Source of the DNA: an uncultured Verrucomicrobiota bacterium
GTDB lineage: Bacteria; Verrucomicrobiota; Verrucomicrobiia; Opitutales; Opitutaceae
DNA: 42,180 bases
Direction of reading: 5' to 3'
Assembly (NCBI GenBank): GCA_913058185.1
Contig: CAJXQX010000028.1
Span: 1-42,180, forward strand
Of the stretch, positions 1 to 42,180 are shown piece by piece. Numbering within the stretch: the first letter of the stretch is position 1; each line of letters starts with the position of its first letter. Below the pieces are notes generated by a model that made no database searches, was not told where the DNA came from, and saw only the letters and a program-made list of their open reading frames with translations. The position numbers and the translations under genes are program-made.

Positions 1-792
1 GTGAGTATAGATCTGAGTCGTCTCCAACTTCGCATGCCCCAGTAGATCCTGTACCGTGCGGATATCTGTCCCCGACTCCAGCAAGTGGGTCGCGAAGCAA
101 TGACGTAGCACATGGGGCGTCACCGCTTTATCGATCTCCGCTCTTTGCCCCGCTGCTTTCACAGATTTCTGTAGCGTTGTATCCAGAATATGATGCCGGC
201 GCTCCAAGCCTGACACCGGATCAATCGAAAACTCTCGGCTCGAGGACACCCATTGCCATATACATTCCTCACCTGCCTTCGGGGACTTTCGAGCTAAACC
301 GTCCGGCATCCATGCTCCGGCCCGTTTTTCACTCCGATCACGCTCATACCACGTTTTGATGGTATCGAGCTGAAGCATGAGCCGCGGAACCAAACGTTCC
401 GGCAAAATTGTCTGCCGATCCTTCCGTCCCTTCCCCATGCGCACAGTAAAAACACCTCTCGCCGGATCCACGTCCTTCACCCTAAGCCGCAACAGCTCCA
501 TCAGGCGCAACCCGCTGCCGTAGGCCAACTCGGCCATCAATCGATGTGGATCCTCCATCGCCGTAAATAGGCAACCGCACTCATCGCGCGTCAGCACCAC
601 CGGAATCTTCCGGCGTCGCTGCGCGTGCAGAAAGTCAGAAAAATCAACCAACTCGATCTTTGGAGATTTTTGGAGAAAGAACACCAACGCATTGAGTGCC
701 TGTTTTTGCGTCGAAGGCGCCACGTTTAGCCGCACCACCAAATCGCTCAGAAACCGCTTCACATCGGCACCATCCGCCTGCCCAGGCGTCAT
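1..792 (-). CDS. Integron-type tyrosine recombinase (IntI), 3' end beyond the window, N-terminus short
   Basis: Site-specific recombinase of the IntI group, which in integrons moves gene cassettes between attC and attI sites. Reading on the minus strand from the ATG at 792 gives 264 residues before the window edge. The catalytic set is visible: Arg96 in YGSGLRLME, His227/Arg230 in HVLRH, His253 in LLGH, and Tyr262 in IYTH (codon at 7-9). The IntI-specific insert is present as WMPDGLARKSPKAG (residues 161-174) followed by DPVSGLERRHH, which separates it from XerC/XerD. The family normally has about 50 more N-terminal residues. Here the frame is open only to 852, next to the recJ stop codon at 853-855, so the first part of the SAM-like core-binding domain is missing and the true start is uncertain. 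No cassettes or attC-like sites lie on its 5' side, where recJ sits. It may be a 5'-truncated relic or may start at a non-ATG codon. Family assignment is firm; functionality is unknown. Confidence 0.85.
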   Translation of the reverse strand, partial: MTPGQADGADVKRFLSDLVVRLNVAPSTQKQALNALVFFLQKSPKIELVDFSDFLHAQRRRKIPVVLTRDECGCLFTAMEDPHRLMAELAYGSGLRLMELLRLRVKDVDPARGVFTVRMGKGRKDRQTILPERLVPRLMLQLDTIKTWYERDRSEKRAGAWMPDGLARKSPKAGEECIWQWVSSSREFSIDPVSGLERRHHILDTTLQKSVKAAGQRAEIDKAVTPHVLRHCFATHLLESGTDIRTVQDLLGHAKLETTQIYTH

Positions 793-852
793 CCCAGCAC
801 CCAAGAATTTGTTGAAATGTTGGCCCCCTAACCTCTCGAAACTTTCGAGGAA

Positions 853-2574
853 CTAGCCCGGTTCCGAAATCCGCCAATCGACCAAGTCGAGCTGCATCAA
901 TTTGCGGTCGTTGAAGTGATTCCAACGTAAGTGAATCGCGAGGTCGATTGACTCACCGGCCGGCGGCAGCCGGTCGGCCATTTTCCAAGCCACCCCGAAT
1001 AGACGGCGACCGCGGGAGTCCTCAAAACTGAAACGAAAATGGTGTTGTTTGAAGACATCGGGACGTTGGCGAAGGGTCACGCCTTTGATCCCACATACCG
1101 GCTCGGCATTAGCCTGCCCAAATGGATGCAGGGTATCGAGTTCATCCATTAACTTAGTCCCAATTTGCTCCGGCTCCAACCACGTGGAAATGGGCAACTC
1201 GCGCTCTTCAATTTCATCCCCTACCCGGGCGGTAATCGCAGCCGAGAAGGCTGCCCTGAACCCGTCGAGGTTTTCTTTTAAAACTCCGACTCCAACCGCC
1301 ATGGGATGGCCTCCCCAACTGCCAAGATGTTCATCACAGTCAGCTAACACTTCCACCAAGCTGACCCCATCGATGCTGCGACCGGAGCCTTTGGCTTGAT
1401 CGCCTTCGTTGCCGAGCACGACACAGGGGCGATTATATTTACGCGATACGCGACCAGCCACGATACCGACTACACCCGGGTGCCAATCATCGTGATAGAG
1501 CACGATTCCCGCGTCTTCGGAATAAAGGGTCTCAACGAGTCGCTCGGCCTCTTGCGTAATCGCTCGCTCGATATCCTGCCGCTCGCGATTGAGGTCATCG
1601 AGTTTGTTGGCCGTAGCCATCCCCTCGTGGTGGCTCTCACTGAGAAGGAGCTCCACTGACAACGCAGCGTCGGCCAGACGGCCACTGGCGTTGATCCGTG
1701 GGCCCATGCGGAAAGATATGTCGACCGGTGCTATCCCGATCTCCGGTCTCACTCCTGAGACCTCCATCAGAGCTCGTAAGCCCGGACGCTCGGTTGTCCC
1801 CAGTACCCGCAGACCGTGCCGCGCCATGAGGCGGTTTTCGCCGCGCAATGGCACCAAGTCGGCGATGGTGCCCATCGCTGCTAGATCAAGGTAATCGCGT
1901 AATTTGATGCGAAACGCGACTGGGTGATTTTCCTGTCGCAGGTGTTTCAACAGGCCGTGCGCCAGTTTGAAAACTAAGCCCACCGTGCAAAGGTTGCGCC
2001 AGGCGTCATCGTCTTCTCCGGGGTATACGTGCGGATTGATGAGAATGGCATCGGTCACGGCTCCTTCACGGGAGCGGTGATGGTCGACAATGATGACATC
2101 CACTCCTTCGGACCTCAGGTAAGCGATTTCCTCCAATGAGTTCGTGCCGCAATCCAAGGCCACAAAGAGCTGAGGTTTGCCGTCACGGAGTGCCCGGTCG
2201 ATCGCACTGCGCGACAGACCGTAGCCATCTTCCATTCGACGCGGCACCACGTAACGTGGGCTGAGCCCGAAACGACGTAGGATACTTACCAGTAGTGTGG
2301 TGCTACTGACGCCATCCACATCGTAGTCTCCGAGCACCACGACGTCTTCGCGGGCCTCGATCGCAGCGGCCAGACGCTTCGCGGCGTCTTCCAGATTGGT
2401 CAGCAGGAACGGGTCCGCTAACTCCGCGATCGCGGGATGGAGAAACTGTTTCGCCTTCGCTTCAGTCTTGATGTCAAGGCGCCACAACAGCTCCGCAATT
2501 TGCGGGCTCAGGCTCGCATCCTTGCTCAGCGCCCCCACCTCATCGGCCGGGGGTGGCGTGTAAGTCCAACGCAT
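853..2574 (-). CDS. recJ: Single-stranded-DNA-specific exonuclease RecJ
   Basis: Mn/Mg-dependent 5'-3' exonuclease on single-stranded DNA, acting in RecF-pathway recombination and mismatch and base-excision repair. It has 573 residues, a normal length. The DHH-phosphoesterase motif I is DYDVDG (residues 83-88), motif III is DHH (164-166), and the DHHA1 part contains WHPGVVGIVAGR and SWGGHPMAVG. The C-terminal OB-like region ends in DWRISEPG and looks complete. The start is the ATG at 2574, 21 bases after the secDF stop, so recJ is probably cotranscribed as the last gene of yajC-secDF-recJ. Its TAG stop (853-855) is immediately followed in the same frame by the integrase reading frame, with no terminator between. 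Confidence 0.96.
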   Translation of the reverse strand: MRWTYTPPPADEVGALSKDASLSPQIAELLWRLDIKTEAKAKQFLHPAIAELADPFLLTNLEDAAKRLAAAIEAREDVVVLGDYDVDGVSSTTLLVSILRRFGLSPRYVVPRRMEDGYGLSRSAIDRALRDGKPQLFVALDCGTNSLEEIAYLRSEGVDVIIVDHHRSREGAVTDAILINPHVYPGEDDDAWRNLCTVGLVFKLAHGLLKHLRQENHPVAFRIKLRDYLDLAAMGTIADLVPLRGENRLMARHGLRVLGTTERPGLRALMEVSGVRPEIGIAPVDISFRMGPRINASGRLADAALSVELLLSESHHEGMATANKLDDLNRERQDIERAITQEAERLVETLYSEDAGIVLYHDDWHPGVVGIVAGRVSRKYNRPCVVLGNEGDQAKGSGRSIDGVSLVEVLADCDEHLGSWGGHPMAVGVGVLKENLDGFRAAFSAAITARVGDEIEERELPISTWLEPEQIGTKLMDELDTLHPFGQANAEPVCGIKGVTLRQRPDVFKQHHFRFSFEDSRGRRLFGVAWKMADRLPPAGESIDLAIHLRWNHFNDRKLMQLDLVDWRISEPG

Positions 2575-2595
2575 CAGGTTTTGCTGAGAATCAGC

Positions 2596-5154
2596 TTATT
2601 CCGATGCGCGGCTGGAACCGGTCCACTCGTAGGTCGGTTTGACGTCTTGATGTTTCTCCACGTGTTTGCGATCACCCTTATGATACCAGAAGAAGATCGG
2701 ACTCGCGATGAAGATAGACGAGAAGGTGCCGGTGACGACACCCACGAGGAAGGTGAAAGCGAGATCGTTGATCACGCCACCGCCCCAGATAAACAAGGCG
2801 ATCGAAGCCAGGAAGGTCGTAATACTGGTGAGTATTGAACGGGTGAAGACCTTGTTGATGGCGTTGTTGATTACGTCGCGCAGTTTCGTGTCGGGGTTGA
2901 GTTTCAACTCCTCTCGAATGCGATCAAATACGACGATAGTATCATTAATTGAGTAACCAGCCACCAGCAGGATGGCCGCAACCATCGGCGCCGTGAATTG
3001 GCGATCGAACAGCACAAACAATCCGATCGTCATCAAGATATCGTGAACGGTCGCGGTGACCGCACCGAGGCCGAAGCCAAACTCGAAACGGAACGCCACG
3101 TAGAGTAGGATGCCGACAATCGCCAAACCGAGGGACATGAAGGCATTCCAACGAATCTCTTCGCCAATAGCCGGTCCAATGGTGGTTTCGCCGACGACAT
3201 CAAACCCGGCGGCCGGGAATTCGGAGGCCAAGAGGTCGAGCACGCGACTCCCCTCACCCGTCGGCACCTGAACCTTAAGGGTCTCGGATTCACCTGCGAA
3301 ATCGCTTTGGAAAATTGGGTTGGCTTCACCGATACCGGCGGCCTCGAGGGCGGAGCGGACGGCTCCGGTATCCACCACCTGAGTGTAGGCTAAGTTCACT
3401 TCGTCACCACCGACAAAATCGATACCGTAAATGCTGTCACCCTTGTAGGCCACGACACCGATACCGATCAACACGATCACCCATGAAACACCGAAGGCGG
3501 GTCGAGCCCACTTGAGGAAGTCAAACTTAGGAATCCCAGCCGGCACGTGCATGCGGAATTTCTTGATAATCTCACCTTCGATGAAGAGCTCGAGGAGCAA
3601 CTTGGTGACGACCAAGGCGCAGAAGACCGTGGAGAAAACACCGATGGTGAGGGTGACACCGAATCCCTTAACAGGGCCCGTGCCGAACACGATCATCAGC
3701 GAGGACGTAATCAACGTCGTGATGTTCGCATCCAAAATAGTGGAGAGCACTTTTTCGTGACCGGCGAGGAAGGCCGCCTTGAGCGACTTACCCGTATTCA
3801 ACTCTTCTCGTATTCGTTCGAAGATCAGGATGTTCGAATCCACCGCCATACCGACGGTGAGCACGATACCGGCGACTCCCGGCAGAGTGATCGTAGCGCC
3901 AAGACTGGCGAGCACACCCATGATAATGAGCAGATTGATCGAAAGACTGATGACGGCGAAGACCCCACCGATAGTGTAGATGAGAACCATGAAGCCCGCG
4001 ACGAGGATAATCGCGACTTGCGAAGCCTTGATGCCCGAAGCTATCGCGTCTTCCGCGAGGGAGGGACCGACTTCATTTTGCTCTTGGATCTTAAGTTCTA
4101 CGTCGAGCGGGTTGTTCAACACGTTGGCGAGGTCGATCGCTTCACGTTGGGTAAAGGAACCAGTGATCTCGGCTGAGCCGCCACCGATACGCTCACGCAC
4201 GGATGGTGCGGAGGACAGACGACCATCAAGCACGACTGCCAATTGGCCGGGACGACCGGTGCGCTGACCTTCCAAAGCCAGGGCTTCGGTCACGGCGGCG
4301 AAGCGTTCAGAGCCTTCGTCGTTGAAACTGAGGTTCACCTTGTAAGCACCAAACTGATCCATGGTCGGAAACGCAGTATCAACCAATTCACCCGTCATCT
4401 CAGGGACGCGCTTCACGAAGTAGTCGACCAGGAATGGGGTGCCGTCGGCGTTATCCCCCTCTTGGGTCAGGATCTCATAACCGGGAGGAATCTGTCCGGG
4501 AGGCACGGAGGCCGGAGAAAGAGTCGGATGGACGAGGCGGAAATCGAGGCGCGCTGGTTTCTTAACCGCGTCGACGACTTCGGGATTGTCCTTGGTGCTG
4601 ATTCCGGGGAGCTGCACCTCGATGCGGTTGTTGCCAACCGGGCGGATGATGGGTTCGGCGACACCAAACTCATTTACCCGGTCGCTGATGATCTCGATAG
4701 CCTTGGCGAGATTCTCTTCGCGCTCGTATTCGTTTACGCCCTCGGCGACACCGTCGTCTTGAACTTCGAGGATGAAGGCGACACCGCCCTTGAGATCGAG
4801 ACCGAGCTGCAGGCGCCCCTTGGATTGCTGCAGGAGGTGGTCGAGCAGGATAGCGTTGCGCTTCTCGACGTTAATCAGCGAAGCCTCGAGGCGAATCTCA
4901 GGAAAGAACTTGGAGAGATCGATTCGCTGCGCTTTGCCAATTTTCTTGAGGGCAAGAAATACGGTTTTCGCCTCGTCTCTCGCGACCATCTGGCTAGCTT
5001 GGGCCATAATCGATTCGAACTCGGTGACATCCGCTGAGGCTTCAGCATGAATGTAGTCGTTGAAAGGCGTGTCGTGAAGGGGAAGGAGCGATGATATAGC
5101 CCATGCGCCAATAAAGGCGATGAGCGTAATCTTGAAGAGGTTACGTTTGAACAT
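2596..5154 (-). CDS. secDF: Fused SecD-SecF protein translocase subunit
   Basis: Inner-membrane accessory of the Sec translocon that uses the proton-motive force to help pull proteins across after SecA. It has 852 residues and joins SecD (N-terminal, to roughly residue 530) and SecF (C-terminal) in one chain, as in several Verrucomicrobiota, Bacteroidota and Bacillus. An N-terminal membrane anchor is followed by GLDLKGGVAFIL (SecD), a periplasmic P1 domain, a cluster of membrane helices containing GMAVDSNILIFERIREEL, then the SecF domain with YGIDFVGGDEV and AGYSINDTIVVFDRIREEL. The two homologous DxNxxxFERIREE-type motifs, one per half, confirm the internal duplication. yajC lies 110 bases upstream on the same strand, forming the usual yajC-secDF unit. 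Confidence 0.97.
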   Translation of the reverse strand: MFKRNLFKITLIAFIGAWAISSLLPLHDTPFNDYIHAEASADVTEFESIMAQASQMVARDEAKTVFLALKKIGKAQRIDLSKFFPEIRLEASLINVEKRNAILLDHLLQQSKGRLQLGLDLKGGVAFILEVQDDGVAEGVNEYEREENLAKAIEIISDRVNEFGVAEPIIRPVGNNRIEVQLPGISTKDNPEVVDAVKKPARLDFRLVHPTLSPASVPPGQIPPGYEILTQEGDNADGTPFLVDYFVKRVPEMTGELVDTAFPTMDQFGAYKVNLSFNDEGSERFAAVTEALALEGQRTGRPGQLAVVLDGRLSSAPSVRERIGGGSAEITGSFTQREAIDLANVLNNPLDVELKIQEQNEVGPSLAEDAIASGIKASQVAIILVAGFMVLIYTIGGVFAVISLSINLLIIMGVLASLGATITLPGVAGIVLTVGMAVDSNILIFERIREELNTGKSLKAAFLAGHEKVLSTILDANITTLITSSLMIVFGTGPVKGFGVTLTIGVFSTVFCALVVTKLLLELFIEGEIIKKFRMHVPAGIPKFDFLKWARPAFGVSWVIVLIGIGVVAYKGDSIYGIDFVGGDEVNLAYTQVVDTGAVRSALEAAGIGEANPIFQSDFAGESETLKVQVPTGEGSRVLDLLASEFPAAGFDVVGETTIGPAIGEEIRWNAFMSLGLAIVGILLYVAFRFEFGFGLGAVTATVHDILMTIGLFVLFDRQFTAPMVAAILLVAGYSINDTIVVFDRIREELKLNPDTKLRDVINNAINKVFTRSILTSITTFLASIALFIWGGGVINDLAFTFLVGVVTGTFSSIFIASPIFFWYHKGDRKHVEKHQDVKPTYEWTGSSRASE

Positions 5155-5264
5155 TTCGGGCTTAGGTTAAATCGGAGGGTATCTCAAATGTGCCGAAGGC
5201 ACGGGATTGAGACGGCAATGCGAGACATTGCGGGTGCAGAACGGGTTAAATTAATAGAGGGAAC

Positions 5265-5585
5265 TTACGAATCAGCTTTTTTAACCACCGAGGAAACGAA
5301 GGTTTTGCCAACCTCGACCTTGGTCGTGTCGGCGACTCGCACGACGAAGCGATCATCTTTCACGCCTACAATCGTGCCGAGGAGACCACCAGCTGTTACA
5401 ATTTCGTCACCATTGCCGAGCTCTTTAAGCATTTGATCATGCGCTTTCTGTTTTTTGCGCTGGGGAGCGATCATCAAAAACCACATCGCGGCGAAAAGTA
5501 GACCGAAGAAAATGAGCTGATTGGCGGGGTTCGCACCACCGGGTCCGGGCTGAGCTTGGGCGAATACTGTGAGAATTGAGGTCAT
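5265..5585 (-). CDS. yajC: Sec translocon accessory protein YajC
   Basis: Small single-pass inner-membrane protein that copurifies with SecDF as part of the holotranslocon. It has 106 residues. A short glycine/proline-rich N-terminus is followed by one hydrophobic segment (about residues 22-42), then the family block MIAPQRKKQKAHDQML and the cytosolic part with GDEIVTAGGLLGTIV. It is the first gene of yajC-secDF-recJ. The tgt gene often found upstream of yajC is absent here, because speA diverges from it instead. The shared 97-base intergenic stretch (5586-5682) must hold both promoters, but I see no convincing -35/-10 pair there. Confidence 0.95.
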   Translation of the reverse strand: MTSILTVFAQAQPGPGGANPANQLIFFGLLFAAMWFLMIAPQRKKQKAHDQMLKELGNGDEIVTAGGLLGTIVGVKDDRFVVRVADTTKVEVGKTFVSSVVKKADS

Positions 5586-5682
5586 ATTGGCGTTGCGTGT
5601 TGCTGGTCGTAAAAAAAGAAACGAGCATCTAACCGTTCCAGAAGTTCAAAAAGCAAGCCAGTAAACCCTCCACTCTCCTCTC

Positions 5683-7632
5683 TTGAAGACCGAAGCAGAA
5701 ACCACGTGGTCCACGGCCCAATCCGAAGAGCTTTACGGCTTCCCCCGGTGGGGCTCCGGCCATTTCCACGCCAATACCTCCGGGATGGTCACGGTCGAAC
5801 CTCTCGCCGACGGTCGCCAGATCTGTATTAAAGACGTCATCGACGAGGCTGTCGGCACCGGAATGCAGGCGCCATTTGTGATTCGATTCCAGGATCTGCT
5901 GCGCCATCGAGTCGAGCGACTGAATCTCGCATTCAACCAAGCGATTAAGGAAGAGAACTACGACGCACGCTACCGCGGGGTCTTTCCGATCAAGGTGAAC
6001 CAGCTGCGTGAAGTCGTAGAAGAGATCGTAGATGCAGGAGCCGAATTCGAATACGGCCTCGAAGCCGGCTCGAAGCCCGAACTCGTGATCGCTCTGGCCA
6101 TGCATGAGGGCAAGGACCGCCTGATCATCTGCAACGGCTACAAGGACCCCGATTACATCCGTCTGGCCCTCCTTGGGCGCAAACTCGGCAAACAGATCGT
6201 CATCGTCGTCGAACAGCTCAGCGAGGTAGACCACATCGTCGCCCTTGCCAAAGAAACCGGCGTCGAACCGGTTATCGGCTTTCGAGCCAAACTTTTAACG
6301 CGCGGCGAAGGCAAATGGGCGTCCTCCACCGGCGAGAACGCTAAATTCGGCCTCAATACCGCCGAAATCCTCCTCGCCGCTAGAAAACTCCGCAAAGCCA
6401 ACCTGACCGACTGCGTGCGTCTCCTGCACTTCCATATCGGTTCTCAGGTGCCTAATATTCTCACCATCAAAAAAGCCGTGGTGGAGGCGTCACGCTTCTA
6501 CTGCCAATTGGTAAAGATGGGCTTCCCGATGGGGATCTTGGACGTTGGTGGTGGCCTCGGCATCGATTACGACGGTTCGCGCACGAATTTCGAGAGCTCG
6601 ATGAACTACTCGATGGAGGAATATGCGAGCGATGTCGTAGCCAACATCCGCGATATCTGCGTGACCGCCGACGTCGCCGTGCCCGACATCACTTCCGAGT
6701 CCGGACGCGCCGTCGTCGCCCCCCACTCTATGCTGGTCGTCGAAGTCTTCGAACGCATCAGTAAACGCGAATCGCTCAGCGTAAAACAGCGCCCCAAGAA
6801 AAAGCACAAAGTCGTCAAGGACCTTGAAGCCCTAGCGGAGAGTAAAACTAACCTCGGTCGGCTCGAACGTTACCACGACGCGCTGCAGCGGAAAGAGGAA
6901 GCGTTCTCTCTCTTCAATCTGGGTTACCTCGATCTCGAAAACCGGGCGGCGGCCGAATCCCTTTTTTGGCAAATCTGCGAAGAGGTCGTCCGCGGCGACC
7001 GCGATACAGGCTTCATTCCCGAAGAGCTGCTCGAGCTCAAGGGGATGTTGGCCGATCAATACGTGTGTAATTTCTCCGTCTTCCAGTCGCTTCTAGACCA
7101 CTGGGCGCTCAAGCAGCTTTTCCCCATCGCTCCGCTCCATCGCCTAGACGAGAAACCGTCCGTCGATGCCATACTCGTGGACATCACCTGCGACTCCGAC
7201 GGCAAAATCGATTCGTTCATCGACCTCGAGGATACCAGTCACCACCTCCCCCTTCATCCGCTCAACGGGGAGCCCTACTATTTAGGGGTTTTCCTCACCG
7301 GCGCCTATCAGGATATCATGGGCGATCTGCACAACCTGTTTGGTCGCGTAAACGAGGTGCACGTCTTCCTCGAAGACGACGAGGAAAACGGTTTCTACAT
7401 TGAGGAGACTCTCCAAGGTTCGCGCATCCGCGACGTGGTTAACGGCGTGCAATACTCACACAACGACCTCTCGCGGCGCATCAAGAAACTGATCGATGCC
7501 GCTACCAAACGGGATGAAATCAAGCCCCGCGAAGGCGTGCGCTGGTTAGAACTCTACGAAAACATCCTCGAGACCAAAACCTACCTCAACATCGAGCGGC
7601 CTCCAAAAAAGAAGCCGCGCAAGAAACGGTAG
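5683..7632 (+). CDS. speA: Biosynthetic arginine decarboxylase
   Basis: PLP-dependent fold-III (alanine-racemase-like) enzyme converting L-arginine to agmatine and CO2, the entry to agmatine-derived putrescine and spermidine. It has 649 residues, near the family's usual 630-660. The PLP lysine is Lys104 in FPIKVNQ. Other landmarks are LHFHIGSQ, DVGGGLGIDYDGS (phosphate/glycine loop) and SESGRAVVA. The frame has an upstream stop at 5662-5664 and no ATG before Met35, so the start chosen is TTG 5683. It keeps the family's N-terminal WS..S.ELYG..WG.G.F block, but no clear Shine-Dalgarno sequence precedes it. The C-terminus is a lysine/arginine-rich tail (PPKKKPRKKR). It diverges from yajC and converges on the lipoprotein gene after it. 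The enzyme call is firm; the exact start is less so. Confidence 0.94.
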   Translation: MKTEAETTWSTAQSEELYGFPRWGSGHFHANTSGMVTVEPLADGRQICIKDVIDEAVGTGMQAPFVIRFQDLLRHRVERLNLAFNQAIKEENYDARYRGVFPIKVNQLREVVEEIVDAGAEFEYGLEAGSKPELVIALAMHEGKDRLIICNGYKDPDYIRLALLGRKLGKQIVIVVEQLSEVDHIVALAKETGVEPVIGFRAKLLTRGEGKWASSTGENAKFGLNTAEILLAARKLRKANLTDCVRLLHFHIGSQVPNILTIKKAVVEASRFYCQLVKMGFPMGILDVGGGLGIDYDGSRTNFESSMNYSMEEYASDVVANIRDICVTADVAVPDITSESGRAVVAPHSMLVVEVFERISKRESLSVKQRPKKKHKVVKDLEALAESKTNLGRLERYHDALQRKEEAFSLFNLGYLDLENRAAAESLFWQICEEVVRGDRDTGFIPEELLELKGMLADQYVCNFSVFQSLLDHWALKQLFPIAPLHRLDEKPSVDAILVDITCDSDGKIDSFIDLEDTSHHLPLHPLNGEPYYLGVFLTGAYQDIMGDLHNLFGRVNEVHVFLEDDEENGFYIEETLQGSRIRDVVNGVQYSHNDLSRRIKKLIDAATKRDEIKPREGVRWLELYENILETKTYLNIERPPKKKPRKKR

Positions 7633-7658
7633 GGCCTTTCGGGTATCACCCTCCCCGA

Positions 7659-8270
7659 TCAATCGTGCCAACGTTTTTCTCCAGCTACTATCGCGAGATC
7701 GAGAAAATCCTCTTCGCGCGGAATGGCGCAGCCATGGGCCGGCGAATACGCACAATAGGGATTGTAGGCCCCGTTGAAGTCCAAGGTGTAGAGGTGTTCG
7801 GAATCGGCTGAGAATTCGAAATCAAGATAGCGCCCTACTTCGTAGGTTGAATCTCCCGTGGTCCGATCGGTGAACCATATTCCGTAGTAGTGGCCATCCG
7901 GAATCACCATGCGATAAACCCGCACTTGGTGCGTTCGACCATCATGCTTAAAGGCGAGCGAACCATAGAGATCTCCGGCTCTTTCCCGGCCCTTAGTATC
8001 GAAAATCGTGATGGGCTCGGGTTTCGCCATAACCGTCAACTTACTCTGGAAAACCCACTCCGAATCCGGCTCAAAATAGTGCAGTGGAGAAAACCCCACC
8101 GGGTGCTTCTCATGATTGAACGGCGAACTCGGATCGTCTCGCATCCAAGCATCCTTCCCCGTCCGGGCCTCCAGCGTTTGCTCGAGGGAAAACTCCTCCT
8201 CCAGCGTTGGCGGTGCACATCCGAGCATAAGCACGATCGCGAGACAGGGGATTAAGCGAGGCATCATCAT
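7659..8270 (-). CDS. DUF1684 family lipoprotein, function unknown
   Basis: A 203-residue predicted lipoprotein. The hydrophobic leader ends in LMLGC (Cys18), followed by a mature domain of the DUF1684 type. Typical blocks are visible: SPFNHEKHPVGFSPLHYF, YGSLAF, DSTYEVGRYLDFEF, then DFNGAYNPYCAYSPAHGCAIP and the C-terminal VAGEKRW. The cysteine- and proline-rich AYNPYCAYS...CAIP segment is the best family signature. No catalytic role is established for the family that I can name. It starts with three consecutive ATG codons, and 8270 is simply the first. It is convergent with speA (26-base gap) and reads away from hrpB, with the REPIN-like element between. Confidence 0.85.
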   Translation of the reverse strand: MMMPRLIPCLAIVLMLGCAPPTLEEEFSLEQTLEARTGKDAWMRDDPSSPFNHEKHPVGFSPLHYFEPDSEWVFQSKLTVMAKPEPITIFDTKGRERAGDLYGSLAFKHDGRTHQVRVYRMVIPDGHYYGIWFTDRTTGDSTYEVGRYLDFEFSADSEHLYTLDFNGAYNPYCAYSPAHGCAIPREEDFLDLAIVAGEKRWHD

Positions 8271-8456
8271 GGCTCGAGATAATCCCCCGCCCGCATTGGG
8301 TCAATCGCCCAAGTCCAACCGCTCTCCGCAACGACGGACAGGGTCACCAAAACGGTTAAAAGTGAAGGGCCAGATAACAGCACATGCAGAACATTTTTTA
8401 CCGTTTGAATTTGTCATCGACCGGGTTTCGTCGAGGACACCGTCTACACTGATTGA

Positions 8457-8592
8457 GGTAGGGACGGACCGCTGGGCCGGCCGCAGTATCAAGGGCAACT
8501 ACAGCTTTCAGCGCGAGTTGCGCCACGATGACGATGGCATGCTTCGCAGGCCCGAGAGACAATGGCGGACGGCCCAGCGGTCCGTCCCTACC
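8457..8592. repeat. REPIN-like inverted repeat element, 136 bp
   Basis: Two 28-base arms, 8457-8484 (GGTAGGGACGGACCGCTGGG...) and 8565-8592, are reverse complements with one mismatch and enclose 80 bases. This is the architecture of REP doublets (REPINs) or small MITEs mobilised in trans by RAYT-type or other transposases. None is in the window. The right arm ends 12 bases from the hrpB stop codon, so the transcript could fold there and help end hrpB transcription, though there is no U-run. The rest of this gene-free stretch (8271-8456) holds nothing I recognise. Confidence 0.75.
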
Positions 8593-8603
8593 CTGTCTAA
8601 GAA

Positions 8604-11162
8604 TCAATCCGACGCTACGGGCGGCCAATTGTGTTTCGGGTAGCGCCCCGCCAATTGCGCGCGGACATCGCGATACGCTCCGCTCCAGAATCCATCGAGG
8701 TCATCCGTGAGCTGCACCGGTCGTTGATTGGGGGCCAACAACTCCCACCGCACCGCCAATCGTCCAATCCCGAGGGTAAAGGCATTGGTCAATCCGATCA
8801 CATCCTGCACGCGGGCCGACAAAATCGGTGAACCTTGCTCACCATAGGTGATGCGTGCCCTTCGCCCGTTCGGCAACTCCACCCGCTCCGGCAGATAATC
8901 ATCGATCACGGCTAACTGCTCTGCCCGTAACCAGTCTTTCAATACGGGCATCACCGGTTTATCTTTCAGCTCCCGGGCGCCAAAGCTTCCCAGGCAAATC
9001 TGCTCCACCAACATCAACCGATCTTCCGGGGTTAGCGGCGATACCTCCAATTCAGGAAAGAAACGAGCGAGACAATTCACCCGCGTGATCCAGCGATCCA
9101 CCGCTTCCGTCCAGGTCTTAAGTTTGATTTCACCCGACTGCACCCGAATCGCCAATAAACGGGCGGCCGCATCTTCAGGAGGCACTCCAGCCGTCGCCTT
9201 GCTTTCTAGCACGAGATCGCGGAACCGCCGTTCTCGGCGCACGATCACCCGACGCGTATCCTCATCATAGATCACCGTATTGGTCTCCCGTAGATCGTCT
9301 GGAAACAGTTCGGCTAGCCAGGACTCCTCCACCGCGGTGGCCATGGACAGCAAGACGTTTAACTCCCCTCCCCGTCCTTCGATTTCGCTGATTTCCGCCG
9401 CCACCAATAATCCGGCTTCCTGCACCGAACTCTCACGGGCTAAGACCCCGCGACGGTTGTGCACCAATTCACATCGCATCGTTCCCCGATCCAATCGTCG
9501 GGCGAGTTGATCGGAAAACCCCGCCAATATGCATTTACAGATCTCCGAATCCGGCACCGCCTCGGCCAACGATAAGCCCTCTTTCTCCGTAATTTTCAAT
9601 AACTGGGCAAATAGCGGACCGACCTGTCGCGCGCCTTGCGCATGCACGCCCAAGGCCCGGCACGCTTCGACGGAATATCGGTTTTCGTGGGCGTATTCCC
9701 ACGCTCGCATCAAGCGGAAGAAATCGCTCGATTCTTCATTTCCCCAACGCTCATCCCGCGCCCGGTCGATTGCGCCAGAAACATCCCGTAGCAGGAAGTT
9801 ACGGCCTTGAGTCAGTGCGGCCATTAACGCGACCACTTTGGCACATCCCCGCTGATCGGCTTCCAACAACATACGGGCATAACGGGGATGCGCCGGGAAC
9901 TTCAGCATCCGTTTCCCCATCTCGGTAATCGACCGATCTCCGTGGCTCTCGGTTGCACCAAGATCAGCCAATAATTGCTCCGCGCGTTCTCGAGCCGCTG
10001 GTTCCGGCGCTTCAAACCAGGGAAACGTATCGATCCGATCAATGCCGCTGGCTTTTAAGGTCAATACACTCTCCGCCAAATCAACCCGATGCACCTCGGG
10101 CTTCTCGTAGGCCGGTCGATCGGCGTGGTCGCGCTCCGACCACAATCGTAAACATTGCCCCGCTTGCGTGCGGCCAGCCCGCCCCGCTCGCTGGTCGGCA
10201 CTCGCTCGCGAAATTTTGTCGATCAGCAACGTATTGATTCCTCGGCGTGAATCGAACCGGGCCATGCGCGCCAATCCCGCATCAATCACGCCCGTCACTC
10301 CGGCGATCGTCAGGGAGGTTTCCGCCACATTAGTGGATACGATGATCTTGCGCCCTGTCCCGGGACGCACCGCCGCATCTTGCCGCTCCGGAGCCAGTTC
10401 CCCGTGGAGCGGAAACACCTCAAATCCCTTCAATGCCCGATGGGATTCTAAGGCACTGACGGTGCGACCGATTTCGTAGGCCCCCGGCATGAAAACCAAA
10501 AGATCGCCATCCGTCTTCGTCGCCAGATCCACCGCTCCTTGAGTCGCGACATCCCACACCCCTTCGCGATCGAAATTCGGCGAACGGGTTAGATAACTGA
10601 TATCAACCGGATAGCTGCGTCCCACTGATTCGATGTGAGAACACGGCTCCAAATACTTCACCAACGTGTCCGCCGACAACGTCGCCGACATGACCACGAT
10701 TTTAAGGTCAGGTCGAATCGTAGCCTGAATCTGCTTCGCCCGGGCCAACGTGATATCTCCGTGTAAGTGACGCTCATGAAATTCGTCGAACACCAAAACA
10801 CTGACTCCTTTAAGCGTCGGATCGAACGACATCTTCCGAAGCAGAATGCCTTCAGTCACATAACGGATCTTGGTCCGCGCCGATACCCGACTCTCGAGCC
10901 GAATCTGATACCCGACGATTTCGCCTAACGCGGATCCCTCTTCCTGCGCCACCCGCTGAGCCAGCATGCGGGCGGCCAAGCGGCGCGGCTGCAGCACGAT
11001 TACTTCACCCGTATTCAGTAATCCATGACGTAACAACATCCGTGGAATCTGAGTGGACTTACCCGACCCCGTCGGCGCTGAAACCACCACGCGCCCTTGC
11101 TCCTCCAAGCTCGCCAGCAAGGCGCTCTCGAGTTCGTAAATGGGCAGGTCCGTGGGCGTCAT
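8604..11162 (-). CDS. hrpB: ATP-dependent RNA helicase HrpB
   Basis: Large DEAH-box (DExH) helicase of the HrpB group. In E. coli and relatives it is non-essential and its RNA target is not well defined. It has 852 residues from the ATG at 11162. Walker A is APTGSGKST (residues 29-37), motif II is the DEFHER variant typical of HrpB, motif III is MSATL, and motif VI is QRAGRAGR, followed by the helicase-associated domain and a C-terminal HrpB-specific domain ending in RYPKHNWPP. A longer frame opens at TTG 11186, but ATG 11162 has a GGAAGG box about 10 bases upstream and removes an eight-residue tail that does not look like the family. It stands alone, and its leader holds the GTTATTCAC repeats. 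Confidence 0.95.
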   Translation of the reverse strand: MTPTDLPIYELESALLASLEEQGRVVVSAPTGSGKSTQIPRMLLRHGLLNTGEVIVLQPRRLAARMLAQRVAQEEGSALGEIVGYQIRLESRVSARTKIRYVTEGILLRKMSFDPTLKGVSVLVFDEFHERHLHGDITLARAKQIQATIRPDLKIVVMSATLSADTLVKYLEPCSHIESVGRSYPVDISYLTRSPNFDREGVWDVATQGAVDLATKTDGDLLVFMPGAYEIGRTVSALESHRALKGFEVFPLHGELAPERQDAAVRPGTGRKIIVSTNVAETSLTIAGVTGVIDAGLARMARFDSRRGINTLLIDKISRASADQRAGRAGRTQAGQCLRLWSERDHADRPAYEKPEVHRVDLAESVLTLKASGIDRIDTFPWFEAPEPAARERAEQLLADLGATESHGDRSITEMGKRMLKFPAHPRYARMLLEADQRGCAKVVALMAALTQGRNFLLRDVSGAIDRARDERWGNEESSDFFRLMRAWEYAHENRYSVEACRALGVHAQGARQVGPLFAQLLKITEKEGLSLAEAVPDSEICKCILAGFSDQLARRLDRGTMRCELVHNRRGVLARESSVQEAGLLVAAEISEIEGRGGELNVLLSMATAVEESWLAELFPDDLRETNTVIYDEDTRRVIVRRERRFRDLVLESKATAGVPPEDAAARLLAIRVQSGEIKLKTWTEAVDRWITRVNCLARFFPELEVSPLTPEDRLMLVEQICLGSFGARELKDKPVMPVLKDWLRAEQLAVIDDYLPERVELPNGRRARITYGEQGSPILSARVQDVIGLTNAFTLGIGRLAVRWELLAPNQRPVQLTDDLDGFWSGAYRDVRAQLAGRYPKHNWPPVASD

Positions 11163-11224
11163 GTAAGAGCGACCTTCCGCAACCAATTTAGGGGTTCAAG
11201 CCTAACCGTTTTGGGTCGGTAAAA

Positions 11225-11269
11225 GTTATTCACCGGTTATTCACTCCGTCCCCCAATTCGGTGAATAAC
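11225..11269. promoter_or_regulatory. GTTATTCAC box cluster (two direct, one inverted) upstream of hrpB and the RNA locus
   Basis: GTTATTCAC occurs at 11225-11233 and again at 11236-11244, and its reverse complement lies inside CGGTGAATAAC at 11259-11269. The outer copies form an 11-base inverted repeat, GTTATTCACCG/CGGTGAATAAC. Such spacing suggests binding of a dimeric or multimeric regulator, or a hairpin in the hrpB leader. It lies 63 bases before the hrpB start (minus strand) and about 70 bases before the first helix of the plus-strand RNA, so it could serve either. It is not a DnaA box (TTATCCACA). The rest of 11163-11336 holds only small hairpins such as TTAGG...CCTAA and no convincing promoter. 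Confidence 0.4.
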
Positions 11270-11336
11270 TTGTGCATATCAAAGTCGTGACTTTTCGGGA
11301 AAAATTTTGCATGTTTTTCGATGTTCTTTGATGGAA

Positions 11337-12187
11337 CAGTCAGGCGCACGACGTAATGAAAAAAACGTCGAAAGCGAAGACTGGGATACGCCCGGGTAAC
11401 CGGGGAAAGGAGAATCGGAGCTGGTCCGATTTCTCCCCTCAAGCGAAGCTTAAAAGCCGCGAGAGGCATATATCACCAGTTCCTCTGACCGGGGTCGTGC
11501 CCGGCTCAGCTACACGAATCAGGAACTGAGCGATGAGCCGCGAATTAAGAAACCGCGAGCGAATCGAGTCAGGTATGACGCAAGTTTCGAACGTCATATT
11601 GATACTGTAACCCAGAGGGTTTCGGCTGCTACAGTAAGCCAGACTGTAGATTGGTCTTGGGTGGGAAACCGCCAAAAGGTCGCTCCCAAGTCAGGGAAGC
11701 GAACGCGAAAACAAGACGAAGATGCAGGAGATTGAATGAGCGTGGCAAAGCTCAGCAGATCTCATCAAGGGGGCGGTGCGGAAAACCGCGTCACCCCATT
11801 GCAAGGTAGAAAGCAGCCTGAGAGTTAAGAGGTCAGACCCGTCTCACAAGGCAAACGCCCAGCCAAAAGCTGGGGCCGTCCTCGTGACAAAGGTGCCGAC
11901 GTGAAGATGCGCCCTTGCAGGCACGTCAGCACCAGGTCCGGCGAATCACTCCCGGCAGGGAGAGATCGAACCGGGCGAAGAGGCCTCACTCAATAAACTC
12001 AGGTCGGAAACGACAGGAGCGATCCCGCTATGAGATCGAAAACCGCGCATGCCGTGCGGAGTAGCGTCGGGGAGTTTGCAGCCCGCGAAAGCGAGAGCGC
12101 CTAATGCAAACATTTGGGAAAGAGTGCGTGGCGCGTGCCCACCCCCCATATTTGGCCCAGAGAACTTCGGTTCTCTGGGCCTTTTTT
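11337..12187 (+). ncRNA. Large, densely structured non-coding RNA of unknown class (about 850 nt)
   Basis: No credible protein is encoded here, but one local helix follows another on the plus strand. They include CGACGT/ACGTCG (11349-11354, 11365-11370); GGAGAATCGG with a complement carrying one bulge (11409-11418, 11426-11436); CAGTTCCT/AGGAACTG (11477-11484, 11521-11528); TATGACG/CGTCATA (11574-11580, 11592-11598); TACTGTA/TACAGTA (11603-11609, 11630-11636); CTTGGG/CCCAAG (11656-11661, 11685-11690); CCCAGC/GCTGGG (11858-11863, 11869-11874); a 12-bp helix with one mismatch (11892-11903, 11922-11933); CTCCC/GGGAG (11949-11953, 11958-11962); GTCG-GAAA-CGAC (12003-12014); and GTTTGCA/TGCAAAC (12074-12080, 12105-12111) closing an inner CGC-GAAA-GCG. 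It ends in a UUCG-capped intrinsic terminator. The 5' end is set at the first helix (CAGTC/GACTG, 11337-11383), and no promoter is evident. It does not show the conserved cores of RNase P RNA, tmRNA, SRP RNA or a group II intron domain V. Strand and 3' end are well supported; class and function are unknown. Confidence 0.72.
12154..12187 (+). terminator. Strong intrinsic terminator of the structured RNA
   Basis: A perfect 12-bp stem, GGCCCAGAGAAC/GTTCTCTGGGCC, is capped by a TTCG tetraloop (12166-12169) and followed by six T residues (12182-12187). This is a textbook Rho-independent terminator on the plus strand. As no plus-strand protein gene lies upstream, it sets the direction and 3' end of the non-coding transcript. 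Confidence 0.93.
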
Positions 12188-12213
12188 GTGCCCAACTCCC
12201 TCGACCCACCCCA

Positions 12214-12250
12214 ACCAAGCCGATGTTCGTATTACGAACATCGGCTTGGT
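12214..12250. repeat. 37-bp perfect palindrome between the RNA terminator and typA
   Basis: Two 18-base arms (12214-12231 and 12233-12250) are exact reverse complements around a single T at 12232. The core is CCGATGTTCGTATTACGAAC. No T-run follows on either strand, so it is not a standard terminator. It lies 127 bases before the typA start, in its probable promoter or leader. Possible roles are an operator for a dimeric regulator, a stable leader hairpin, or a target site for a mobile element. Confidence 0.8.
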
Positions 12251-12376
12251 GACCTAGGAGAGGGGTAAGTTACTGGGAACGCTCTAGTTCCACCGGTGTG
12301 CGTCCTTCCGTCTTGCCTTGGACCATTCCGGGAGGCACGTTCTGCCTTTTCGCACGAATCTAAGCCGTATCCGGAC

Positions 12377-14200
<1,824 letters not shown>

Positions 14201-14369
14201 TCAGTTTGCCGATTAGCCGCCTCTACTAAGCGAGCCAACTTGTTTGAATAGATTTACTGGCCTCTCGGGGGGGCGGGGTTCCTAGGCTGCACTCATCGCT
14301 GTCAGCCCCGCATGGAACTCGAGACCGTAATTTACCTCACCAAACACCATCATCTGCGCCCTCATCGCG

Positions 14370-15152
14370 GTGCTGATGACGGATGCTTGGTCCCAGAGCG
14401 ACCACCGCGAATCACTCCGTTACTGGATGATCGCCGCGTGGGTGATGCTCGTGGCAAACATCTTATTCGCGGCGCGACCCTTAATGCCTGATATGGTCGG
14501 CCGTATCCTCCCGACACTTCTGGTGACGCTGGGACAAGCGGCGCTATTCGTCGGCACGCGCGTTCATGCCGCTCAACCGGCCCCCAAGAAACTGGGCTGG
14601 GCTTTGGTAGGCATCCATGCGATCGCCTTAGTCCTGGTCTTCACCTTCGCACCCGAATCGGTCTGGCGCCGCGTGATCAACAGTCTAGTTTGGGCGTCTG
14701 TCGCCCTGCTGGCTTATCAAAGTCTGCGCATGTCTCCCCCGGTTTATTGGCGCCCACTCACAGCCCCAGCCAAGGTTTTCTTGGCTCATGCCGGATTCCA
14801 TATTTTCCGACTGATCGTTTCCCTCGTCACCCACTCATCCGAAAACTCCACGGTCGCTACCATGGTTGATATCATCGGTGACCTGGAGGTCAGTTTCTTC
14901 ATGGTCGCGCTGTTCGTGGGATTATTGCTCGCCCACCTACAGCAACGTAATCAGCAACTCAGCTCAGCGCTCGCCGAGGTCGAAACCCTCACCGGATTGC
15001 TGCCGATTTGCGCATGGTGTAAAAAAGTCCGCGATGACGACGGTTACTGGAAACAGGTTGATGAGTATTTCCGCCGCCGCAGCAAAATCGAATTCACCCA
15101 TGGCATGTATTCGGATTGTTCCGAGAAATTTGAAGGCGAGGAATCACCGTAA
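14370..15152 (+). CDS. Membrane sensor-like protein with C-terminal CxxC domain, probably frameshifted near its start
   Basis: A polytopic membrane protein of 260 residues from GTG 14370. About six hydrophobic segments (from LRYWMIAAWVMLVANIL to FFMVALFVGLLLAH) are followed by a short coiled coil (QQRNQQLSSALAEVETL) and the tail LLPICAWCKKVRDDDGYW...EFTHGMYSDC. This tail is common at the C-terminus of bacterial sensory proteins, where two cysteine pairs probably bind metal. Here the second pair reads YxxC, having lost one cysteine. Another frame starts at ATG 14312 with MELETVIYLT. Removing one A from the AAA at 14342-14344 would join it to NTIICALIAVLMTDAW and restore a first membrane segment. 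The gene may therefore carry a one-base insertion, or the sequence may hold an error. The signalling role is inferred from the architecture only. Confidence 0.6.
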   Translation: MLMTDAWSQSDHRESLRYWMIAAWVMLVANILFAARPLMPDMVGRILPTLLVTLGQAALFVGTRVHAAQPAPKKLGWALVGIHAIALVLVFTFAPESVWRRVINSLVWASVALLAYQSLRMSPPVYWRPLTAPAKVFLAHAGFHIFRLIVSLVTHSSENSTVATMVDIIGDLEVSFFMVALFVGLLLAHLQQRNQQLSSALAEVETLTGLLPICAWCKKVRDDDGYWKQVDEYFRRRSKIEFTHGMYSDCSEKFEGEESP

Positions 15153-15238
15153 TTCCGGTCTGGACCGACGATTTCGAAGCAATCCAATAACTGCGCTACT
15201 CGATTGCAGGCCCCCGAATCTCGGCCCATGCTGCAGTC

Positions 15239-16099
15239 ATGAATCGTCCATTGTTTCCCCTCGCGGTCGTGTTCGCCTATCTGTTCGGAGCACTAATCGT
15301 TTCGGCCCAGCCCTTTACTGAGCGCCTCCTACACGACGAAGAATTTTGGGGAGACGGCAAGGCGGAGGTCGCCGTATTTAAGGCGACCGAAAAACGTTAC
15401 GGAACGCTGCGCGAATCCGAGGTGCGACACATTCTGGTGCGCGAAAACTTCGCCAAAAACGAACGAGTCAAAGCCAACAACTGGCAGGCTCCCGGCACCT
15501 ATCCTGTGATCAAACTAAATCAGGTGATCACGATTCCCACCGGATCGTATCGCTACGATCAGGGACACTCCTCGTTCTGGCGCCAAAACTCCGGCGATCT
15601 CGTCAAATTCACTTCGATCACCAACGACTCGTGCGGACTCAGTTACAAACACGGCACCATCGATAGGGTGCGTTGGCACTACCGGGCGTTCACCTATTGG
15701 GAGGGCATGAGCGAAATCGAATCGAAGACTCCGGCCCCGCGTGGCGCCCTACTCTACGACGAACTGCCCTTCAAACTGCGCACGATCGATTTTGGCAAAA
15801 CTACGGACTTTGAAACCCCCTTGATGGACTCCGTGATCGATTCAAAAGATGACAAGCTCGCATGGCCACTAGCCGTATTCGCGGTCGCTGAAACTCCGCA
15901 AGGTTGGAGCGTGACCGTGAAACATGCCCGCGGTACCGATCGATTCGTTTTCGATAAAAATTCACCTCACGCGCTCAACCGTTGGGAGCGATGGGATGGC
16001 TCGAGCTTGGAGCGCACTCAGCTCATCCGGATACCCTACTGGAAACTCAACCAACCGGGCGACGAACGCTACCTACAACCCGGTGTGACCTACCCGTAG
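15239..16099 (+). CDS. Secreted protein of unknown function, resembling a family often mislabelled 'Maf'
   Basis: A 286-residue exported protein. The signal peptide is about residues 1-23 (LAVVFAYLFGALIVSAQ), then FWGDGKAEVAVFKATEKRYGTLRESE and later AFTYWEGMS and LPFKLRTIDFG. From memory, this DGKAE....ARYG.LRE pattern occurs in a Bacteroidota/Verrucomicrobiota family of exported proteins sometimes auto-labelled septum formation inhibitor Maf. I see no Maf nucleotide-pyrophosphatase motifs here, so that name should not be used. It is preceded by the sensor-like gene (86-base gap) and followed by the REP doublet/terminator at 16131. No enzyme motif is recognisable, and a periplasmic or surface location follows from the signal peptide. 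Confidence 0.75.
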   Translation: MNRPLFPLAVVFAYLFGALIVSAQPFTERLLHDEEFWGDGKAEVAVFKATEKRYGTLRESEVRHILVRENFAKNERVKANNWQAPGTYPVIKLNQVITIPTGSYRYDQGHSSFWRQNSGDLVKFTSITNDSCGLSYKHGTIDRVRWHYRAFTYWEGMSEIESKTPAPRGALLYDELPFKLRTIDFGKTTDFETPLMDSVIDSKDDKLAWPLAVFAVAETPQGWSVTVKHARGTDRFVFDKNSPHALNRWERWDGSSLERTQLIRIPYWKLNQPGDERYLQPGVTYP

Positions 16100-16130
16100 G
16101 CCGATTCGATGTCGGGAATAAAAGTGAGAC

Positions 16131-16208
16131 CCGGGGTCAGCGACCCCAACGACAATTTACGCACTCTATGCAAATCCGCTGTAGCCGGGGTCGCTGACCT
16201 CGGTTTTT
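16131..16208 (+). terminator. REP-like doublet forming a long hairpin with T-run, between convergent genes
   Basis: The arm CCGGGGTCAGCGACCCC (16131-16147) pairs with 16187-16203 over 17 positions with one G-U-type mismatch, and TTTTT follows (16204-16208). Each arm can also fold on itself (GGGGTC-AGC-GACCCC), as expected of REP elements. It lies between the stop codons of the secreted-protein gene and gcvH, so it probably ends plus-strand transcription there. Origin as a REP doublet is inferred from the symmetry. Confidence 0.65.
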
Positions 16209-16224
16209 AAGCCGATTCAAGTGC

Positions 16225-16608
16225 TCAGGCTACCTCAGCGGTGTAGGCTGCGGCATCCATCAGGTCGTGGTGGACCGAGGCATCAGCTACTTTGATCTTC
16301 ATGATCCAGCCATCGCCGTAGGGCGACTGATTGACGGTCTCGGGCGTAGCTTCAAGCGCTTCATTAACTTCAATCACCTCTCCTCCGATTGGGGCATAGA
16401 GATCCGAGGCCGCTTTGACGGACTCGACCACTCCGAACACATCACCAACCGCGAGGTTGTCACCCACTCCGGGCACCTCGACATAAGTGATGTCGCCCAA
16501 GCTTTCCTGAGCGTAATCGGAGATACCAATAACGACCACGCCGTCACCGGCATCTTTTACCCATTCATGGGATTTGGCGTAACGAAGATCAGCGGGGATT
16601 TCACTCAT
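16225..16608 (-). CDS. gcvH: Glycine cleavage system H protein
   Basis: Lipoyl carrier of the glycine cleavage complex. It shuttles the aminomethyl group from the P protein to the T protein in the cytosol. It has 127 residues, the usual size. The lipoylated lysine is Lys65 in VESVKAASDLYAPIGGEV. The N-terminal block YAKSHEWV and the C-terminal GDGWIMKIK are typical. The start ATG (16608) overlaps the gcvT stop by four bases (ATGA), so the two are translationally coupled. No gcvP is in the window. Confidence 0.97.
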   Translation of the reverse strand: MSEIPADLRYAKSHEWVKDAGDGVVVIGISDYAQESLGDITYVEVPGVGDNLAVGDVFGVVESVKAASDLYAPIGGEVIEVNEALEATPETVNQSPYGDGWIMKIKVADASVHHDLMDAAAYTAEVA

Positions 16609-17708
16609 GAGGATTTCTTTAGTTCGACAAAGGGTGGTTTGACCAGATGCAAAGTGAATTTCTTGCCCCGGATATCAACGTGAAGTGCCGATTTGGCTTC
16701 TGTCAGTGGGACAACCGCCGTGCCGATCGCCTCGCCCAACATCGGGGACATCGTGCCTGAGAGCACCTTTCCGACGACTGAGCCCGATTCATTGAGCACT
16801 TCTGATCCAGCGCGGACGATGCGCCGATCTCCGGTGCGAAAATACACGACCTTGCGCCGTGTTTCAGAGGCTTTTTCCTCGGCTAGCGCGGCCGAACCCG
16901 TGAATCCGTCAGGTTTCTTCAACTTCACCGTCCAGCCCAGACCCGCCGCGATTGGTGAAAGGTCGTCATCCAACTCATGACCGTAGAGCGGATAACCTGC
17001 TTCCAGACGTAAGCTGTCCCGCGCACCCAATCCTGCGAGTACGAGGCCATGGGCCTCGCCCGCTGCCATGATAGCCGCCGCCAAGGCCGGAGCATCGGCG
17101 CTGGCATGATAGAGTTCAAAACCGTCTTCGCCGGTGTATCCGGTCCGGCTGATCATGCACTGGACGCCGGCAACCGTTCCTTCTTGAAAATGGTAGTAGC
17201 GGAGAATCGGTAGTTTTGCCCCGGTCACCACCTGGAGAACGGCCTCGGCCTTGGGCCCTTGCACCGCGATCAGCGCGTAGTCATCCGACCGATCCGTGAT
17301 CGTCACATCGTGCCCGGCGGACTGCTCACGCATCCAGGCGAGATCCTTCGCGATGTTACTCGCGTTGATGCACAAGAAATACCATTCAGGCTCCCGCATG
17401 TATACCAGCAGGTCATCCACCACTCCCCCGTCGGGTCGGCACATCGGGGAATACAGCACGCGGCCGGGATACAGGGTGGTCACGTCATTGCTGACCAATT
17501 GATTCAGAAACGCCTCGGCGCCGGTGCCCACCACGTCGACTTCGCCCATGTGGCTCACGTCAAACAACCCCGCCGCCGTGCGCACCGCTTTGTGCTCATC
17601 GAGGATGCTTTTATACTGCACGGGCATTTCCCAACCGGCGAAATCCACCATCCGTCCATTATGTGCGGTATGGAAATCGTAGAGAGGGGTTCGCTGCATT
17701 TCGGCCAT
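16605..17708 (-). CDS. gcvT: Glycine cleavage system T protein (aminomethyltransferase)
   Basis: Tetrahydrofolate-dependent aminomethyltransferase. It releases ammonia from the H-protein-bound aminomethyl group and forms 5,10-methylene-THF. It has 367 residues from ATG 17708. The folate-binding fold is seen in TPLYDFHTAHNGRMVDFAGW, FDVSHMGE, SPMCRPDGGVVDDLLVY and SRTGYTGEDGFELY, with the C-terminal beta-barrel from about residue 280. A longer frame begins at 17750, but its extra residues are not family-like. ATG 17699 (MQRTPLYDF) is a close alternative start. gcvT-gcvH forms a two-gene operon diverging from the CNNM gene. The 115-base divergent region shows no glycine-riboswitch signature. 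Confidence 0.95.
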   Translation of the reverse strand: MAEMQRTPLYDFHTAHNGRMVDFAGWEMPVQYKSILDEHKAVRTAAGLFDVSHMGEVDVVGTGAEAFLNQLVSNDVTTLYPGRVLYSPMCRPDGGVVDDLLVYMREPEWYFLCINASNIAKDLAWMREQSAGHDVTITDRSDDYALIAVQGPKAEAVLQVVTGAKLPILRYYHFQEGTVAGVQCMISRTGYTGEDGFELYHASADAPALAAAIMAAGEAHGLVLAGLGARDSLRLEAGYPLYGHELDDDLSPIAAGLGWTVKLKKPDGFTGSAALAEEKASETRRKVVYFRTGDRRIVRAGSEVLNESGSVVGKVLSGTMSPMLGEAIGTAVVPLTEAKSALHVDIRGKKFTLHLVKPPFVELKKSS

Positions 17709-17823
17709 AAGCCAACACAAGCGAAACCACCATGCCTCGCGCAAGCTCAACTCCAGTCCCGATTACTTCCGCACTTTTTATTCGTCTTCCGCGTATCGAC
17801 CTCCGCTAATCTGTCGCTACGCC

Positions 17824-18915
17824 ATGCTACTGTTCGCCACCGCGATCTTTCTTACCCTCGGGATTTCATTCATCTGTTCGCTGATGGAGGCCATGGTCCT
17901 GAGCACCACGGTTTCCGAAGTGGAATCGTTGAAGAAAACGCGCCCACGCCAAGGCGCGATCCTCGAGCAACTCAGAACCAATCTCGAGGAAACGATCTCC
18001 TCGATCCTCACGCTCAACACCATCGCCAACACCTTGGGTTCGATCACTATCGGTGCCCTCGCCATTGAACTGTATGGGCAAACCTCCCTTGGCATCATCT
18101 CTGCCCTGATGACCCTCGGCATCCTATTCTTCTCCGAGGTCATCCCCAAGAACCTCGGCGTCGTATACCGCCAGTCGCTGCATCCTCATGTCGTGTATCC
18201 CTTATTATGGATGCGTAACACGCTGCGGCCTGTAACTTATCTGTGTAATATTTTGGTGCGAATCGTCATCACGGCGCCACCCGAGAAGACCGACTCGGAC
18301 GAAGAGATTATTCTCCTCGCCGAACGTGGTGCGATGGAAGGCTCCCTCACCAAAAGCGAATCGAGCATTATCACCAACGCGCTCTCCCTCGACGAAGTGC
18401 GCGTGCTGGACATCATGACTCCACGCACCGTGGTCACGTCCCTAAAACGAACCGATACGGTCGGCGAAGTCGTCTCGACCTACCCGAACATCCCCTTCGC
18501 GCGCATCCCGGTTTTCCAGGAAAGTCTCGATGACGTGGTGGGATTAGTCCGTCGCCGTGATCTCCTCAAGGCCATCGCCGACGACAAGGACAACGATCTC
18601 ATCGGGGGCCACATGCACGAGATCCACTTCATCCCTGAGACCGCCACGGCCGGACAGGCGTTGCAGGAGTTCCTCAAAACGCATCAACAACTCTTCGTCG
18701 CCGTTGACGAATTCGGGTCGACTTCTGGAGTGCTTACGATCGAGGACGTCATGGAACACATCATCGGTCGCGAGATATTTGAAAAGGACGACGTCGCTGT
18801 CGACATGCGGGAACTGGCGCGGTCTCGACTCAAAAAATCGACCCGCCCCCGCCGGGACGAACTGCCAGAAGAGACCTCAGCTGATATCCCCAATTCGCCG
18901 CCAGCAAATAGCTGA
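17824..18915 (+). CDS. CNNM/CBS-domain membrane protein (hemolysin-C/CorC-like)
   Basis: A 363-residue protein with an N-terminal CNNM (DUF21) transmembrane domain (about residues 1-150) carrying SLMEAMVLSTTVSEVESL and FFSEVIPKNLGV. It is followed by a tandem CBS pair (about 190-320), with IMTPRTVV in the first and the ending DEFGSTSGVLTIEDVMEHIIG in the second. Family members are implicated in Mg2+ or Co2+ transport or its regulation, with the CBS pair sensing adenine nucleotides. The usual C-terminal CorC/HlyC domain is missing and replaced by a short charged, proline-rich tail. lgt follows after 12 bases, so the two are probably cotranscribed. The exact transported ion cannot be read from sequence. 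Confidence 0.9.
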   Translation: MLLFATAIFLTLGISFICSLMEAMVLSTTVSEVESLKKTRPRQGAILEQLRTNLEETISSILTLNTIANTLGSITIGALAIELYGQTSLGIISALMTLGILFFSEVIPKNLGVVYRQSLHPHVVYPLLWMRNTLRPVTYLCNILVRIVITAPPEKTDSDEEIILLAERGAMEGSLTKSESSIITNALSLDEVRVLDIMTPRTVVTSLKRTDTVGEVVSTYPNIPFARIPVFQESLDDVVGLVRRRDLLKAIADDKDNDLIGGHMHEIHFIPETATAGQALQEFLKTHQQLFVAVDEFGSTSGVLTIEDVMEHIIGREIFEKDDVAVDMRELARSRLKKSTRPRRDELPEETSADIPNSPPANS

Positions 18916-18927
18916 TCCACCACCACC

Positions 18928-19749
18928 ATGGATCAACCAACCTCCCATTGGGTTCACGACCTAAGCCCGTTCTTGGTCCAGTTTTCGGATACATTGGGAA
19001 TCCGCTACTACGGTTTGGCCTACCTGCTGGGATTTGGCCTCGGCGGATGGATTCTTTTTAACGCCGCCAAGCGTCGCCGGCTCGACTTAGCCCCTCCCGC
19101 CGTCGCCGATCTCATGACCGCCCTCGTCATCGGAGTCATCGTTGGCGGCCGTTTGGGCTACTTCGTATTCTACGAACCGATGACGATCGTCAGGGACCCG
19201 CTCCAGCTCCTGAAGGTTTGGGAAGGCGGCATGGCTTCGCATGGTGGGTTCATCGGCGTGGGCGTCGCCATGGCCTGGTTCGCGCGCAAACATAACACCT
19301 CCTTCCGCGGCCTGGCCGACGCGACCATCGCCGTCGCTCCTCTTGGTGTCGGGCTCGGACGCACGGCGAACTTCATCAATGGTGAGCTCTGGGGCCGAGT
19401 CACCGACGTCTCATGGGGCGTTATATTTCCCGCCAGCGGAAGAGCCGGAGCCTCGCTCGCCGAGATAGCTCCTCGTCACCCCTCCCAAATCTACGCTGCC
19501 GCGCTCGAAGGCTTTCTGCTGTTTGGCTATCTGCAGTGGCGCTACTGGCGCACCGATGCTCAGCCGGGACGCATCACCGGTGAATTTCTGATCATCTACG
19601 CCATCGCGCGAATGATCACTGAGATGTTTCGTGAACCTGATGCGGAGTTAATCTTCGGACTCACCCGTGGTTCCTTCTATTCTATCTTCATGATCGTCGC
19701 CGGATTGATTATGATCAAACGATCAAACGCACTGAGGAAAACTTCCTAG
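18928..19749 (+). CDS. lgt: Phosphatidylglycerol-prolipoprotein diacylglyceryl transferase
   Basis: Integral membrane enzyme that adds diacylglyceryl from phosphatidylglycerol to the lipobox cysteine of prolipoproteins, the first step of lipoprotein maturation. It has 273 residues with about seven membrane segments. Signature pieces are VGGRLGYFVFY, GGMASHGGFIGV and GRTANFINGELWGR, which holds the catalytic-region Arg/Asn/Glu. ARMITEMFREPD near the end matches the family's C-terminal loop. The window encodes at least two lipoproteins that would be its substrates (7659-8270 and 23464-24048). An imperfect hairpin (19746-19770, CTAGGG..AACCCTAG) covers its stop codon and may end the operon weakly. 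Confidence 0.96.
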   Translation: MDQPTSHWVHDLSPFLVQFSDTLGIRYYGLAYLLGFGLGGWILFNAAKRRRLDLAPPAVADLMTALVIGVIVGGRLGYFVFYEPMTIVRDPLQLLKVWEGGMASHGGFIGVGVAMAWFARKHNTSFRGLADATIAVAPLGVGLGRTANFINGELWGRVTDVSWGVIFPASGRAGASLAEIAPRHPSQIYAAALEGFLLFGYLQWRYWRTDAQPGRITGEFLIIYAIARMITEMFREPDAELIFGLTRGSFYSIFMIVAGLIMIKRSNALRKTS

Positions 19750-19817
19750 GGGTTAAGGAATCAACCCTAGCGTTAAAAATTTGGCATTCCAAAATGTGAA
19801 TTCAGCCTTTGGAACCA

Positions 19818-20312
19818 ATGATTCGCCGCCGCTCCCATCTGCTGACTCTTTGCCTGTTCGTCGGCATCTTCAGCGCGGTAGGAGTTCAGGCCAAATCGGG
19901 TGCTAAACCAGTCAAATGGATGCGAGGCATCTATATGGCAGAATCCCCTCAGCCTCAACCGGTGCCCGCCGCGATTGCGGTCTCGATCGCCCAGGCCAAA
20001 GCCACCGACGTCGGCGGCTCAGCCATTCGCGGAAACGGTGATTCGATGAAGCCGCTCTACAACGACGGTGTAATCATGGTCGTAGCTCCCACCAAGTTTG
20101 ATGAGCTCAAACGCGGCCAAACCGTGGTCTACAAAAACCGCGAAGGTCGGCATGTCGCCCACATTCTCATCGCAAAGTGCAAAAGAGGATGGCGCGTAGC
20201 GGGACTCAATAACCCGATTCACGACGGCCAAGGCGTGAACGCCGAAAACCTCCACGGCATCGTGGTTGATGCCTACCAACCGGTAGCCAGCACCTCCTTA
20301 GCTAGTCGCTAA
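19818..20312 (+). CDS. Secreted S26/S24-like serine peptidase with apparent Ser/His dyad
   Basis: A 164-residue protein with an N-terminal signal sequence or anchor (LLTLCLFVGIFSAVGVQA) and one peptidase domain. GNGDSMKPL carries the candidate nucleophile Ser76. VAHILIAK places His115 where bacterial leader peptidases and LexA have the general-base lysine. GLNNPIHD corresponds to the G(D)NNP box of signal peptidases. The Ser/His arrangement recalls the Sec11/archaeal S26B type. There is no DNA-binding domain, so it is not a LexA-type repressor. The start is ATG 19818, with GGA six bases upstream; an in-frame TTG lies at 19809. It is convergent with pcp, four bases apart stop to stop. The substrate is unknown. 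Confidence 0.75.
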   Translation: MIRRRSHLLTLCLFVGIFSAVGVQAKSGAKPVKWMRGIYMAESPQPQPVPAAIAVSIAQAKATDVGGSAIRGNGDSMKPLYNDGVIMVVAPTKFDELKRGQTVVYKNREGRHVAHILIAKCKRGWRVAGLNNPIHDGQGVNAENLHGIVVDAYQPVASTSLASR

Positions 20313-20316
20313 ATTT

Positions 20317-20937
20317 TCAGTCGATTCGCCCCGCCGGAATCGAGATATCGATTGGCGTCTCCAGCGCGATTCGCACTACGAGTTTCAAGGCTTCACTCAG
20401 GTTGGCTGAAGTAATCCGTTCGGAAACGGTCGGCACGTGAACAAAACCACCACGCCTCCCCTCGTGCCGACGTAGCGCGTGCATGAGCGCGTAGAAGACG
20501 TGATTACACACGTAGTTTCCGGCCGAACTCGATAGCTCCACCGGAAATCCCTGCTTCGCCAATCCCGCCGCCATCGCTTTAACGGGTAACGTAGTCAAGT
20601 AGGCCGTGGGCCCTGATGTCACGACCGGAGTATCAACCGGCCGTTGACCGGCATTATCGGGGATTCTGGCATCGTCCAAATTCACCGCCACCCGCTCAAG
20701 TGAGATGGCCGAACGCGACGCCGCTAGACCGAGGCAGATCACCAGTTCTGGATCAAGTTCACGAATGGCATTCTTTAGCCGTCGCGCCGATTCCTCAAAC
20801 TCAACGGGCAATACCATGCCTGCAATCGTTCGGCCGGCGACCGTTGTCTCGTCCAGCGCAAGAGCTACGTCGGCCGAGGGATTGGTGCTATCGTTCCCAA
20901 ACGGTTCAAAACCAGTGATTAGAACGCGCGCATTCAT
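20317..20937 (-). CDS. pcp: Pyroglutamyl-peptidase I
   Basis: Cytosolic cysteine peptidase (family C15) that removes N-terminal pyroglutamate from peptides. It has 206 residues, near the family's usual 200-220. The catalytic triad is readable: Glu81 in SLERVAVN, Cys144 in SAGNYVCNHVFY and His167 in FVHVP. The N-terminal VLITGFEPFG is the family signature. It overlaps pxpA by four bases (ATGA), so the released 5-oxoproline can be passed to the co-encoded 5-oxoprolinase. Confidence 0.96.
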   Translation of the reverse strand: MNARVLITGFEPFGNDSTNPSADVALALDETTVAGRTIAGMVLPVEFEESARRLKNAIRELDPELVICLGLAASRSAISLERVAVNLDDARIPDNAGQRPVDTPVVTSGPTAYLTTLPVKAMAAGLAKQGFPVELSSSAGNYVCNHVFYALMHALRRHEGRRGGFVHVPTVSERITSANLSEALKLVVRIALETPIDISIPAGRID

Positions 20938-21671
20938 ACCGAGTGCCAGAAGCGTTGAACCACAATGTCCGTCGCGGAAAAAGCCTCACGTAAACTTCGC
21001 GCAAATTGAAGGGCGTGCGGATTGTCGCCATGAATACAGATCGATTGTGCGTCCACTTCGACCCAATGACCTAACCTACTTTTCACGCGTCTATTTCGGA
21101 CGATTTCCAATCCTTGCGCGACCGCTTCTTCCTGCGACTCGATCACAGCATCCGGCTCTGTTCGACTGACCAACCGTCCGGGTTCGTCATAGCGTCGATC
21201 AGCAAATGCTTCCCCTACCACCGTCAATCCTGCCCGGTCGGCTCCGCGTAATAAAACACTTCCCGCCAGTCCCATCATCCAGAGAGACGGGTCGAAGTCC
21301 TTCACGGCCGAGACCACACTCTCCGCGACCGCCTCGTCTCGCGCCGCCATGTTATATAAGGCTCCATGCGGTTTAACGTAACAAAACGCCCCCACCTGGG
21401 CCAACGCCACCAACTGTTTCGTTACCAGTGAATGGATCTCCGGCGCCGACAGCGTGAGTTCAAGTCGGCCGAAGTTTTCCCGATCCGAAAATCCCGGATG
21501 GGCCCCAGGACACACTCCAAGTTGTTCGGCTAGTCGGAGGACCGAAACCATCGTCTCGTGATCACCAGCATGAGCTCCACAAGCGATATTCGCTGAGCTC
21601 ACCAGCGGGAGAATCTCGGCCTCCAGTCCGACGCCTTCGCCCACGTCACAATTGAGATCGATGGTCTTCAT
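20934..21671 (-). CDS. pxpA: 5-oxoprolinase subunit A (LamB/YcsF family)
   Basis: Subunit of the bacterial ATP-dependent 5-oxoprolinase PxpABC, which opens 5-oxoproline to glutamate. It has 245 residues. LamB/YcsF signatures are DLNCDVGEG at the N-terminus, ANIACGAHAGD, GAHPGFSDRENFGR and VKPHGALYN, which together line the metal/substrate pocket. It sits between pxpBC and pcp with four-base overlaps on both sides, indicating strict co-expression. Confidence 0.95.
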   Translation of the reverse strand: MKTIDLNCDVGEGVGLEAEILPLVSSANIACGAHAGDHETMVSVLRLAEQLGVCPGAHPGFSDRENFGRLELTLSAPEIHSLVTKQLVALAQVGAFCYVKPHGALYNMAARDEAVAESVVSAVKDFDPSLWMMGLAGSVLLRGADRAGLTVVGEAFADRRYDEPGRLVSRTEPDAVIESQEEAVAQGLEIVRNRRVKSRLGHWVEVDAQSICIHGDNPHALQFARSLREAFSATDIVVQRFWHSV

Positions 21672-23332
21672 CCGGCGAATTCCAAACGACTCCGAGCGGC
21701 GGCGCGCAACAGCCCGAGCTGACGGCTCTCAGTATGACGCAACGATTCAGCCTCGGCCAAGGTTGTCTCCACAAACTGAATATGTCTCCCTAAAGGAATT
21801 TGGGCCATGATCGCCATATCCACTGCAATGATACTGGCGATCCGGGGATAGCCCCCGAGCGTCTGGCGATCCGCCATCAAGGCGATCGGCTGACCATTAG
21901 GCGGAATCTGAATCGTTCCGGTCGCAACCGGTTGCGATATCATCTCGACCGGATCGATCGGTAGGATTTTTTCGCCGGCCAGACGGATGCCCATACGATT
22001 GGAATCACTTCTAATTTCCCAGGTTCCCTCCAAAAACTGCGTCCAACCTCCAGAACCAAAAATCTCCACTTCCGGACCTTTTAAGACTCGAACCTTGGTG
22101 AGGGCGTCGGCCGCCCCGCCCACCCAAGTGGGCTGGATCCACCATCCGCGTGATGCTCCCGTGGCCCGCACGGGTCCAAGTGGCAAGGCGTCCCCTTTAC
22201 GCAGAGCTCGACCGCGCCACCCCCCAAACCTACCCGACATATGGGTAGAGCGTGAATCGAGCACGACCGGCACATTTAACCCACCGCTGATCGCAAGAAT
22301 CCCGCGCCCCGGCTCGGTCAGCTTGGTCAAGTCTAGCACTTCCCCCGCTTTGACCACAAACGGTCGCGCGAATGGAACTGAGCGAGCTAAGGTGCCGGTG
22401 ATCACCACCAATCGCGTATCGTGAAAGCGCAATTTTGGTCCACGCATCGCCCATTCTAAAGCGGCCGCTGCGTCATCGTTGCCAACCAACATGTTGGCAA
22501 TTCGTAATCCACGTCGATTGACGGCGCCTCCTTCGGTGACGCCCTGAGCCAGATGGGTGGCGCGTCCTAGATCTTGCACCGTCGTTTGGGCCCCGCCATC
22601 GAGCACCTCAATCACGCAGCCACTTTCCATCTCAGCCGATTGCCTCGGGAAGGGTGGTGCACTGTAGATTTCAGGCATCTCAATCGAATCGACGGCCTCA
22701 AAACGCACTTTATCGCCCACCCGCAACCAGGACGGCTCACTCGCATTCGGCTCAAAAAGGGTCTGAGCCGTGCGCCCAATCAAATTCCAACCACCGGGCA
22801 ATTCGAGGGGGTAAATACCGGTTTGGGATCCTCCGATCCCCACCGCACCTTTCGGCACCCGCACGCGCGGAGAAGGTAACCGGGGACAATGAAGTTGAGC
22901 ATCGAGCCCCGCCAAATACGGAAACCCTGGGGCGAATCCCACTGCTAAAACCGTGTAGGCAGCCGCAGTGTGTCGCTCAATCACCTCTTCGGCCGAAAGA
23001 TTAACCGCCAGCGCGACGCGTTCCAAATCAGGAGCATATTCACCGCGATAACATACGGGAATCACGCGTTCTCGTGGTGGTTCAGGTTCGGAGTCTGTCT
23101 GGTTATCCGCATCGAGCAGTTCCTCTAGACGGGACGCGACGGAGAACCAGCTCTCGGGTCTTCGGATATAGACCGCAAACGCCGTGGGCGATGGCACAAC
23201 CGCCGCAACGCCCGGCCAATTCTCCTCCTGGATTTGCGAGATCAATAACTGCACCTGACGAAGGCCGTCCTGATCGGGTTCTGTCGTAACTTCCACTAAG
23301 AGTGCCGTGTCACTCAGGACCTTGATCGTCAT
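21668..23332 (-). CDS. Fused 5-oxoprolinase subunits B and C (PxpB-PxpC)
   Basis: A 554-residue fusion of the two cyclophilin-like subunits of 5-oxoprolinase, formerly named KipI and KipA. The PxpB part (about residues 1-215) includes HTAAAYTVLAVGFAPGFPYL and ELPGGWNLIGRT. The PxpC part (about 230-554) begins VIEVLDGGAQTTVQDLGR and contains MADRQTLGGYPRI. In many bacteria these are separate genes; fusions occur. With PxpA the complex hydrolyses 5-oxoproline to glutamate using ATP. It is the first gene of the operon, and the divergent region to 23464 would hold its promoter. Confidence 0.93.
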   Translation of the reverse strand: MTIKVLSDTALLVEVTTEPDQDGLRQVQLLISQIQEENWPGVAAVVPSPTAFAVYIRRPESWFSVASRLEELLDADNQTDSEPEPPRERVIPVCYRGEYAPDLERVALAVNLSAEEVIERHTAAAYTVLAVGFAPGFPYLAGLDAQLHCPRLPSPRVRVPKGAVGIGGSQTGIYPLELPGGWNLIGRTAQTLFEPNASEPSWLRVGDKVRFEAVDSIEMPEIYSAPPFPRQSAEMESGCVIEVLDGGAQTTVQDLGRATHLAQGVTEGGAVNRRGLRIANMLVGNDDAAAALEWAMRGPKLRFHDTRLVVITGTLARSVPFARPFVVKAGEVLDLTKLTEPGRGILAISGGLNVPVVLDSRSTHMSGRFGGWRGRALRKGDALPLGPVRATGASRGWWIQPTWVGGAADALTKVRVLKGPEVEIFGSGGWTQFLEGTWEIRSDSNRMGIRLAGEKILPIDPVEMISQPVATGTIQIPPNGQPIALMADRQTLGGYPRIASIIAVDMAIMAQIPLGRHIQFVETTLAEAESLRHTESRQLGLLRAAARSRLEFAG

Positions 23333-23463
23333 CGGACTAGGTTAGGGACGATATTCCAAATGAGACAAGCCCAGTGCTTGCCCCGCTTATCCGGGTGGAT
23401 GCTCGCGCTGATAGTTGACCGGATTGGGTTGAATTTGGCCCCGAACAAAGGATTAGTGAAGAG

Positions 23464-24048
23464 ATGTCTACACGATTGGTTGCGCTGCCCTTGCTCCTCT
23501 TGCTCACCCTGACCGGTTGTAGCCGCGACGAAGTGCGCTCCTACCGCGTGCCTAAGGAAGCCACGCCTGCCATGCCCGGAACGTCAGCGGCGGCCGCTGC
23601 ACCCACCTCTTCCGCCCAGGCGGGGAGCCTGACTTGGTCGGCTCCTGATCATTGGGAGGAACTCCCGGCCAGCGGCATGCGACGCGGGAGCTTCACGCTC
23701 AGCGGAGAAGGCACCACCACCGCAAACCTATCTATCATCGCCTTCCCGGGCGACGCCGGTGGTCTCGCCGCCAATGTGAATCGCTGGCGTGGACAGGTTG
23801 GACTACCGTCTCTCTCCCCTGATGCCGTGCAAGCATCCATCGAACATGCTGACACCGCTAGCTTCCACGTCGATTTCGTGAGCATGACAGGGGAAGCCTC
23901 CGGAAAAGCCACCCGCATCGACGGCGCGATCTTCAACTTTGGCGGAGAATCTTGGTTCGTAAAACTCATCGGCCCGGCAGATCTCATCGCCACGGAGGCG
24001 GAAAACTTCCGCGCATTCGTCGGCACCATCACTCCGGCTAATTTCTAA
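23464..24048 (+). CDS. Lipoprotein of unknown function, first gene of the cytochrome c maturation cluster
   Basis: A 194-residue predicted lipoprotein. The hydrophobic leader ends in LTLTGC, then comes a low-complexity Ala/Pro/Ser/Thr linker (about residues 32-58) and one globular domain starting SLTWSAPDHWEE. No enzyme motif is visible. The start ATG is preceded by the purine run GTGAAGAG. resB begins 13 bases after its stop and ccsA follows, so it is probably cotranscribed with System II haem-handling genes. Whether it takes part in cytochrome c assembly is inference from position only. Confidence 0.8.
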   Translation: MSTRLVALPLLLLLTLTGCSRDEVRSYRVPKEATPAMPGTSAAAAAPTSSAQAGSLTWSAPDHWEELPASGMRRGSFTLSGEGTTTANLSIIAFPGDAGGLAANVNRWRGQVGLPSLSPDAVQASIEHADTASFHVDFVSMTGEASGKATRIDGAIFNFGGESWFVKLIGPADLIATEAENFRAFVGTITPANF

Positions 24049-24061
24049 CCCCGATCCTATC

Positions 24062-25234
24062 GTGAACGAACTTTTCAAAGCATTCGTCAAATTCTTCAGC
24101 TCACTGCGTTTGACTGTGGTCCTACTCTCCGTGTCCATGATCCTGATCTTTGTGGCCACCCTTGCGCAGGTCGAATTGGGGATCTACGGCGTGCAGGGTA
24201 AGTTTTTCCGCAGCTTTTTTGTGTTAGCCAATATTCCCGGAACCCAGGTTCCGTTTCCCGTTTTCCCCGGAGGCTACCTGGTGGGAGGATTTTTATTAAT
24301 CAATCTGCTCGCGGCCCACTTCACCCGTTTCAAGGCCAAATGGTCCAAAGCCGGCATCCAGTTCACCCACATCGGCCTGATTGTGCTTTTGGTCGGCGAA
24401 CTCCTCATCGGCCTCTTGCAGGAGGATTTTTCACTCCGTTTAGCGGAAGGTGAATCACGCGGTTATTCTGAGAGTTTCCGGCGCAACGAACTTGTCCTGA
24501 TCGACAAGAGCCAACCCGACTTTGACGAGGTTGTGGCGATTCCCGAGTCTACCGTCGCTGATCTCGAACCGGTGCAGAGCGGTAAACTTCCGTTCCGCGT
24601 CGTGACCAAAGCATATTACCCGAATGCTAACATCGGCATGCTCAACTCCATGCCGGAAGGCACGGACGTCTCGGGGCTCGCGCCTAATTCCTCCACCGAA
24701 GGTATTGGGCCACGTTTAGGCGTTTCGCCTCTTCCTCTTTCCTTCAACGACGAAGAGCGTAATCTACCCACCGCTCTGGTGGAGCTGGTCGGAACCGAAG
24801 GCTCCATGGGCACCTGGCTAGTTTCGCCGATGCTGGTCGCGCCCCAGACCTTCAACTATGCTGGTAAAGAGTGGCAGATCTCCTTCCGCTTTCAGCGCGA
24901 ATACAAGCCTTTCACCGTCGAGCTCAAGGAGCTCAAACACGACGTCTACGCCGGCTCCAACATTCCCAAGAATTTCTCCTCCCTCGTCCAGGTCAGGGCC
25001 AATGACGGCAGTGAGGATCGCGAATCGCTCATCTGGATGAATCACCCGCTGCGGTATCAAGGCTACACCTTTTACCAGTATCAAATGGACAGCGCCAACG
25101 GCTTCAGTGTTTTGCAAGTCGTGCGTAACCCCGGCCGCGCCCTCCCTTACATCGCCTGTATCCTGATGACCATCGGCCTGCTCTGGCAGTTCATCTCCCA
25201 CCTCGTCAAGTTCGCTCGCCGCCGCAAGGCCTGA
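24062..25234 (+). CDS. resB: ResB-like cytochrome c biogenesis protein
   Basis: Membrane component (Ccs1/ResB) of the System II cytochrome c synthase, working with CcsA to bring haem to apocytochrome c outside the membrane. It has 390 residues from GTG 24062. N-terminal helices (LRLTVVLLSVSMILIFVATLAQ, about residues 16-37) precede two more near residues 75-125. A large periplasmic region follows (about 130-360), then a last helix near ALPYIACILMTIGLLWQF. SLRLTVVLL and the late LRYQGYTFYQ stretch are typical of the family. ccsA follows after 12 bases. Confidence 0.9.
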   Translation: MNELFKAFVKFFSSLRLTVVLLSVSMILIFVATLAQVELGIYGVQGKFFRSFFVLANIPGTQVPFPVFPGGYLVGGFLLINLLAAHFTRFKAKWSKAGIQFTHIGLIVLLVGELLIGLLQEDFSLRLAEGESRGYSESFRRNELVLIDKSQPDFDEVVAIPESTVADLEPVQSGKLPFRVVTKAYYPNANIGMLNSMPEGTDVSGLAPNSSTEGIGPRLGVSPLPLSFNDEERNLPTALVELVGTEGSMGTWLVSPMLVAPQTFNYAGKEWQISFRFQREYKPFTVELKELKHDVYAGSNIPKNFSSLVQVRANDGSEDRESLIWMNHPLRYQGYTFYQYQMDSANGFSVLQVVRNPGRALPYIACILMTIGLLWQFISHLVKFARRRKA

Positions 25235-25246
25235 TCCTGACCCGCC

Positions 25247-27160
25247 ATGAAACGCTTCATTCCTTACCTCGTTCTCGCGCTCGGGCTCTTTGTCATCCTC
25301 AAGAGCCTCCTGCCCTCCCAAGCTGATCCTGACTTCGACCTAGAAGGTTTCAGCAACCTTCCCATTTTGGCCAATGGTCGGATCAAACCACTCGATACCG
25401 TAGGCCGCACGACCTTACTCACCATTCAGGGCCGTCAGGCCGTCTATCTGGCCGATGGCTCCAAAATCACGCCGAATCGTTGGCTGCTGGATGCCCTGTT
25501 TCGCGCCGAGATCGCAGACACCTATCGCACGTTTAAGATCGAAAATCTCGAGGCACTGGCCCTCGTCGGCCAAACCGATGAGACGCTCAAACGTGAGTAT
25601 GATAGCATGACCGCTCGCTTCATGGCCGTGCTCGGATTTCTCCCTTCCCGCCATAGCCGATTCAGCTTCGAGCAACTTGACCCTTACTTGGCCGAGATCG
25701 ACCGTCAGGGCGGTTTGGCCATCGAACTCGAACCGGCGCAACGAAACCCGTTCCAGCGAGCGGTGCTGAAGCTTCGCAACAATCTGGTGCTCTATCAGCA
25801 GCTCAAACACAGCATGATCCTGCCGGAAGAGCATGACTTCCTCACTTTGCTGCAAGAACTCCAGGAAAACTATGGTGCTGGTATCGCCGCAGTCCGGGCT
25901 CGGGCCAATGAAGAGGAACATGACGAAGCCCTCGCCGCTCAAATGATCGACGCCGGTCAGATCTTCCTGCGCATGGACAATCTAGCGTTCATGTTTCCCT
26001 TGCCTCCTTTGGGCGAAGACACCTCCGACCACCTATGGCAGAAAACGGGGAAGGCACTGCTCGAGTCCTTCCAAACCGGCATGGTCAACCCTTACGCCAT
26101 GGCCTATGCGGGACTGGGACGCGCTTGGCGCGAGCAATCACCCGTGACCTTCAATACCATCGTCGAGCTCTACTCGACCCAACTGAACACCAAGTTCACC
26201 GAGCAGATGAGCAAGGCGAACGCTGAGCGCCGTTTTAATGACGCCGCCCCGTTCTATACGTCTCTCTTAATTTACATCTTCGTATTCCTGATCGCCATCA
26301 CCTCATGGCTCGTCTGGCCAGAAGCGTTGCAGAAATCCGCCTATTGGCTGCTTATTCTGGCGTGGGTCGCCACCACCGTCGGAATTCTGACTCGGATGTG
26401 GCTGGAGGGGCGCCCCCCTGTCACCAATCTCTACTCGTCCGCCCTCTTTGTCGGTTGGGGTTGTGTCGGGCTCTGCATCATTCTGGAAAAGATCTTCCCC
26501 AATGGCATCGGTTCGACCGCCGGCGGTCTGACTGGATTCGCCACCATGATCGTAGCCCATCAACTGTCCCTCACGGGCGATACGTTGGAGATGATGCGAG
26601 CCGTGTTGGACTCCAACTTCTGGTTGGCGACGCATGTGATCATCATCACCATCGGCTACTCCGCGACATTCCTGTCGGGCTTCTTGGCCGTGATCTATCT
26701 TTTCCGCGGCATCTTTACCAAGTCATTGGACAAAGACACCGCGAAGTCACTCGAGCGAATGGTCTATGGTATCGTCTGTTTCGCGGCGTTATTCAGTCTC
26801 GTTGGCACGATCCTCGGTGGCATTTGGGCTGACCAATCCTGGGGACGCTTTTGGGGCTGGGATCCCAAAGAAAACGGCGCGCTGCTGATCGTCATTTGGA
26901 ACGCAATTATTCTCCACGCCCGCTGGGGTGGTCTCGCCCGCACTCGTGGGATCATGGCGTTGGCGATCTTCGGCAACATTGTGACGAGCTGGAGCTGGTT
27001 CGGCACGAATATGCTCGGCGTCGGTTTGCACAGCTACGGATTCATGGACGAAGCCTTCAAAGCATTGGTCGTCTTCGTAGTCATCAATCTGCTGATCATC
27101 GCCCTCGCCTACCTTCCCGCGAACAAGTGGCGCAGCGCTAACCGACTCAAGTCAGCCTAG
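25247..27160 (+). CDS. ccsA: Cytochrome c biogenesis protein CcsA, long form
   Basis: Haem-handling membrane protein of System II cytochrome c maturation. It has 637 residues. The C-terminal CcsA domain (about residues 340-630) has many helices and the tryptophan-rich haem-presenting WWD-type motif with WGWDPKEN at residues 536-543. The N-terminal half is one membrane helix and a periplasmic domain beginning LPILANGRIKPLDTVGR, as in long CcsA proteins of Bacteroidota and Planctomycetes. That form is roughly twice the length of a minimal CcsA. It ends the lipoprotein-resB-ccsA operon and is convergent with the ThuA gene 28 bases away. Confidence 0.93.
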   Translation: MKRFIPYLVLALGLFVILKSLLPSQADPDFDLEGFSNLPILANGRIKPLDTVGRTTLLTIQGRQAVYLADGSKITPNRWLLDALFRAEIADTYRTFKIENLEALALVGQTDETLKREYDSMTARFMAVLGFLPSRHSRFSFEQLDPYLAEIDRQGGLAIELEPAQRNPFQRAVLKLRNNLVLYQQLKHSMILPEEHDFLTLLQELQENYGAGIAAVRARANEEEHDEALAAQMIDAGQIFLRMDNLAFMFPLPPLGEDTSDHLWQKTGKALLESFQTGMVNPYAMAYAGLGRAWREQSPVTFNTIVELYSTQLNTKFTEQMSKANAERRFNDAAPFYTSLLIYIFVFLIAITSWLVWPEALQKSAYWLLILAWVATTVGILTRMWLEGRPPVTNLYSSALFVGWGCVGLCIILEKIFPNGIGSTAGGLTGFATMIVAHQLSLTGDTLEMMRAVLDSNFWLATHVIIITIGYSATFLSGFLAVIYLFRGIFTKSLDKDTAKSLERMVYGIVCFAALFSLVGTILGGIWADQSWGRFWGWDPKENGALLIVIWNAIILHARWGGLARTRGIMALAIFGNIVTSWSWFGTNMLGVGLHSYGFMDEAFKALVVFVVINLLIIALAYLPANKWRSANRLKSA

Positions 27161-27189
27161 GGTCTTAGCTGCTGGCAGACAAAGCGCCT

Positions 27190-28101
27190 TCAACGCGGAG
27201 GCGGTAAAGCGTCCGCGTCCGGTGCTACTTCCAGTATATTAGGCGCAATACTCGCATCGCTCTGGCCGGATGCCCAATTGATCCCACCCACCATCATGCG
27301 TTGGAAATAGTCTGCGGTCCAAACGTCTTCCCGATGGCCCATGGCGTTGAACCAAACGCGTCCGTTGCCGTGACTCCGAGCCCAAGCCAACGGGTAGTTG
27401 GGACGATCATATTCGGATCCTTCCATGCCGGCGGTCTCCATCACCAACAAGACGTGGTTATCAGGAGCAAATTCCTTTAACGAATACCACTCCTCTTTAA
27501 CGGATAATTCGGACCCAAGTTTCTCGAAACCGGGGAATTGGGAAGTGATGACACGGGCGGTGGCTACTTGTTGTGGGCCGTGATTAGTGAATTCGCCACC
27601 CAACATCTTAATGTAGGGGTCGGAGGCTTCGCCATTCAAACGATAGCGAAACCCGCGAGCGTCTTTGGGCGTGTTACCCTCAAACGCTTCGTAGGTATGA
27701 AAACAGTCACTCCCGGCATGCACAGCGACAAATCCTCCGCCCTGCGCGACCCACTCCAACAGCGCGGCTTTCCCCTTCGTACTCATCGGTGGATTCCCAT
27801 CTGTGCCCCGTTTCTGCAGATTCCCACTGGCGTAGAAAAACATGACATCAAATCCGGCTAAATATTTCTCGGAGAACTTGCTGCCGTCCTTACTGAAGAT
27901 GAACACCATGTTATTCTTCGTGCCCAACTGGGCCAAGACCTTCTCCGCGTGGCTCCGGCTGCCATCCTCTCCCCGCTTGATCACATCGTGTTCCCACCCC
28001 GATGACTTGGAAAAGAAGAGGACTTTGATCGGGGTGTCAGCGAAAGCACTGACTACGGTGAGACTTAAAAATCCTACAAACCAAAGCAGACGGGTATTCA
28101 T
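27190..28101 (-). CDS. Secreted ThuA-like domain protein
   Basis: A 303-residue exported protein with a signal peptide at about residues 1-22 (FVGFLSLTVVSAFA) and one ThuA-like domain with a class-I glutamine-amidotransferase-like fold. Typical segments are KVLFFSKSSGWEHDV, FVAVHAGSDCFHTYEAF, MLGGEFTNHGPQ and GRVWFNAMGHREDVW. ThuA proteins were named from trehalose utilisation, but most, including the many exported copies in Verrucomicrobiota and Planctomycetes, have no proven reaction. Sugar or glycan metabolism is a guess. It stands beside recN on the same strand (53-base gap), with no evident functional link. Confidence 0.88.
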   Translation of the reverse strand: MNTRLLWFVGFLSLTVVSAFADTPIKVLFFSKSSGWEHDVIKRGEDGSRSHAEKVLAQLGTKNNMVFIFSKDGSKFSEKYLAGFDVMFFYASGNLQKRGTDGNPPMSTKGKAALLEWVAQGGGFVAVHAGSDCFHTYEAFEGNTPKDARGFRYRLNGEASDPYIKMLGGEFTNHGPQQVATARVITSQFPGFEKLGSELSVKEEWYSLKEFAPDNHVLLVMETAGMEGSEYDRPNYPLAWARSHGNGRVWFNAMGHREDVWTADYFQRMMVGGINWASGQSDASIAPNILEVAPDADALPPPR

Positions 28102-28154
28102 AGCCTTCGAAATCAGCCCGTTCCTCGCCGAGGTGCAACGCCGAACGTGAGGTC

Positions 28155-29816
28155 TTAACTCGCCAACAACTCTTCGGCGTGGGCCCGAGCACTGGCGGCC
28201 TGCCGATCACCCAGCATCCGCGCCAACTCGTCGATGCGTTCTTCGCGATTCCCGTGAATCGGTCGAATAGTCACTTCAGCCCGATCTTTCGTCTGATCCT
28301 TTTCCACCAGCAAATGAGCTCGGCCGGTGGCAGCAACTTGAGGTAAATGCGTCACACACAATACTTGGTGGCTTTCCCCGATCGCCGCCATTTGTTCACC
28401 CACGATCCGACCAATTTCCCCACCGACGTTGGCATCAACTTCATCGAACACGAGGACCGGCACCGCATCGAGCTCGGCCAGCACCGTCTTCAAGGCCAAC
28501 ATCACGCGCGCCAGCTCCCCGCTGGATGCGATTCGACTGAGCGGCATGACCGCTTCGCCCACATTGGGTGAAAACAGAAACTCCACCGCACAATCCCCCA
28601 AGGGACCGGGCGTATCCAAAGGATTTATCTCGATCGCAAACTCCGCCCTTTTGAATCCAAGCTGAGCGATGGAATCACAGGCGATTTTGGTGAGCTCCTT
28701 GGCCGCTTTTTTGCGACGCTTGCGCAGTTTAGCACCGTGTTCGTGAACCGCTTTCTCGGCCACCGTGATTTGATGGTCCAGCTTGGCCAAGGCACCTTCG
28801 ATGTCACCTTGGCCATCGAGTTGCTTCCGTAAATCTTCCCGAGCTTTCGCCACCGCTTCGAGGTCGCCCCCATACTTCCGCTTAGACTCTAACCAAGCAT
28901 TCATCCGTTGATGAAGCGACTCGACCTCGTCGGGCTCAAAATGAAATCCCCCGCCCAAAGCCGCGTATTCTCCGGCGAGATCAGCCACTTCAATACCCAC
29001 CGCCTCCAAGCGTTCGGTTAAGGCTTCTCCCTCCGTATCCAAATCACCCAACTCGCGCGCTGAACGCAGGAGAAGCGCAAGCTGCGGCCCTACTCCACCT
29101 TCGCCGCTCAATCCGGATTCCAGCTCGGTCGCTAAAGTAGCAAGTTCCTGAGCTCGGCTCACTCGATTGAAATCCCGCTCGAGTTCCTCAATGGCCATAG
29201 GATCCAGTTCCAATGCATCAAGTCGCGTTAGTTGGTTGCCCAGAAAATCAATCTGATCGGCCGAAAGTCGATCCTGAGTGGTCAGGCGTTCCCGCTCGTT
29301 TATCGCATTCCGCCACACCGCATAACGGTCGGTGTAGGCCGTCAGTAATTCGCTCGATTGCCCGAACAGGTCGAGTAGCTCCATTTGGCATGCCCCTTTA
29401 AGCAGACGACGAGGTTCACTCGGGCCGTGAAAATCGACCCAAATCTCACCAACCTGCTGTAAAGCTCCCAACGTCGTCATACTTCCATTGACGCTAATCT
29501 TAGGCGCCCGGGTTCGAGCCACGCTGCGTTTGAGCAACAAGACACCCTCCTCACACTCCGGCAGATCCAATTGCTCCAGGATGCTATCAATTCGGGCGGG
29601 GGCTTCAAACCAGAGAGAGGCCTCCACTTCGCAACGGTCCGCCCCTTGGCGAATGATCGATTTATCCACGCGATCTCCCGCTAGTAAACTGAGTGCGCCT
29701 AGCAAAATACTTTTACCCGCCCCCGTCTCACCTGTGACGGCGGTAAACCCCTCCTCAAATTCAAGCGAGACCTCTTCGAGTAACGCTAAATTTCTAATCG
29801 TGAGGGTTTGTAGCAT
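28155..29816 (-). CDS. recN: DNA repair protein RecN
   Basis: SMC-like ATPase acting early in double-strand-break repair. It has 553 residues from ATG 29816, whose N-terminus MLQTLTIRNLALLEEV is the family standard. The longer frame from TTG 29855 adds 13 unrelated residues. Walker A is GETGAGKS (residues 29-36). A long coiled-coil middle region follows (about 150-380), then the C-terminal ABC part with SGELARVMLALK (signature) and VLVFDEVDANVGG (Walker B). No LexA-type operator is evident upstream. Confidence 0.96.
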   Translation of the reverse strand: MLQTLTIRNLALLEEVSLEFEEGFTAVTGETGAGKSILLGALSLLAGDRVDKSIIRQGADRCEVEASLWFEAPARIDSILEQLDLPECEEGVLLLKRSVARTRAPKISVNGSMTTLGALQQVGEIWVDFHGPSEPRRLLKGACQMELLDLFGQSSELLTAYTDRYAVWRNAINERERLTTQDRLSADQIDFLGNQLTRLDALELDPMAIEELERDFNRVSRAQELATLATELESGLSGEGGVGPQLALLLRSARELGDLDTEGEALTERLEAVGIEVADLAGEYAALGGGFHFEPDEVESLHQRMNAWLESKRKYGGDLEAVAKAREDLRKQLDGQGDIEGALAKLDHQITVAEKAVHEHGAKLRKRRKKAAKELTKIACDSIAQLGFKRAEFAIEINPLDTPGPLGDCAVEFLFSPNVGEAVMPLSRIASSGELARVMLALKTVLAELDAVPVLVFDEVDANVGGEIGRIVGEQMAAIGESHQVLCVTHLPQVAATGRAHLLVEKDQTKDRAEVTIRPIHGNREERIDELARMLGDRQAASARAHAEELLAS

Positions 29817-29972
29817 GGGCTCGATCAGTGAGCCGACACCTCTCGCAGGATTCAAGCCGATCCGTTACCACTGTTCTCAAAAAGTGCCGAAGGAAGAACC
29901 CGGGGCTTCCGTTAACTTTGTTGTTGCCGAGGCGTGGGCCGATTCTGCTTACTCACCGGCTTCCAACATTTT

Positions 29973-30049
29973 GGACCCTTAGCTCAGTTGGTTAGAGCGC
30001 TTCCTTGACATGGAAGAGGTCACAGATTCGAGTTCTGTAGGGTCCACCA
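29973..30049 (+). tRNA. tRNA-Val (anticodon GAC), CCA encoded
   Basis: A 77-base cloverleaf. Acceptor stem GGACCCT/AGGGTCC (29973-29979, 30039-30045); D arm GCTC...GAGC with AGTTGGTTA; anticodon stem CTTCC/GGAAG around loop TTGACAT, giving anticodon GAC for valine; T arm ACAGA-TTCGAGT-TCTGT; discriminator A at 30046 and genomic CCA at 30047-30049. It sits alone between recN and ribF, transcribed towards them from the opposite strand. No repeated tRNA 3' end or integrase lies next to it, so there is no sign of an integration site. Confidence 0.97.
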
Positions 30050-30055
30050 TGCTTC

Positions 30056-30072
30056 GTCCCGCCTAGCGGGAC
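30056..30072 (+). terminator. Possible hairpin terminator after tRNA-Val
   Basis: GTCCCGC-CTA-GCGGGAC forms a perfect 7-bp stem with a three-base loop, starting seven bases after the tRNA CCA. No T-run follows, so it may be only a pause or processing signal. A second, weaker hairpin (CTCGTT/AACGAG, 30132-30153) lies before the ribF stop codon. Confidence 0.35.
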
Positions 30073-30158
30073 TATGGCGCACAAACTGTTCAAAATAATG
30101 GGTTTAGCCTTACAATTAAATGGTCCAGTAACTCGTTTTAATTAGCTAACGAGCACCT

Positions 30159-31115
30159 TTACCGCTTCCGTTCAAACCACTGCTTCGCGCCGCCACGGTC
30201 CATCGTGATTTGGTCCCGTAACGTTTCAATGTTGGTGAATTTTTTCTCCGAACGCAGGAATGCCACCCAATCGACCTGCAGATCAGCGCCGGTGGTGAAT
30301 GAAGGGGTCTCAAATAAATGCACCTCCAATGTCGGCGCGGATTCTTCGGAAGCCTCGACGGTTGGTCTCACCCCATAGTTTGCCACACCTTGCCAGACTC
30401 GAGACTCGCCGGCGACTCGGACTTCGACCGCATAGACCCCCAGTTTCGGTTGGCACTCAGGCGCCCACTGTAAATTAAGCGTGGGGAAGCCCATGGTTCG
30501 GCCCAATTTTCGCCCATCAACCACCTTGTTTTGGCTACGATACGCATAGCCCAACAATCGGTTCACTTGCTCGATATCGCCTTTTAACAGCGCCGATCGG
30601 ATACGTGTGCTGCTAATGGGCTTATCGTCCAAACTAACGCGCGGGGCGCTGAACACACTCAGACCCAAGTTTTGGGCCGTTTCGTTCAATAGACTTACAT
30701 CGCCCACTCTTCCACGTCCAAAGCGCCAATTTTCGCCCACGTAAATTGTGGTTAATCGGGGCAAAGCCCGTTGCAGATTCGCTACAAAATCTTCGGCCGG
30801 AATGGCCGCAAACTCTCTCGTGAACTTCTGCATGATCACGGCATCCAAACCGGCCAACAACATGCGGTTTACCTTAGTCGCCACGGGTTGGATGAGCGCG
30901 ACGGCTTTATCGGGCCGTAATAAACGACTCGGATGCGGGTCAAACGTCAGCGCAGCGGCGACTCCACCCGTGCGACGAGCCGAAAGCACGGCCGCCTCCA
31001 ATACCGCCCGGTGCCCCAAATGCACGCCGTCAAACATCCCCACCGCGAGGTGTAATTCGCGTTCGGGTAATTTCCCCGCCGCAGCCAAACCATCAATATA
31101 GCGAGTCTCGTTCAC
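30159..31115 (-). CDS. ribF: Bifunctional riboflavin kinase/FAD synthetase
   Basis: Makes FMN from riboflavin and then FAD. It has 318 residues. The N-terminal nucleotidyltransferase (FAD synthetase) domain has [17 protein letters not shown] and, near residue 175, the [11 protein letters not shown] motif. The C-terminal riboflavin kinase domain (about 190-318) has [17 protein letters not shown] and GVYAVEV. The start overlaps the truB stop by four bases. It is the last gene of the nusA-infB-rbfA-nrnA-truB-ribF run, its usual place in many bacteria. Confidence 0.96.
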
Positions 31116-31837
31116 AACGCGATGCGTGGGATCACTTCGTGGACCGGACGTAGTCGTTGGTGCAATTCGAGTAGCGGCATATCGAGCAAGGTCTCGAGAG
31201 GCAAAGCATCGGCCACATTCAGTTCACCCGATGCGGTTCGACGCAGGTTTTTCAAATGAGCCCCACAGCCCAGTTTTTCACCCAGGTCGTGCGCCAAAGT
31301 CCGCACATAGGTGCCTTTGCTACTCCGCACTAGAAAATCCAATTCAGGTGATTCCCAACGGGTCATATCGTATTGCATGATGCGAATGAAGCGGGGCTCG
31401 CGCACCACGTCCTCACCTTTACGCGCCCGCTTATACAACGGAACGCCATCAATCTTGATGGCGGAAAACATGGGCGGTATTTGGTATTGATCGCCTTTAA
31501 AAGATTCGAGAACCGTCTCGATCTGCGCGGCGGTCAACTCCTGCACGGGCCGTGTTTCCACCACCTCGCCATCGGCATCCTGCGTATTGGTCACTTCGCC
31601 CAACTTGATCGTGCCCGTGTATTCCTTCTCCACGCTCATGAGGTATTGGGACGCCTTGGTGGCTTTGCCGACCAACATCACCAGTAGACCAGTCGCCGCC
31701 GGATCGAGCGTGCCAGCATGCCCAATTCGTTTCATTTGCAGCTTACCGCGCAAACGAGCCACCACATCGTGCGACGTATGATCCGTGGGTTTGTCCACTA
31801 AAAGGACTCCCTCTATTTCCTTCTTTTGTCCGAGCAT
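31112..31837 (-). CDS. truB: tRNA pseudouridine-55 synthase TruB
   Basis: Converts U55 in the T-psi-C loop of tRNAs to pseudouridine and acts as a tRNA folding chaperone. It has 241 residues, which is short for TruB: the C-terminal PUA-like extension seen in E. coli is reduced or absent. The catalytic aspartate is Asp45 in [12 protein letters not shown]. Other family blocks are [24 protein letters not shown] and [15 protein letters not shown]. It lies 9 bases after nrnA and overlaps ribF. Confidence 0.96.
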
Positions 31838-31846
31838 GAATCAGGT

Positions 31847-32854
31847 CTATTTTTCGGCATCAAGTTCCGCCAATCGCTGCTCTAACGCAGTGATCAACTG
31901 ATGACGGAATACAACCGCGGCCATCCCCGACATCGTCAAACCTGCCGCGCAGGCATGCCCGCCGCCATTGAACTTAGCGGCAATCCGGTCAACCCGGATG
32001 CGAGGATCATTCGAGCGTAAACTGGCTTTAACTCCGTCGGGCCGCTCCTCAATCAGGCCACCAATCTCCACGCCTTCTATCGCCCGAGCGTAATCAACCA
32101 AACCCTCGGTGTCTTCCGCACTGGTTTGGGTCGCGGCAAATACGCCATCTTCGATCGTGCCCAAACAGATCCGACCGTTTGCGTGCATTTCAAACGAAGC
32201 CAAGAAACGTTGCAGCAACTGCATCTTACCCGCGGGTTCACGTTCATACAGTTCGTAACCCGCCTCCGCTGGGTCAGCACCGTTGGCCATTAATTCGGCC
32301 GAAATCTTAAAGGTGGTGAGGCTTGTAGAGCTGAAACGGAATTGCCCCGTGTCGGTAATGATACCCGTGTATAATGCCGTCGCGGTCGGAGCATCGATTG
32401 CCATTTTCTCGTCGATAAACAAACCACCTAGAATCTCACAGGTGGCCGCCGCTCCGGATGACACGCAATTGTGTTTGGCGTAACCATTATTGGAGACGTG
32501 GTGATCAATATTGCCGAGCACCTGCGGAAAACGTTCGCGCAGACGTTTACCCGGCCGATCCTGATCGGCGCAATCAACATAGATGACCGCGTAGTCTCGA
32601 TCATCGAGCGAATCCGGCTTAATGAAATTTTCCCCGCGCGCCGCAAATACCAACCGACGCGGCACCGCATCCAAATTAACGCAAATTACTTCATGGCCCA
32701 ACTCCCGCAACCCGCGAGCCAATCCTACCTGTGATCCAATGCAGTCTCCGTCGGGACGAGCATGACCCACCACCGCGACGGGTCTATCCCCCAAGTCGGC
32801 CAAGAGCAGCTTGAAGTTCGCCATCAAAGTCGGATCCGAAAGTCGATCGCTCAC
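31847..32854 (-). CDS. nrnA: DHH-family phosphoesterase, NrnA-like (oligoribonuclease/pAp phosphatase)
   Basis: DHH/DHHA1 phosphoesterase of 335 residues. NrnA enzymes degrade very short RNA oligonucleotides and dephosphorylate pAp. The N-terminal domain has VVGHARPDGDCIGSQ and NIDHHVSNNGYA; the C-terminal DHHA1 domain has the glycine-rich GGGHACAAG. Placement between rbfA and truB is common for nrnA in many bacteria. The start overlaps the rbfA stop by four bases. RecJ (853-2574) belongs to the same superfamily but is clearly a different protein. Confidence 0.92.
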   Translation of the reverse strand: MSDRLSDPTLMANFKLLLADLGDRPVAVVGHARPDGDCIGSQVGLARGLRELGHEVICVNLDAVPRRLVFAARGENFIKPDSLDDRDYAVIYVDCADQDRPGKRLRERFPQVLGNIDHHVSNNGYAKHNCVSSGAAATCEILGGLFIDEKMAIDAPTATALYTGIITDTGQFRFSSTSLTTFKISAELMANGADPAEAGYELYEREPAGKMQLLQRFLASFEMHANGRICLGTIEDGVFAATQTSAEDTEGLVDYARAIEGVEIGGLIEERPDGVKASLRSNDPRIRVDRIAAKFNGGGHACAAGLTMSGMAAVVFRHQLITALEQRLAELDAEK

Positions 32855-33225
32855 GCTGAATCTCCTTCCTCCGGGGTCGTTGGTGCCGTTTTCGCGTCAA
32901 TTTGATCCATGATCTCGAGCACACGATTCCCGCGACCGATCACTTCATCCATCAGGAAGACCCAATCGGGCGCATGCTTGATTTGAACCCGATACGCCAA
33001 TTCACGACGGATTTCCTTACGCTTGCGCGACACCCACCGGAAGCGGTCAGTCACCATCTCCTCGTCACCGAGGATGGAGAAAAAGATCTTACCCGTTTTC
33101 AGGTCCGGGGCGACCTGGACTCCAGCCACCGTGATCGCCACGGCTTCATGCTGGTATTTGGTGTGCAAATACGCGCCCAGCTCCCGCTGGACGAGTTCAG
33201 CAATGCGGATAGTGCGGTTGGACAT
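32851..33225 (-). CDS. rbfA: 30S ribosome-binding factor A
   Basis: Small KH-like protein that binds the 30S subunit and helps mature the 5' end of 16S rRNA, being needed for growth in the cold. It has 124 residues. The family pattern is clear: RIAELVQRELGAYL at the N-terminus, ITVAGVQVAPDLKTGKIFFS in the middle, and KHAPDWVFLMDE towards the end. It lies 21 bases after infB in the standard infB-rbfA order and overlaps nrnA. Confidence 0.95.
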   Translation of the reverse strand: MSNRTIRIAELVQRELGAYLHTKYQHEAVAITVAGVQVAPDLKTGKIFFSILGDEEMVTDRFRWVSRKRKEIRRELAYRVQIKHAPDWVFLMDEVIGRGNRVLEIMDQIDAKTAPTTPEEGDSA

Positions 33226-33246
33226 CAGACGCGGATCGCGACGCGA

Positions 33247-35670
33247 TCAGAGCGATGCGCGAACTTCTTGAATTTCGAAGATTTCGATGACATCGCCCTT
33301 TTCGTATCCGTTGAAGTCGTCGATTTGAATACCACATTCCAAGCCGGCCCGAATCTCGTTCGCATCGTCCTTGAATCGTTTGAGGGTATTGACCTTGCCT
33401 TCGTAGACAGACTCCTTGCCGCGGTGAATCCGGGCGGAGGCGTTGCGGATGATCTTGCCCTCGGTGACCAAACAACCAGCGACAAATCCCTTGGCCAGCG
33501 GAAACACTTCGCGCACTTCGGCTGCACCCTTTTTGACCTCTTTGGAATCTGGATCGAGGAGGTCAGCCATCATCTCGCGAACTCGATCGGAAAGTTCGTA
33601 AATGATCTTGAACGACTCAATCCCAACTCCGTGATGCTTAGCCATCGGAATGACGCCGTTCTCGAGTTTCGTATTAAAGGCTAGAATGGTCGCACCGGCT
33701 GCACTCGCCCGCTGCACATCGGTCTTGGTGATTAAACCAACTTCATTGGCCACGATTTCGGAGGAAACCTTTTCACTTTGAATACCCTCGATCATACCGC
33801 GAACCGCTTCGGACGAACCATAAACGTCGCTCTTGATCACGAGCTTCAAATTCTTGGCCTGCGTTCTCGCAATATTGGCAAATAAAGCCTCGACGGAAAC
33901 TTCCTTCGGCTCAGCCGCTTTGGTCGAGACGGTCTTCTTCGCGATATCGGCGGCATCTTCAGCAAGCTCTTGGGCCATCCGCGAGTTTTTCACCGCTTTA
34001 AAGGTAGCGCCACTTTCCGGCGGACCGGACCAACCGATCACGCGCACTGGCGTGGAGGGAGGAGCGGACTTAATATTCTTACCTTGGTCGTCAAACATGG
34101 CGCGGACTTTCGCCCACTCCTTGCCGCAAACAATAGCGTCTCCGACCTTCAAGGTGCCACGTTGGACAATGACGGTGGCGAGTGGACCGCGACCGACTTC
34201 CAATTGTGATTCGATAATGATCCCCGAGGCATCGGTCTGGGAGTTGGCTTTGAGCTCCAACACTTCGGCCTGGAGATTGATCATCTCGAGCAAATCATCA
34301 ATGCCGTCACCCTTGAGCGCCGATACGGGCACTGTGATGGTGGTTCCGCCCCAATCCTCCGAAGCGATGTCATGCTGCTGCATCTGGGTCTTAACCTGAT
34401 CAAGATTGGCGCCCGGGGCATCCATCTTATTGACCGCAACAATCAGGGTGACTCCGGCATCCTTAATAAATTTCAGAGCTTCGAGCGTCTGGGGCTTAAA
34501 GCCGTCATCGGCCGCGATCACCAGGATTGCGACATCAGTGACTTGAGCTCCCCGGGCCCGCATCTTGTTGAAAGCAGCGTGGCCTGGAGTGTCGAGGAAC
34601 GTGATGAGCCCCTTATTCTGCTTAACCTGATAAGCACCGATGTGCTGAGTGATTCCACCAGCTTCGCCGGAAACCACATTGGCTTTACGAATCGTATCGA
34701 GCAACGAGGTCTTGCCGTGATCCACGTGACCCAAGATGCAAACCACCGGTGGGCGCGGTGAAAGATTACGCTCTTCCTCTTCGGCGTCATTGATCTCTTT
34801 TTCAACTTCGAGATCTTCCTTGGATTTCGTCTCTACGATCTCCTTTTCGCCGCGATGCTTGATCTCAAGAATGACGTTGTGCTTTTCGCCCAACGCCATC
34901 GCGACGTCCTCTTCGATCGTCTGATTCATGGAGGCAAAAATGCCTTGGGCCATGAGCTCGGAGATCAATTTGAAAGGTTTAAGTCCCAAAACCACCGCAA
35001 ATTCACGCACGATGATCGGCGGCTTGATTTGAACGGTCTGAATCTCGCCCTCAACCGCCACCACTGGAGCCGCAGCCGCTGGGGCCTCGGCAGTGCTCGG
35101 TAGCGCTGGCCCTTTGCCGGGTGTAGTAGGGGTAGAAGGTGTGGGCGGTGTGGCAGCTGGACGCGGTGCCGCAGGTGGCGGAATGGGTGACGCGGCTGGA
35201 CGAGAAACAGGAGGCACGACTACGGGCGCCGGTGACGCGGCTCGAACCGGAGCGGCAGGAGCCGGAGGCGGAGTAGGAGCAGCAGCAACAGGCACAGGTG
35301 CCGCAGCTGGATTGGCAGCAGCAGCGGCCGCGGCTTTTTCAGCTGCGATAGCGGCGACCTTCTCGGCCTTCTCTCGCACAATGTCAGCGGAACTTTTCAC
35401 AAAGACACCGGCCGGGATGTTGACCTTCGGCGGAGTCCCCGGAGCGGGAGGCGGAGCAGGGGCGGGTTTCACCGCAACGGCAGCGACCTCGGCCACGGGA
35501 GCTTCGGGCTCGGCCGGCTTGGCGAACTCTTCCTGTAGTGCCTCAGCCGAGATGTTATCGATCGTGCTGGAGACACTCTTGACCTCGAATTTGCGTTCCT
35601 TGAGGAGCGCGAGCATGGACTTATTGTCCATGCCTATTTTCTTGGCGAGTTCGTGAATGCGGATGCTCAT
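33247..35670 (-). CDS. infB: Translation initiation factor IF-2
   Basis: GTPase that brings fMet-tRNA to the 30S subunit and promotes subunit joining. It has 807 residues. An N-terminal IF2_N helix domain (IRIHELAKKIGMDNKSMLAL) is followed by a long Ala/Pro-rich linker (about residues 50-205), a second IF2_N-like segment (IVREFAVVLGLKPFKLISEL) and the G domain from about residue 310 with GHVDHGKTSLLD, DTPGHAAF and NKMD. Domains II to IV run to the C-terminus. It is 47 bases after nusA. The repetitive, strand-asymmetric linker sequence also opens a glycine-rich 187-codon frame on the other strand, which is only its shadow. Confidence 0.97.
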   Translation of the reverse strand: MSIRIHELAKKIGMDNKSMLALLKERKFEVKSVSSTIDNISAEALQEEFAKPAEPEAPVAEVAAVAVKPAPAPPPAPGTPPKVNIPAGVFVKSSADIVREKAEKVAAIAAEKAAAAAAANPAAAPVPVAAAPTPPPAPAAPVRAASPAPVVVPPVSRPAASPIPPPAAPRPAATPPTPSTPTTPGKGPALPSTAEAPAAAAPVVAVEGEIQTVQIKPPIIVREFAVVLGLKPFKLISELMAQGIFASMNQTIEEDVAMALGEKHNVILEIKHRGEKEIVETKSKEDLEVEKEINDAEEEERNLSPRPPVVCILGHVDHGKTSLLDTIRKANVVSGEAGGITQHIGAYQVKQNKGLITFLDTPGHAAFNKMRARGAQVTDVAILVIAADDGFKPQTLEALKFIKDAGVTLIVAVNKMDAPGANLDQVKTQMQQHDIASEDWGGTTITVPVSALKGDGIDDLLEMINLQAEVLELKANSQTDASGIIIESQLEVGRGPLATVIVQRGTLKVGDAIVCGKEWAKVRAMFDDQGKNIKSAPPSTPVRVIGWSGPPESGATFKAVKNSRMAQELAEDAADIAKKTVSTKAAEPKEVSVEALFANIARTQAKNLKLVIKSDVYGSSEAVRGMIEGIQSEKVSSEIVANEVGLITKTDVQRASAAGATILAFNTKLENGVIPMAKHHGVGIESFKIIYELSDRVREMMADLLDPDSKEVKKGAAEVREVFPLAKGFVAGCLVTEGKIIRNASARIHRGKESVYEGKVNTLKRFKDDANEIRAGLECGIQIDDFNGYEKGDVIEIFEIQEVRASL

Positions 35671-35717
35671 CAGGCGGTGGTGCGGGAAAAAAGGCGGGCT
35701 AGCGGTATCGGTAAAAC

Positions 35718-36962
35718 TTAGGCGGATTCATTGCCGTTGGCGGCAACAACTTTGGAAAGAATATCAGCGGCTTCGTCGGCGGTGAAACCGGAACCCTCGA
35801 GGTCATCGGCTTCGACACCTTCAAAAATATCGAGGGAAACAAAACCAGCCGTGATCAAACGACCAGCGAGCTCACCATCAACTTGCAAGGTAGTCGCAAG
35901 TTTCTTGGTCGCTTCATCCTGCACGTCGACGGTCTCTTCTCTCCACTCCTCGATATCGATCTTCCAACCGATGAGTCGCGAAGTGAGGCGAGCGTTCTGT
36001 CCCTTACGGCCGATGGCGATGGCAAGATCATCTTCCGCCACCATCAGTCGGATGCGGCGATTGCGCTCATCAATGATGATTTCGCGGGGAACGGCCGGCT
36101 TGAGGGCCTCGTAAACCATCTGCTCCGGATCTTCGAAGTGGTTGATGATATCGATCTTCTCACCATTGAGTTCACGAACGATGGACTTCACTCGAGCACC
36201 ACGGGCGCCGACGCAGGCGCCGACCGGGTCGACCTTGGGATCATTTGAGATGACCGCCATTTTGGTGCGATAGCCTGGCTCACGGGCGAAGGCTTCGACG
36301 GTAACGGTGCCGTCGGCAATCTCGGTGACTTCCAGTTCGAAGAGTCGACGCACAAATCGCGGACTGGCCCGGGTAAGTATCAGTTCAGGCCCACGAGGGG
36401 TGCTGGCGATATCAGAAAGTAAGCAGCGGATGCGATCACCAGGTTGATATTCTTCACCTGGAACCTGTTCGCGACCCATCAGTAGGGCCTCGGCTTTACC
36501 GATATCCACGTAGATATCGTTACGCTCCCGGCGACGGACGGTGCCGGTGACGATGTTTCCGACCATGTCCTTGAAGTCATCGTAGATCCGATCCTTCTCG
36601 AACTGGCGCAGCTTCTGCATAACTGCCTGACGGGCGGTTTGAGCCGCAATCCGTCCGAGGGAAGCCGGATCAATTTCCTTTTCAACGATCTCGCCCAACG
36701 CAACGCCGGGTTGAAGGATGCCCGCCTTCTCGATGTGGATCTCCGTTTTCGGATCACTCACGGAGTCAACTACCTTAAGTAGCGACCAGGCTTGGAGTTT
36801 ACCGTTCTTGGGATCGATCTCAATCTTGAGCTCTTGCCCTGAACTTACCCCCTTTAGGGCGGCGGTTTTGATGGCATTGACGATCGCCGAAATCATATCG
36901 GCGCGATCAATGCCCTTCTCCTTCTCCATGTATTCAAGGACGGTAAGAATTTCGCTGCTCAT
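35718..36962 (-). CDS. nusA: Transcription termination/antitermination factor NusA
   Basis: RNA-polymerase-binding elongation factor that modulates pausing, termination and antitermination. It has 414 residues. An N-terminal polymerase-binding domain (about 1-130) precedes an S1 domain ([22 protein letters not shown] onwards), two KH domains with the motifs [17 protein letters not shown] and [15 protein letters not shown], and a short C-terminal helix-hairpin-helix-like domain ([15 protein letters not shown]). rimP, usually directly upstream of nusA, is not here; DUF2851 takes that position. Confidence 0.97.
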
Positions 36963-37056
36963 AGGTGTGGGACGGTGCGGGAAGAATGTAGGTAAAAAAA
37001 AGGGCGGGCCAGAGGCCCACCTTCAGAAACTCGGACTGAAAATGTGAAGGAAGAAC

Positions 37057-38313
37057 TTATTCGCTCGTAAAATCTGATGTCAAGTCCCCCTCCGCGCCGG
37101 TTTCGGGGGAGCGCAACTGTTGCCCTATCAGTCCTTGGACGTGTCCCCATGCTAGTGGGTTCCTTTTACCATCGGCCACCCCGATCAATCGAGCCGCGGC
37201 GGTAAGATTGGCGGCTTGGTCCCCCGGCCAGCTCATAAACCACCATAAATAGCCGATTTCGTCCGTCAATTGGCCGGAGGCCACCAACAATGGCAGAAAA
37301 CCATCACCCCACAAATTATCTGCCCGAGGTTGGGTCACATTGCCTCCTACACCCACTGCGGTCATGATTCTGGCCCACTGCCGCTTCAGCCCCAAATTCC
37401 GGCGTAAGTCGGCGACATCGGAGGTCGGTGACGCATCGGCGGGGGCGTCGAGCCCTACTTTTGCCTGCTCCACCAACTGATCAGGCCAATCAGGCACCTG
37501 TTTCGTCCAGCGGGCATAAGCCTGAAGTCGCCGGCGCGGATGATTGGCCGGGCGCACCGCTCCCAGCTTCCAGACGTCGATCATCTCGTCGAACACCTCA
37601 TCGGGGGCCACGTCCCCGATGCCCCATTCTTCTAGTGGCCAACGCGATGCCACCGTCAGCATGGTAGCTCGGTTAAACCGGTAGCCGAGAATCTCGAGCG
37701 CCGTATGATGACACGCATCAGTCCAGCCCAACCTCGTAATACGGATCTGCGCGTAATGCACTTTACTCAACCAACGCTGCTTAGCTTCCGCCACGATCTT
37801 CACCCGACATTCTTGGGCCGAAAGCTCGAGCCATGCCTGCGCCAACCGCTCCGCCGGTCGGTCCGCGATCGCCGATACCGCCGCATCAGCCGCGTATTCC
37901 TCCAAGTCGTGCCACAACAGGGGCAACAACACGAGAATGGGGATGGGGCCGTTCGCTCCCGCCGTGGTCGGGCGTTTTGGCGGAAACAATACCACGTGCA
38001 GCACCACGTTATCATAGTTGCGATCCACGGCGTGGGCATGAGCTTGCCAGTCCGGTTCCCGCAAATGCATCTCGACCTCTCCATGAACGGGCCGGCCATC
38101 GATCTGAATCTCCGCCTGTTTGAAATCCGGTCCCTGTTGCCGATTCCAGCGCCCCGGGCGGATGATTTTGACCGTCTCCCCGCTTTCAGTGCGGGCATCT
38201 TTGGCGCGAAACGATCGCTCGGCCCAAATACGTTGCAGCAAAAGTTCCGGGAATTGGAACGGACCATAAAGCCCCTGCACCTCCTCCACTGAACTGCCGC
38301 TGGAGTCACTCAC
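37057..38313 (-). CDS. DUF2851 family protein, function unknown
   Basis: A cytosolic protein of 418 residues from GTG 38313. The DUF2851 hallmarks lie in the first third: YGPFQFPELLLQRIW, IIRPGRWNRQQGPDFKQAEI, GEVEMHLREPDW, then HAHAVDRNYDNVVLHVVL. The glycine/aspartate pattern GPDF...GEVE.H suggests an enzyme core, possibly nuclease-like, but no function is established that I can name. An ATG at 38400 is also in frame but would overlap the NYN gene by 95 bases. GTG 38313 overlaps it by only eight and has GGTGGACGA just upstream, so it is preferred. It sits between a putative RNase and nusA. Confidence 0.82.
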   Translation of the reverse strand: MSDSSGSSVEEVQGLYGPFQFPELLLQRIWAERSFRAKDARTESGETVKIIRPGRWNRQQGPDFKQAEIQIDGRPVHGEVEMHLREPDWQAHAHAVDRNYDNVVLHVVLFPPKRPTTAGANGPIPILVLLPLLWHDLEEYAADAAVSAIADRPAERLAQAWLELSAQECRVKIVAEAKQRWLSKVHYAQIRITRLGWTDACHHTALEILGYRFNRATMLTVASRWPLEEWGIGDVAPDEVFDEMIDVWKLGAVRPANHPRRRLQAYARWTKQVPDWPDQLVEQAKVGLDAPADASPTSDVADLRRNLGLKRQWARIMTAVGVGGNVTQPRADNLWGDGFLPLLVASGQLTDEIGYLWWFMSWPGDQAANLTAAARLIGVADGKRNPLAWGHVQGLIGQQLRSPETGAEGDLTSDFTSE

Positions 38314-38782
38314 CGATTCGTCCACCAAATGGTTGTCGCATTCGAGCGATGCGACGCTGCGCACCGTCCTCCGCCCGATCGATCCATTCGCGTAATTCAC
38401 GAGACCCTATTGTCTCCGCCCCCATCGCCGACACGGTGTCCCGCAAAGCGCGATCAGCCGTTACCACCACACAAGACTCGCTGTCGCGCGAATTACTCAC
38501 CCATTGCTCTATTATGGTGTCCGCGGTGACGCCGCTGGGTGAATACGCGACCACAAACGTTGCCTCATCGGTGGGTGATTCGACATCGAGCTCAGATCCC
38601 CGGCCGTCAAATATCACGGAAACCCGCCACGACATCGCATCGTGCCAGGTCTTCACCGCCTCGACCACCAACGCACGCGCGGCGTTGGGATCTTTTCGCC
38701 AGAGCTTACCGGTGTATCCCCAGGCCCGGCCCACGTTATTTCCGTCCACCAATAAATGCCGTAATTCTTGAGCCACCCACAT
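38306..38782 (-). CDS. YacP-like NYN-domain putative RNase
   Basis: A 158-residue protein of the NYN (YacP/Rae1-like) PIN-fold nuclease group. The acidic motifs are LLVDGNNV near the N-terminus, VSVIFDGRGSEL in the middle and VVVTADRALRD towards the end, matching the conserved aspartates that bind metal. B. subtilis Rae1 cleaves mRNA in the ribosomal A site; whether this protein does the same is inference. ATG 38782 is chosen over the frame's first Met at 38812, because MWVAQELRHLLVDGNN fits the fold's beginning. It is the first gene of the translation operon and overlaps DUF2851 by eight bases. Confidence 0.85.
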   Translation of the reverse strand: MWVAQELRHLLVDGNNVGRAWGYTGKLWRKDPNAARALVVEAVKTWHDAMSWRVSVIFDGRGSELDVESPTDEATFVVAYSPSGVTADTIIEQWVSNSRDSESCVVVTADRALRDTVSAMGAETIGSRELREWIDRAEDGAQRRIARMRQPFGGRIGE

Positions 38783-39006
38783 ATCGAGGAGTGGAACGCA
38801 GGAAACCGGCAAACTCTTTCAACTAAATTTGAGATTTGCCCCTAAGCGGAGGATGCCGAAAAGACGATTCGGCCAAATGTGATCAGGTTGTTTAAAGGAT
38901 GGGATGCTGGATCAGCTCGTCAGCGCCCCCCTTTTCCATCTAGAAGTCAGATGAGCCCCCCCAAAAAACTCACTCTTACCTCACCCAGAAATTTATTTCA
39001 CCGTCT

Positions 39007-40392
39007 ATGACACGTTATTTAACGACTTCGACCGAACCTCCGCAGGAATACGAGCGCGAGCGTGTGCCTGACCAAGCCCTTAAGGGACCGGGTTCATTCT
39101 GGGGCATGTATGCGGGTGAACACACCGCCGGCACCGAATTCATGATTGGCCCCCTGTTCATCGCTTGGGGCGTGAGCGCGATGAATCTCATTATCGGCCT
39201 ACTCGTCGGTAATCTCATCGCCGTGCTAGCCTGGCGCTTCATCACCGCGCCCGTCGCCACCGGTCTGCGGCAAACACTCTACTTCAAACTCGAACAAATC
39301 TGCGGGCGCCGTCTCGTCACCGGCTACAATCTGGCCAACGGTCTACTGTTTTGTTTTCTGGCCGGCGCGATGGTCACAGTTTCAGCCACCGCCGTCGGCG
39401 TGCCATTTCCGAACATGCAGATGCCGGGCTTCAATGATCTACTGCCCACCGGCATCGCCTGGACCGTCACCTGTGTGGTGATCGGCACCATGATGACGCT
39501 CGTCGCGATCAAGGGCTACGCGTTCGTCGCTCGCATGAGCAACATCGCCGCCCCGTGGATGTTCCTCATCTTCGTCGCCTGCGGTGTCGTCACCTTAAAG
39601 CGTCTCGGCAGCACGGATCTGACCGAGCTGCTCAAACCCGCACCCGGCACGCCGGAGCGCATCGGCTTCTGGGGTGTCGTGTTCTTCTCCGCCTTCTGCA
39701 ACGCCGCCATGCACATCGGCATGGCCGACATGTCGATTCTGCGCTACGCCCGCAAAACGTCCTCCGGTTGGGCCGCTGCCGCTGGCATGTATCTCGGCCA
39801 CTACGTCGCGTGGATCTGCGCTGCGCTGTTGTTGATCTACTGGACCCGCGCGCATGGCGCCGACCCCACCGTCGGCGTGCCCCCCGGGATCATGGTTTAT
39901 GATGCCGTCGGCTGGGCCGGTATCGTCTGCGTGATCATTGCCGGTTGGACCACCGCCAACCCCACCATCTATCGGGCTGGTTTGGCGCTCCAAGGCGCCC
40001 TGCCCAAACTGTCCAGCGCTCAGGCTACATTACTTGCCGGTTCCATCTGCACGATCGCCGGAGTCTTCCCGGCCTTCGCGATGAACCTGCTCGGTTTCGT
40101 TGGCATCTACGGCACGATCCTAGCGCCCGTCGGCGCGGTCATCGTCGTTGATTATTTCTTCGCGGAAAAGTGGGGGCTCGCCACCAATCCCGCCGCCCGC
40201 TTCGGCCGCACATTTAATCTCAACGTGCTCATCGCATGGTGGCTGCCGGTGGGCATCGGGCTTTGGCTGAGCTTCGGCCACGGCGTTCCCGCCCACTTCC
40301 TGCCGTTACCGTGCTGGATCGCCTGCGGGTTGATCTACACCGTCCTCACCAAACGGGAGTCCAGCTCCCTCGCTTCCGCCACCTCAGCCTAA
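39007..40392 (+). CDS. NCS1-family permease (cytosine/purine/allantoin permease type)
   Basis: An integral membrane transporter of 461 residues with about twelve hydrophobic helices. The start block ERVPDQALKGPGSFWGMYAGEHTAGTEF and the substrate-site region FFSAFCNAAMHIGMADMSILRYA fit the NCS1 (nucleobase:cation symporter-1) group, as does IIAGWTTANPTIYRAGLALQ. NCS1 members import cytosine, purines, hydantoins, allantoin or thiamine with H+ or Na+; the substrate here cannot be read. Downstream lie a 57-residue membrane protein and a broken alginate-lyase gene, so it may belong to a decaying catabolic locus. Its DNA is visibly richer in GC at third codon positions than the operon to its left. 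Confidence 0.87.
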   Translation: MTRYLTTSTEPPQEYERERVPDQALKGPGSFWGMYAGEHTAGTEFMIGPLFIAWGVSAMNLIIGLLVGNLIAVLAWRFITAPVATGLRQTLYFKLEQICGRRLVTGYNLANGLLFCFLAGAMVTVSATAVGVPFPNMQMPGFNDLLPTGIAWTVTCVVIGTMMTLVAIKGYAFVARMSNIAAPWMFLIFVACGVVTLKRLGSTDLTELLKPAPGTPERIGFWGVVFFSAFCNAAMHIGMADMSILRYARKTSSGWAAAAGMYLGHYVAWICAALLLIYWTRAHGADPTVGVPPGIMVYDAVGWAGIVCVIIAGWTTANPTIYRAGLALQGALPKLSSAQATLLAGSICTIAGVFPAFAMNLLGFVGIYGTILAPVGAVIVVDYFFAEKWGLATNPAARFGRTFNLNVLIAWWLPVGIGLWLSFGHGVPAHFLPLPCWIACGLIYTVLTKRESSSLASATSA

Positions 40393-40404
40393 CCCTTTTC
40401 GACT

Positions 40405-40578
40405 ATGCGACTCGCACTCTCCCTCATCAGTGGCCTGGCCCTGCTCATCACCGCCGTGGCACCGCTCCTCTTCTTCTTCGATCAACTCTCCGAAGCTGGC
40501 CTACGCAATCTCTTGCTCATCGCCATGCTCGGCTGGTTCGGCACCGCCGTGATCCGCGAACGCGTACCCGCCGAGTAG
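40405..40578 (+). CDS. Small hydrophobic membrane protein, 57 residues
   Basis: An open frame from ATG 40405 to TAG 40578, starting 12 bases after the permease stop and ending 14 bases before the alginate-lyase remnant. It has two hydrophobic segments (LALSLISGLALLITAVAPLL and NLLLIAMLGWFGTAVI) joined by a short polar loop and ends RERVPAE. Spacing and codon use suggest a real gene in the same operon. I do not recognise the family. It may be a small partner of the permease, which is inference from position. Confidence 0.6.
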   Translation: MRLALSLISGLALLITAVAPLLFFFDQLSEAGLRNLLLIAMLGWFGTAVIRERVPAE

Positions 40579-40592
40579 TCTCTCCCATTTCT

Positions 40593-40907
40593 ATGTCCAA
40601 CCGTTCCATTCTGGGCCTTTGCCTCTTCGGACTTGGGCTGACCTGTTCGTCGTTTCTTTTCGCTGCGACATCGCCTCAAATCGCGACCGAACTTGTCTAT
40701 TTCGACGATGCCTAACTGGAGCGATCCAAGGCTGCCATCGCCGCCGGAAACCCCGAATTCGTCGCCGCCTACCGACAACTGATCGCCGAAGGCGATACGT
40801 TGCTGGCAGTGTCGCCTGATCCCGTCGTCAACAAGTCGCAAATCCCGCCCAGCGGCGACAAACAGGACTACTTGTCCTACGCCCCCTACCGCTGGACCAC
40901 GTTTTGA
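40593..40907 (+). pseudogene. Remnant of a secreted alginate lyase gene (nonsense mutation and 3' truncation)
   Basis: ATG 40593 opens a signal peptide (ILGLCLFGLGLTCSSFLFAA) that runs into TELVYFDDA and then an in-frame TAA at 40713-40715. Reading on in the same frame gives LERSKAAIAAGNPEFVAAYR, then LLAVSPDPVVNKSQIPPSG and DKQDYLSYAPYRW, ending in TGA at 40905-40907. The PPSGDKxDYxSxAPYxWP block is the N-terminal signature of alginate-lyase-domain proteins (PL5-type alpha/alpha barrel). Only about 100 codons of some 350-400 remain, and sequence after PYRW is unrelated. The gene is thus dead twice over. Frame and reading are direct; the enzyme family is from remembered motifs. Confidence 0.8.
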
Positions 40908-40993
40908 GCGCAACGATATCGGACCAATTCCTAATATTTGATAGAATACGGGTTCATATCATTCGGCCTGCACCATCCTTAGGCTCAATATTT

Positions 40994-41036
40994 TCCATAC
41001 AGTATGGATTGACGCCTGCTATGGGCCGCCTTAATT
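40994..41036 (+). promoter_or_regulatory. Possible promoter and operator of the cold-shock gene
   Basis: A 15-bp palindrome, TCCATAC-A-GTATGGA (40994-41008), abuts TTGACG (41009-41014), a good -35 match. After 16 bases comes TTAATT (41031-41036), a poor -10. The leader downstream can fold ATTCAA...TTGAAT (from 41042) before the cold-shock start at 41110. No other gene needs a promoter in 40908-41109, which otherwise looks empty. Confidence 0.3.
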
Positions 41037-41109
41037 CATGGGATTCAAGGAGTGAGGTCTCGAACTTCACCCATTGAATACAACACAATATAATAAAGAA
41101 AGAAATATA

Positions 41110-41304
41110 ATGCCTACAGGAAGTATCAAGTGGTTCGACTCAGAAAAAGGATATGGATTCATCCAACAAGATCAGGGGGGCAACGATTTGTTTGTCCACC
41201 ACACCGAGACCGGTGGCCACACGCTCAACGAAGGCGATAAAGTAGAATTCGAAATTGGTGACGGTCAAAAAGGACCGTGCGCGACTCAAGTTAAGCAGAT
41301 CTAA
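41110..41304 (+). CDS. Cold-shock domain protein (CspA family)
   Basis: A single cold-shock (OB-fold) domain of 64 residues that binds single-stranded RNA and DNA and can melt RNA structure. RNP1 is KGYGFIQ (residues 13-19) and RNP2 is DLFVHH (26-31). The N-terminus [10 protein letters not shown] and the C-terminal [10 protein letters not shown] are standard. ATG 41110 has AAAGAAAGAAA upstream as a ribosome-binding region. A TTG at 41074 would add 12 atypical residues. The gene stands alone with a structured leader and 3' region. Csp genes are often controlled through such leaders, but cold induction is not shown here. Confidence 0.95.
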
Positions 41305-41352
41305 GGGAAACCTTAGAACTAACGGTAGATCGCGAAAGCGATTTTCCGTTAG
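41301..41352 (+). other. Two GNRA-capped hairpins directly after the cold-shock gene
   Basis: CTAAGG-GAAA-CCTTAG (41301-41316) includes the stop codon TAA in its 5' arm. CTAACGG...CCGTTAG (41319-41325, 41346-41352) encloses ATCGC-GAAA-GCGAT (41329-41342). Both have GAAA loops and no T-run, so they look like RNA structure in the 3' UTR rather than terminators. The rest of 41353-41428 shows no gene. Confidence 0.6.
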
Positions 41353-41428
41353 ATGCAAAAAGAGAGGTCTGGTTTCAATACTCCGGTGGTTCGTCTTGTT
41401 TGGCGGGCCAGCGACGGAGGCCTCCTAC

Positions 41429-41461
41429 GCTACGGCAACGATCGTTTGCCGTAGCTTTTTT
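41429..41461 (+). terminator. Intrinsic terminator of the cold-shock transcript
   Basis: A 10-bp stem, GCTACGGCAA/TTGCCGTAGC (41429-41438, 41446-41455), is followed by six T residues (41456-41461). It lies 125 bases after the cold-shock stop codon, so the mRNA has a long structured 3' UTR or a separate small RNA ends here. Confidence 0.85.
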
Positions 41462-41564
41462 GTGTCCGCCGGTGAGCTACAACACAGCGGAATCGACCTG
41501 AGTGCAGCACGAAGCGTTTTCTCAGAAAGCGACCAACACGCTTAGGGGAATTCGCCCGATCCGT

Positions 41565-42180
41565 TTAGGCGGTCGGTTTCCAGCCCGGTTCATACTCCCG
41601 CCCCCATGAGGCCATGGCTTCGGGGTCGTTAAGGATGTGTCCGTTTGCCGGATCGAGCTGAAGGGTCCGGCCCAAAAACTGAGATATATTGCCATAGTGA
41701 CACAGGAGCGTCGTCCGGTGGCCCATGAGGGCAGTCGTATTCGCTTTCACATTGCCCCGAACCGCCTCCATGAAATTTGAGATATGAGCGGGAATCGGAT
41801 CGGCGGCCACCGATTCTTCGAGTCGCTCGGTTCTGACTTCCTTACCTCTGAGGTCGAAGAGCGTGTAGTGATCGGGTTCGATCTGGATGCTACCTGCGGA
41901 TCCTTGGATGACCACCCCGCGTCCGGCGCCTTCTAGATGAAATCGGTTACAGCTGCGGCCGGACCAATTGATCATGGCTCCGCCGGGGAATTCCCAATTG
42001 ACCTCCTGGGTATCAAAGAACTCCCAATCATCGTTATAGTGGAAGCGTCCTCCCGATGAGGATACGCGTTGAGGGAGCTCCAGCCCCATCATCCAACGAG
42101 CGACATCCACCTCGTGAATCGCATTGTTGGTGACCTCACCGGTGCCCCAGTTCCGGAACCAGTGCCAATTGTAGTGAATC
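41565..42180 (-). CDS. Gfo/Idh/MocA-family oxidoreductase, C-terminal part (5' end beyond the window)
   Basis: The C-terminal portion (about 205 residues) of a nicotinamide-dependent oxidoreductase, open to the window edge on the minus strand. YNWHWFRNWGTGEVTNNAIHE followed by VDVARWMMG holds the conserved HxxDxxxW region of the substrate/catalytic site, and the later GSAGSIQIEPDHY and DPIPAHISNFMEAVRGN are typical of the subgroup. The NAD-binding Rossmann domain would lie to the right. Such proteins are numerous in Verrucomicrobiota, mostly exported and of unknown substrate, usually tied to carbohydrate breakdown. Substrate not determinable. Confidence 0.9.
   Translation of the reverse strand, partial: IHYNWHWFRNWGTGEVTNNAIHEVDVARWMMGLELPQRVSSSGGRFHYNDDWEFFDTQEVNWEFPGGAMINWSGRSCNRFHLEGAGRGVVIQGSAGSIQIEPDHYTLFDLRGKEVRTERLEESVAADPIPAHISNFMEAVRGNVKANTTALMGHRTTLLCHYGNISQFLGRTLQLDPANGHILNDPEAMASWGREYEPGWKPTA

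Follow-up and report, generated by a model that had tools for sequence, protein, structure and literature searches.

In this study, we found that the gap between hrpB and typA in an uncultured Verrucomicrobiota bacterium almost certainly carries a gene for MISL RNA, a member of Rfam family RF03079. The window, that is, the whole stretch of DNA that was analysed, comprises 42,180 nucleotides of contig CAJXQX010000028.1. The best explanation overall, which we regard as very probable, is a MISL gene that is a free-standing unit, makes contacts beyond the annotated helices and would yield, from its own promoter, an abundant folded RNA. The window contributes one further member to a known family and no new class.

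Results

Identity of the locus

The Rfam covariance model of MISL RNA (RF03079) matches window positions 11384-12139 on the plus strand with 501.7 bits and an E-value of 2.2e-151, whereas the gathering cut-off of the family is 274.6 bits. The match covers model positions 1-751 of 751, and letters stand on both sides for 172 of the 177 model pairs, some of them non-standard pairs. The locus thus belongs to the family by a score above the curated cut-off, by full length, and by the family helices and the core AGACCCGU. This element, at 11835-11842, is the last part of a conserved core at 11813-11842 on the plus strand; 87 of 90 MISL loci contain AAGANNNNAGACCCGT. The source genome has one MISL copy. 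Separately, a tRNA gene (70.2 bits) lies at 29973-30046 of the plus strand of the window.

The initial annotation had proposed an RNA of unrecognised, perhaps new, class, and had itself stated that a significant match to an established Rfam family would remove novelty. Because there is such a match, the claim of a new class falls. Its exclusion of RNase P RNA, tmRNA, SRP RNA and group II introns is upheld: neither these nor 6S RNA matched in a permissive Rfam scan of 10900-12500 with E up to 5. Five other matches in the scan had E-values of 0.58 to 4 and were all far under their family cut-offs. Riboswitch-like words in the core were dropped after the scan gave no such match. Genes for RNase P, 6S and SRP RNA are located elsewhere in the source genome, so MISL as a stand-in for any of the three was rejected.

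The plus strand of 11323-12187 folds at -363.1 kcal/mol. The mean of 20 dinucleotide shuffles was -295.98 kcal/mol (sd 8.24; z -8.15), and none of the 20 was as low as the native sequence. The initial annotation was right in placing a long, structured RNA without coding function on the plus strand, and there is little doubt that 11323-12187 is a free-standing structured RNA. A helix of 12 bp with one mismatch at 11892-11903/11922-11933, pointed out in the initial annotation, is present when the sequence is read directly. When 90 MISL loci were scanned in all six frames, the longest run without a stop codon had a median of 161 codons, compared with 138 in mononucleotide shuffles, in which the 95th percentile was 216 codons. 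The medians of the six frames were alike, from 92 to 105.5 codons. A protein gene in the hrpB-typA gap is therefore unsupported, since stop-free stretches are near the shuffled level and no frame stands out.

Ends of the gene

Related genomes suggest that the MISL gene starts some 60 nt upstream of the Rfam model and extends to a terminator, spanning 11323-12187 (about 865 nt). It thus appears to reach past the Rfam model on either side; otherwise no difference at the level of the family was found, the core being the same and the relatives lying in Verrucomicrobiota. The limits first given, 11337-12187, are right at the 3' end and need a small correction at the start, where a conserved 5' hairpin begins at 11323.

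The 5' hairpin, GUUC-UUUGAUG-GAAC at 11323-11337 on the plus strand, is outside the Rfam model, is conserved in relatives and is probably the first element of the transcript. A loose GUUC-loop-GNA pattern is present in 85 of the 90 loci, at a median of 59 nt upstream of the model start. The alignment for testing covariation kept 88 of the 90 loci, the partial matches G005 and G252 having been removed beforehand. Pairs were counted in alignment A1, made by excluding loci with less than 400 bits or more than 85% identical to a chosen one, which left 54, and then the diverged second copy L154, which left 53. In A1 the 5' hairpin is paired in 94.8% of cells, but none of its pairs shows changes on both sides. 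A second 5' helix, also outside the Rfam model, is formed by 11338-11341/11379-11382 (element 11338-11382, plus strand) and encloses a less conserved inner hairpin, 11349-11353/11366-11370, paired in 57.5% of cells. In A1 all four outer pairs of this helix change on both sides and 85.0% of cells are paired; its best pair reached only E 0.81 in a tree-based covariation test. This test is our own script after the R-scape idea, not R-scape, with a substitution-shuffling null and 88 sequences.

A possible promoter precedes the hairpin on the plus strand at 11287-11315, with a -35-like GTGACT (11287-11292) and a weak -10-like CATGTT (11310-11315), following a signal pattern in relatives. When 85 loci are lined up by their GUUC hairpins, likeness to TTGACA is highest at -35, 68% of the loci have A at -12 and 75% have T at -8. 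Against a promoter, likeness to TATAAT peaks equally at -44, and a sigma-70 scan of 11180-12300 returned no promoter site. The spacing of the -35- and -10-like signals would suit transcription beginning at the GUUC hairpin; the signals are modest overall and weak in the window.

At the 3' end, the terminator scan found an intrinsic terminator on the plus strand at 12154-12187, with a 12-bp stem and UUCG cap (12154-12181) followed by T6, in agreement with the perfect UUCG-capped terminator first reported. It is one of three terminator-like sites in 11180-12300, where shuffles gave a mean of 1.5. A terminator-like hairpin lies downstream in 86 of 88 loci, by a loose definition and without a shuffled control. 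Between the MISL terminator and typA there is also an inverted repeat at 12215-12249, whose 16-bp arms match perfectly around a loop of 3 nt; no T-run follows it.

Contacts beyond the Rfam structure

The structure line of RF03079 cannot encode pseudoknots, and six contacts considered here, PK1 to PK6, are absent from it. PK1 to PK5 were picked by length and pairing from a helix-scan list of further helices that change on both sides, a list that is rich in short, likely chance helices. All six are on the plus strand.

In the tree-based test, 23 column pairs had E <0.05. Of these, 17 belong to the Rfam structure, PK1, PK2 and PK3 contribute one apiece, and the remaining three are 11771-11796, 12026-12061 and, in the terminator region, 12154-12180. 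Complementarity is low in certain borderline pairs (11471-11945, E 0.05, 63%; 11679-11706, E 0.12, 62%), so the null of this test is imperfect. PK1 is an H-type pseudoknot of 11495-11499 with 11513-11517, paired in 93.9% of cells; two of its five pairs change on both sides, and pairs 11498-11514 and 11499-11513 gave E 0.000 and 0.17, respectively. PK2 joins 11624-11629 (GGCUGC) to 11813-11818 (GCAGCC); its pair 11626-11816 gave E 0.000, 95.6% of cells are paired and five of six pairs change on both sides. PK3 joins 11799-11804 to 11915-11920 and can be extended in the window to 11806/11913. Its pair 11803-11916 gave E 0.000, and 82.7% of cells are paired over eight pairs, of which the inner two do not form in 28 and 30 of the 53 sequences. 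Comparison of sequences thus supports PK1, PK2 and PK3 as covarying contacts beyond the Rfam helices, with one significant pair each.

PK4 and PK5 are probably also contacts, judged from pair counts in the alignment alone. PK4 (11421-11425 with 11638-11642) is paired in 98.9% of cells and four of five pairs change on both sides; no pair had E <1 in the tree-based test, and Rfam pair 11419-11425 was left out when PK4 was entered. PK5 (12026-12030 with 12062-12066) is paired in all cells (100%) and two of five pairs change on both sides; its own pairs were all above E 1 in the tree-based test, in which 12026-12061, one column off, gave E 0.000. PK6 (12050-12053 with 12130-12133) is tentative: it is paired in 97.2% of cells with no pair changing on both sides, which is conserved complementarity only.

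For the 33 contact pairs of PK1 to PK6 in 53 sequences, 93.6% of cells are paired, compared with 86.6% in shuffles and 25.0 to 42.1% when the pairs were slid. Changes on both sides occur in 21 of the pairs (10.9 in shuffles; 8 to 15 when slid), and double-change cells number 165 (53.5 in shuffles; 22 to 46 when slid). These counts come from sequences that overlap with those used to discover the contacts.

Genomic context and distribution

The gap that holds MISL is bounded by hrpB on the minus strand (TIGR01970, 630.7 bits) and, on the other side, by typA on the plus strand (TIGR01394, 817.4 bits), both above the curated cut-offs. Of 90 loci, 28 have hrpB nearby, always on the strand opposite to MISL, 29 have typA nearby on the same strand, and 24 have both. 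Other MISL groups have other neighbours, such as cysteine synthase and rho, and in one family the neighbours include an L25 ribosomal operon and a gene resembling prolyl oligopeptidase (names assigned by eye from the sequences). No universal partner gene was found in the flanks of the 90 loci, which extend at most about 7 kb and often less at contig ends. Since the hrpB/typA neighbourhood is recurrent, the MISL gene is often inherited in place. MISL is a chromosomal gene often retained between divergent hrpB and typA within its family.

MISL was found in 28 of 57 near genomes, the source genome included, in 68 of 286 genomes sampled from the class and in 24 of 288 sampled from the phylum; 25, 63 and 23 of these, respectively, exceed the cut-off. 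It was found in none of 14 control genomes. The three samples overlap, and with the stricter filters weak members may be missed. No copy was found in 29 of the 57 near genomes under these filters, some genomes being incomplete; MISL is therefore probably dispensable. A core pattern matched at least 119 stretches in named genome contigs, and all 80 among the matches listed bear Verrucomicrobiota titles. Two genomes have two copies each, G201 (L060, L069) and G309 (L071, L074). The second G201 copy is without the otherwise conserved AGACCCG core.

Five loci match model positions 1-751 with scores under the Rfam cut-off, namely L027 (256.0 bits), L028 (218.6), L086 (267.6), L087 (243.2) and L088 (182.4). 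Since they match the full model, either the Rfam cut-off or the model itself may be drawn too tightly.

A search of 50,697 phage and 72,556 plasmid records at E 1e-5 gave no DNA resembling MISL. A phage or plasmid origin of MISL was rejected on this ground.

MISL pieces in viral contigs

Four IMG/VR contigs carry MISL pieces: L278 (1-476), L343 (1-317), L359 (1-806) and L360 (33-165). One was found among viral contigs by the core pattern and three more by 5'-end patterns, one of which matches 32 of 90 cellular loci. A 3'-end pattern found no viral contig, but it recovers just 33 of the 90 cellular loci, and one further scan is uninformative, its pattern matching none of the 90 cellular MISLs. 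In all four contigs, sense MISL is upstream of sense phage genes; three carry genes of ssRNA phages and the fourth, L360, a DUF3383 gene.

L278 holds about MISL positions 144-610, with a score under the cut-off (254.5 bits) but an E-value of 7.4e-76, followed by a phage maturation gene. L343 holds positions 1 to about 290 (210.5 bits, E 9.9e-61), followed by maturation and replicase genes. L359 holds a nearly complete MISL (543.2 bits), followed by phage sequence that includes a replicase gene and a maturation-protein match just under the cut-off. In L360, about the first 125 positions (66.2 bits, E 6.4e-17) precede the DUF3383 gene, as seen in 1046 of its 15,111 bases. By eye, the MISL break points differ, at about 125, 290, 610 and 735 of 751, and the best cellular MISL matches differ among the three phages.

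In L278 the MISL homology ends at 476, and the related phage contigs L280, L285 and L283 start at the positions equivalent to 477, 478 and 483; L281 and L279 begin further inside the phage than the joint. The joint of L359 is at a hairpin-like sequence that resembles, by eye, the start of L364, and L343 has no phage relative extending to its joint. Among 32 leviviral contigs, mostly picked for long leaders, MISL was found in one, L343, and the only other matches were two weak ones to microRNA models (E up to 0.5); L343 had been included after a BLAST match and L295 after a motif match. An exact 18-nt match links L278:306-323, in the MISL core, to L279:617-634, where the same phage has its maturation gene; this match (BLAST E 0.014) does not lie at the joint.

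The joints are probably cDNA chimeras made by template switching and possibly RNA recombinants. Reverse transcriptase running off the phage 5' end onto MISL would yield such joints, and phage replicase would too. We favour an artefact because the phages, the MISLs and the cut points all differ. Capture of MISL by RNA phages is judged unlikely, since three phages carry different MISLs with different cut points and since the joint is the phage 5' end in L278 and apparently also in L359. With either origin of the joints, the pieces suggest that MISL is expressed and plentiful in environmental RNA.

Discussion

MISL was reportedly first described in a 2017 survey of 224 candidate structured RNAs. 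No function was reported for it in the literature searched, where "MISL RNA" is rarely named and which did not include the original description. Searches for "MISL motif", or for MISL with Weinberg and noncoding RNA, gave no match; in the wider literature, MISL has nearly always other meanings among the matches listed, and it is not named in the literature found on ROOL and GOLLD. A MISL window serves as a chemical-mapping example in the accessible part of the Ribonanza preprint (PMC10925082).

We propose that MISL would be transcribed from its own promoter as an abundant RNA. There is an even chance that it acts as a folded particle, either an RNP scaffold or a self-assembling RNA, and not as an antisense regulator or a self-splicing ribozyme. 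Covariation does not show whether a contact is intramolecular or intermolecular. In the accessible part of a cryo-EM report (PMC12286853), GOLLD, ROOL and OLE form homo-oligomers, and one covarying contact of GOLLD turned out to be an intermolecular bridge. MISL is similar to these RNAs in size and in its many pseudoknots, and PK2, PK3 and PK4 span 122 to 222 nt. By analogy, MISL might be an abundant RNA forming a homo-oligomeric particle in which some of PK2, PK3 and perhaps PK4 bridge chains, an idea that we consider unlikely. A still less likely extension of this idea is intracellular recombination between RNA phages and MISL.

A trans-acting regulator, either an antisense sRNA or an RNA polymerase decoy like 6S, is quite unlikely. 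The conserved flanks would suit such a free-standing gene with its own terminator; however, the genome has a separate 6S gene, and a tightly knotted RNA would leave few free stretches. A ribozyme or a mobile intron-like element with sharp ends is very improbable. The model ends are sharply conserved and MISL pieces are joined to other RNAs, but the joints appear at differing MISL positions and not at one site, conservation runs on into the 5' hairpin and the terminator, no intron model matched, and MISL is often syntenic within its family.

There is next to no chance of a new class of giant ornate RNA, since the length, the helix density, the lack of a protein gene and the fold z-score that would fit one are set against the full-length RF03079 match. 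Just as negligible is membership in GOLLD, ROOL or OLE, to which the locus had been likened: the likeness holds for size and ornateness but not for family, since none of these models matched in 10900-12500 at E up to 5, similar DNA is absent from the phage and plasmid records searched, and MISL is syntenic with hrpB and typA. GOLLD and ROOL, in contrast to MISL, are described as phage- and prophage-encoded in the accessible part of the cryo-EM report (PMC12286853).

In conclusion, this study likely adds better gene ends, three supported and two probable contacts and a hint of abundance to a known family. The better ends and the likely tertiary contacts would allow a full-length construct for probing, cryo-EM and knockout, and may help in extending the Rfam model. 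If MISL does form a homo-oligomer, it would be the fourth natural RNA-only assembly, and one that comes from a vertically kept chromosomal gene and not from a phage.
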